This document shows positions 1-64,000 of a DNA stretch of 64,000 nucleotides, piece after piece; position 1 is the stretch's first letter; every line of letters begins with the position of its first letter. The position numbers and the translations under genes are program-made. The notes below the pieces were generated by a model, which was given only the letters and a program-made list of their open reading frames with translations, had not been told where the DNA came from and did not search any database. This stretch comes from Arenicola marina (lineage: Eukaryota > Annelida > Polychaeta > Arenicolidae). Location: NCBI GenBank assembly GCA_964019135.1, contig OZ025249.1, positions 30,455,759-30,519,758 on the forward strand. The letters run 5' to 3'.

Positions 1-714
1 TCGGGAAGACTGGGACTGCAAAATACAATAAAAAGAGGTGATCAGGTGATCGCTCAATACATTTTATGTACATGTATATGCATAAACATTCTTTCAACAA
101 TAATCAATATTGATATTACATATAGTTATACTATACAGGGCCCCTAGGATCATATTACACACGTGACACATTTAGTCTAACATTAATCAAGGAGTAAATA
201 AATATGACACAGTGAGGGACGAGTGGTGACAGGTGAGCAGAGGCATAGCAGAATCAGATTACCCAGAATTGTTTTTTTAACTAACTTTAACTGCTAGTAT
301 CCACAAAAAATGAGGTGCCAAAATTTACACATATATATACATAACAGATAGGCAGTTACACAGCAGTTCTTATCCACTACCAATTAGGAAAAAATGTCTC
401 TTATAGGAAGGGCCCCCCATATCTCTGTGGACAGCCATTCGAAACACAACAAGAGCAGTGCTCTGTTATTTTAGAAGCATTTTGCATTATATATTATTTT
501 GTATCACAAATTAATAGTCTATATGAAAATATTATCCTAAGCAAAAAATGTTCTTTTGATCAAAGCAATATAACTAATGACATTATATAATATAGGCTGT
601 CAAAATGATAGTTAGAGCCACTGCAAAAACCTTGATTTCTGAGAAATACTTCAGTATCTGTGTGGACTGAAATATAACAGCTTGTCCTCCCTGCTACCTC
701 AATATATATCATGT

Positions 715-845
715 GAACCTCCTTAGCTCAGTTGTTAAGCAGGGAGAGCTGCAGATCAACAGGCCATAGATTCCAACCCTGGCACTTGCATCTGGTTTCA
801 TCCATCCCCATTGCATTGTCAAGGAGGTGTCTAAGCCCAATTTAG
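715..845 (+). mobile_element. tRNA-derived SINE, family 2
   Basis: tRNA-like head CCTTAGCTCAGTTGTTAAGC (box A), GAGCTGCAGATCAACAGG, box-B-like region, then CATCCATCCCCATT and a GTCTAAGCCCAA end. It shares these with 20246-20385. Confidence 0.65.
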
Positions 846-1216
846 CCTATTAATTGACATATATATATGTAAATCAGCGAGAACCTGATAACAGGAAAGA
901 AAATTACTGAGCATGTTTGTATTTAAAGCATAGACTGACCCAAATCCCAAAAATTTTAAATATGAGATATCTTAATTATTAAAACTATGGGTAAGTAGAA
1001 TTTAGACCTGAATATTCATGCAGGTCTCTAGCTAATATCCTGTTAGTTGGTTCGGCCACTGTTGCATGAGTGGATATTGTCTCCCCAAGCTTTGATTTAT
1101 TTCAAAGAAGAAAATGTTATTTCATAATACATGTTGAGTCCAGATGTATCAGGAGTTCTGAGTTTACATGTTATCCCTTTTCCAACTGTCTTATGACAGT
1201 TAAAGCATCTTGTTTT

Positions 1217-2190
1217 CAGGCTAGGGCTAGTCACATATGAGGCAGTCATTGCTCTGCGCCATATGCAGGTGTTGTGTCATTTTGTATTTGGTCATTCTTC
1301 ACTAGTAGCTTTTGCCAGGTAGGGTTGCATTTCAATCAGATGTCAATGGCTGCATGTACGTAGGTATATGTTACGACCCAAAACGTCCATGATGAAAAAT
1401 ATTGTACCACACAGCTACGTCATCTAGGAGTAAATATACAGTTTCACACTGTGCATTGGCTATTGATGGGTGAAATAAATATATGTCAGTAACTCTTTAG
1501 TTTCAGATATATATAAGTGCTTTTATAAATGATAAATGAATAAATGATATCACCTCCCCTACTGCATGCCTCCATGCATGTTTATCTCTTAATTGGAACC
1601 TTCAACTCCTAGAAACCTTAGATTTTCTTATTTTCCTACACTTTAATTCTAAAATTTTCAGCCTTCAATAGGTCATTAATCATCAATCAATCCTTTCTTT
1701 AGCCCCAAGTGGCGCAGGCCTATCTCTTTTAGAAATGTCATACAGAGTTATGTGAGCGATAACCAGGATGGTTGAAGTCACACTTAGCACCTATATTTCA
1801 TTCTACCATGTAAGGTCTGATATTTTTTTACCAGGACATAAATCTCTCAACGTTTTAGGTTTTAACAGATGTACAATAAGCTATAAAGCAAATAGTATTT
1901 TTTGATGAATGTGCATGTATGCAATTTCTCCACTTGATTGGTAATAGATTGCAGCTATCTGCTCTTTCGATAAAGAACAAAATAACAAAAGTAAATTATA
2001 AGATACATACTAACATAGATCTAGGCCTAGTTCCAGAAACTATTGCTACACTAACAAAATTTCTCACCATCAAAACCACTTCTCAACACCCATGTTTTAG
2101 CGGTAAAGTACATAATCTAATGGCTAGGACATGTGACATTCATGCATGAAACCAACAATGTCACATGGGGCTAGCTAGGGCCTGAGCAGT
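1217..2190. mobile_element. Interspersed non-autonomous element, copy A
   Basis: Shares about 0.5 kb of interrupted similarity with 27638-28304, including TTTGGTCATTCTTCAC, GTCAATGGCTG and CAGTTTCTCCAC-like blocks and the end CAATGTCACATGGGGCTAG. Both ends carry GGCTAG next to an imperfect hairpin. Class unresolved. Confidence 0.6.
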
Positions 2191-2544
2191 GCTGAGCACA
2201 TGTAATGTAATGATGTATCAGTGTGACTGTCAGACTGACAGTGTATGTCGTCACATGCCAGTACAGGCAATTTGAGTTTCCCTGGCTTGTTTACTGAGCG
2301 CTAGTCGTTACCTCGACATACTGCTGGTTAGCGGTGTATTAGCACTTTGGCTGTTTACTCCAGGCCTTTCCCATGGCTTCAAAGGAGCTGACATTCTGCT
2401 CTGTTAATAACTAAATCAGAAGCTAAACAACGAGGCTCAAACAGCTGAAGTATATTTTGATCGGCCAAGGGTTGGATTGGTGACCCAGCGCACTCTCCAA
2501 CTACATTTACTCAATAATTCGCTGGTTCTCGCGACAGCGCTAAA

Positions 2545-2690
2545 ATGGAGGGTGATCCCGTAGTCACGGTCTAGTATAGGGTGATTCCGTAGTCACGGTC
2601 TCGAAAAAGGGTGATTCGGTAGATGCGGACTCGTAAAGGGTGATTCCGTAGTCAAGGTCTCGTATAAGGTGAACCCTTAGTCACGGTCTC
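2545..2690. repeat. Tandem repeat, about 30 bp x 5
   Basis: Units of GGTGATTCCGTAGTCACGG plus TCTCGTA-like spacer, in the gene-free left flank. Confidence 0.85.
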
Positions 2691-3517
2691 GTACCCCAGC
2701 CGTCTTATAAATACTTTAACGTCTTGATACGTACACTTATTAGTGGACCAGTGATTGCGCACTTGCAGAAATACGCTCTTTTGTTATTTCCGTAAATTTG
2801 GGTCTAAATTTTATCAGGCAGAAGCATGATGTGTGACAGCTACTGTGATGTTGATTTTGTATGATTCGAAGCTATTTGTATATTATTTTTCTACGCAATC
2901 TGCGCAATTAGCTGCGCAATCACTGGTCCAACTATAATCAGGCGTGGATCTAGTTGACGGCCGCTGTGGATGGGGCTGTAGGCTACAATAGTACGTTGCC
3001 TTGAACATGTTGAAAAGAAAGCCAAAGTTCAGTCGAAGTTTAAAGCTGTTCGCAGTTGTTTGCCGCTAATAACAAAAATCTGCATGGTAAATTTCAGAAA
3101 ACTGTAAAATTGAATTAAAAATGAAATGGTAAACCGGTTTTAAATTGTTTGCGTCCTTGACCAATCTGCCAAGTTTACGTCCTTACATGTCGTACGTGTC
3201 GTGTGGCGCTCGATCGCGGTCGATTGTGCTCCGGTACGCACCCCAGGATGAAGATTCTTTATGAAATAAGTGGGGATAACCAGTATATATATATATGTGT
3301 CAATGCGCAATAATTATCCAGCTTTCTTTAACAATTGTCCAAATGAGGGTTACTTATTAATTAGTGGATATGCCCGCAACAAATGAAAATAGTTGGCTGT
3401 GACCATGCAATGTCGTTCAGACAGCGAGTTCAGTGTGAGCAAAATTGTACGGCTCTGATTCATCACTTTTGCCTTTTGTTGTTGGAAATATAAAATGAAT
3501 ATAATAGCTTAATTAGC

Positions 3518-3840
3518 CAGGGCGGATCTAGGAATTTGGAAAGGGAGGTTGATGCGACCGGTGAGGGTGGGGGCTATCTAAAAAAAATGCGACCGTGGGG
3601 GGGTGAACATTTTTACGGGTGTAGAAAAAAATTAACAGTTCGTAGCGGCAACCCCTTAAACACCCCCCCCCCCCCCCCTCCCCCTCCGCGCCTCTAGCCC
3701 GGGTTGTATCTACAAAATTTTGCCGATGTATTTCGTCGGAAAGCCCAACTTTTACAGTGTATGCGTATGTTCCCAATAGGGGCGTTGCAACCCCCCTAAT
3801 CCCCCCCCCCCTCCCCAGCCCCCCAATAGATCGGCCCCTT
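3518..3840. mobile_element. hAT-like MITE
   Basis: Left end CAGGGCGGATCTAGGAATTT and right end CAATAGATCGGCCCCTT form imperfect inverted repeats typical of hAT MITEs. The interior has long C and G runs. No clear 8-bp target duplication. Confidence 0.55.
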
Positions 3841-4554
3841 TTACCTCAGTATTTTCATGATTATCAGGCTTATTTACATACGTTGGCGCTGCTCGGTATA
3901 TTGAGATGACGAGAACAAGCCCCTTAACGTGGCTCCGTCTGGTGTTAATGCGAGAAAGCTTCCGGAAATGTTCTGGTGAGCTGGTTCCCCGCAGGTATGC
4001 ACTCTCCATGCCCCCACATCCCACCGCTACGTGGCGCGCTCACTCCGCTTGCACATGGAACGAGCGCAGGGACGGTTGTACATTGTAAAACGCTATTCGA
4101 CGAGCCCCGCCAAGAGGTGCGTTGGCAGATTTCTTTTCGATGGAAGGCTGAATCTGTCTTACACGATAAAGGGGGGCGTAAAAGGTAATGATTTTGTTGT
4201 TGCTAAAACCAGATACTAAAAGTATTGCATTATGATATTGACAAAGAGAATAGAATCTTTATCTTGTAGTGTGTAGAAGTTTGGCTTTTATAAACATTAA
4301 CTTTGTTTTAAGACGTGTAAATGGAATTATATAATGTCATTATATAAGTAAAAATGCATTCTTTAATTAGGCATTCACAGTTCCCACACAGTCTAGCTGT
4401 AATCAACAGACGACTCCCTGATCGGTGCATTGGGGGGAATGGTGTACTTCCGAACCAAACGTTAATTTCTCCGGCGCGATATTTACACAGAAGTGAAGGA
4501 AAAGCTAAGGTGTTGAGAACACCATTTTCAAGATGTCAAGGGTGTCAAATAATA

Positions 4555-4740
4555 ATGGAGCCATCCAACAAATTCGTGAATTAGACACTGTCGGGAAGCT
4601 CGCAAAATGTGTACGGGAGTAACCCCCCTTCTCTTTGCGAAGAAAGACTTGGGATCTTTACCACACATGCATAAAGATGAAACTGGCACAGATGAAGCTC
4701 GAACCACCCACTGGCCGTTTGGGCTGCTCAAGTTATGTCG
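4555..4740 (-). mobile_element. tRNA-derived SINE, family 1, relic
   Basis: Shares GTAACCCCCCTTCTCTTTGC, AAGACTTGGGATCTTTA and a box-B-like GAAGCTCGAACC (plus-strand view) with the other copies. The tail is not recognisable. Confidence 0.6.
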
Positions 4741-6275
4741 ACAATAGCCACTGTGCGAACCGTGGAAAGATAGACGATGGTTAATTTGACTCTCAGAGCT
4801 TCCTCATTGCCTGCATTTTCTAAGAAGACATTTGATACCGAATTTAAAACAGAAGGTAAACAGTTTACAACAATATCTTCACGGTTTATTAAATTCCCAA
4901 TTTCAGACTGATAGAAAACGCTAGACATTTCACAATCAACAGGATATGAAGACGATACATTGCCGAATCCGAACAAGTGACCTAGCCTCAAGTATGATAC
5001 CCATCAAAAACAAATCGAACTGCCATACCGTGTCAAGATATTCTTCACGAGAGACTAGAACTGTACGTCACTCGAAAAAAGGCAGTTGTTTAATATCCAA
5101 GCCAGTTTTACATTTCGACAAGCAATCCGTTTAACTTTATTTTTATCACACGCATACATTAACGCACTGCCGTAGATGGCACGAACACAAGAGCTGGCCA
5201 AGCTTCTGTTTAATATATTAAGCAGTTTCACAACACAAACAATCTCTCGTACATCCTTCTGTTACGGAACGGCCACACTTAAACATTGCTATAGATGGCA
5301 CAGAGAGCAAAATAGATCCAAGAAGCATGTCACCAGAAGCTTAGAGCGGTCGTTCTTTCCCTATCACGTCACCAATGGTGCTAGCAATTACGACGTGTTC
5401 ATTATCAATTTCGGCCTCAGTAAAAGTTATGCGAAACCTTATAGACACAAATCAGTCCCAAACCGATGCAACCACATAATTCATTCTTAGTTCACTGAAT
5501 TCATCAGATATAAAAATTACGCTTATGATCATATTGAGCTGATTATTTCTGACAAGTTTTTTGCTACCTCAAGAATAGACACAATACGACAAACACGATT
5601 TACTTAACATTAAGCATACTTGTGGTCTAATGCTAGCATCGCATCACCAACTCACATTGACAAATTAAGATTGACAACATGTGAAACGCGAGCAGCCAAT
5701 AAAAGATTCATAGCACAAAATGTGTAAGCATTATTGGAATCATTTTCTCTAGATTTCATGGTGCTTGGACGAATCTATTGTTGCAGAAATCACCTGATTG
5801 AAGGCAACTTTAGTTGGCCACAACCTGTATATTATACATTGAACGTTATCACTGTCACTATAGACTGTTCAATTATACCTTTCCCCGCAAATGTCATAAA
5901 TATATTCAATTACGAATAGAAGGTACGATTGAATAATCCAAAAACGGATAATTTCAGAATTGTCAGTTTGCTCCAAAACTGTGTCTATGAAGAACCAATA
6001 CCGTGTAATACACAGTGTTAGGAAGTTCCGGTCAGCGCATAAATCTCAGTGATGAAATGCCGTTTATATGACACTGTTCACATTCCAGTGGTACAATATC
6101 TAAACGTGATATTCAAGTCTCTGTAGAAGTGTAAGTACGAACAAAACGAAAACCATACAGATCCCGCAAAAATATACCGCGCTCTTTTTTGTCTTGAAAC
6201 ACTGAGGTTTTAATCTTGCCGTTTGACAACATCTGGTAGAAAGCTGGGATACGATGAGAGGACTAATGGCGGCCA

Positions 6276-9200
6276 TCATAGCTCATCGTGGAAGGGGTCC
6301 TTTTCTTCCTCGGTCGGCGGAGAACTGCACGCAGCCGGAGAGGTGAACTTGAACTCGTATTCGCATCTGTTGGGTTCCGAAGCCTTTAGGACTTCATTGT
6401 GGATGCCACACTCGATGACGACCTGAAGGTCGATACATTGCGTGATGTTGAAGTGAGTTATACAGACGGCGTGTTTATCAGCCATTAATGTACGGTAACT
6501 TAATTAAGTCGTCAAAGACCAGAGGGCGCTTGATCAAACAAGTTATCTAAATATAAGGACCATCCACTACGGCCTCTTGTGCACACATAAACAAACACAT
6601 CAATTCTGTCAAAAATATGAGTAGTAGAGCTAAACTGATATTAGCAAATACATCACCATAACAGACTAACAAAATTGTCGAATATCGAAAAACATGACGA
6701 AATATTAATTTACATAAGAAATATTAATTTACATAAGCAATTTAATTTGGTCAATAAATCGTTCCGCATTTACATTATCGAGCTGATGTATTACAATGAA
6801 AGTACGGACAAGAGACCCGCCATAAAGCGAGCAGCACTCACCTTGCACGACCTGTCCGGACCATGCCAGCAGTTTTGCCCTTTCTCGTATTTCATAGCAG
6901 AATATATGACTCCCTCTTCACCAGCCCAGTGACCCCACACACTGTGGAAGACCAGGTCAAGATTAAGTACACATGCACGGGCTCGTTATCATATATATCT
7001 GGGTACGTTTCGTCTCTCAAATACATTGCTTACACTGTTCCTCTCTCGGCTGCAAAAGGGTGGTTTCTTTCTTTTTGTTTACCTTGAATTTGAAAGTAAT
7101 TTTTGATTTGTCCGTACCGGACAGCACCAAAGGCGCATTTATGTATTTCAAAACATCTTCCGTCAGTTTTTTTTATTTCTTACCCGAGACTGGTTTCTAT
7201 GCCCCCATGTTTATTCCTCTGCGAGCACTTATCAAAGGGGCACAGCTTGTAGGTGTACTCCAAGTCGGTGTATTCATAGCATTCCCCGCGCAGTGGGTAG
7301 AACTGGAGGTGCTTGCCCAGGTCCAGGGCCAACAGCGTCTCCAGGTCCCTGTAGACAGACAAGTCATACCATTGCCAGGGGGCGTCTCAGGCAGATTCAC
7401 ACGATGCACATTAATTAGCACTAATTTGAAAATGAACATGTTGGCGTTTTAGACCGCGTTCGAGCCCATGAAAGCTAAAATTGTGCCAAGAAATCTCCAA
7501 GATACAGGTGCTAGGACGCCTGCCAATAAAGTTAGGGAGGCTCTCTAACACCAGTTTAGCGGCGCAAAAGTATTTGCACTGCCGTAGGCAAGAGAAAGTA
7601 GGAATAAATGTAGGAATAGACAACAATGTTCATTCGGTGACTCTAGCCAGTAGTTTGTGCAACATGCTGGCGTGGACACAATGATATAGCTGTTATTATA
7701 TGGCATAAGGTTGTGGGTAATATACCACCAGAAAAAGGGTTTCGCTCAACATATACTTAATACTCGTGTGACTGAATATGTACATCAGACGCTTCCCCTT
7801 ACTTCAGCTCCCTCTCCAGCTCCTTGACCTTCTGTTCAGCCTCCCTAAATAATTCTCTGGCCGAATCGGCGGCTGAAACGCGTAAGTTAATGATGATATG
7901 TACATATATAACAGCGTAAGTTATCAATGATAAGTACATATATAACAGCGTATTTTATTAATGATATGTACATATATATCAGACACCGAGTAATCGTAAT
8001 GAGTAATCGAAACCTTCTCGTGTATTTGAAAGAGATTACTTTGTTTCTAAAAGCAACGTCACTGCATTCAATCAAGATCAATATCAACTATTATTTTCCA
8101 ATTTGGTCCGTTCGTGACCCCATTAACTAGGCCTTGGCCAATTCAGGCTGTCCAAATGAGGGCCAAATGGACACGCTTATATGTATGGCTGACTGCATCA
8201 AATTAAACTACCTGGGTTAGTCATATTTACACATTTACCGCTACTTGTATGCCAAACATAACACACACCCTTCAGCTTGCAATAAGGGAATACACAGCAT
8301 AAACTAGGCGACGGCACCTCCTGGGACAAACAGATAAATGGTATGAGATACAATCCACAGGTTCAGATTCCGACCATGATCGTCATTCCTCATAGCGTGT
8401 ATTTGTTAATGTAATTGAGTCCTGTTTCAGCGAGAAAAATCACACATATGATGTGAATCTCTCGATGTTGTATTGCTTTAGCGTCCATATGAGGACCTAC
8501 ATTCTATCAGTCGTTTCGCTTCCGCGTCGTATTCCGGCATCGACTCGTCCTCTTTGATGTCCTTGAAGTCATCATCCTGTTTGAAAATGTTACATATATC
8601 AGTTGAGTTAGCGTTCCTAAATCGTTAGCTAACTCAGCACTTGACATAAAGATTATGCCATGATACAAACGTAACGATATCTGTCTCGAAGTAGATCCCA
8701 AAGAAATGATCTATGGTTTTTCTGATGAGGTTAGGAATCGATATTATAAAGATTATTAAGTCAGTTAATTACTTAGATCTCAACACGATTATACGACAGA
8801 GATTAGTTTGAACTAAAGATGCGAATCTACCATGTAAATATGAAAGCGAAAAAAAAATACTGTGAAAAAACCCCATTCAAACGAGGCATGCGTAAGACGA
8901 AGGAATAGAGCATATGAAAGAATAGACGAGTATCAGATGGGAAATAACTCTTAACTAACACACTACAAGTTTGTTAATATTACTGTTTTTTACGTCATAT
9001 GTGATAACGTTTTCACATAATGCATACTATACTAGAGACTTCACAGTAACTGGCCTACTCAGAACACACACGCACTACTACTGTCACGTGTCAGGGTCCG
9101 CCTTCCATGTTAGAACACACGAAGTGTTTTATTGTTAGTAAACAGTAGACGTGAGTACTACAACTAGTGAGTTATGATAACACCATGGTGCCCCCTAGCG

Positions 9201-12200
9201 ACCCGTGTCAGTAAATCAGTGTGGGTTATCTATTTCCAAACGAACAAGTGGGCTGCGTATCCTCGTCGTCGTTAGCTGAGCCTGCCTATTACGTAATCAC
9301 GTTATATCTATAATCCCGAGCAGCTTTCTTTGTCACATAACCCGTAATGCCAAGCGGTCAAGAAATTGTCGGAGCCTCACTATTTTTCCATCCCCTTCTC
9401 GAAAGAGCAAAGGATGGCAAAACGATATTGATTAGCACACAAATACGCAATCAACCAAAGCGTGAGGTTGTATTGCAAAACAACAAAGCCACCACAAACA
9501 GACTAGAACCATCAATAACACCCATAGCACTGACCTCGAAAATACACAAGTTCAGTGCCGGCAAACAGACTAGGGGGCAGTTTTCCTTTCGGTCCTCATT
9601 AAATACTTCAAGTCAGTCGTTATTTACCATGTACCATGTCAGAAGGTAATTTACCATGTTAGTGTCTATGACAAGACAGATTAACTTATAACTAATGGAC
9701 TACGGCCTAAATGCTGCTATAAAGCGAGACAAAGAAATAGTGGAGACCTCGACACCGTGGCCCGTGTCACCTCGCCTCATACGCTTCTTGGTGAATTCCT
9801 AGGAGTAGGGACAGGACGATAGGCCGACGAAGGCGTAAATGAACAACATACAGAAAGAATTTCTTCAGAGGCATACCAGAAGACAAGACTGGTCTACTTC
9901 AGAAGGTATACTTAATTATAAAGTTTCTATCAGAGGAATCCGCTCTATGCGTCAGCGAAGACAAACATATATATATATTATCAATTAAGATGAAGCGTGC
10001 GTAGAAGCATTGGGCAAAGTTAAGTAAAGGTTATATAAGAGATTCAATCAATAAATCTATTTCCAGCAAATGCGAAATAACTATGTAATGTAACAATACA
10101 TGTACAATATATGAACACCGGGAAGTGCTAGTCGCTAGTTGCCCAAATAAATCTATGCTGATAGCTTTCAATCAATGAGCCACTGGAACGAACAGACACT
10201 TTGTGTTCTGAGCTGTTTGAGTTTGGGCGCTGTACAATTTGATATGAGCCTATTATGTGACACGACAGGTTAGCGACAGGTCAAGCACGCGCAACAGCAG
10301 GAGCAGACCAATAGCCACACAAATACAGCGAAGGCGCCAGGGACTCTGGCGTTTGTTTACATGTCGAAATTATTGACCCTCGATCACCATGCTGCTAGCT
10401 GCTTTCAGTGCCTCGGCCAGTCTCAGGCCAACCAAGAACACTGTGAGCTGCTGTAGACCGGTGTCGGGTTAATATCACGACATATCGGCCGGTAAACTCG
10501 AACTATGGTTATCATATTTTCTTGAATATACCTTTTAGATATTTCCCCAAACGTCCCCGGAATCATTGCTCTTTTAATATAACCACTGGTCGCCGCAGAT
10601 GCAGGCTGTTCGGCGCAGTCAAACATACCCGAACAGTCAAGAACATAGGATAACATTCATCATACCGCTGCACCACAAATTCAACAGGCGGAAGAAAAAT
10701 GTATCACAAACTAATTGCATCGAGTCGAGAAGCGGAAAACCCGAAACCGTTAACCATAAATAAAGGAAGAAAAGTTTATCTTTCCGACACCGGGTTAACA
10801 TAAAGTTCATTTCATAAAAGGCTCAGTCTGCTGCCCACCGCCACGGCTTCTAGGAGAGCCCCACCTCGTGGTCTAGTTCTAAGTCATCATCGTAATAATC
10901 TTCCTCCTCTTCCGGCTCCTCATCCTCGTCATCATCTTCATCATCATCACGATCTTCATCATCTCGATCCTCAACTTGCTCGGCGTCAGCGTATTGCCGC
11001 AGATCTTCGTTGAGTTCACCGAAAGGCTGCTGGTCACCTTGATCGCCACGTGAGCGGCCCGGCTCATCAGACTGCCGGCGAAGGGGGGAAAGAGAGACGA
11101 AGAGAAAGAGATGACCACAGAGAAGACCAGCAGGAGACAAGATAGGCAGACAGACAAAGAGACCGACATAGAGACAGAAAGACAGAGAGGCAGTAAGGGA
11201 GACAGACAAGCAAGGTCACACTGCGTATGGAGGAAGGCTGCTTCACATGCGGAGTCGGGTCTAAGCAGTCTACACACCGAGAATGAGGCGGAGCGTTAGT
11301 CGTAGAGGGACTAGAGGAATGATAGATGGCGTAGAAAACAAGTAAAACATCCGCAATCTGTGGAATCTATTGCTTTAACCCTGCTAAACCCTGAATGACC
11401 TATCGGGAAAGAAACGGGTTGACTTCAACTAAGCTGACACTAATTAATTTGAAATTGCAGAGGGCACATGCCAGTTTTGGATAAATTCTGATAATAATAG
11501 CAGACACCGGTACAACATTCATTCTGCCAAACTGGCTCTTGTTACCAGTTGTGTTTAAGAGAAGCGGTTGAATTCAGTTAAAGATAGCCGAGACGGCACG
11601 ACGAACCCATAGTCAGAGTGGCCGCATAATTCACCGAGCGAGCAGTGTGCCGTACGCCAAATGCGTTGGACGGTCCACTTCAAGAGAGCCGACAAGTGGT
11701 ACGAGATACAAGGGATATCACAAGATGCTTCATACTCGATGATAAAAAGGGACCTTACCTGGGACGTCCGAATTGACGTTACAAAACGTCATAAGAGACC
11801 CAATGAAATACAATACAAGGGACGTCATAAGAGACATGAAAACGCACGTCACAAGAGACGTCATAAGATACATGAAAAGGCACGTCACAAGAGACGTCAT
11901 AAGAGAGGCTCAAAACGAAGCCACAAGAGACGTCACGAGAGACTTCACGAAAGGTCATCAGATGTCACAAGGGACATCATAAGGCATGTTACGAATGACG
12001 TCATAAGGCACGATAGAATGACGTCATGAGGGACGTCACAACCGAGTCGTACAATCAGACACCGAGTAACAGTGACACAACGTTCAAACATTCCAAAGAA
12101 CCCGACTTATATTTGTATAATGCCGTGACACTGACGCTGACATCATTCATTGACACTGACGCTGACATCATCCAGTGACACTGACGCTGACATCATTCAG

Positions 12201-15200
12201 TGATATTGACGCTCACATCATCCAGTGACATCAACGCTGACACAAATGCTTACGGATTTCAATGACACTGACACCAAAGTAGACCGATGCTGACGGATCC
12301 CCGTGGGACACACAAGCGATGACACACGACACACAGACACGACATACGCCACGCCAAACATCACCTCGAAGAAGCCCGGATGAAAGTCTTCGGCCCCGGA
12401 TTGATAACGCTTCTTCATTTGCTCCTTCAGCAATTTCTTTTTGTGCTTCATGCGCTGACCGTGCCACTCCTTCGTCTGCTGGGGAGGGCCACTGTAGTCG
12501 AAGTCCTCAACATCATCCTCGTCATCAAAGTGGATATCGTCGCCCAGGCCGCTGTCGAACTGGTACGTCTGCGGGGCGCTCGCGCCGCTGAAGGTCTTGC
12601 TGAAGCCTCCTCGAGGCACCCCCTGCTGACCTCCTCGAGGCACCCCCTGCTGACCTCCGCGAGGCACCCCCGGTTGACCCCCCTGAGGCACCCTCGGCTC
12701 CCTGAAGGCGTCCGGCCGTGGAACGCGCGAGTGGCCGTCAGCGAATCCGGAGGGATCGTCGGAAGGGAGGTCGTGGATGTTGCCGAATTCCCTGGCGCTC
12801 CTCTTCTTTACTTTATGCAGTTTCCGCTTCCTGCCCTAAGCACAGTCACGCACGTCATGGAAACATCTCGAGAGCACCGAACATTCCCTTTCTTCAGCCA
12901 CTCGAGTATGTAAGACACAACCCAACACTCGCGCTATCCCGTTCCACAGACATACGGGTGCTGCCAGTTACCCGCTACAGCTCGCGCCAATGTATCCATG
13001 GACGGCCTACACCGGCCTGGCAACCAATTAAATCTACACCTAAACTACAAGCAAAGGGACGCGTAATTATGCAGTCAACGTCTTACAACGCAAAAGTTTG
13101 TAAGGTCACGAATTGAAATGAGCGTGAATTGACTGACATGACAGTTGTCCTTCCCTGGACATGACACTATGATGTTTGGGCAACAAAGAATAACCGGTCC
13201 TATGCGGATCAGTTGTACGAACGAGACTCAAAGTCTAGACCATACTAAGTAAACTACCTCTCGGCGACACGGGAGACCCCGACAAAACACTACACATGTG
13301 AACAGAACAAGAGGCCTCTTAAATATGCAAAAAAATAATCGTCTGGAAACGGTTCAAATGCCATATCCGAATAACGCATTCAGACTTCCATTTGAACATT
13401 TAAAGAAATCCCCCGAGTTTTTCACCTTAGTGACAAAATAAATCTTGTTAACAAAGTAAGTTTGAAGCAAAATTAACAAAAGATAAACAAAAGAATAATC
13501 GTCATTATACCAAGGTCCCAGCCAACATCCTCCAAATCATTTTTAGCAAGTTATACTATATCATCATTGTATAAAATTTAATAATAAATGATTAAACAAG
13601 CAATTGCTTAAAAAATGTAATGTCTCAATAAAAAGGGTGCAACGAAATCAAACGTGATCAGCATAGCTTGTGACATTGTGGCCTTGTGAATGACAGTGCC
13701 TTAACAAGGACGCTCATGGCGCCTTTAAAAAAAAGGGAGCCTCAATGTGCCTTATCAAGGGCCCTCACAGCGCCTTAACAAGGGCTCACAGTGCCTTAAC
13801 GAGAGCCCGAGTTAAGGACATTATTGGCCGGCGATGGGACATAACGCTAATGAGGCAATTAATGCGAGTTAATGTTAAACAGAAGCTAGTAGAAACCAGA
13901 GACCGACCTCTGCGTCCAGCTGTTCTTCGCCTTCAATCCACTCCTTCTTCTCCTCCTCCACCTCCTCCTTGGGTTGCTCAGAGGAATGCTTGTAAATGTC
14001 CTTAATTTGGTCCCAAATGGTGCTGAAGAACTGCTCGTAGACAACTTCATCTCGTTCTTCCAGATATTCCTGGCGAGTTGTAACAACATTCCGTATTTTA
14101 GTGTTCATGAAATTCCATTTTATGCATCGACAACGCACTCCGATTAAGTGTTTTTCATTCTAGATTTGCGTTCGGATTACAGTCTACAATTATGGAAATA
14201 AGTTATATTTATTTTTATAGACGTGCTTATCAAAGGGGAAAATATGAAACATATGTGGTTGCTTTATTTTAACAGTAGCATACGTCACTGTTATTGTCGC
14301 CATCATGAACAAATGAAACTATATGGTGCTGGATGTTTTACACCGAAGACTTCCCATTCTATTTAGGTGAAGCATATAGTACGAGCATGTATTACCCATA
14401 TTGTTTAGCTATGTACCTTAGCTTCCTCCAGCGACACCTGCCCATTGGAATCAATGTCAAACTCCTTGTGTAGCTGCATCTCGTACAAGGTAATCCTAAC
14501 AACAAATATAAATCACGTGCTTTAGTCAACATAGAGCCTCCAAAATTGCCTAATTTTTATATTGAATTACACGTTATTCATAAGAACTCCTTGATACAAT
14601 TCTGACAACACATACTTCTCCAACTGATTGCGTGTCGGAACCTCTCACTTACACGTTATCATCATTGGCGTCAATATCGTCGAAGGCTTTTTTGCAGTCC
14701 TCCGCGTTTTTTTCAATTTTCTGCAGTTCCTTTTGTTCTGCAAATGTATGAAGATATGTAAGATACATTTGTAATATCGGTAAATATGTTTCTTATGGAT
14801 ACTAGGGTTCCCACTCCAATCTCCCAAACCAAAATATATGATGACTATTCCACGGTTTTTCCATGATAGATTCATGCTTTTCCATTAGGATTCTCTTAGT
14901 CTATAACATGGATTATACACCATAATGATAAGTCAGATACGGTCAGAAATGCATTCTCATTTCCGCTAGGTGGCCTCCTCCTGACCTCATAGCCATCCGG
15001 TTCACAAATTCATTTTAATTTACTACACATGGCGCATAAAAACTTAATGACCGCACATACATAATTGTCAATAGGGAAACTAACGTATTTGTGTATAGTA
15101 ACAAAGGGCAGTATTATACCATTTCCAAATTCGCAAAGTGCCATTGTGACATTAAACCTACACTAGAAAGACGTATAATGACGTGAAAACTTGCATATCA

Positions 15201-18200
15201 TATAAAGCGATGCTGCTGTCTCACCTTCCCATGCCTTCTTGTGTTTGTCCTTGGCTTCCTTTTCTGGTATTTCAGCAAGGTTCTTAAATTCTGTGGATTG
15301 CAAACAAAACAATTCATGAGTAAAATGTTGTTAAAGAAACACGACAATGGCTGATACAATGAAGAGTGACTGAGTTGAGAAAAATTCAATAAACCGTGAA
15401 AATCACTCGAATTGCGAAGCTATCGGTCGCTTTGCCGTGTGCGTACCTTCTCGCTCGCTCTTGGTCACCTCCCACTCCGTCTTCTCATCCATGACGACTT
15501 GCAGCCGCTCCTGCAGGAAACAGCAAGTAAAGTGGTTAAAATAAAAATGCTAATTGAACAAGTTAACGACATCGATTCCCCCATCTAACGCGTAAGACAC
15601 ACCACTAAAAATCCCGATTCCACGCCAGTCTCGCTGGTCGGCAGTAAGTAAAGATGACAATGTTTTGGGTTTAGAAGGTTTTAGAAGGATATATTGCCCT
15701 GCGCAGTCGTATCGCCATGCGTCCCATGGGTAATCCCCTAAGAGTTCGAAGATGACACTGGGATCTTCTTCTTCCGTCAAGTTATTTGCAGTTAAGCTGG
15801 AACCCGGAGCTGAGCGTGAGACTAGGGGCCGGATAAAACTTGCCGCAGATGCAGATACCATGGATTTGTACGCACGACATGTTGTTCTACCGCCCAGCCT
15901 GCTTACCAATTGATCTAGAGACGCTCACCTGATCTTAATGATCAATCAACAAAGTTGCATTTCCCGTTCACAAAATTGGCGACTTTCAACAATTAGCCAG
16001 GATCACACCGTGCAGGTCGCGAATCTTTGCGATAGGTTGCGATATGAAACGTATGTCACTTTAGGCCAGCATAAAAACAGGTCAGCTGATGTCAAGAAGA
16101 TGAACAACCTTTGAACCATCGTGTCCCGAATCAATATCCATCGTCTGATGTTTCATGCGCACAAGGCGTGGCTGGTCTGGTGATTACGAGGTTTCAAATG
16201 ACGCATTCCATTGGGCTGTGAGGGGACATGGTGATGCATTGTAAGTATATAGTAAGCAGACTACGTAATATTTCATTTAAAAGAAAATACCGGGCGGCTG
16301 CATTGCGATATAAAGGTAAAACTCTGTTCGTATAAAATCTATTTGTCGTTAATCGTTTTGTTTAAAAAGAAACAATCATCGAGAAAATCGCACATCAACA
16401 GTATAGAATACTGATTGTCAGGCGGGTGTCGATATGTGCTGAACACGTGACCAGAGTTAGCCAATCACACGCAAGGCATTGACGTCATCGACGACGAACC
16501 TCCGCTGAACCAAAAACATGTTTGCACTGCAAACACATTTGCATGCGAGAAGCGGTGCGTCTTTGAAACAAGCTGTCAGTTTAACACCTCTCATGAATAA
16601 TGACAAGCAAATTTGACTTATAAATTGGAAGCATCGATGCATTTAGAACAAAATGGTGTACGGTTCAGCTGTTAGCTGTAACAATTCAAGTACAAAAAAG
16701 GACAACAAACAGCAACCGCTATGCACTAGGCGACCGGCAGCTTTTGCGGCAATGGCTACACAAGTGTGAATTTTAAACCCACCAAACATTCAAGAGTAAG
16801 TTTTGACCACTTTAAGAAAAATTGCATTGAGAAAGATCTGCATGGTAAGTACGTAGGCAGAGGACCAAATGAACCTATAAAGCTGAGGCTGAAGCCTGAA
16901 GCTGTTTTAGCCATATTTTCCCATCGCCATCCCCTGCCTCCACCCCCTGCTGCACAGTACGCACATGGCCCGCCAATCGACCCGGCTGCTAGCTTCACGC
17001 AAGTCTCCTCCCTCCACCCCTATAGACCGCCACCCCACCCACCCTAACCCACACGGCCGTTCTGGCAAGCTCCCAGCACGGTGACGCTACGCAAGCTCCG
17101 CTTTTACCGCTGCTGTCGGTCGGAGGCAAATTTCAAAATTCTTGACAAAAGGTCAAATCATCTGTAATTTCTTGCGAAATTATAATTGTCCAAAATAAAA
17201 CATAAAAATAACGAGCTGTGCGTATTTAATACAGCAAAAAATCTCTTGTACCCTTTCGAAAAACTTATAATTGAGACTGAACTCTTTCTTTGCATCACCT
17301 GATACCGTGTGTTATTAGGCTTAGGCTGGGTCCCCGGCACTAATTTGTAGAAATGCGGCTCATTTTTCCTAACAATCTGCGCAGCGCCGCCCTGGCCAGC
17401 GAGTGTGGAAATGCATTGAGAAAGAAGGCGACAAAATAGATATAATGGAGCCCCAGCGGAGTGAGTTGAAGGCAGACAGTGCCGTTCTGGTAGTACGGCT
17501 GTTCTGTCCTTACACCCTTCAGTGACAGTGAGTTTCTAAGACAGGGGCTGTATCAAGTTACGCCATTTACCTTCACGAACAATGGCCCGTCACTCTACGA
17601 GTCAAGTCAAAATTGGGCACCTTGCCAACGATGACCATAGGCGTAAACTCCAACGCGATGTAATTAGGTAATGAAACCGCTTTGATATTATAGCTTCCGG
17701 TGGTAGTAGTCGTCTAACCCTACTAGTCGCTTCATCGCCGGTGACGTCATAATCCGCGCACTGAGGCGGGTGCGTTGTTTGTGGAGGTTACGCATGGTGG
17801 TAGAGGGGAGAAACATATTTAAAATGTTTGTATGTTGTCAAATGCTGTATGAACAGCTCTGATATTTCACTCAAACAAAGCTCATGTCACACGTCTTGTT
17901 TAGATTCGACTCAACGCCAACTCGGAGGTTTTTCTGTCAACGCCAACTCGTCACGAGACAAAACAATATTGACTCATTCGACCACAGGCATTCAGCCCAT
18001 CCGCGAGGTATCCAACTCTCTTGTGACATGGGATAACATATCCACCACATTCTCTCTGGATTGTCAGTGTAGATGGTCTCAATATATGTTACTCCCCTTT
18101 CACAGGGGAAATTGTGGCGGTTCACAGCTAACAAAAAAGCCAATTGTTTTTCCATTTTATACAATAATGTAATCGCTCAACACCAACAAACGCGTCTCAA

Positions 18201-21200
18201 CTAGATTGTGCGTTTGCCGGTCAGTCTGCGTAATTTATTTCGTGCGCTGGAGACGAAAAGTGCTGCCCCCTGGAGTCGCGTTCAGACAGCCCGTGGTGTG
18301 TGTGTTTGATGTGGTCGTTACGCTTGGTCGGCCTGCCACACTGGCCCTGTTTACCGTGGTTCACTGACGCCACCCGGAATACAGCTCGGCGCCCCGGACA
18401 AACGGCCATGTGGGCCGCTTCGCCAGCCGGGGCCCAGGCACATAGGAGTCCAGCTCCACCAGGCCGTATCAGCTGGGACAGCATTCAATGAAGTATGTGC
18501 TGACCGAGATCTTCTCTGGGGAAGGAACAGTTGCCAAACAGACGGACGGGATTTATAGCTCACTGCTCGCGAAGACGACTCGGCGATGAGTTGCTTAATA
18601 TTGTTGTCATCGCCTACGGAGGTTTTTTTGTCAAGGGGCATAATGTGAGTTGTGGTGTCACGGAGATACAGCTTCTGGCCACCTGACAAACTCCAGAGGT
18701 AGCGGAGAGACGTCGTCAGTGTGACTTTGTCGCACTCACTGGTTGGCTGTGCGGAGAGACCGTCACCAAGAATCGCATAGACAAATACTCTCCAGAATCC
18801 GTGTTGACACACAGAGAGGTAAGGTGTGTGCCAGACTGATAGCGCAGCCCTCCCGAATATAGTCGTATATACCGAACGACACTATACCTCCCCTCCCCAC
18901 CCCCACCACCTCCACACACACCATGATGAGCCACGTGCTGGTGTTGGTTCTGGCGCCGCCACTGCTGCTGCTGCCACCGACACTCGGCCAGGATATACTG
19001 AGGGAGGCGGGCTGCAGTTTCCAAGGTTACGACGGCATCATCTACAACATCGGGTTCAGCCGAGAGGTGATCCAGAAGCCGTGCCCGATAGAGACCCTCA
19101 ACAACCAGTTCAAGGACAGCGACCGCCGGGTCCAGGAGCTGACCTATGAGGTCAGCCACCTGCAGGGCCTCATGCTGAGGGTGCTGGAGGTCAACGGGAC
19201 GGTCACCCAGCGCCTCGCCCAGCTCGAGGCCGAGCTTAGAGCCACGAAGGAGGCTCTGCGTATGTCCCAGGCAGGTATGATAAGTCGGGGAAGACTGACC
19301 GAGGCTTGGCGCCATGCAGGGGTCTGCCACTTAGTGTTAAGTCGTCGTATAGTTGGCTTTGGAAATAATCAATAGAGTACAATGCGATTTGTCAATTCGC
19401 ATGTGCTAAAGCGGGTCGCTGTAAATTACAAACTAAACTAGCCCTGACATTCAGTCTACTTTATATACTTGCAGATTTCGAGTGCTCAATGTTAGATCTA
19501 CATTTATATCTCCCAATTACTGCATTGGTCGTATATATAAATGTAGTGGTACACCCCTTTATGTTGCAATATCTTTTCTCCGTGCTTGAAGAGCTCAGTG
19601 TCTGATCATTGCATTTTATATCTCCCAATTATTGCATGTAACAGTAACTACAAATTCTGTATTTTATCCTTTTCTCGCACCGAATCATCCTTACCTTATC
19701 TTTGCCTTAAACGTTATCTTATCTTACCCCCACCCCATCCTCACCCAACCCCTCACCCCCATCCCGTGCAGCGGCTACGGACTGCCCACCCCTGTACGAC
19801 GTCCGGAACGACGAGGCGCGGTCCTGCTACATGTTCGTGGGTCGCGACCTCTCGTGGTATGAGGCTGAAGCGTTCTGCATGAGCACGGGCGGCCACCTGG
19901 TCGCCCTGGAGACCGAGGAGGAACAGACCTTCGTCGTCAACTACATACGCTCCACCAGGGGTAAGTGATCTCTGGCCTCTGCCAATGGGCAATGGTTCCC
20001 GCCATGACGATTACAAGTCACAACAAAACTAGTGACTTTTTTTAAATTTGACTGCGTACCAATATGATTTTGCGCGTAAGTATGCACTCATTGTTTTCCA
20101 AGCATTGTCAAAGATATTCGGCAAAGACCAGGAAAACATCGGGAAAACAATATAGAAAGACGCTACAGGGCGATAACAGTTAGATCGTCCACAGTTGACC
20201 ACATACCATGTTACGAACATTGTGTTCGTTCGTAACGGGAATCCCCCGACCTCTGTTGGTAAGCGGGCTGAGCTGTAGATCAACGGGTCCAGGGTTCGCG
20301 CCCTGGCGCCGGCAGCTTGAACCATCATGAGCATCATCCAACCCCATTTTATTTTTACCAGAGGCTTCTGGGCCCAAGACAACGTGGCGCGAAATAGTCC
20401 AAGCATGTGAAAAGCAAGTATGTATCTAAAATTAACGACTTTCAGTGATGAAACATTTCCCAGTATTCCAACTTCAAGATTGTCATGTCTCGGAGTGTTT
20501 CTGTCTCTTCCTATGCAGTGTTACCTGGCAACCACATGTGGACGGGGGGTAACGACATCGCAAAGGAGGGGAACTGGATCTGGGCGGGCATCAACGTGCC
20601 CTTTAACTTCACCAAGTGGCTGACGTACCCGCACGAGGTCGATGGCACTGTGCAGATGCCGGACAACCACCAGGACATTGAGCACTGCGTCCACCTCTTC
20701 CACTTGCACAACTACGAGTGGAACGACATCTACTGTGGCCTCAAGTACCACTTCGCCTGCGAGTACAAGCTCATCGGATAATCTCTAACGCTATTTACTA
20801 GCCGACTGACAACTCCGCCTTCCGTTCATCCAGTAGCAGTTCATGACCAGGTGCTTCGTCTTCTGAGACATCTTCTGTCAACTCAGACCAGACTAATATC
20901 GGTGCGTCTTCATGCTGCTGTTCGGGTCAAGTTCCCGGGCTCGTCTGCTTGGTGGTTGATCGGGTAGAACACACCAGATCATTAGTCTTTGGCGTCAACT
21001 GTTGGGGAGTCTTTGCCTGCCACATGATCAGTTATTTCTTCGGACAGAGCTTCGTCGCGGTATTAACAATGTTCCCCATGCGAATGCAAATCTATTTCTA
21101 TTGGCCACTGTCGCAACATTGTCGGTTGGATAACTTTGTTAACCGTCCAAATGAGACCTGAAATCATCGCCAGCAGGATAAAGAGAGATCACAAACTACC

Positions 21201-24200
21201 TTGCATCACTCGAGCGCAATAGAAGCGGCTGACGACAATAGATCGATGGACCAAGATGTCAACGTCACATCCCCGAGCTCCAGCAGTATCAATCCCGAAA
21301 GTAGCTCATATAGCAAAGGCTTATTGGTATTAATAATTGCAAATTAACAAAAGGCTGATTGATGACAAATAAAAATATAATATAACAAATCAGACTTTGA
21401 GCGTCAATTGTATAGTAGAAGCAAGTCGTATTAAATTAACTCGTTGTGCAGAGCCTTTTTTGCAAATGCATGAATGACACAATTCGAGGGTGTATCAATA
21501 TGTGGTGCGCTATATGTCAAAATATTGTTTTCGGGGAAAAAAAGGTAGAGTTCGAATTTAGCGGGACCCAGAAAAGGCAATAAGTGTGTAGGTGTCTAGC
21601 CCGCCCCCCCTCCTCGACCTACATCAAGAGACAAGTGCTCGTAAAGAGCGTGGTCTGGTCCTAATGCATACATACATCACGGCCAGTAGTAATGGACGAC
21701 GTAAGTATACTACTCCCCACAAATATCCCTTCATCCCTCCTTCTTTAACAAAGCAATTGACAATACACATTATTGTGTAGTGTGGTTAGTGTCCTTGCCT
21801 GTTTCTCCTTGCGGGCTTCCCGACCCTTGTGCGAGTACTCCTTAAACAGTTCGTGGCCCTCCAGCTCCATTATCCGCTGCTTATCCAGCTCCTCGCGGAA
21901 TTGCTTGCCGAGCTCCCTGGCGACAAATATGTAATTAGTATCATAAATTCTCAATTAAATTGCACATAGCGCGTTCATAAAAATGAATATCTACTGTCCG
22001 TAACGGCCAGCTTCCGTATCGATAACACCCAGCGACGTAACTCTTATTTACTTTCTCACTATTTACCATATTAATAGCTCTAATGAAGACAAAACCTGCG
22101 CGACTCACCTGCAGTAATTTGCGCACGTCAACTTCCCATTGTATTCATCGGTGCCATCACAGCAATCTAAGAGAACAAAAAACTCCGCTTTCACATCGGT
22201 AATAGCCGAAAGAACACAAGATATACTCTAGATCGAATATAATGCACATGTAAATGGTCGTCAAGATCACTTTCACGCTTGCCACTATATCTACACTTGA
22301 CTTGATTATTAACAGCTTATTATCGAGCGCCGCAAGAAAGCGTTACATTTCTTGCATTTTGCCGGACATTGGCAGAATTTAGGTGTGTAATATGGAGGAT
22401 GGTAACGAGTTGTACTCACCACAGACACCATCATTGACTCGCGAGGACGGAATATACTTGGGCTTGTAGCCGGCATTGGTGCAGTGGAAGTGGCCGTTGG
22501 GGCATGCAGAGGTCCCTGGGGAAAACAGGTAACGCCATGACTATATATATATATATTATAAACATGAAAACCAGTTATCTATGACAAGTAGTTTAACACC
22601 AAAGTAAGTCGCAGGTGTCTCGCGTGGGATCTTCATCAACAACAACGTAGGTTTTCAATTGTGACGAGGTCACAGTATAAACACATTAAACGAGGTTCAT
22701 AAATCTATATAACTGCCAAAGTATTGGTTTTAACATGTTGTCTATTTCCTTAGTCTGATCTCTAAGGCAGGGCTATGGAATGAACGAATTGGGTGATTTA
22801 GGTCGCTTTTCTGCACTCACGGGTCGGCATGGGCCAAGAACTTCCCGGGCAGATGAAAGATGAATGGATGAAACGGGACCCAGATGATGTGCCCGGATTT
22901 AAACCCAAGTCCTATTTAGTTGGGGCCTGAGGCGGTAACCACTACATCAGAGGCCCCCCCCCCCTCCCCGACACTTTCGTGGTAGAACAAGGAGAGCACT
23001 ATGTTGCATACAAAGCAGCCTAAATGGAGATACGGTGGCCATTTCATAAGATCTTCAAAACCATGGAATACATCGACCGGGTAGAATATTCAGTCTATTT
23101 TCCGACGTGTGAGCTGGAATTGTCATTTGCGTGTGTCATCTGCGGGAGCAGACGCCACAATCGAAGACAATCGAGAGAAGCGGTCAAATTTACCACTGTT
23201 TACCACCAGTATGAATTGTCATAATACAAAACTAGGTAACACAAACCCGACGGTTTCAATGGTAACCTAGGCCATATACGTATACACAGTGTGGGGTATT
23301 ATGGCTATTACATTATTCTCCGCGAGGCGTATATGATTGCCACACCAAGGAGAGGATCCGATTTCACGCAGTCTCTGCCACGTGGCCGGCATGAATACCG
23401 CCTCTCTGTAGCCGGCTCAATTTACGTTACCATGGAAACTTACGGGTTGGCACAGGTACAAATCCCGCTATGATTGAAACAGGTGCGAACATCGCCACAA
23501 GCCAATTACTTGTCAGAGCGTCCACATTTTTTTGTATGTACCGTTGAAAGGGACACACGGGATAGATTGAAATACATATCCAACGTTTGACAAAAGAGTC
23601 TCAAATATGTTTAAGTGGCTGTTATATTTTAAGATACATGTACATGATGTCGATAACGACTTGTCGGTAATTAACTTCCCGGACCAACACAATCATCCAA
23701 ATAAAAATTTTCGTAAACAATCAAGATGACCATTTGAGCAAGGTCACAACCATCATCATTGATATGCTCAAGGTTGTCATTAAGATGTGTATGCCGTGTT
23801 GATAACCTCGTTAAATAACGAAGTTCACATCGTGTGGCACATAGCCCTTTGATCCGTACTTGCGCATCTTATACGATGTCGTACAACCATAATTGTTTTA
23901 CATCCTTTTCTATGATCATCAATTTATTACCTCGCTGCACACTACCAGCCCATAGGTGGTCAAAATGCTCGTTATAGAATCTTGCAACGACCCCCGTCCC
24001 CTTTCTCAATAAAGTTTCACGGGGGATTCATTCATACGCCTCCTAGAACAAGGGAAAAATGCACAAAGCTTCCGATAGAGTACATCGGTGAAGTCATTTA
24101 GAAACCGATGGAGACCCTCAAATCACACCTGCCTGGTACATGAGCTATAGAGACGAGACAGATTTATTCTAAATGTAACAAAAAACAGTTTACCAGTATT

Positions 24201-27200
24201 CTAATACACTGTAAGAAGCTGATTGGGTATGACGTGCATTAAGGTTTTTAGTAGGGTTTAGCTGAGTTTTAACAATTGTATTGATGGACAACAGTAGACA
24301 TAGAACACTAATAAACATTGGCCATTTCCTTCCCACAAATAGTTCCCCCACACCAGGCATCTGTAAAACAGACCATGCAGTATGTGTTGGATTGCCAATG
24401 GCAAGCTCCCACTTTCGCTCCATTCGACTGCAGGGGCTGCTGTTGCTATGGCAAATTTCAAGTTTCGCTGAAATCAGTTATAACTTCTTCCAAAATAATA
24501 ATTTAAAGAGCAAAAAGATAACAATAACGAACATTGCTTATTTAATGCAGCAACAGTATACCATCTGCAAGTGATTTACATAACTGGACACATGACTTTT
24601 AGCACTCCATCTTCTGACAGTCATTACATGACAAAAACTTGTGGCTTGCACTGTAAATTAAATGGTACATACCTGGCTCATCCGATCCATCAGCACAATC
24701 ACAGTAGTCATCATTCACTCGATCAAAGGAGATGAATCCATTGCCATCAAGGCAAGTAAAGTCTTTGTGAGCACTTGGGTCATACAATGAGGCTTCTAAA
24801 AGTAAAACACAATTTCTGCCTATGTAAATGATTGCATTAATAAATGAACGAAAAAAAAAAAAAAATTATATCATGAATGTGCTTTCAGATACAATACTTT
24901 ATTTATAGTTTATAAGCTACCATATGTCATATATACCTAAGTCCAAATGCTATTTTGAGTACTTTCCCACCAGCAATGCTGGCTGAAAGGTTATTTATAC
25001 AACTCTGGTCCACAAACACTTGCTAATCACAATGTTAGGCCTAGTAGAATACTGCAGAGGTCATTAAACTTGCAAGGCTGGTAAGACTGCAGGGAATTCA
25101 CACCAGCCTGTATATGACTTGTAAGCTTGTGTGTATTTCTGTAGTCTTACCAACCTTTCAATCTGGGGTGCTATTTCCTCTATGAGAAATAAGCATGAAT
25201 AAACCACACTTGTAGTTTTACGATAATGATGACCATTTTCATGTGGCTGCTCCTCTAAGATTTAACAATTTCCCAAATAAGAAGTGTCAATAAAACAAAT
25301 GTTATATACCTGTATGCATCTTGTTGCAACACAATCGCATGAGAAGGCTTTTAAACTACCTCGATTATACAGCTGCTTTTATATAACTTTATTGCTGGTG
25401 AATGTGGAACACTCAAACTGCTATAAATGTGCCGGAAGTAGCCTGATCTATATTATTGCTTGGATCTATAACACAAGGGTTGGGGCATTTATAATACCAA
25501 CTACAATTATTTTATAATTGATTACACTGGAAAGGTGCTGTGAAACATCATATAATTTCTAGTTCTGCACCCCTTTTTAGTTGTCATGCCATCCCTACAG
25601 TCATTAGTATTCTCAACTACAGGTGCACAGGTGTACAGGGATAAACAAAGATAGTGCTATATTGCCCCTTGTGGCTTGGGGGCTGCTGGCATATTGTTCA
25701 AGATCAATGACTTTGTTGAGGGCAAAGGCAAACTAGCTGGCGTAATTAGGTATATGTTCCTGTATTGTTGACCAATATTTAGTGTCAAAATGCTGATGTG
25801 TGCATATACACATTGTCATTCTTATATTAGGGTTAGCTCTGGCCACCTGAAAGCCTAACAGCAAGTGTATCGATGGTTCGAGTCCTGCTGTAGCCATGTC
25901 TGTGCAGTCGTAGTATAAAGATCCAATGTCTTTCGTCGTAAAGAGTAGGGGTTACCCCTGGAGACATGGCTCCAGTCTCCCTTCCTTCTCCCATTGATGC
26001 GATATGACCAAAAGTGGTTAAAGCCTCCTGAATATACAACCAACCAACCAGAGAGGGGGCAGTGGGCATATTATAATACATGTCTAATGTAGGTGTCTGG
26101 GTGGTGGCAATGTAGTAAGTATCTATATGTGTATGATGTGGTTGGAGAGAGATGTGGCCTTGCAGCTAAAAACTCCATATTACTGCTCCCCAGCCATGAG
26201 CCTACCCCTTCTCAGTGTCACCAGTCTCCGACCGAGCTTGAGGCAAGACTGAAATGTAATAGAATTATCTAAAGGATCCAAGATTCAGGTAAAAAGTCAG
26301 ATTTAAAAGAGGAAGGTTGACTGTTAGTATGTTAAAAAATTTTATGACTGGTGGGCTGCTACTGTAATGTACAGTCCTTGGCATATCCTACTAGACAACT
26401 ACTTCTTTAAGGTGGGGGATGGGCAAAGCAAGAGGTTTCCAACCTTTGTATCACTACACTACATATAACTCAACACAATCATTATTTGGTAGGCACCATT
26501 ATGAGACACTTTGAAGTGGCATTAATGCTAGGTGGGGAGGGCGTACAATGCTTAATACAATACAATGAGTTTCTAAAATAAGTTATTTTTTTTCTATTGA
26601 CATCGGGTGGGGCAGGAAGAGCCAGGGTGGTTTCGAGGGGGGTCGGATCTCTACAGTAAGGCTGCAGTGGCGAGTTTCCATATATGATACAGGCGACATG
26701 GAAAGTATGATGATCAACTGGAGATCAAACAGCCCGAGTGAACATCAAGTAATCATCAAAAGTAATCATGATTACGATTACATTGCCTTAAAAACTAATG
26801 TAATCGATTATGATAAAGATTACTTGCAAAAAGTAATTGATTACAATCGATTACGATTACTGATTATGATTACCACATGTCTGGTCACCACTGACAGACT
26901 TGCTTAATTTATTCTTTTTTTTTCACAGCAAACTCGATCCATAAATATAAAATTAGTTGTCCCATTTTGAGCTTGCAGTTTACCAGAATAAATGAAGCAG
27001 TTTTCGTTGCCATATAAAATTGTGAATTCTATAATTTTTTGGCTATAGTCGGCATGGAAACTATTTGCTGCCTAGTTTTCTTATTTGACACAAAATGTTT
27101 CATTGACAAGCCTAAAATCAGTTTATATTTGTCAACTTAAACCAAAGACCTAACAGAATTTGGCGTACTCACAGTCCTGTCGTCAAAAAGAACTCACATG

Positions 27201-28801
27201 ATGCCAACATTATAAGTTTTTCACGCAAACCAAGCAGACATGTTTCGCTATGGCCATCGCTCTGTTTACCTTGTCATCTGTCATGTCTGTGGGCGATAAT
27301 ATTGCCGGTATTTTGGGTAGGGGGGGTTACGTTGTATCAATGTCAAGCCGTAATTTGAATTAAGCTTACAAGCATTTAGTATATATATATGAATATGTAT
27401 ATATGAACATTGAAGCTATAAACTCATTCATTGCTTTTGCTTTGAGATGCTAAAATTACTGTTAGTATAGAAACTTTGCATGGGCACATAATGCTTTGTC
27501 CCCTTTTCTAGTGCCTGATATCAGGACTCTTTTGTGGGCTTACTTCTTTTAACCAATGAAAATGCAGTAAAATGACCTTCACCTTACAACGTCATAAACA
27601 GGTGGCTGTCAATACACTTTTGTCTGCTATACCTTAGGCTAGAGACTATCTAGTCCCATATGAGACAGTTGTTGCTTCACACAACAGTCCCATGTCTGCA
27701 TGTAGAAAATGAGGATGTAAGATTTGTTTTTGTGGGCGACTAAGTGTTGTTAATCGCACGATCCATCAAACCCTTGTCATTTTGTACTCTGATACCTTAA
27801 CTTCATATTTACTACAAAACCCACATGCATATAAACTAACAAAGTATCGCATTACTATCAAATTGGTTGAAATGAGACTTTCTTGTTATTTATCGCGCCA
27901 TTTCGTATTTGGTCATTCTTCACCAGCGGCTTTCGCCAGGTGGCGTTTCGCTTATTACGTGTCAATGGCTGGGTGTGGGAAGCGTCACCAAGCGAATGGT
28001 GCGGTTTTAACGACATGCAAGCATGCGCAGTTTCTCCACTGGGTGGGCAAGTGGCGGACAGAACTGCGTTATCCACTGCTTCGAAAAATCAACAGACGAT
28101 ATCGTCGTAATCACGGAGACTTCAACCAAAATAACAAGATAAGTTGTAAGATGTATACTTTTAGAAACTATTGCCATACCTCAAAAAGTTCTCGCCATCA
28201 GCACCGCTTCTCGCCATGCGTGTTTGTAAAATACCGTACAGGATTTGATAGACTAGACATGTGGCGTTGTTCCCAACAACGTCACATGAGGCTAGAGACT
28301 ATCAAGTATCATGTTGTTTTGTTATTAAACAAGATACACTTTCAAGGAAGTTAAAATCACAAGGGTCTCATGTAATAGAGCAAATAAATACATAAATCGT
28401 GGCTGCAAATGGTGCATGGATGAAAATATTGATGAAAGCGAGGCGGCAGATATTAGACTTTGTGTGTAAAAGGACCTAAGTGCTGGCCTGCCAAAAAATC
28501 TGCCCGCCCAAATTAAAACTGCTCGTCCATCCCGCAGTCCCGGACCCCCTCTTCCACCGAAACCCTTCCACCACCCCCATCCGCGGCCAACATGAAAATG
28601 AACTATGAAGCGCGGCCAATGACAATGTTGATAGGGTCAAAAGGCCCTGTATCTGTGCAAACAAGCGTAGGAGCTCCGTCATGATGACCCTACAAAGGTT
28701 CTCTACTTACTTGATATAGCTACACCTTGTGGCCGCTTTACTTCCCCTCCACCAAAGGCAATAAAGAGACAAAACTCAAGCAGAAGCAACGCGATCTCCA
28801 T
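6276..28801 (-). CDS. PRKCSH: Glucosidase II subunit beta (ER glycoprotein quality control)
   Basis: Non-catalytic subunit of ER glucosidase II, which trims glucose from N-glycans in the calnexin cycle. Exons in transcript order: 28711-28801, 24673-24795, 22420-22515, 22109-22166, 21799-21916, 15447-15510, 15225-15290, 14653-14737, 14417-14495, 13908-14069, (optional 12365-12835), 10865-11071, 8501-8576, 7803-7872, 7184-7348, 6842-6941, 6276-6422. All phases close, giving 568 residues without the optional exon; human is about 528. Seen: signal peptide [19 protein letters not shown] then EVKRPQGV; two cysteine-rich LDLa-like repeats (about 40-122) with VNDDYCDC and VNDGVCDCCDG; coiled charged region; EF-hand loops DANDDNVITLYE and [12 protein letters not shown]; acidic tract; MRH lectin domain (about 445-555) keeping the family's Q, R, E and Y mannose-binding residues ([16 protein letters not shown]); C-terminal HDEL retrieval signal. 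An ATTAAA lies at 6209-6214 downstream of the stop. Confidence 0.95.
7885..7985. repeat. Tandem repeat, about 38 bp x 3
   Basis: Three imperfect units of AATGATATGTACATATATA plus ACAGCGTAAGTT-like sequence, in a PRKCSH intron. Confidence 0.85.
11773..12046. repeat. Minisatellite rich in CRE-like ACGTCA motifs
   Basis: Around 20 imperfect copies of ACGTCAYAAGAG over about 270 bp, with perfect TGACGTCA at two sites near the right end. It lies in the intron 3' of the optional PRKCSH exon. Confidence 0.85.
12126..12245. repeat. 31-bp tandem repeat x about 4
   Basis: Units of TGACACTGACGCTGACATCA plus TCCAG/TTCAT spacer, immediately downstream of the optional PRKCSH exon on the minus strand. Confidence 0.9.
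12365..12835 (-). CDS. PRKCSH: Candidate in-frame extra exon of PRKCSH (157 codons)
   Basis: Open 471-nt exon between a CTTAG acceptor (just above 12835) and a GAG|GTGATG donor (just below 12365). Both ends are phase 0, as is the junction it interrupts between exons 13908-14069 and 10865-11071, so inclusion keeps frame and gives about 725 residues. It starts basic ([12 protein letters not shown]), has three or four tandem copies of an eight-residue unit like GQQGVPRG, an acidic stretch ([12 protein letters not shown]), and ends basic then PGFFE. I recall no such segment in glucosidase II beta of other animals. It could instead be an internal exon of an unrecognised gene, or a skipped cassette. 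Splice sites and frame are seen; membership in PRKCSH is inferred. Confidence 0.55.
13690..13812. repeat. Short tandem repeat with CAGYGCCTTAACAAGG units
   Basis: Four or five imperfect units between PRKCSH exons 13908-14069 and 12365-12835. Confidence 0.75.
16653..16925 (+). pseudogene. Decayed THAP zinc-finger domain
   Basis: Two out-of-register pieces together resemble a THAP (C2CH) DNA-binding domain. The first begins [13 protein letters not shown] and continues, in another frame, as [13 protein letters not shown]. The second reads [18 protein letters not shown], then [15 protein letters not shown], matching the family's [13 protein letters not shown] and RLKPDAVPTIF. There is a stop and frame change between them. 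Two Zn ligand positions look lost: YGC to YGS, and RVC to RVS. It may derive from a THAP host gene or a P-element-like transposase. No intact coding potential is visible after 16925. Confidence 0.7.
18923..20781 (+). CDS. Secreted C-type lectin-domain protein with coiled-coil stalk
   Basis: Three exons: 18923-19274, 19772-19960, 20519-20781; 267 residues, all junctions phase 1 with GT-AG sites. The start opens a clear signal peptide ([19 protein letters not shown]). Residues about 50-115 form heptad-like charged coiled coil ([20 protein letters not shown], then [14 protein letters not shown]), likely for oligomerisation. The C-type lectin domain (about 121-267) is the long form with an extra N-terminal cysteine pair (CPPLYDV...SC), then [19 protein letters not shown], the Ca2+-site WND (EWNDIYC) and a final FACEY. 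The usual EPN/QPD triplet reads MPD (QMPDNHQD), so sugar preference is uncertain. The gene lies wholly inside a PRKCSH intron on the opposite strand. A possible AATAAA is at 21368. Substrate and role unknown; innate immunity is a guess from the family. Confidence 0.9.
20246..20385 (+). mobile_element. tRNA-derived SINE, family 2
   Basis: Head with GTTGGTAAGCGGGCTGAGC, GTAGATCAACGGGTCCAG, box B GGGTTCGCGCCCTGGC, and body CATCATCCAACCCCATTTT ending CTGGGCCCAAGAC. It lies in the second intron of the C-type lectin gene. Confidence 0.7.
22822..22965 (-). mobile_element. tRNA-derived SINE-like copy, minus strand
   Basis: On the minus strand: tRNA-like TGATGTAGTGGTTACCGCC (box A), GGTTTAAATCCGGG (box B), then CCCGTTTCATCCATTCATC and TTCTTGGCCCATGCC, reminiscent of the family 2 end. 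It lies in a PRKCSH intron. Confidence 0.55.
25832..26052 (+). mobile_element. tRNA-derived SINE, family 1
   Basis: Plus-strand copy with box B GGTTCGAGTCCTGC near 25873, shared body (AAAGATCCAATGTCTTTCG) and tail CAACCAACCAACC. The first part of the tRNA head is missing. It lies in the first PRKCSH intron. Confidence 0.85.
26665..26893. mobile_element. Possible hAT-like MITE with TAATCGATTAC-rich interior
   Basis: Ends CAGTGGCGAGTTTCC and, inverted, CAGTGGTGACCAGAC. The interior repeats GATTAC/GTAATC motifs (for example TAATCGATTA and CAATCGATTACGATTAC), a pattern I associate with hAT terminal regions. No target duplication found. It lies in the first PRKCSH intron. Confidence 0.45.
27638..28304. 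mobile_element. Interspersed non-autonomous element, copy B
   Basis: Bounded by direct repeats AGGCTAGAGACTATC at 27637 and 28289. The right end has a strong hairpin (GTGGCGTTGTT / AACAACGTCAC) three bases before GGCTAG. The left end has a weaker hairpin (GTTGTTG / CACAACA). An open frame through it is not conserved in copy A. It lies in the first PRKCSH intron. Confidence 0.65.
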
Positions 28802-29512
28802 CGTCACACGTTTGAAGCAGTTACCGGGGAATCCTAAGGTGAATGACAAGCTGGATAAATGTCAACTGTTCATTGGTCGGTTCAGAACGAGGAGGATTCC
28901 CTGGCTGGTTCTCCCTTTGCATTTTAGTACTAGTTCGCACGGTGGCGCACCTCTGCCGCAGGATCAACCTTAGCAAAGGAGTTTGAGCGGCGGTACCAGC
29001 TTAGATCAACCTCGCGGCCTGGGGTGCGTTCCGTAGCGCGATAGATCGCGATCGCACTCTCTGCGGAACGACAAATAAGGAATTGAACTTGGCGGATTGG
29101 TCAAGGACGCGTGCGGTTTTGAACCGGAAGTGGGGTATGGTACGCCGCGATCAAAAGCAAGCCCCCGCACGGTGGCGCTACAAGAGCAGAGGATAACAAG
29201 CATGGCCGCCAGAAGCGACGAGTGTGCGACTTACAAGATTATATTCACCGATTTCTCGTTATTACTAGGCCATCCCTGTAGTAGCAATGTGTGACCAAAC
29301 AAGTTTCTATCCGATAAGTACATTGTATGTATGAAAAGTTGTGCCACCTGTGGCATAGGACTCAAATTTACCATAAAAACGTGAAAACCGAAACTGCCCA
29401 GCTTAGTCAATGGGACAATGCACAGCCACAGGCGCCTGTCACAGAGCCTGAGTCTGAGGTTTATAGGCATATTTCATACCGGCCTGGCCCCATGCCATGG
29501 GCCCAGGCACAG

Positions 29513-29635
29513 TAAATCAGTTGAGGGATGGGGGGGGGGGGGACCACATTGAATATATAATATGTGTGTGTGGTACCCTTAGGCTCGATCCCTTCCCCTA
29601 CCCCCTCCTTCTATGGGCCTCCCTCTACTGATTTA
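29513..29635. mobile_element. Short MITE nested in the Harbinger-like element
   Basis: Inverted ends TAAATCAGTTGAGGGA and TCCCTCTACTGATTTA about 120 bp apart, with terminal TA on both sides as in TA-targeting families. The interior is G-run and AT rich. Confidence 0.6.
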
Positions 29636-31618
29636 ATGGGGCATTTGTTTGGTGGCCTGTTTACCCCCTAACACTTAATTTGCACAGGTTTGGTGCATGT
29701 GCATACCAATTGTATGTAGCTTAAGCAGTGGGTATGTATTTCATTGCAATAGCCATATCCCTATTGTCATTTGGATTAATGTATATGCTCAAATGCCAAA
29801 ATGGTCATTAGTAACGTTGAAAATTACATTACTGCATTGTTGTTTGCTGTTTAAGATTGCAGTCACAGCATAGCATCAAAACCGTATCGGTAATTTTAGG
29901 TACAAAATTATTGTGTGTTCTTAATTAACGCAATAGACTAGAGATGGCATTGTTTTCCTGTCATACCATTGAGAGTTCTGCGCTGATGAAAGAATACAAA
30001 GGTAAATGTGTAAACGTGGCGCGGTTGTGTAGGGGAATTTCTCTGTCCTATGAGGCCAGTAACAAATGAAACCCTAGCAAGGGCAACCCTGGCTTGTAAC
30101 AGCACATATGACAGTTAGTATGTGTTCCTGACCGACAGGAAGTATAGTGGCCATGACGACATATACTGCCAATAAGCAACCCGGAAATAACTAAGTTGGT
30201 GGTAAGTGATATTTACTGTACAACTTTGATGGAGCCCATAATGGTGTGATGTGATTCATGTTGCAGGTGACATAATGGCCGATGGGTAAAGGAGCCTGGC
30301 GACTACAGCTCCACACCAGTGTCATAGAAACTTCGCCGCCAGACGCCAACGTGACCGGCGAGCCCCAGTGTGGTTCCACACTTTCTTGGAAGAGCGCAGA
30401 CAGTCAGCAACGGATGCAGAAACTCCTGTCGCGCTCGCATTATGTTCGAAATTAAGAAATAAAATAAATATGCACTGTGGACAGGCGCCTTGCCTCGTGT
30501 TTTCATTTCAAACAATCTGCTTGTGTAATGAATGGTGGCCGATTGTCTTCACCACTTTGTTGGTAAAGTCGCTATAGTACAACTCGAATCGTATTTCCGT
30601 GCGTAATGAAAAGAAACTATCAAACAACAGCATTGTGTTCCAGCTTATTGTAGAATGGAGACTAATACAAAGCGTGATCGAAAGACATCCATGGACAGTT
30701 AAACGAATACATAAAATCAAGTAAGAGAAAATGAATAGACGAATACGCCTACACGTTGACAAACAGTTTTAAGTTGCCTATCCGGAAGATGCATACAATG
30801 GTCGGTGCCCAATGGTTTTACTGGGTTGGCCAAAAGTATGTATTGATTTCCCTGCTAAATGATGTATCAATTATTGCGACAAGCGAAGAAACCCACTAAC
30901 ATTTACCATCTTTCGATATGGCACTCTGAACTGACAAGGGAATTAAAGAGCAGTACACAAAATCCACTTATTAAGATAAGGTAACAATGTGAAAAACGCT
31001 GGCGTTCTTCAAAGATGTCGATGAATTCGCCACTTTTGTGCTCCAAATGACTTGCACCATGCATGCCGCCATGATCACCACCGGGATATCTTTCATGTTG
31101 CACATGCAAAATAATTTCATATGCCTCATATACACAAGTTTAAAGTCCAATTGTCCTCTCCACATCAGCCTGATTACAGGCATGTCTTGTTGAATGTCTT
31201 TTCAATGACGGACAAATCTCCCTTATTAATGAGGAAATCCTGGATGTTGGATGGTCCCGCCATGGCAATATGGGTGCCATTCACACTGCTCACTCCAGGC
31301 AATCTATACTGTACATCTGGCCACTTGATGAAGTGTCGCAAGGTCCGTTCAACACACTACGCCCCTCCATTACAAGACAGTGCAGAGACCCCTTGCTCAA
31401 GTCAAACCGGTAGGCCACCCCGCGAAAGGACTCTTGATTGCTAAGCAGCTACAGCAAACTTAACACTTCCTTCTTCACAGTTTGGCAGTTAGGGATAGAG
31501 CCAATGTGTGACACAGGATTCTGAAATGTAAAATGGGTGTCCTATAATTTAGTTTTTTCAATGCAACTGTACATAGTACCTGCAGGAACAAAAATATCCA
31601 ATTTATATTTTATTTATG

Positions 31619-31760
31619 CTGTACCGCTAACAGAGGATACAATAATTTCCTGTCAAACAGTGATAATGAAGAACACATTATTACCAATAATGTACCGCTA
31701 ACAGAGCATACAATTATTTCCTGTCAAATAGTGATAATGAAGACCAAAGTATTACCAGTA
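31619..31760. repeat. 72-bp tandem duplication
   Basis: TGTACCGCTAACAGAG...ATACAAT.ATTTCCTGTCAAA.AGTGATAATGAAGA occurs twice head to tail (31619 and 31691), inside the Harbinger-like element. Confidence 0.85.
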
Positions 31761-32391
31761 TGTTGTTAAATAAATGCTGCCAAAGTATGAAGCCTGTGAA
31801 AGTTTAACTGTATTCAAATATCTATAACGTTAGTTCAATGGAAAATTACACCAGTCCTCTATTGTGCAGTACACAGCAAGCAGGCTCAATCAAAATAGTA
31901 ATTCTTACCATAGCATTGGCATGGGGCTCATCTGTGGCCAGGTGCTCCAGTGTGGTGCCCTTTCATGTAAAGAGTGTAAGAGAGTGATACATACATGAGT
32001 TAGATAAATGGTCATCAACACTAAACTGAGCATTGTTACATTAAACTTTAAATAAGGAGGTTTGATTTAGTGTGAACAATAGTTCTCTTTGCAGGAGTAA
32101 AATAAAATATTAATATAGTAGACTTTAGAGCCTTAAGTATAGATATCAAAGGAGAAAACAATACTATATGGTAATAAAATAATAATGACATTCAAATATG
32201 AATTTAACGCTTACATATTTCCACAGGCACAATAAATTAACTGATACAAAAATACGGTGAGGGGGGGAAACGACCAGTTGCACACTGCCTATTAATAAAA
32301 CAAGCAGTAGGCAATGTGGACCCTCCAGTCCATATTCCATGATAGAGCCCATAAACTGCATTATTGCAGTGAAATGTTAAACATGCATACT

Positions 32392-32554
32392 ACACGGATC
32401 CCAAAAATTTGGTTAGGGGGAGGGGGGGTTCAGATCCAGATATCCGGATAGGGGGGTCAGTTTGGGTTTTCATAGGTTATAAACTTCTGCCCTAAAAGTG
32501 GGGGGTAGGGCTGCATGCATGGCCGGTTGACTCCCCACAATAGATCCGCCCCTG
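32392..32554. mobile_element. hAT-like MITE
   Basis: Right end CAATAGATCCGCCCCTG matches hAT-type terminal repeats of the CAGGGGCGGATC kind. The left end (CGGATCCCAAAAATTTGG) is degenerate. It shares G-rich interior and AATTTGG with 3518-3840. Nested in the Harbinger-like element. Confidence 0.55.
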
Positions 32555-33075
32555 TAATACATGACCTATGCTGAAACAATGGCATGCCCTAGCTTACATG
32601 GAAGAATGCCCCCCACACCCCTCTGGCCTTTCTCTGCACGTTGATTTGCTGTGGCTATGCAGATATGAATCTTCACGACCCTATCTGACCGTGAAGACTC
32701 AAGCGTCAGTGACACTAAAGACAGTGTCACTGAGTGCAACATTGTTTTCATGCATTTAGAAATTCAATAAAGGATTTAGAGCAGTGTGTTGAAGACGCAA
32801 TACTGATTACTGTCCCACAGACACAAAATGTTCGTCGGACGCCAATAGAGGTACCGACACATAACTGCCACAGCTAGCCTCATCACCAATCGCACAAAGT
32901 TCATCCAAGACGGCGGCCAGCAACACATCTTGCTCCTTGTCCGCCATCTTGAAACAAACCCTCGCGCGGGAATTCTGGGAAAACTAAAAATCGGCCGTGA
33001 CCAATGTCGTTCCGTAGCAAGTTCGGAGTGACCAAAAATGTTCGCGGCGATCGATCATGATACGGAACGCAGCCC

Positions 33076-33953
33076 TGGCCCCCTAGCGGAGCGTAACGAA
33101 AGAGAACGTGGCAGAGACCTCTAGCGAGTGAAACTAACTAACTGACGCACTCTCTGCCTTCGACTCACTCCGCTAGGGCTCCATTATCTGACGCTGTCGT
33201 ATTTCCTTTTAAAATCATAATTAAGCACATTGAAAATAAAATTGGGCTACTTTAGTTTACTTTTAAATATATGATCATTAATATATCTCGTCAAACTATT
33301 CCCTACTCTCACCCGGGCTTCGCACTCCCTTAAGGATCCACTTCAATCTATTTATTTTAACTGCCCCCCTAGCGATTGAAACAGACAACGTCGTTGAATA
33401 CAGACTGGATGACGGATTGACGTTTTCGTTCAAGATTAGAACTACATTCTGCTAAGTGCGGGCTTTTGTCTGACACCTTTATTATTTGTAAGTGCCAAGT
33501 TCGAACGTTGCACTGTTGTTCCTCAACCGACACGAATAGACTCTAACTAGGAAATAATTTAAATCGCATCGAAGAAAATACTCCACCGACTGACTGCTTC
33601 TGAGCGTCCATGCGTCCATGACAACTATGACAACAAATCAAACCATACATAGCCGTGGCTTTGAATTAGCTCATGTTTAGGCCTAATCGTCAATGTCAGA
33701 AACAGTGAGAACGGGTCTAAATTTTATTTGAAGTATTTGATCGGTGACCATTAATTTTGGTGATACGTTATGCATTTATTAGCAGTGATTTTGAACTGAA
33801 AACTGGCCTTATGCTAAATAAAACTTTAAATAGACTCTATTAGACTATGATTTGATCCATTTATAAGTGTTTACAAACCAAGTGTCATCGACCATTGAAA
33901 AATGATGGTCCTTAAAATGATGTATTATGATAATAATCTGTTATATGCAGATA
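33076..33953. other. Unassigned spacer
   Basis: AT-rich sequence between the Harbinger-like element and the LTR fossil. I see nothing in it. A CCDC24 5' UTR exon could be here but none is evident. Confidence 0.5.
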
Positions 33954-35690
33954 TATGTTGTAGGTCTAGACTGAGATGACTAATGAACCCATAGCCCTGA
34001 AGAACCCAGGCCTCGCTACCGCTCGGCCAGGGTCCTGAAGTGCAGCCTGCAAATCCTCAGCGATTTGAAACCCATCCACTTTAATCTGACTAGTGTCACT
34101 TTGTGGGTGAATACCACGTCCAATCCTTATTATATTTGAATTCTACATACCTTAAACTATCTATTTACGTATAGTTTGTTTCTGTGAAGAACTGTTGATG
34201 TCCACAATACCGGCGATATTCCGCATTTCATTCGTAAAATGCGCGCAGCCATTCGAAGTGATAAGCGGCAAATATATCAACAGATGGCGCTACAGGGTGG
34301 AAGTGGCAAATTCCCCGGTTTTACCGGTAACGTCGGTTGATCGCGGCAGTCCAAGGAACGTTGGACGGCTTTTGGTGCTGCCCCGCTGTGCATCGCTGTG
34401 AGCGGCGAGCTGGCAGTGCCGCTTCCTGTGGTCATGCACCAACCCGAGGCTCCCCATCTGCATCTGCAGCATCCTGTCTGTAGTCATCTTCTTGCTGCAG
34501 GGTCTCTGAATTCCCTGTCCATGTTGCCGTCCTTTTGCTTGTCCTGTCTGGCTAGGATATCGACTACCCGGTCAGGCTGATGAACCTCTGTCCGCCATTC
34601 TGGTCTTCCGGCCTTGTCGACCAGCACAGTACAGTTGCCTGACGCCAGGTGTGCCAACGCGACTACCTGGGTGGCCAGGTATAATCTCCGTCAGGCCAAC
34701 CAACGCCTTCTCCTGACCCCGCATAGCCATCACAAATTAATGCCGAAGTCTCTGACGTCTCCTCCGCCGAAATTGGGGAGGTCATCGGGGGTGGCGTTCT
34801 CGTCAAAGGTCGAGTGGTGTTGCACTCGACCGCATGATGCATGGCCGAAACTCTCTCACCCTCTTCGCTGTAAGCGATGGCTTCTTCGCGAATGTCAAGG
34901 AATGTGTTCTCCGGACACCCCCGGATGACGCTCTTTAGGTGGCGCCGTATAGGTGCCGGTCGCCCACGCCGTCCGCAAACTGGTCACGCAGCACTACATC
35001 CGGCTTGGAAAGAACGCTCGGATACACCTTGGTCACTAAAAGAGGACAAAGCGTACGAATCGGCCGGCAGAGACTCTCCCTCTCGTTGACGGCTCTCGTA
35101 TAGCGCTTTTATCAGATGCGCAACAGAGCGCGTCACCCCGAAAACGGGGTCGTCATATCCACTGAATTTCGATAGCTTCCGCTCGCGAGAGACGTGGATT
35201 ATCTGCGGCGGAGGCTTGTCGGCTTTAGGTACACGAAGGGCGGCGGCATGCACTCCTCGCTTGGTCTGCCTGCTGCAGCCAATTGACACGCCCCAGCAGC
35301 TCATGCACGTTGACGGCCTCGTTGGCCACGCAGCGGGGGGCTGTGGAAGAGGCTACCTCGTCATGAGACATCCTCCCTTATTCAATCTCCAGGATCACTG
35401 CGTTACTAGCACCGAATCCTGCCGACTGCGCCAAAATGTTGTGGGTCGATCTAGACTGTGATGACTAATGAACCCACTGACACGGTGTCGTTGTTCGTCC
35501 CTTTATTATAAAATCGCAGTAGCCAACCCGGGATTGTCGTAGCCGGGGATATAACGTTAGCAATTCCAATGTTCAAATGTGCGTCCAGTCCCTTTGGTTC
35601 CTTTAAACGCGCGGGCGCGAGCGAGTCCGCTAATTCCCGCGCAAAGGCTCATGTGATTCAGCGCTCAAACTAAGTTATTATTTCCCAACA
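33954..35690 (-). mobile_element. Ty3/gypsy-type LTR retrotransposon fossil
   Basis: Minus-strand element. The 5' LTR (35437-35690, about 254 bp) runs TGTTGGG...CCCACAACA with a TATAATAAAG-like signal, followed by a primer-binding-like stretch (TTTTGGCGCAGTCGG). A gag-like region follows within about 34600-35300, with KLSKFSGY and VVLRDQFADGVGDRH, typical of Ty3/gypsy gag. The second LTR is represented only by its outer end (33954-33990). The element is clearly broken, with many breaks and most of pol absent; age looks old but cannot be dated from one full LTR. It ends about 140 bp upstream of the first CCDC24 coding exon. Confidence 0.7.
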
Positions 35691-35833
35691 CCGAAAACAC
35701 ATTGCCTACCCGGCAACATTATATAGTTTTATATAGAATTATTTTTATATGGATATCTTCTTCTACAAATTAGGCACTTAGCCGGGCAGACAAATATTCT
35801 TGATAATCAATTAACGCAAATATTCTTTCAGAA

Positions 35834-35863
35834 ATGATGTCAAAGGATAAAGAGAAAAGATGA
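35834..35863 (+). promoter_or_regulatory. Short upstream ORF overlapping the CCDC24 start
   Basis: In the same exon as the CCDC24 start, an upstream ATGATG opens nine codons (MMSKDKEKR) whose TGA stop overlaps the main ATG as ATGA at 35860-35863. This arrangement could reduce or couple translation through reinitiation. Seen in sequence; effect inferred. Confidence 0.6.
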
Positions 35864-38800
35864 ATGACTCGCCAACAACGCATGACCTCTATGCCTATGA
35901 ACCTCCTTTATCACTTTGGGATCTAGTAATACAGCACATTCCTAGTCATGAGACTGAGGAGATTAAAAACGTTCTTGGCGAATACCTCGTGGACCAAAGT
36001 CTCGAACTTCATGTTGAGGTGAGTCCATATATAATCTTGTGGCAAGACAGTCTATAGACACGGGTGTAGGGGTAACATGCTTGTAAACTTAAAGATTATC
36101 TTGGAAAAGGCGATTCGTTGTCGTGAATGCATGTCATGTGTTTTTGCCGCTAAAGATGCTGATAATAATGTTTTATATATCGGGTTGTATTCTTTAGAGC
36201 TCATGTATTACTCTTAATTCCTCATCGTGGTTATTGTCTGTAGGTGCAGACACTGCTAGAGATATGGCGCGAGTACAGAGACGAAACTCAACAGAGTTTG
36301 ATGCATTCTCGCTTGCCTGAGCCACCTGCAGCTAGAGATAGACTTAAGCAGGAAATAAAGTTCCTCGTGGACAGCCTACATGAGAAGGCCAAAGACGAAG
36401 GAAGGTGATAAAGGGTTCAGATAGAGTGTTCTACTATTACTGATGAGGCATATAAATCAAATCGATCGCAGATACTAGACATTAATATGCATGCATGTTT
36501 TCATTTATAAATGGCAGTGGTATTATAAATGGCAAGGACCTTTCAAAAGAACATTAATTTTATGCATGATGTATAGCAACGTCTTATTTATTTGCAGAAA
36601 TGTTGGCGAGGTCTTAAGTAAACATAAAACAGAAATAATAAACTACGTTCGAGAAGACAAAGGTGGGTAATATTATTATATCTTGTCACTAAACTGTTTT
36701 TTTAAATGTGTTATGTGTTACACACTATGTTAATGTACTTGATCCAATACATGACACTGTGTGTCCAACTACCCCCCCCCCCCCCCTCCCACCCCAACCT
36801 TCCTTTCCGTCAATATATATCGCAAAGGGATCAACCAGGGGAAAGTACAATCAATCTACATGTGAAGTAATGTATGGTTAACTCTTATCGGCAGCTGGTG
36901 GCGAGGGCACTTCTCGTCCCGGCACGGCCCGAAGCAACCGAGATGGCCGTGAAACGCCCATGCAACGAGGAGGTTCAGACAGGTGGGTGATTACTTAAAT
37001 AACAACAACAGCTGCAAGTCTTCTTACGCAGACGGACGGGATGCCAACCATATATACAAATATATATGTATATATATCAAGACGCATAAACATGGAACCA
37101 ATTTGAATCTCGTCATCGGACACATGTGGTCGAATCTATGTGTCAATTATATGTTCGCCCGGATCACAGGATCTCGCCACTTGTTACGTTCCGAAATTGA
37201 CGTCGTTATTTACGCCACTGGTTGCTATGACGTAACCAAAATGACGTCATTTTGGGAGCGCGTTATGATAAACAAAGAAAGGAGAGTAACTTGATTTTCA
37301 CTGAACCGATCAAAATATCTTTCAAACGCCAGTCACGTTCTCAAACATGCTTAACAAGTATCTACTTCATTAAAAACTATAATCCCTACTCTTATTTGGT
37401 TCAGGATAGTTGAATTCCCGTAGTTTAGTATCCAAAACGACTTTCAAGCGAAGTCGTGAGGTACCGAGTCGGAAGTGAATTGGATATTTAAATCAGCCCG
37501 CAGAAACGGCAAAACCCTGGTTTTTTTATTCGCACGGAAAAATGTCAATAAACAACAGGAAAGAAGTGTGCGTAGACAAAGCGATTTTGTCGTTATCAGT
37601 TTACTACGGCGCACCACTACTGCAGTAATGTGCCCCCCTCCCTGCGTGTACGATCATAGGCATGGTATGACGGTTTTGCGGGTATAAAAGTAGGAAAGTA
37701 AAGGAAACGAAATAACTGCATGCGCCGTGGTGCAGTGGTAACGAGGCGTAACGATGAAATTGCGTGACTTAGATCGAGTGTTCGAAACCACCTGAAAACC
37801 ATCATTTTTTTTTCTTTCAATAAGACAACCGGCTATTTCGGTTTGTCTTGATTAATCAACATATTTAAATATAGATATTGTATAATCCGTCTTACGTATT
37901 CCTATTCATAAATATAAACCAAAATAAAGGCTTGTTAGCAACTATGCAAGCACACAAGGCCCGTAGAGCACAAAACAGATTTGTCACGGCTGTGTCCGTA
38001 CAAATCTTCTTCGCGCTAAAACAGTCTTCCCCGTTCCAGCCTGATCACTTACACATGTATACGTGGTGGCCAACAAACCAGGTCATGGATTTTTTTGTTC
38101 TTCCAGATCTATGTCAAATGTCGCAGTGCGTGTTTGTTTCTGTCAGATAGCAGACTTGACAGTAGCCTCGGGAGACCCACTCTGTTCCGCCGTTGGGTCT
38201 CGGTTCCAGCCTGGGTTTCGCACGGGGACTTTTAAACAGAATAGGCGCATTTGGAAATTCTGAATCATCTGGAGGCACACTGGGGCTAAATATCATATTT
38301 TTGTATAGATTAATCTTTTACCTATCAAATTCTTCCAAACAATCAAAAAGATTGATCATCTATATCTGTGTCTGCAAGATGATTTACGAAGCACCAACGT
38401 CCGAACCGGGCGCCATTCTTGTTTTTGGCGCGTGCTGGTGCCTGTGAATGCAGCCTGGTTCCAAACTTTGAATTCTCTGTGAGAGAGGGCGCTGCTATCG
38501 TCCTTAACCGCAAAGTGCCCGTCTGACAGCGCTATCTAGCGAATAGTCGTAGGCTGGGAACCAAGTTGCATTCACCAAGTACCAGCATGCGCCAAAACAG
38601 ATATGGCGCCCTGTTCGGATGTTGGTCGTCCGTAAAACGTCTTGCAAACACACATACATGTGATCAATCTTTTTGATTGTTTGGAAGAATTCGATAGCTA
38701 CAAGATTGATCTATACAAAAATGTGATATTTAACCCCAGTGTGCCTCCAGATGATTCAGAATTTCCAAATGCGCCTATTCTGTTTAAAAGTCCCCGTGCG

Positions 38801-41331
38801 AAACCCAGGCTGGAACCGAGACCCAACGGCGGAACAGAGTGGGTCTCCCGAGGCTAACTTGACAGCAGACCTGGGAGATGATACATAAACAAAGCGTTAC
38901 AAGGATAATAGGCTATTTCTCATATATTTGTTATTACTATGCAGCCTCGTTAGATCTAGTAAATAATTACTGAGATTTGTCAATGTACGAGTGACCCCCC
39001 AAAAAAGGTGTGTTTTTGCAGCAAAAAAAATTGCCGCGCTATTCTGCGGACCGTTTTCACGCACTTCCGACTCGGTACCTCACGACCGCCGCTTGAAAGT
39101 CACGTTTTGACACTAAACATAGTCCAATGGTGTTATCTTTAATTTGTTAAACATATAAATGGATGCAAACTTACATCTAAATGCTATGTGTATACTTTTA
39201 TGAGCATAACATGCAAGCGACAGGCAGATCCGGCGGATTATTCAGTGGGAGTTACTCTCCTTTTCTTATTTCTTCAATTGGGTAGGACGTCGTAAATAAT
39301 GACGTCATTTTCGGACCTTAACGCGTGGCGAGATCCTGTGACCCGGATATATCTAAATAAGATGATGTTAATGATGTCCGTTCTTTCGCCACAGACTGTC
39401 CTCTCACGCCTCGTCTGTGGAGGATGTCGAGTCCCTCAACGACAAGCTCAACCTGCTCCGCCTGGACGAGGTCGTCGACCACCTCAGGTGATCATTTTGC
39501 TGCGGTTACGCGTTAATGAGTTTTCGTATTGTTCATGGTGAACAAAATGCGCGCGAAAACTGTCTGTGTACGAAGCGTTAAGGCTTTTTTGTATTGTTCA
39601 TTGTGAACAAAATGCGCGAAAACTGTCTTTGGACGACGTAACCTAACGTTGTGGAGATGGTAATAGTTGATTGTGGGTTTACCGTTTAATTTCAAAAGTT
39701 ATTATTGTATTTTCTGACATGAACTGTTGATGCCATTTAAAGGCATAAATTCAATTGTAATAGTGATATAAAATATGATATGCCTAGTTTTCATATCTAA
39801 TTTCAGAATTACTCTTAAAGAGGAAGTTGCGCTTCTGATGGGTGATATCGAATTCCTGCAGGTACTTTGTCTATTTCTGCATATTTGTCTTATCGCAAAG
39901 ATATCTATGGCAATTAATATTAGATTGTTTGCTAATGGATCATGTAAGATGTTAAGAGAATGGTGACCGCCCAAGGCTTTCCGGCCAATTGCACAGTTTC
40001 AGCTCTGAATAAAAGTAATAACATTTGCTTGACGTTAGATCCTGCATTTGCCTTATTCGATAATGAAAATAGCGGACTGCTATCTATTGCTGTCGAGCCA
40101 ATGCAATCGGCTGATGCCCTGAACACTGTTACATTATAACTGTTCTAATATTCGTATCTCACTTACCCCAGAAATGTCTCGACGAGGAAGCCGATTTTCG
40201 CTGTCAGTCACGGCTTTTCGACGAACCTTCTCTCACTGGTGAGTCTAGGGAAATCATGGGTTACAGTATGTATGCTTTCTCGTTATTGTTTCTACTTATT
40301 ATTTACGCATGCTCTCTCTGCTATTATTTTTGACACCTAATCAAATCATGACTTGGCGTGACGATGCAAGGGATTTGTATGGGGGTTAGTAGCGAATGAA
40401 AATAACTAAGCAAGCTGCCTATCTTCATACGGCATATTTTTGGAAGAAAATATTTTTAATTAGTGTGGTAATGAATTAGATTTGTAACTAAAGTTTGTAA
40501 ACCTAAGCTTTATGCACTGCGTAATTATGTAATCTTGGAGATATCTGAGTCTCTGACCTTGTCATGTGTTCCCCCGCAGAACTTCGCCAAGAGAGAAGTC
40601 TTTTGGAAAAGGATCTATTGACCCCCGACCCTTCGATTCACTCTCTGATGAAGTCGCAGACCCCGAAAAGCTCTGCTACCATTAGGTAAGTTACTTCGAT
40701 GGATCTCTGACACATCTTACTTTAACAGTAACATTACTTTCTGATATTGACCTTTATATTGATATATACACTTAAGTAGTTTCGTGTCTTTCAAACACGT
40801 AAACCATGTTATATATTGTAGTGTACCATTTTTTCTTTCAGACCATTGGATAGGCCCGGTTCCGGACGCATGCGCACCCCTCCCTCCACTTTCGGTAGCA
40901 GGATCACACCTTTGAAAGCAGACCACACACTCAACCCCTCAACACAGGTGCTGACCTTTCAAGGTCCAGGTCATCACCATGATCAATCGCATTCTAAGTC
41001 CCTCCGCCAGAAATCCTCCGCACCTCCCAAACCGTCTCCGAAGACTCTGTCGAGAACCGACAACCTTCACGCTACGTCACGCTTACGTAACGCTTGTTCA
41101 GGCAAGGATGCTTCCTCAGGCCACAGTCACATCACGATCAGGACTGAGATGGGCGTGCTGCCCCCTAACGCCCGCATCGTTAAAGTGGGCAGTATCCCTG
41201 TCGCCGGTGCCGATGCCATGGCGACGCACGTGCCCAGTCCACCCTCGTCGGCCAAACCGGAACTAGCGACGCGACCATCGTCGGCGCAGAGGTTCCGGCG
41301 GATGGTCGTCCAGTGTCGGGATGGCACGTGA
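35860..41331 (+). CDS. CCDC24: Coiled-coil domain-containing protein 24
   Basis: Nine coding exons: 35860-36018, 36244-36404, 36598-36662, 36895-36982, 39395-39487, 39807-39861, 40172-40238, 40580-40685, 40842-41331; 427 residues against about 307 in human. The N-terminus SLWDLVIQHIPSHETEEIK followed by VLGEYLVDQSLELHVEV matches human CCDC24 (SLWELVEEHVP, LGEAAVDLSLELRAEV) nearly residue for residue. Later family landmarks are RLKQEIKFLVDSLHEKAKDE, LNDKLNLLRLDEVVDHL and LKEEVALLMGDIEFLQ (coiled coil). The C-terminal 160 residues are proline, serine and basic rich and divergent. Molecular function is not established. The coding exon begins after a TTTCAG acceptor at 35830, so a 5' UTR exon lies upstream, unidentified. 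A 2.2-kb fold-back element sits in the intron 36983-39394. Confidence 0.93.
37159..39346. mobile_element. 2.2-kb fold-back element in a CCDC24 intron
   Basis: Imperfect inverted arms. Outer ends CCGGATCACAGGATCTCGCC (37159) and its complement ending 39346; then GACGTC...TTATTTACG and AAAGGAGAGTAACT; then GTGAGGTACCGAGTCGGAAG near 37460 against 39080; then a highly similar block at about 38160-38300 against 38720-38860; then GGCGCCAT and CAACGTCCGAAC near the centre (about 38500). The left arm is longer because of unmatched sequence at about 37500-38100. No convincing protein-coding gene. Confidence 0.85.
37720..37800 (+). mobile_element. tRNA-like promoter sequence, SINE-like insertion
   Basis: Box A TGGTGCAGTGG (37728-37738) and box B GTTCGAAACC (37780-37789) at tRNA-like spacing, in the part of the left fold-back arm that has no partner on the right. 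The cloverleaf is not evidently intact, so I do not call a tRNA gene. Confidence 0.5.
39505..39630. repeat. Tandem duplication of about 65 bp
   Basis: GTATTGTTCATNGTGAACAAAATGCGCG...AAAACTGTCT occurs twice, just 3' of the CCDC24 exon ending at 39487. Confidence 0.8.
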
Positions 41332-43463
41332 CCTCTTCGCGTGGCGCCTTGACCTCGGCCGCTGACTGATTTATACTTAGTTAATCTTCCCACTTGAAGA
41401 CATTATGAATCTGCATTGTTACAATGACCTTAGTGCTACGGCGTCGAGTGTTGCGTCGAGTTAAAGGTTCCCTTCATTAAAGTTTAAAGCTCCACTTTAA
41501 GAAGGTAATACGTATATATATATATATAAGTTTATATATGTATATAAGTGACGTGTTATTTGTATTCGGTCGTCGATATATAGCATTTGTCATTAATATC
41601 ACCTTTTAGGTTAAGACATTGATTTTGGTCTTTCAAGTAAGCTGATAACCTAGGTATCATAATATTGTGTAGTGTAATATAAATATTTAATGACACGCCT
41701 ATAAACACAAAAATTGAGTGTGGTGTGTAGTATGATAAACGTCACTACGTGTCCGGTTATAGGGTGCATTGATTTTGCCGAGAAGTATTACATGAACATA
41801 CGGTATGCGAACAATGGAACACCTTTTTCTCGCACATATGACAGCCTGTGGCGAGGTGATGTTGATTATGAATTTCTTTTTCACTTACACGTGGATAAGA
41901 ATGATTTCCTGACAACAACGATATCCTCATTCGCAATATATGGGCATCTTATATTAGTTAACCATAACATTGAAACCCTTTCGTTGCAACAGGGACACAC
42001 CAAACATTTTTGAATCAGACTTCAAGGCCGTTGGTATCTCAATTATCAGGTGATGGAGGATAGTGCAGTTATTTTGCCGATATTCTGACCGCACAACACT
42101 CTTGTTTACCTGTTTACCCATACCATCTATAGATCAATCACCTCACTACCCCGATCCCACTGATTTCAACTTTGTTTTTCGCGGTGTGTTGTGGTTGCTG
42201 CTTGGAGGGTGATCTTGTGGCTGGTTCTGGCTGAAGCTTGGCTGATCGAGGAACTCAAGGTGTACATGTTACATGATGCACACTCTGCGTTAGTGAATGA
42301 CTTGTTTTCAATTTTATCATAGCGACAGTTTATTAAAATGTACAACTTCCGAATAATGATGCGTTAGAGTTTTATTTCAACATGTTCAGTACGTACCATG
42401 ATGAATGTCTTTATTTGACGGAAATCGTCTGCCCTGAGACGTCAGTGTTGTTTAAAAATGGAAAGCAACGGGACATCACCTGGTAGTCCAGCTTCCCCCC
42501 TAGACTGGAGGGCAAGCAGCAACAACTACAGTCCCATGATGACAACTTGATTACTATTTGTTATTACCGCATCTTTAAACTTATTGTGACCTCTGTTGTC
42601 ACATTAACGCGGAAAGCAACTCATTACCTCAGTTACCTGGAGTATTTGTTCCGTATCGTGAAATTTAAGTGTTTTTTATTATGCCGTAATAATGTAACCA
42701 GTATGAAATGATCCATACCCAGTCCAATGTTATCAAATCTCCGCAATACCTGTTTTGTTAAAGAGAGCGGAAGACTAGGGATTCTTGTCTTGTTTCCTTT
42801 CACAGTATTCCTGTCCTGGGCGGTTTCCCGGTTATAAATTCAGTTAATGCAATCACTTGTCCCCCGCATCAATGACAACGTTTAGGATATGAATTATATC
42901 TACAGAAGGTTAAATAGTGTGAACTACCTCAGACGATATACATCGTGTGTACATAAGAACATTTTTTCTGGTCACACGGTGCCAATTTCTTTTTTCGCCA
43001 ACACTCCTGCTAGCGTATTAATTTATAGTTCGCTCTTAATCAAATGTAGTTTATGAAATACTCTAAATTAAGTAGATAGGGGTAAAGACACAGTAATTAC
43101 GTCATTACGTCAGTTTAACTATGTTGGCAACAATATATGTGTAGCAAATTTGTAATGTCTGCGATCGCTGTATGTCCTTCGCCTTGCTAAACTCGACTGA
43201 TTCTAAAAGCAGTCTAGATGAAAATGGAGAAGAGGTATTTTTCTCTGCCTTCGAGTCAGAATGGAATAAGAAGTCTGAATCGACCACAACAACCTGAAAA
43301 TGTACAAAATGAATTAAATAGACATTACCACCTGCAGTTTTTGATTTCTGGAGTGGTTTATTATTCAGGACACTCGTGTACATCATGTTATGTTGGCCAA
43401 TCCTACTGTGTTCTGTATGTACAGACTGCGTTAAATTCTCCCCGCATTTAACTGTGTGGCCTA
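41332..43463. other. Spacer between convergent CCDC24 and the membrane-protein gene
   Basis: Contains the CCDC24 3' UTR (ATTAAA near 41475) and the membrane gene's 3' UTR (minus-strand AATAAA at 43357-43362). No other gene seen. Confidence 0.6.
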
Positions 43464-45377
43464 TTATTTTTGTTTCGTAACAATCTTCTTCCGGCGTAGA
43501 CAGAAGGGTAGGAATATCGGGTAAATTAAAAGACCCAAGAGTAGGCCGATCACGAGGAAGTTGCTAAGCAACATGAGGGCAGCCACGTGCGGGTTGGCGA
43601 CCACAAAGACGACAAGGAAAGCCACCTTCATGGCGAAGTTAGTATCCGGCTCAGTGAAACCGTCGAAGAAGAAAACGGTGGAAACGAGTAAAACCTGCCA
43701 GACAAACAACGAAGCGACAATGGCCACTTCTGTGACGCCGTACAGCATCTTCTTAACCCGAGACGCTTCCGTTATGGTGGCCAGGCGTTTCTCACACGTT
43801 GGGATTTTCTCGCGGGTGTACTCCAGAGAGTCGGCGACGAATTCGCCGTAGTTATCCGCCAGGTCCTTCTGAAACTGGCGGTTGCCGCCGATGTTGAGGT
43901 TGATAGTGATGAGGAGCTCGAAGATGGAGTAGATGTTGGCGCCGACGAAGAGTAGCACGTTCAGGTTCGGCAAGAGGATGAAGCAGATCATCAGGCAGCC
44001 GGATCGCACGGTCATGTGGTAGTCCCCCGATGTATCGTTGTCCCTGTTGACCTGCAGCCCGAACAGTGCCAGGAGCAGCAGCATGGTGACCAGGTTGCCG
44101 ACAATGGTGTGATAGGCGCGCGGAAGGATGTGGTCGGCAAGGGACCAGCGGCCACAGTATCCGGCCATCGCTCGCTGCTCCAGAGTCTCCTCAGGCAGAA
44201 ACACCTTGCGCAGATCCTTCATCAGCCGGTACAGCATGTACATCCGCACCACTTGGGTGTATATCAGCTGAGCGATGTCTAAGATGAGAAGGATAAGTTG
44301 CACCCAGCCGAATGGCTCGCTGGGGGTTTCGTACATCTTCTCCGTCGCAAACCCGACCACCGTTAGGATCAGCAAAGGGTATACCAACACCTCGCTTAAT
44401 AGGTTTTCGAAATACTGCATTTTTTTCAACCGCTTCTCGTAGTCTTTGGCCTGTTTGAACTTCTTACTCCTCCTGACCAGCCACACGATCCCAGTGACAC
44501 AAATTTCGAGGATGCCGAACACCAAGGCGGTTGCTTTATAGTAGAAAAATTCTGGGCCGATGACGTTGTCTGAGATCGCTACGGCAACGTTGACGAGGAA
44601 GACTAGGTTGACGAACACCTCGGTAAAAGTGTGCCACACTTTGGACAAAGGCACTTTGATGATGTTGTCGGCTAGTCGGATGGCGTTCTTGGCTTGAACC
44701 CGGTTCTCTTTATTCCGCAGGGTGTCAGATTTGTTAAATCCCAAAGCGGAGTTTAATTGTCCCAACAAGGTGGCGTTATCCCCCAACCCGAGACTTTCTT
44801 CTTCAAACTCGAAAGCTTCCTCCGCGTCAGACTCTCCCGTTCCCCACAGACTGCCCAGTCGCACCCGCTTCGGAACCGTCCACCGGAAGTCGCTGTGATG
44901 GCCGACAGGGGGCGTTTGTACGACCACGTGGCCCGAATTGAGGTTGATGCTTCCCAAAGATGACTCGGTGCCACCGTCGGGACTAGCGCGAATCACCTGT
45001 TCGGGCTCGAAGAGCACGGCTAACGTGGCCGATGGTCTGCCGCTGGTGTCAGTGCCGCTGCCGCTGTTGCTGGAGCCCGGTGCGGGGGAACCCCCAGTGG
45101 CCCGCGACCCGTGTGGGTGGAGGAGGTGTTGCGTGTATGGCGAGGTGCTCCAATCTAGCGGCTGCGACCGCCGCGTTCCCGACGTCTCCCTAGCTGGCGC
45201 CACTGTGATGACGCCAGATCTCGGCGCCGATGCGATTTGTCTTGTCTTCGAGTTTGACGTTTCCCTGACCAAGGGGTCGCTAGGATACGACGCCGTGGAG
45301 GGCCCGATGGTAGTCTGGTCCGATGACGTCTGGGACGCGACCTCCTCCCCCTCCTCGATGTTGGTGAGTTCAGACAT
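43464..45377 (-). CDS. Unrecognised polytopic membrane protein, single coding exon
   Basis: An uninterrupted frame of about 637 codons from ATG 45377 (AACATGT, A at -3) beginning MSELTNIEEGEEV. The frame extends about 25 codons upstream but without an ATG, so 45377 is the best start; a CCAG just upstream could end a 5' UTR intron. Residues 1-200 are polar, Ser/Thr/Pro/Gly rich and probably disordered. About eight or nine hydrophobic segments follow, for example VFVNLVFLVNVAVAI, ATALVFGILEICVTGIVWLV, VLVYPLLILTVVGFA, LVTMLLLLALFGLQV, LMICFILLPNLNVLLFVGAN, ASLFVWQVLLVSTVFFF and NFLVIGLLLGLLIYPIF. A basic tail (CLRRKKIVTKQK) ends it. I do not recognise the family; it could be a channel, transporter or receptor-like protein. 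Lack of introns beside intron-rich neighbours is notable. A minus-strand AATAAA lies at 43357-43362. Confidence 0.85.
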   Translation of the reverse strand: MSELTNIEEGEEVASQTSSDQTTIGPSTASYPSDPLVRETSNSKTRQIASAPRSGVITVAPARETSGTRRSQPLDWSTSPYTQHLLHPHGSRATGGSPAPGSSNSGSGTDTSGRPSATLAVLFEPEQVIRASPDGGTESSLGSINLNSGHVVVQTPPVGHHSDFRWTVPKRVRLGSLWGTGESDAEEAFEFEEESLGLGDNATLLGQLNSALGFNKSDTLRNKENRVQAKNAIRLADNIIKVPLSKVWHTFTEVFVNLVFLVNVAVAISDNVIGPEFFYYKATALVFGILEICVTGIVWLVRRSKKFKQAKDYEKRLKKMQYFENLLSEVLVYPLLILTVVGFATEKMYETPSEPFGWVQLILLILDIAQLIYTQVVRMYMLYRLMKDLRKVFLPEETLEQRAMAGYCGRWSLADHILPRAYHTIVGNLVTMLLLLALFGLQVNRDNDTSGDYHMTVRSGCLMICFILLPNLNVLLFVGANIYSIFELLITINLNIGGNRQFQKDLADNYGEFVADSLEYTREKIPTCEKRLATITEASRVKKMLYGVTEVAIVASLFVWQVLLVSTVFFFDGFTEPDTNFAMKVAFLVVFVVANPHVAALMLLSNFLVIGLLLGLLIYPIFLPFCLRRKKIVTKQK

Positions 45378-48300
45378 GTTATTGCTCCGCCTGGAACCAT
45401 ACAGTGCGCACAGTAATATTATGTATATTATGTCAGTATACGATGGTACCACGCATATTCAAGAAATGTGCTTAATTGGGCTTTATGTACCAAGGTGCAA
45501 AGAACATTATCTGCATCTGTGGGTATTGCGCGCTATAACGTGTGCCTAGTATTTTAATTAGATAAAGACTTCGAAATGTGCGTACCTGCGGGAATATATT
45601 ATTGGCTTTCCTTTCAGTTGCCCACAATGTGCGATACGTTCTGTAGCATGTCTGTTACAGAACTAACAACTTCATGTTGTTATATAGTACCTAGTTTATG
45701 TCTATGCGACAAGATGTTGATCATAATCATCCATGTACATATGCCTTCCCCCAGGGGGGTGGGGGCACCATTACACAGTTCTGGTGGGGGTGGGGGGGTG
45801 AGGGGGCACTATTATACAATTCAGGTGGAGAGGGAGGTTAATACCTTGGGTGTCTCGTGATCCCTGGGAGAGCGGACATTTGTGATAAAAAATGGTACAA
45901 CTGATATTTAAAAACTTGCGACGGGGTGGGGGGGCGACAATTTGCATCAATAAAACTGGTTTGCCAGGAAGGCAACCCAAGCGGCTCTGCATGGAGAGGC
46001 AACATAGAGCGGTTCAAAGGAAAAAAGGACGGGAAAATAGGGGGAGGGGGGCTTTACCGCGGAACCCTCCCAAACCCTGCATTGCATTAAATATCCCCCA
46101 TTTTTTCTAACCCTTTGTACCGATGTTAAATAAAATGCTATCTTATCTTATACACATATTATAACCTTCCCCCTATATAACTTTTGCCACTAGATCTAAT
46201 GCTTAATAACAATCTCAAATGACGACCAAGGTTAGGGTGATCGATCTTTATGATTGTATGCTCGATCGAGTGACCAGGGTCAAGCACCGGTCAGTGTCAG
46301 CGCGCCTGTCGCCGTTGAATTCACATACGGACCTCCCAGGAGAAGAAACTCATTCAGATCGTTCGTATCACGGATGATCACAAATAGCGTGATACAGGTA
46401 TTATATAACGTCACTACAGCGTCTAACAATGGTTCACAGGTTCCTCCATGGTTGTTCTTCCACGTTAGGGCGAACCAGTGCTTCAACATAGCTCACGTAT
46501 GACTGGCGCCTAGCTACCACTTACTACACTAATCCATTTCGTGAGCTATACCATGTAAAACAGGTCTTAATTATTAACGATAAAGAATATAAATTTTCTC
46601 GATTTTTCACGATGCTCCGTGTCGCTTTTTGGCTAAGTTCAGTGTCGTTTTTTTTTTGTAAAATGCTGTGTCGATATCGCTTTTCAGATCCTCAGTGTCG
46701 GAGCAAATATGCCATTTGTCGCCATTTACCCCTTCCAGATATGTATTAATGGATATCCATCCTTGACTCACCCTATGCCAAATGTTTAAATAGTTGTATC
46801 CACTGACTTCCTGCAGCTAGCTGGTCCTCCTCACTGATGATATTCAGTATAGTGGTCGTGCATCGGGCGACTATTTAAGTTTAGCCCATGCGTCTTCTCA
46901 GTTATTGGTAAGTACATTGAAGACGACGACACAATGGGTGTCAAAGGGAACCCGTTTTTTGTAAGTACAAAAGGGCCTCACTTTACGTGTTCCATGGGCC
47001 AGTGTAGGTTGGAGTGTCTGCTGCTAAAACACTCATCTTGGCGTCGTATTGCCCTTGGGCTGATCGACTGTCAAACGTTCTTCAGTTGGCAGTTCTTCAG
47101 TTGGCAGTGATGTTGGTGTGTCGTACGTTTCACTATTTCTGCCTCGACACGACAAGGCGGTCACAGTTGAATGCCTTAGCTAATCGGCCGCGGCAGCACC
47201 ATGTCATAAACGCAGCCCACCCGTCAATTTGTTGTGGTTACTGAGATCCCCAGTTGTTTGTAGCCGTCTCGGTCGACTGAAGATGGCGTCGATCCGCGAT
47301 ATGAATTGGGATCCAATTACATTCAGATCTCCGGCACTGCGTGTCAATATAAACAGGCAATATGTTCTGCCTGCTGGCGGGGAGAGTAAGGGACTGGAGG
47401 GAGGGGGGGTAGTATAGAAGCCACGTGCTAAATTGCTATTCATCGTTCATTTTATTGCGTTTAGTAGCACGCTTGAAAGCGTATAATTTAACCCCAGTTC
47501 TATGGCTGCATGACAGGCAAGATATCGGACAGGGCCCCCATCTACATTTGCCCGTCCTGCAGCCATATAACTAAGGATAGTTATTAATATGCTATATTTA
47601 TGGATGAACCAGTGAAAAGGGGCTAGTTGGGGGTGGGAGCACGGGGGAGGATTCTGACTGGTGTATGTCGTATATTGATGGATTATTATTACAGAATTAC
47701 ACAGCGTGTCACCTTATTGGGCCCAATGACAAATAGCAGTCATTAGCGTTGTGAAATATAATTATAATTTTCGTTGCTGGTGTTAGATCACATCCATGGG
47801 ATGAAGCATGGGTTGAGCCCATCGATGTTCCAAGTCTTCATCCCAAACTCTACTGAGGGATGGATTTGCATGTTATATTTATTATTATTTACTTTTATTG
47901 TTGATAGATTTGGCGTGTATTAATACATAAGTCTTTATATATATATAAGATCAACAAAATAGCATTTTCATTATTATGTTGTTTTTATTTTCCAACGATA
48001 TCATTATTCATAAATAATTGTATTAATCATTCTGCTAACCACTATCATATGTACAGACCATGGTCACAGAGCAAGGTCATGTCAATGTACAACCGGGTTT
48101 CTACGAAACGCCATTTCATAATTATTACGATCTGCATTCAGAAAATCGGCGGTTATCGTTAGTCGTATTAATTAATCATATACAAATATAAAATGATAGA
48201 AAATGTTAGACAGCCCCATACATGGCTTGACGTTCTTATTTACCAAACAAAAGGTTTTGGGTTTGTATGTGTGTGCGGTGGCTGGGGGCACTGATGCCTG

Positions 48301-48681
48301 CTCTTCGTTCGACCATGATATCTTATCCCAATCACACTACAGCATAATTATTACGCGGTACAAATAATATAAAACTTGATCGCAAATATAATCGACCTTG
48401 AAATTATCAACAACAATAACGTACAATAAGAATCATGTCAGAAATGTACATTATTTCATGAACAGCTAAACATGGCATGGCGTATTAAAGTGTTGTTTGT
48501 CTGGCTCAGAACGAAGCGCAGAGAAGCTCCTATAGCAAGCGTGCAGCGCTGGGAATACACTCGCCCGGCGGGTACTATGGTGACGGTGGTCAAGTCACAT
48601 TCCGTTTCCAGTCGTTAGTGTTTGTTCGTGCGGAGAGAGAACCAGTCGGACCCATAAGTTCAGTAATTAATCCGTCAAAGA

Positions 48682-48718
48682 ATGTCAGGAATAAGAAGTT
48701 TATCGGCCTTCGATGACG
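48682..48718 (+). CDS. Candidate first coding exon, gene unknown
   Basis: An ATG in good context (AAGAATGT) opens MSGIRSLSAFDD and stops at an ideal donor (ACG|GTAAGG) in phase 1. No downstream exon found in the window, so this is weak. Confidence 0.25.
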
Positions 48719-49606
48719 GTAAGGCATTACATATATTAATTCCCAAACTAAAAACGAATAGTGGCAACTTTCATCTACAAAATGAACAATTTACATTGTA
48801 AAATACACCATAGTTGGAGTAGTACCACAAGAACACAAGAGACGTAGACATGGTATAAAAATTAGGAGGTCTCAAAACATACCAACTACATTATACCAAT
48901 AAGAAACACGGAACACAAGTTATCAGAGCTCTCCTTATAGCCTTTGATGTCGGTTATCACAGCAGGAAAAATATGTGCAAGCGTTTTCTTTTATTCTACA
49001 GAGTAAAACGGCTGGGCAACAGCATATTCGCACACAACACAAGTTATCCAGGACATGATAAACAAGCGAAAACCATAATGTACATCGGGGAGCGTATCCC
49101 AGCAAGGAATTTCATGTTGTATACAATGCAAACACTGACTTTGGCAGGCCTGTTTCTGCGCAAATAAGCGGATATAGTTAGATCCGTGCAAGATACCTGA
49201 AGGTTTTCTTAACATACACACCAGCAAAGCCCAGCGATACGATAGAACAGCTGTGAAACAAACAGGGGGCGTCACCTCTGGTGACGTAACGAGGCAGTAG
49301 CAGCCAACGAGAAAAAACCTTCGTAGGAGTATTTGAAACGAAAGTACATCTTTAACAAGGCTTTAAGCAGAAACGCCGACTCATTCAAAACCTGCGCACT
49401 CCATAACACCATTATGGTGATACAGGACTCCCAAACCTAACAGAAATACATGTGTTACGCTGACCGATACAGAAAACTTGCCTCTATTCAACAACGACTT
49501 TGGAATCGAACTCAGCTGGATATTGTGAGGACCGAGCCCGGTTTGACGAAGTTCTACTAGAGAGCCAGACTGTTGTACCCGAGCCTAGGCAGCCGAGCAG
49601 CGCACC

Positions 49607-49613
49607 ATGCCAG
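49607..49613 (+). CDS. Candidate minimal first coding exon, gene unknown
   Basis: A strong start context (GCACCATGC) followed after two codons by a donor (CAG|GTAGGT), also phase 1. It could be an alternative first exon of the same unseen gene as 48682-48718. Speculative. Confidence 0.2.
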
Positions 49614-50036
49614 GTAGGTAACAGTGATACATGCACCTTTGCTAGACTTTCAAAATGGACCCGTCCAGCTTAGTGGCTTAAACACTTCCATCACTTCACT
49701 GACATCGCGGCGGCTTCTTCCGGATTATATTATAAAACCATTGTACTCCAAGCGAGGCAATAGTGTACAAGTATTAATATATTATGGGAAATAAATAAGC
49801 ATAATCTATTTTGCAGGTTACTTATAATGTAAACAAGACGTACGGATGGAGATCCTAACGTGTAAATTTATTAAATTAATCATGTAATGGACCATACTTT
49901 ACACCTTGCCTGCGGAATTTACATCGAATACGTTCGATCAAATGTCATAGTCAAATGTCATGTCATAAATGTCATAAGGAACATTATTCCTCTAAGTTGC
50001 GAATGTAGTGCCTACGAAGCTCTTTCCGATTGGTTC

Positions 50037-53000
50037 TTACGAACCAAATTCGACAGTTTCTTGGGTGATTCGCTTGAACTCAAAGGATCCTCTACCGTCC
50101 ATGCTTAAGTAGAACTGAAATAAAAGATTCAACGTTATGTTTATTACTTGTAAGTACGGTTAATATGTTTTATTTCTTTTTCCTTTCTTCTTTCTACGTG
50201 TATTTAAACTGAAATAAATTTGGGGACTCCTCCTGACATATTTTGTTTAAACCAGGTGATATAAAATTTCCGGCTTGCAATATTCGACTTCGGTTTTCAA
50301 GCCAATCATTTCTATCGTTCTGGTCACGCAAACCTTGTTCATCAAACTCAAAGTAATATACTGATAACGTTAGTAGGGCCTACCATGGAGATTGGCTCCG
50401 AGTAAGGCTAATTCAGTAAAAACAATACTCCACAGGCTTTAGTTTTATTACTGGTATAATAACTAAAGAGATAAGTAAACGCCGACGTAACATTATAAGG
50501 ACCAAGGGCTTTCTTTCGATTGTGACCGTGACGGATCACTTTGGGACCTAAGGGTCACATGACCTCACCTCGTGGTGCTTCCACAGGGACTTCCGGTGAG
50601 AGACTGTGAACAGCGTGATCCCGACCTGGAGACACGTGGCACGGTACATTAACACCAACAGGGATCGTAATCAATTGTACATGGATATTGATCAATAATT
50701 GTACATGGATATTGATCAATAATTGTACATGGATATTGATCAATATTATTGTACACGGATATTGATCAATAATTGTACATGAATATTGATTAATAATAGT
50801 ACATGGATATTGATCAATAATTGTATTACTTGCACATAGATAATGATTATTTGAAGATGGATAATGATTATTGGAAGATGATTTTCAGTGTTTATTACGT
50901 TTAGTGAACAAACCTTGTTTGTTTGAATTAATTAGTATCTTGCATATTAATGCTATCAACTTCCCACGATTGAATTAACACTTATGGGGGACGATTATAG
51001 AATAGCAAGTGCTATTAGACATTCAGAGTTGTGTCACCGCGGTGGCCTATACCCCAGTACTAACAACGTACCTCCCTGCAGTGCTGGTACATGAAGCCCT
51101 CCACATCCATACTGACGGCGCTTGTACACTCATCCAAGATGGCGAACTGCGGCCGGTGGTAGAAGAGACGCGCCATCTGCCGGTCGACAGGACATAATTT
51201 AAATTTATGTTACATTATTAAACATTAGTATACAAACAATTTTCAGAACAGGTTACTCATTAATAATTTTTATGGTTAAAAGGCTTTCCTAATTCATAGG
51301 AACTTTTGCATGGCAAAAGCCGCAATGATAAATATATCATTAGGAAATATTTTCATAACAAACGCTTCCCGATATCCTGCCAGGTGTGTATTACGCCCAT
51401 CGAACATACCTCTAGCTGGAGGTTGACGTGTCATACGGGCTATAGCGCTTTGCTGGCCGCCACCGGCAAGGTGCATGCTTTTACTGGCGAAGCGTGGGAG
51501 TAAGAGAGGCAACAGGGAATCTTCAGCATCGGGTATGGCGGCAACATTGAACAGCCGCGATTACCATCGCCGAGAGCTTGTGTCCTGCCCCCACCCTCCC
51601 TCTGACCAACAACTCCATCACGTTAGAGTTCCCACAACGCCCCCCCCCCCACCCCTCCCCTCCCCCAACCACGACTCACTCACCGCCACTCGCTGTTTCT
51701 CTCCACCGCTCAACACGTCCATCCAGTCCTGTAACAAAATATCAGGCTGTCAATTCATAAATTCTTCCAGCTCATAGTGTACAGTATATACGCAACAGTG
51801 TACCCACTAGATACACATAAGTATGGAGAGGAGCTTTGTACACGAGAATAGTTGTTCGTATATCGTACCCGTCACCCTACTTACTCTAAAGACTGAAATA
51901 ACTATCACGTGACACGCGATAACCCACCTGCACGGAATCCCAGCCTCCCTCACGCTCCAGGATGTAGGCCAACTGGACCTGAAAAAGAAGGTCGTAACAC
52001 AAGTCAGTCATTAAACCTAGTCATACAACATTGGTTTACCAACATCTTTCAATGTAGTTTCAATAATATACCGGACACATCGCCTGATGTGTTTATAACA
52101 AGAAATGTTGCAGTGAATGCCGGATTTTACCAATCATCATATTCTAATGGCTAAGAAAAACAATGGAACATGTAGGACAGGCAGGTCTTATTCTATTGAC
52201 ACAAGAGATTCTGATTACATCTCCGCTACGAAAATGTAAGCGAACTCAGCTAAGCATTATTTGCGCACGTTAGAGCGGTTTATGCCTTGAAAACTTCATT
52301 GTATGATAACAATTTAACATTTTTGATATGTCCAACAAATGTACGAATACATAGAACACATATTTAGCGAAATATGTGGCTGTATTCCAAATATTCTATT
52401 TGAAAAGCAGAGGAGGTGAAAGCAGGAAATCGTTCCAAACATAGGCGGGGTTTAAACGAAAAAAAAAAATGATCTGTACTCGAGCAGGCTACCTCACAAC
52501 CATACTGACTCCCTCCCTACTAGATAAATGGACTAAATTTTAGAATGCGGCAACTATTACTGCCAACAATACAAGTACCGCAACAATAAAATAGGTGGAC
52601 GGAATGTAAGCAAGAAGTTTAAAGAAGGCAACCCATGCGAGTCCCTGTTGACGACCCTGCCAACGTACCTTATCTAGGATTTCCTCCAGGTCCTGGTCAC
52701 GGAAACCCCTCTTGAGCTGGTCGTCCTTGCTGTCCGGGTAGATGACTTGATCTCTCAAGGAGCCCAGTGTCATGTACGGGCGCTGTACACAAACAGTCCG
52801 ACAATGTTAGCGATACACGCCACGTTAACGTGTCTGGAACGCATAGCTCCTCACAGGTCCGCAGGGGTGACAGTCAATTAAACTTTGTTAGTTGTTGGTG
52901 CTGACTTCAGCAAGACGCTTTAAGATCTAAGGTAATATCGCGATAAGGCGAAGGGTCAATTTAGAGAGGATTTTTATCCGAGCGTTACGTCGCGCGTTTG

Positions 53001-56000
53001 AGGCGGACCAAGTAACCCACTAGACCACGGATGACCCGTACTTTGTTTAGTGCCCGCTTCATTACAACATTCAATACTCAATAGACCAAAAACAGCGGGT
53101 TGGGCGACAGACCAGATCATGGATGACGCGGCTCTCCGACGTCATGTGATTTAATATATCGTGTTACACGATTTCTTTGGCCACGTGATATGGGATATCA
53201 AATATTACGCACACATCAACACAATTTGGAGAATCATAAATAATAGACTAGCCGTCCCGCGAGCGGTCTAGCGTTCGTAGTAATAAACGAAAGAAATAAC
53301 ACTATGACAGTATTTAGGTTTATACGTCAAATAGTAGCAGGCAGAAGGTAGACATTGGGCAGAAATAATATCGATAATAATATTGACCGGGAGCTACTGA
53401 ATAACGGGACATAAATGTTAAAGATAATTTCAACATATATGATGATTAGAATTGTTTCTGTACGTCGGTCTTTAACGACACGCGTCCGCTCAGTTATTTT
53501 GCGCATGTTTGTTGATTACAAATGAATGTTATAATTTCAACATATACAATAATTAGAATTGTTTATATACATCGGTCTTTAACGTCACGCTTCCGGTACT
53601 ATATTGGTACAGATTGCATCTAGACATGTTGTTGTTACTCCAACTGAGATACATATACGCCATATACACATTCTTGTCAGCGTGCTTTAGCTGCAATTTG
53701 CGTATTCTGTACTGGATACAATAATACTTGAAAATTGTAGAGGCTCGGACATGCCACATGTCCATAAAAGTTGGCGAACGATAGCTGTTGTCGTTAGGTC
53801 AGTAGAGGGTACGAACAAAAACAGGAGTGCATAAAGCTTAAGTCTAGTGGGTGCCGGTGGGCGGGGGGGCGGGCCAGTAAAGCCGGAGTCTGATGAATGT
53901 CGACGGGGCGCGGGGCTGCAGGAGTCGGGTGGATGGGTGTGGGGGATGAGCAGAGAGGAGTCAATTAACGCTGGTTGGTGTGGGTGGAATTGGATACTGC
54001 CGTGACTGACGTTAAGAGAAGCGTATTATAGGTTTCCCGAGCAGAGTTTCCCGGGCAGAGTTCGTTCTCTTGCTACTAATGAGAAGTTGTGGACGCGAGA
54101 CAGCACGGGATTTGTTTGTTTTGATGACGGTTCGGGCGATAAGGCGTTGGGAGAAATATTATTACTGTTGACACCAAGCCAGGTAGCCCGCCGCAGGCGA
54201 TAGTATGCCGCGGGATAAGGTGATAAGCACCCAGCGATTGTGTTGACACATGCGATAGCTTTGACACATCTAAGAGCGGCGGCTGGATATTAATAGGTTC
54301 AAGGCGGCTGCTGATGCCAATGGGCTCTTGCATGCCGCGGCATAGTGGGACAGACAGCTTCATTTTATTAGTATAGATAGTGCGCATTGATAGCAGTGAC
54401 GGGAAACAGACGTTCCACCATGATAGGTTATTTCCGAGTACACGTGCTCCAGTAGCGTCCAGCCAGTAGCGCGAATGCTTCTCTGCACTGGGATTTATTT
54501 CCTTGAGGCTTTATATCGTGTCATGTTTATATCAAACAACGCGGCTACCACTAACCTGTGGAACGTAGAAGAGTTCTTTGCTGTCCGGTTTCGTCATTGT
54601 GCCTCCGAACAAGGGCCACAGCTAAACACCAACAAGCCAAGTATATAATTTATCCTTAAATTTTCGTCAGCATCAATACTTTAGACAAATCATGACAATA
54701 CGCTCGCGCTTTAAAACCGTTTTCGAAGCCATTTGTACAATATATGTCGCACAGTATAACCTATTTAAACAATAGACAATGTACATTATACAGTATACAA
54801 TGCACATTAATAGTCATAAGCAAAATAGAAAATGACGCATGTAGTGTACATTATCTGCACGGGGCAGACTTAGAGGGGCTGGTACTACATTACATTACTA
54901 TATGGCCTACTAACCTCGCCTAGAATCCTGAAGAGTGAACTCTTGCCGCAGCCGTTGGGTCCACAAACCAAGACATTATGACCTGAGTTGACCTGAAGGA
55001 ACGCAAGGCGGTCGTTGGTAAGGCGAAAAACAATAGCGCGCGGAAGCTCAATGCCATAGTCATATCACTGTCTGCTTACCATCACGTGTGTGGATAGCTA
55101 AATCACGAAAACTGTACAAGTATCTCGATGACTTCACACGCCACAAATGCAATCGAATTACCGTTATCTTTCAATCAGTGTTACACGAAACAATCGCATT
55201 TGTAGTGCATCAACAGCATTATTTTACCTCGAAAAGTGTTTACTATTACGCAGTGTACAGGGACGTACCTCGAAGTTGAGTTCCTCCACCAAGACGTCGC
55301 CGTTAGGCGTTACCAGAGGCACGTGTTCAAATCTGGAACAGAATATTCGTTGAAACACAGGATATCCTTTGGATATTTTAATACGATTTCTGAGGTTATC
55401 AGATACATACTTCTTTATCTTCCGATCCAATAAATATATAAGCTTAAAAGTTCGGAGTCACAGCTTTAGAAGCATTAAATGGCCATAGTTAGCACTAAAT
55501 AACCAGCAGATACAGGGTACAGTAACATTTGCAACATCATATTAACGGTTGGGGATTGGTTGGGCCATATTTAGTACGTTATAAATATATGATAGAAGTG
55601 CGCGCTGTGTCGGCTGTATGGCCACTATCAATGCGCAGGTTCATACATATTTATGAGCAGGAAACTGGGCCATCGGACCGGTCTGTATCTCTAACAGGCT
55701 AAACGTTAAAGAAACAAACGAAACCTTAAAGAGTTGGTTGATTGGATATTCAGGACGCTTTAACCACTTTGGGTCATATCGCGTCAATGGGAGAAAGAAG
55801 GGAGAGTGGAGCCATGTCCCCGGGGGTAACCCCCTACTCTTTACGAAGAAAGACATGGGATCTTTATCCTTCGACCACACAGACATGGCCACAGCAGGGC
55901 TAGAACTACCGATCCACGTGCCGTTAGGCTCGCAGGTGGCCAGAACACTCAATGAGAGCACTCTAGCCAACTGAGCTATCGCGCCGGCCCCCAAACAAAC

Positions 56001-59000
56001 CTTGAAGAGAAATACTCACTTGATTATGTGGTCCTTCTTGATGAGTTTTCCGCTTCCTGGCTTCAGATTGCTCTTCTTCGGGTTTTCTATGAAACAAGGC
56101 AAACGTCTGCGCGTTCATCACCCATTCAGAACTAACCAAATCGACTTGGGCAGAAAACCCTGCCATAAACCATTCATATTATTCAATCAATGGCGCCCTT
56201 GGTTGTTTGGATTAAGTAGGGCGCTTCTAACGCTAGTCATATCGTGACAATGGGAAGGGTCGAGGTAGAGATGTCTCCTGAAGTAACCCCCTACTCTTTG
56301 CGAAAGAACACACGCGATCCTTATCAAGCACAAACACAGAATAACACAAACTTAGAAATTAGGTTATTGGGGTTGAGTTCGACCCTACCACGTGGCGAGT
56401 CACCTGGGTGACCATAGGCGCATTGATTAGCCATATCAGCCTACTCACTCTTGTCTTCCTCCGCCGTCACCATGGTGCGGACGTAGCGACCTGCGTTGAG
56501 ATCATCCAGTACCTTCATGAACTCCGTGATGCGGGCCGTGAACCTGGCGACCAATGACACGTGACGATGGCCAGATTACACACATGATGGGGAAGGGTGG
56601 ACCAGCAGCAAACAGAGAAAGGGCGTAAAGCGCACCTTCGTAGGTTACAGCAGATAAACTGGATCAATCGTTCATGTTATAGAGCCCATGTAATACGTGA
56701 GCTATGCTGAACAATAATTCGCCCTAATATGGAAACACAACCATAAACTGACATTTATTTCCTGCGTGCGACCTTTTTGATTCTATTCCGCTTCAATATT
56801 CCGCTAGTGTCCTTAACCATAAAATTAAAAATTAAATATAAAATTACATTTCTCACATATATATGCCTTTACAACGAATGATACAGAGAGTGTCTTTTGG
56901 CTACATTCGTGCACTCGCATCCACGATAACTGTATGCCATTAGTAGTGATTGACCCCTGTTACTTTGATCCATGCGTGCGACTTACCCTGCCAGGCGAGT
57001 CATCTCTCTGCCCGCCAACACGATGCGACCAATGGCCTCCGCCATCTTCACCAACATCCGGCCACTCTGGTAGTAATCCTGACGAACACAGACTACCTAT
57101 ATAGCTATCAACGCCGTATACAATGCAGGTTAATGTGGATCTCATAAAAAAACCTTTTAATTATAATCATAATTATTATATATTTTTCAAAATGGGTTAA
57201 TTATAAGTTGAAAAATAAGATCATGGTACACACACGTCTAACTTGTTAAACCAATCTGACGTTTATATTGACAGTTCAAACATGCTTCGGACTTGATCAA
57301 TAAACCAAAGTAAAGACATTAATTCATGCTGCGCACTACCAGTATTAGAATCGCAAACATATAATACACATGCAGTGATGTTTGCATTGGCTTAGTTCTC
57401 AAATAATTCAAGAGACACATTATATAGATGATTAGGGTGTCTAAAGCGATGTTAAGAGTTAAACCAGGCCAAGGCATAATGCGGCAGAAGAAAAAAAACA
57501 TTGCTATGCATAAAGCGTTAATGGGAAGAACACATGCTAAAGAAGAAAAGAAATGAGTGATGCATCAAAATAAGGTAAATTATTCCACCAACATGCTGTA
57601 TTCACGCCCACCATTAAAAAATAGTTACATATTGAAAAAATTAAGATCTTTATCCTACAGAACCATGTGCCAGGCGAGAAAAAAACACACAAAAAAACGT
57701 TTATCATGCAGAACAAAAGTAAGGAGCACGTGATACAGCAAAATTTGTCATGTCGGGCAACTGGCGTTAATAGATATTATTTATACAATTTCCACAGTAA
57801 TTATAAAATTTCAATATAACAATTTTCATCCTGTTATTACATTTCCCTATTATATTTTCCTTCAAATGCAATCCCCACCAAAGCACGCAACACCACAACA
57901 TATGAAACCAAAAGATCGTAAATCTCATCATATCTTCTGTGACCATGCCGTTGACGCACAGACTAGTTTCACTGTATTTTTCACGATTTACTTATGAAAT
58001 AGGTGACTGTAGTTCGCAGTGCAAACTTTGCACATGCACTGCTTTGTAATGTTCATCCACATGAGCCAAAGTTTCGGGCCAGCAAGCGAAGTGTTATCTG
58101 CAGACGAGTTAACAAGACCCGGATAACTGTAGTGAGCAACATTCAATGGCTGCATCATGCACGAGCGGGAGAAGCGGCAAAAGCAGAAAGGCGTGTGTGG
58201 GGAAGGGGGGGGGGATTCAATATGGCCATGGCGGCTACTTCAAAAGGAACACAAGTGACAACAAGCGACAGTGACACGGGCGGCGAGCCACGTGCTGGTG
58301 GTACCTCCAGGAGTGCGCTGTGGCTACTGGTCAGATGACGTGGATCGGCCAAGTTTAGGAATGGGCGGCTAACGACAAGGTACCCTACGACGGTGGCGAT
58401 ATCTGAGGAGAAAAGAAAAAAATAAACATTACTGATAATAAGATGGTTTGAAAAATATCAGTAAACCGTTTCTGCATCAGTCTGAGACAACTGCTGCGTC
58501 AAAAGTCAAATCCGGCCAGGTCCATCACTCGCATGCCACATTAAGGGCTCTGAAACAACGAAAGCGCCTTCGAATCCTCGTCATAATAGTTTGGCCAAGT
58601 CGTGAGCAGAAATCTGTAATAGTTCATGTTGTTAATTATGTGGTCCATGCATAATTGTGACGACAATACGCACACTGAAAGTCAAAGATATAGACCGAGC
58701 AAGAGGCACTTATTAAAAAGCATAAGCGAGGACGAGGGCTAGGGCTAGAGGAGGGCGGGGGCGGGGTTTATATATGTGATCGGCATCACACATTTACGTT
58801 ACATTGTTTACCTCGAGTCTCTGTGACGATGTACTGTTGATGTAACGCGCTTCTGTCAAGTTCAAGAAGGGCCGACTGACCACAAAGAAGCCCACCACAA
58901 GAGCCAAGTCTGTGGCGACAAACACTTATCATTATCGCGCGAGAACCAAATAAAAATGCTCAACTTCAGCGGCATTATCGTTTTATCATTGACAGAATCT

Positions 59001-62000
59001 CTCCAGAGTAGGTCGCATTGAAGCTACAGAACAAACAATATATAGCTGACCACTATCTACAGGCGTGACCACTGACTACTGTTTCCGAAACTTCACTCAG
59101 GACCTTTTTATCTGGTTATGGCGAACGATCAATATTACGAATGGAAATTGCAACTTACAACATTGTAAAGCAAAGTTAAGTCCAAGTTCACAGCTGTATG
59201 TTATTGACATATGAATGTGTACCATGGTCTGCCATACACATAGGTCATACACAAAGTGTTGCTTCCTAAGAAAAGGTTCACGATGAACTTACATTTGGCA
59301 ATGATGTTGTCTACCATACCCATGGAAAACCGGAAAAAGATGAAGCTCTGCAAGTGGTCCACCTTGAATAGCAATGAATTATAACGTTAATTAATGAAAT
59401 ATAACGAAATATCAACAATTATTGCTTTTCCAATTTCTTTAGATCAAGAAACTCAAAAAAAGTACAATTTGGTCGATTGACTTTATGGGAGCATTACCCG
59501 TATCATTCCATATTCCCATAATAAAGCGGTAGTTTGAATGACAAAGCAGCGTTAGGTTATGTTACGTTGTTGGCAAAAAGACCTTAATGAAATGGAAATG
59601 AACATAATTCACCATGTGAGCCAGGGATCAATCTGAAAATAGCACAAAAATATATTAAATTAAATAGTAAACATGTTCCTATTTTGCTACACATCCTTAC
59701 CAGTTTCTGGAAAGTTGACATGACTATGCCTTGTTCCTTTCGATTGCCTTGGTAGAAGGCAATTTCCTCGCTGAAAGCAACACAAAATGAATTGCTTAAA
59801 AACTGAAGAAACAGACTCCAAGCGATCTGGCGCAAATCACACAGGGGTCACGTTTACGGCCTGCAGTAATATTACCCGTGTTAATGCAACATTTTTCGTG
59901 CATCTACCGCAACACATATTAAAATTCTTTAGCATAAAAACCAAAGTGGAAGTTTCATGTGGATCGATGTGCCGCTGTTGCGTGATCACTCCCTGGCATG
60001 TGATATTAGGCTATATACATCATCATTACTACAAGGAAGTGGTAGTCACCTGTTCGTGATGAGTCGCGAGTGGACATAACGAAGCTCTCCCTCTCGCCTC
60101 TGTTCAATCACAGTCATCTTGCCGATTGGTCGGCGCAGTCTATAAACAGAACGTTACGTCAGAAGAGAAATGGCGACACTAACAATACAATTATACAAGT
60201 GTCAATTTCTAAATGATGAAACGACAGCGGGTAAACCGTATTAATTATCTCTAATATAAGCATCTACATAGATGGTACAAGCACAATAACAATACGGAAT
60301 TAACCTATTTAACACAGCATTTTTTGGTCAATAAAAAAAGTCTTCTACTTGACAAATTACACTTCTTTTCCAGTACTTAACACATTCAACACAGACACAT
60401 TTAAGGGACGACCTCACGCAACATTATTTCGTCCCACGTTTTGTGACTAACTAAACAGGTTAGAACACCTATTACCTTGTCAGTATGAGGCCTGAGAAAA
60501 CCAGATAGCCCAACATACAGCCGGGTCCCTGAAATAACAAATAACACGTCTCATTAGTATGCATGCCTTTGTGCAACAAATTTGAAAGAAGCACGAGTAT
60601 ATTTATATTTCTCATACATATGGCTGACAGTTTAAGATCTTTAGTTGCGATGTAAAGGAGGTAATCCGGTCAAGCGGACATGTTATTGTGAGAAAATAAC
60701 TTACGAAGTCGGCAAACTTTCCATTTAATCCTTGTAGACAGGTATCGGCGTTCACCAACCTGAGCTCCTATTGCACTTGTCAGCTTGGTGGCATAGATAA
60801 CAATATCTAACGTTGGCTGAAAAACCGGTAAAAGGAGACCATCAGAAAGAAATAAGAAATTAAAAGGTGTGTATTGTAATGGACGTGTTTCATACAGTTT
60901 TGTACACAACACACAACATTCATTTCCCGATTTTAAATACAATAATACCCAGAAAACAACCCTCAAGAATACCCACCTTGCTGAGGTTTGAGTACAGTTC
61001 TCCCACACTTTCGGAGAACTTCTCCACGTCCTGAGTAAGCAGTTGGTCCGCGTTGGAAATCCTGTTGTCGAGGTTACTCATTTTGTAGTAAGTAAAGCTC
61101 CTGGAAATGGAGAATATACAGAACGATGCTAGCTGTGAAAGTGCAATGGCAGACAAAAGAAACACAAGTCTCCATTCGTTAGATTTTTGAGTTCCAATAA
61201 CAACGCAGGTTTGAAAATGAGTACAAGGCGTTACCTATATACTTCATATACAACATAAAACCAAAGTAAAAATTTTTTCTAGTATCTCGACTAACAGTTG
61301 TTAATACGTGTGTGTGCTTGATGTGTTTCATAAGTTGGACATATGGCCTCTCAGACTCACTGTAAGTACTGCTTGTACAGATGAACACTGAGACGCGTTC
61401 GGAATCGAAGCTTCAGCTGATTTAAACCATACTGAAAGAGGAACAATGTTACATTTACATTTGATTCAAACCACACTAAAACAGGAACAATGTTACATTT
61501 ACATTTGATTCAAACCACACTAAAAGAGGAACGATCTTACATTAACAACTTATTCAAACCATACTAAAAGAAGAACGATGTTACATTAACAACTGATTCA
61601 AACCATACTAAAAGAGGAACAATGTTACATTAACAACTGATTCAAACCATACTAAAAGAGGAACGATGTTACATTAGCAACTGATTCAAACCATACTAAA
61701 AGAGAAACAATGTTACATTTACAGCTGATTCAAACCATACTAAGAGAGGAACAATGTTACATTAACAACTGATTCAAACCATTACTAAAAGAGGAACAAT
61801 GTTACATTAACAACTGATTCAAACCATACTAAAAGAGGAACGATGTTACATTTACAGCTGATTCAAACCTGACTGAAGAGGAACAATTTTACATTTACAA
61901 GCGAAGAGGACCAGTTACAAATGTCTTTAAACATCTGCCCCCAACACACCCCAAACAGATATTTTCTCATCTTGCAAATCTCCATAACTTAGCAAAACGA

Positions 62001-64000
62001 TAGGTCATCTCACTTACCTTCAACAGGTTGTTGATCAATGAGATCTAAATGGTCCATATCGAAATAAAGAAAACACAAATATATAAAGAAATGTCACATT
62101 GTTTTCTTAGTGTTATTCATTCAGAAATATTTCCTTAGCAAATACAAATCACGAACGATGGGCGATTTTAGTCGACTAGGCCCCGTAGCCGACTAAACCA
62201 TGCATGTGAAATAGGCCACAGGCCTAAATGTCAATTAATATCGGTCTGTCTATGTTTGAAAAACATCGCACCTTTTCGCGGTTGTACATATATCAAAGGT
62301 AATATCTGGGAATCAATAAAATGTTAACCGTTATTTCTGGACACAGGTACCTTAGTAAATTGCTAAAGTCTGGCACACTTACAGCCGGCATGGCATAGAT
62401 GAATTTGAACAGGTGACTCCTAAAGAGACCCATATTCCTTCCGATGATGGCACTAGATTTAAGAAAAGGAAAATGGATAATCTATTAAGACAGTGTATGT
62501 CTAATACCATTATTGATATTATATAACAAATTAATATTTATATAAATGCATAAATGTCGGAACATTAATACTGGCTACTTATGACAGAGATTTCACCTTG
62601 GGATGTGTCGTAAACTTAAATGAAACATATTTCATCATGTCATCATGGTCATTTCAAATGTTAACAAACATAGTGTGCAGTTTGTTCCGTCATATATCTC
62701 ACCTTTCGATTGCAGTGCCATTTTGGATCATCCATACGTCACAATATGTTCGGGCTGTTAGGGCTAAAGCCACCATAAGCACATACCATCCCTACAACGA
62801 ATAAACCACGAATTATTTCAACTTCTATGCTACTTTAAAGGCCAGCATTCGGGTAAATGAATTCTTAAAATTAACATAATATACCCACAGAAGAGTAAAT
62901 ATTGAAGCAATCTGGGAGGTTGTACAAATTATGTGGCTCATAATTTGGTAACTGTGGCACGTTTTAGTCTCTCTTTTAGAAACTCGTACAGACACAGGCA
63001 TCAGCTCTGGACGACCAAAGCCGTAATTTTCGCGCCAAGTGACGTAGATGCAGATGCAAATATTCAGAGTGTTTTTGAGAAAAGCGGTAACCAGTATCTG
63101 TTCTATGTGTACAAAGGGGAACCTACATTTACGTCACGAAACGTCGAATGATACCCTCTCACTATGTTTTGATGTTTTAACGCATCATATGGGATAATGG
63201 CCAAGATGTCTAATAGTGCTCCCGTTTAAAATTACCGGGTATTATGTTTTGATGGCGTAGTATATTGGGATTAATATCTTGAGTGTGCCTTTGGACCTAG
63301 GAGCTGGACTTTAATTTCCCATTGTTTCTATAATTGGTAATATATTATAATTGGGTCAGAAGGCCCAGTGTGCGACAACACTTTGGTGTTGGCAAACCAA
63401 TTAGTAAAGATACTGTTCGGTCATAGATTGGGACAAACAGCAGACAACTGGATTACCATTAGATGTTATGACTCATAACATAACTTATAAATAACGCAAG
63501 AATGAAAATCTGGTATATTTGGGGAGTAGACAGTCCCATACCTCTTGAGTAAACCATCCTGGTACAAGGATCTTCAGGATTTTGAGCAGACGCCTACAAA
63601 TAACAAACGTTTTTAAATCTGTAATACCAGTTTTCATGTCAGTATAAGTTAATAGATGACACAACTGGTGCGCAATGAGTCATGGTAAAAAATCATGATG
63701 AAAATACAGCAAAATAAATAAATGATAATTACTTACGTTATAATTAATATAACTAAGTTTGAACGATACATTAGTTAATTTTTATTACATCACGTTTCAT
63801 TTCAGTACCGGTATATGTTAATAGATGACACTACCGGTACTGCATGGTGAGAGATGAATCATGGTATAAAAATGATGGTGAAAATATCACAAAATAATGA
63901 TCATTAGTTTAATGAAGTATTGATAACCAAAGTACACAAACCGAAAGAAAACTAAATCCACAGCAGCACGATCTTTCCTCGTGGAGTTCTGGTAAGAGAT
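50037..64000 (-). CDS. ABCD3: Peroxisomal ABC half-transporter ABCD3 (PMP70), N-terminus off window
   Basis: Imports long and branched-chain acyl-CoAs into peroxisomes. Exons in transcript order: 63942 to about 63990 or beyond, 63542-63593, 62703-62791, 62383-62452, 62018-62044, 61361-61431, 60977-61100, 60760-60816, 60476-60528, 60050-60139, 59701-59770, 59293-59362, then 58812-58909 or 58305-58402, 56987-57078, 56449-56543, 56020-56086, 55269-55332, 54915-54992, 54556-54621, 52669-52782, 51928-51978, 51684-51728, 51072-51176, 50569-50625, 50037-50114. All phases agree. Landmarks: [25 protein letters not shown], the EAA-like [11 protein letters not shown], Walker [20 protein letters not shown], signature LSGGEKQR, Walker B FAILDE, H-loop TVSHRKSLW, and C-terminus TVEFGS. 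It tracks human ABCD3 more closely than ABCD1, 2 or 4. The first visible exon has a weak donor (CG|GTTTGT) and its upstream end is uncertain. Confidence 0.96.
50672..50822. repeat. Tandem repeat, about 24-27 bp x 6
   Basis: Six imperfect units of TTGTACATGGATATTGATCA separated by AATAA-like spacers, in the last-but-one ABCD3 intron. Confidence 0.9.
53417..53590. repeat. Direct duplication of about 58 bp
   Basis: TAATTTCAACATATA...TAGAATTGTTT...TCGGTCTTTAACG occurs at about 53423 and again at about 53530 within an ABCD3 intron. The large intron 52783-54555 otherwise shows only G-rich simple sequence. Confidence 0.75.
55735..55990 (-). mobile_element. tRNA-derived SINE, family 1, full-length copy
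   Basis: On the minus strand it starts with a tRNA-like head (GCGCGATAGCTCAGTTGGC, box A near 55969-55979), a box-B-like stretch in GATCGGTAGTTCTAGCCC, a body with AAAGATCCCATGTC and GGGGTTACCCC, and a 3' tail complementary to TTGGTTGATTGG at 55735. It shares the body with copies at 25832-26052, 56195-56440 and 4555-4740. It lies in an ABCD3 intron. Confidence 0.85.
56195..56440 (-). mobile_element. tRNA-derived SINE, family 1, decayed
   Basis: A diverged copy: tail complement TTGGTTGTTTGGATT at about 56198, then CATATCGTGACAATGGGA, GTAACCCCCTACTCTTTGCG and a degenerate head. It sits in the ABCD3 intron between exons 56020-56086 and 56449-56543. Confidence 0.7.
58305..58402 (-). CDS. ABCD3: ABCD3 alternative exon, copy A
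   Basis: A 98-nt exon with a CTCAG acceptor and GAG|GTACCA donor encoding (Y)[17 protein letters not shown] then [15 protein letters not shown]. This copy is the closer match to human ABCD3 ([21 protein letters not shown]), so it is probably the ancestral form. It recodes the same last membrane segment and following loop as copy B, 409 bp upstream in transcript order. Confidence 0.9.
58812..58909 (-). CDS. ABCD3: ABCD3 alternative exon, copy B
   Basis: A 98-nt exon with a CCACAG acceptor and GAG|GTAAAC donor encoding (Y)[17 protein letters not shown] then [15 protein letters not shown]. It is homologous to 58305-58402 (18 of 32 codons encode the same residue) and has the same phases. It lies first in transcript order. 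The conserved half keeps the [12 protein letters not shown] core; the second half diverges from human ABCD3. Either copy alone joins neighbours in frame; both or neither shifts the frame. Confidence 0.85.
61415..61905. repeat. 44-bp minisatellite built from an ABCD3 3' splice site
   Basis: About ten imperfect 44-45 bp units continue directly from the 5' edge of ABCD3 exon 61361-61431. On the minus strand each unit carries (C)TTTTAG|TATGGTTTGAATCAG, matching the true acceptor and first codons TTTCAG|TATGGTTTAAATCAG. The rest is spacer containing TTAATGTAACATTG, followed by the pyrimidine tract. Confidence 0.9.
63629..63905. repeat. Direct duplication of about 100 bp
   Basis: A block with GTTAATAGATGACAC, ACTGG/ACCGG, GAGTCATGG/GAATCATGG and AATGATNATTA occurs at about 63640-63730 and 63805-63905, in the first visible ABCD3 intron. 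Confidence 0.75.

Follow-up and report, generated by a model that had tools for sequence, protein, structure and literature searches.

The ABCD3 gene in the window

The stretch of DNA analysed here (the window) comprises 64,000 nt from the polychaete Arenicola marina and contains, on its minus strand from ~62740 to 50037, most of the ABCD3 (PMP70) gene. The following exons were placed outside the exon 10 to exon 12 region, which is listed in the next section:

59701..62740, minus strand: range of the upstream ABCD3 exons, placed by open frame and human alignment; it begins with an exon-1 piece that ends at 62703, its start not set
62452-62383, 62044-62018, 61431-61361 and 61100-60977, minus strand: upstream exons, one open frame, gap-free against human
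60816-60760, 60528-60476, 60139-60050 and 59770-59701, minus strand: further upstream exons, on the same basis of open frame and human alignment
56449..56543, minus strand: exon 13
50037..55332, minus strand: range of the NBD exons
55332-55269, 54992-54915, 54621-54556, 52782-52669 and 51978-51928, minus strand: NBD exons, matching PF00005
51728-51684, 51176-51072, 50625-50569 and 50114-50037 (with the stop), minus strand: further NBD exons, open to the stop

All 21 ABCD3 exons with both ends set are preceded by AG and followed by GT. Each half of the gene, membrane and ATPase, forms one open frame, and the last exon runs to a stop after ...QETVEFGS. Within the window, neither the exon linking the two halves (between 56449 and 55332) nor the start of exon 1 or any earlier exon was identified, and for want of the linker the halves were read and scanned separately. 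Pfam analysis of the separate halves detected PF06472 (ABC_membrane_2, 6e-85) and PF00005 (ABC_tran, 1e-18). The membrane half aligned without gaps to residues 114-415 of human ABCD3 (220/302 identical) and scored 474 bits against this protein, 232 against the ABCD entry 9wfu, 169 against ABCD1 and 75 against ABCD4. Judged by domain content and similarity, the gene is an ABCD3 ortholog, with both domains present and nearer to ABCD3 than to other ABCD members.

Several other features were recorded in the window. A 44-bp minisatellite of 11 copies (61417-61900, minus strand) is made of units that carry variant copies of the 3' splice site and opening bases of exon 4. A loose acceptor-plus-exon pattern matches eight units in addition to the real acceptor, which has CAG where the eight have TAG, and the repeat is possibly an array of decoy acceptors. 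A 24-bp tandem repeat of 6.3 copies (50673-50825) lies in the ABCD3 intron just upstream of the penultimate exon. Away from the gene, a single frame of 664 residues (43464-45458, minus strand) has several stretches that by eye look membrane-spanning, and a 639-residue part of it gave no Pfam match at E 0.001. On the plus strand, the region 18863-20781 contains a C-type lectin piece (20452-20781, PF00059, 3.6e-06) and, upstream of it, a frame (18863-19375) with a start that by eye resembles a signal peptide and with no Pfam match above the cut-off.

Exons 11A and 11B: frame, homology and constraint

The membrane half of the gene contains two versions of exon 11, arranged as follows in the order of transcription:

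59293..59362, minus strand: exon 10, upstream partner of the pair, ending in phase 1
58910..59292, minus strand: intron upstream of 11B, 383 nt
58812..58909, minus strand: exon 11B, the alternative copy, 98 nt and 33 residues (Y shared with exon 10), flanked by AG and GT, open in the frame of the gene, 20/33 identical to human residues 323-355
58403..58811, minus strand: intron between 11B and 11A, 409 nt, GT-AG
58305..58402, minus strand: exon 11A, the canonical-like copy, 98 nt and 33 residues (Y shared with exon 10), flanked by AG and GT, 26/33 identical to human residues 323-355
57079..58304, minus strand: intron downstream of 11A, 1226 nt
56987..57078, minus strand: exon 12, downstream partner, on the TM6 side

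A reading of the sequence alone had proposed two 98-nt exons at these positions, entered in phase 1 and left in phase 0, of which exactly one must be used. Positions, lengths, phases and the AG/GT flanks of both proved exact, and the frame argument held: exon 10, either 11A or 11B, and exon 12 form a single open frame, and using both copies or neither leads to a stop. When 11B is followed by 11A the stop falls after five residues of 11A, and when both are skipped it falls directly behind the last lysine of exon 10. The excerpted text of PMC3228551 defines mutually exclusive pairs by length, splice sites and frame, homology, and the presence of one copy per mRNA; 11A and 11B agree with this definition in length, in compatible splice sites and frame, and in homology. 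The best reading of the locus is very probably a mutually exclusive exon pair in ABCD3, in which the use of one copy per mRNA would follow from the frame logic.

In tblastn searches of the window with 20 of its exon peptides and the human exon-11 peptide, 11A and 11B matched each other (E=1.4e-8) and no other match was better than E=0.042. The only other repeated exon piece was the start of exon 4, copied in the minisatellite. A 10-residue peptide between 11B and 11A (58568-58539, minus strand) was considered as a third exon-11-like copy and rejected, since 18/300 shuffled introns scored equally; it may be a decayed copy or chance. The bare 33-residue peptides of 11A and 11B gave no Pfam match. 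Within the membrane half, the A and B isoforms scored 285.3 and 279.8 bits, respectively, against ABC_membrane_2, and 473.9 and 457.8 bits against human ABCD3. Scans for relatives covered viral contigs (8, 5 and 86 pattern matches) and contigs of prokaryotic genomes (92 and 163); none was confirmed, which is what an animal gene would lead one to expect.

The two copies are alike at 54/98 bases and 19/33 residues. We give an assembly or haplotype artefact a negligible probability: no point in its favour was found, the copies are just 55% identical in DNA, and the 250-nt flanks on each side align no better than shuffles. Identities at codon positions 1, 2 and 3 were 20/32, 25/33 and 9/33, the third being about at chance level, and the comparison gave a pS of 0.83, a pN of 0.31 and a 95% lower bound of 1.39 for dS. 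pN was 0.15 in the first 18 codons and 0.49 in the last 15, which indicated tighter conservation of the TM5 half and more freedom in the loop.

These values were compared with simulations of neutral change. Starting from A and applying the 44 base differences observed, at least 19 residue matches occurred in 1/200,000 draws (5e-6), so the likeness of the copies is not due to chance. A is identical to human at 25 positions, and B keeps 17 of them. Neutral drift of B alone at 0.69 changes per site (half the dS lower bound) retained 17 in 6/50,000 runs; the result was 0/50,000 at 0.8 changes per site and 0.28% at 0.5. At only 0.3 changes per site, 12% of runs kept 17 residues, so the case for constraint depends on the age read from synonymous sites. 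Synonymous saturation together with the kept residues marks B as a constrained coding exon, and the data fit an old duplication with both copies held under protein constraint. It is very improbable that B is the decaying remnant of an exon duplication and A the sole copy in use. Such a relic would account for the weak acceptor tract of B and for A being nearer to human (26/33 vs 20/33), but B has an open frame, intact splice dinucleotides and residue constraint at synonymous saturation.

Splice sites and the choice of copy

All scored splice sites are GT-AG, and the two copies have opposite strengths. Exon 11A has a pyrimidine tract of 17/17 and a donor of 2.93, the weakest among 21 scored, and 11B has a donor of 6.56 and a tract of 9/17, a lowest value that two other exons share. 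The weak 11A donor and the poor 11B tract mean that either exon could be little used. These opposite strengths make protein-mediated repression the first candidate for enforcing the choice, for which U2AF-regulated tandem exons offer a model (PMC5224494, in the part consulted).

Each mRNA would carry 11A or 11B, and the 98-nt length would purge errors. Under the established rules of nonsense-mediated decay, mRNAs that have an early stop and downstream junctions are degraded. Here, skipping or double inclusion puts a stop well ahead of the last junction. By these rules such mRNAs would be degraded, and frame-based decay may act as a safeguard to the repression. The same early stops, given by double inclusion and by skipping, suit another explanation, that both exons are functional and not strictly exclusive, B or double inclusion being a poison event that lowers ABCD3 via decay. 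It would also agree with the human-Drosophila comparison of PMC5740500, the available portion of which reports, for 20 human genes with frame-incompatible validated MXEs, 18 clusters with multiple MXE-joining reads. We consider it quite improbable: a poison exon needs no homologous, residue-conserved coding, but B keeps the 17/25 residues common to A and human at saturated synonymous sites.

Other ways of enforcing the choice between 11A and 11B were examined. Steric hindrance or a distant branch point needs a very short intron or a long AG-free zone; the intron between the copies has 409 nt, and the first AG upstream of 11A lies at -30, which argues against a distant branch point. In a docking/selector test, gap-free pairing between introns was not above chance, the best helices being matched or exceeded in 88, 74 and 22 of 100 shuffles. 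For gapped whole-intron duplexes, evaluated in this single genome, the counts were 4, 53 and 36 of 60 shuffles, the 4/60 case being the introns that flank 11B. Four inverted pairs lie within 57000-59400. A 15-nt pair (57218-57232/59216-59230) was rejected as a docking site as it is within chance (22/100 shuffles), and so was a perfect AT-rich pair of 12 nt (57180-57191/58447-58458), which is not the best helix of its introns.

The swapped segment

Exon 11 corresponds to residues 323-355 of human ABCD3, which cover TM5 in its later part and then the loop leading to TM6. The excerpts of PMC11369193 consulted describe human ABCD3 with phytanoyl-CoA. According to them, the TM5 contacts of the CoA head group are Tyr323, Thr326 and Tyr330: Tyr330 makes a stacking contact with the adenine, Thr326 bonds to the CoA 3'-phosphate through its main chain, and Lys322 bonds to the diphosphate. 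Substrate-stimulated ATPase is lowered by Y330A and abolished by Y323A. Residues 339-346 are missing from the ATP-bound model, and the loop is probably flexible.

Form A keeps Tyr323, Thr326 and Tyr330, and form B keeps Tyr323 and has Leu326 and Phe330; for ABCD1, counting by eye from the shared Lys-Tyr gives Ser and Leu at the positions matching 326 and 330. The two copies differ at 14/33 positions: 324, 326, 330 and 331 in TM5, and ten in 341-353.

The reading of the sequence alone had also suggested a possible difference in substrate preference between the two isoforms, and this part stood only halfway. The exon does cover the CoA head-group contacts, but the acyl-tail contacts given in the same excerpts of PMC11369193 (Val215, Ile374 and Val375) sit in exons 6 and 12, are conserved and are common to both isoforms. 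Since the CoA-contact residues change and the acyl-tail contacts do not, an effect on CoA head-group handling or gating is likely, rather than on acyl-chain choice. Form A retains the human-type CoA contacts, and form B, with Leu326, Phe330 and an altered loop, should show changed affinity or turnover in binding or releasing the CoA head group. What the sequence shows is the layout of the pair, its logic in frame and the constraint on each copy; we infer that both isoforms are expressed, that they exclude each other in RNA and that the choice between them affects transport.

A rather unlikely alternative, which overlaps with this explanation, accepts the pair as real and places the difference between the isoforms in targeting or in the dimer partner, not in transport. 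It would suit the concentration of differences (10/14) in the loop at 341-353, and a study cited in PMC11369193, going by its title, found that the hydrophobic regions adjoining TM1 and TM5 matter for PMP70 targeting; on the other side, the CoA contacts Thr326 and Tyr330 also change, and B retains the hydrophobic TM5 stretch. If both forms are made, one gene would give two peroxisomal acyl-CoA importers differing at residues that touch CoA, and tissues could tune peroxisomal entry. Such natural variants at Thr326 and Tyr330 are testable in the solved human structure.

Relation to known tandem exons

Tandem homologous exons are a known class of alternative splicing, ABC transporters included. 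ACOX1 is a soluble oxidase and no transporter, and the choice between its exons 3a and 3b has an effect on chain length. Like the ABCD3 pair, these are tandem homologous exons, in peroxisomal beta-oxidation, at the step after import (PMC5224494); Acox1 splice forms are treated in PMC8919083 (both sources in part). The adjacent alternative exons 3A and 3C of KHK change fructose affinity by tissue, as stated in the portion of PMC7360681 consulted, where ABCD3 appears only as a marker protein; KHK is a soluble kinase and an unrelated gene. OGDH, a metabolic gene, also has tandem homologous exons (4a/4b), whose exclusivity comes from branch points near the donor according to the excerpted text of PMC7969005, whereas the AG at -30 and the 409-nt intron argue otherwise for ABCD3. 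Among ABC transporters, the accessible text of PMC9741552 describes tandem homologous exons in human ABCC9, Drosophila mrp and C. elegans mrp-1, which belong to another subfamily and whose events are called unrelated to each other. ABCD3 is not mentioned in the main texts of PMC5740500, PMC9741552, PMC4465641 and PMC7561204, and in the part seen of PMC8773931 it is named once, among genes aberrantly spliced in tumours.

The closest case is human ABCD3 itself. The remark that no such pair was known in ABCD3 of model animals had to be revised, since human ABCD3 has published equal-length exons used interchangeably, one of them a heart and skeletal-muscle exon with RNA-seq support (PMC4878813, 2016, as excerpted). 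Both cases concern the same gene and swapped exons of equal length, homologous in each pair to the same part of ABC_membrane_2. They differ in that the human pair has RNA-seq support and ours is read from the genome; the excerpted text of PMC4878813 gives neither position nor sequence of the exon, which may or may not correspond to exon 11. One event becomes more likely through the agreement in gene and domain. In the portion of PMC9741552 consulted, 21 human tandem-exon events are cited as having a counterpart in invertebrates and 236 are analysed, different sets whose ratio is only a rough guide. We tentatively propose, at somewhat less than an even chance, that the A. marina pair and the human heart and muscle pair go back to one ancient event, with two interchangeable TM5 exons since early bilaterians that would yield two acyl-CoA importers differing in the CoA contacts (Thr326/Tyr330 vs Leu/Phe) and in the loop. 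If so, an overlooked muscle isoform would have been conserved for hundreds of millions of years.
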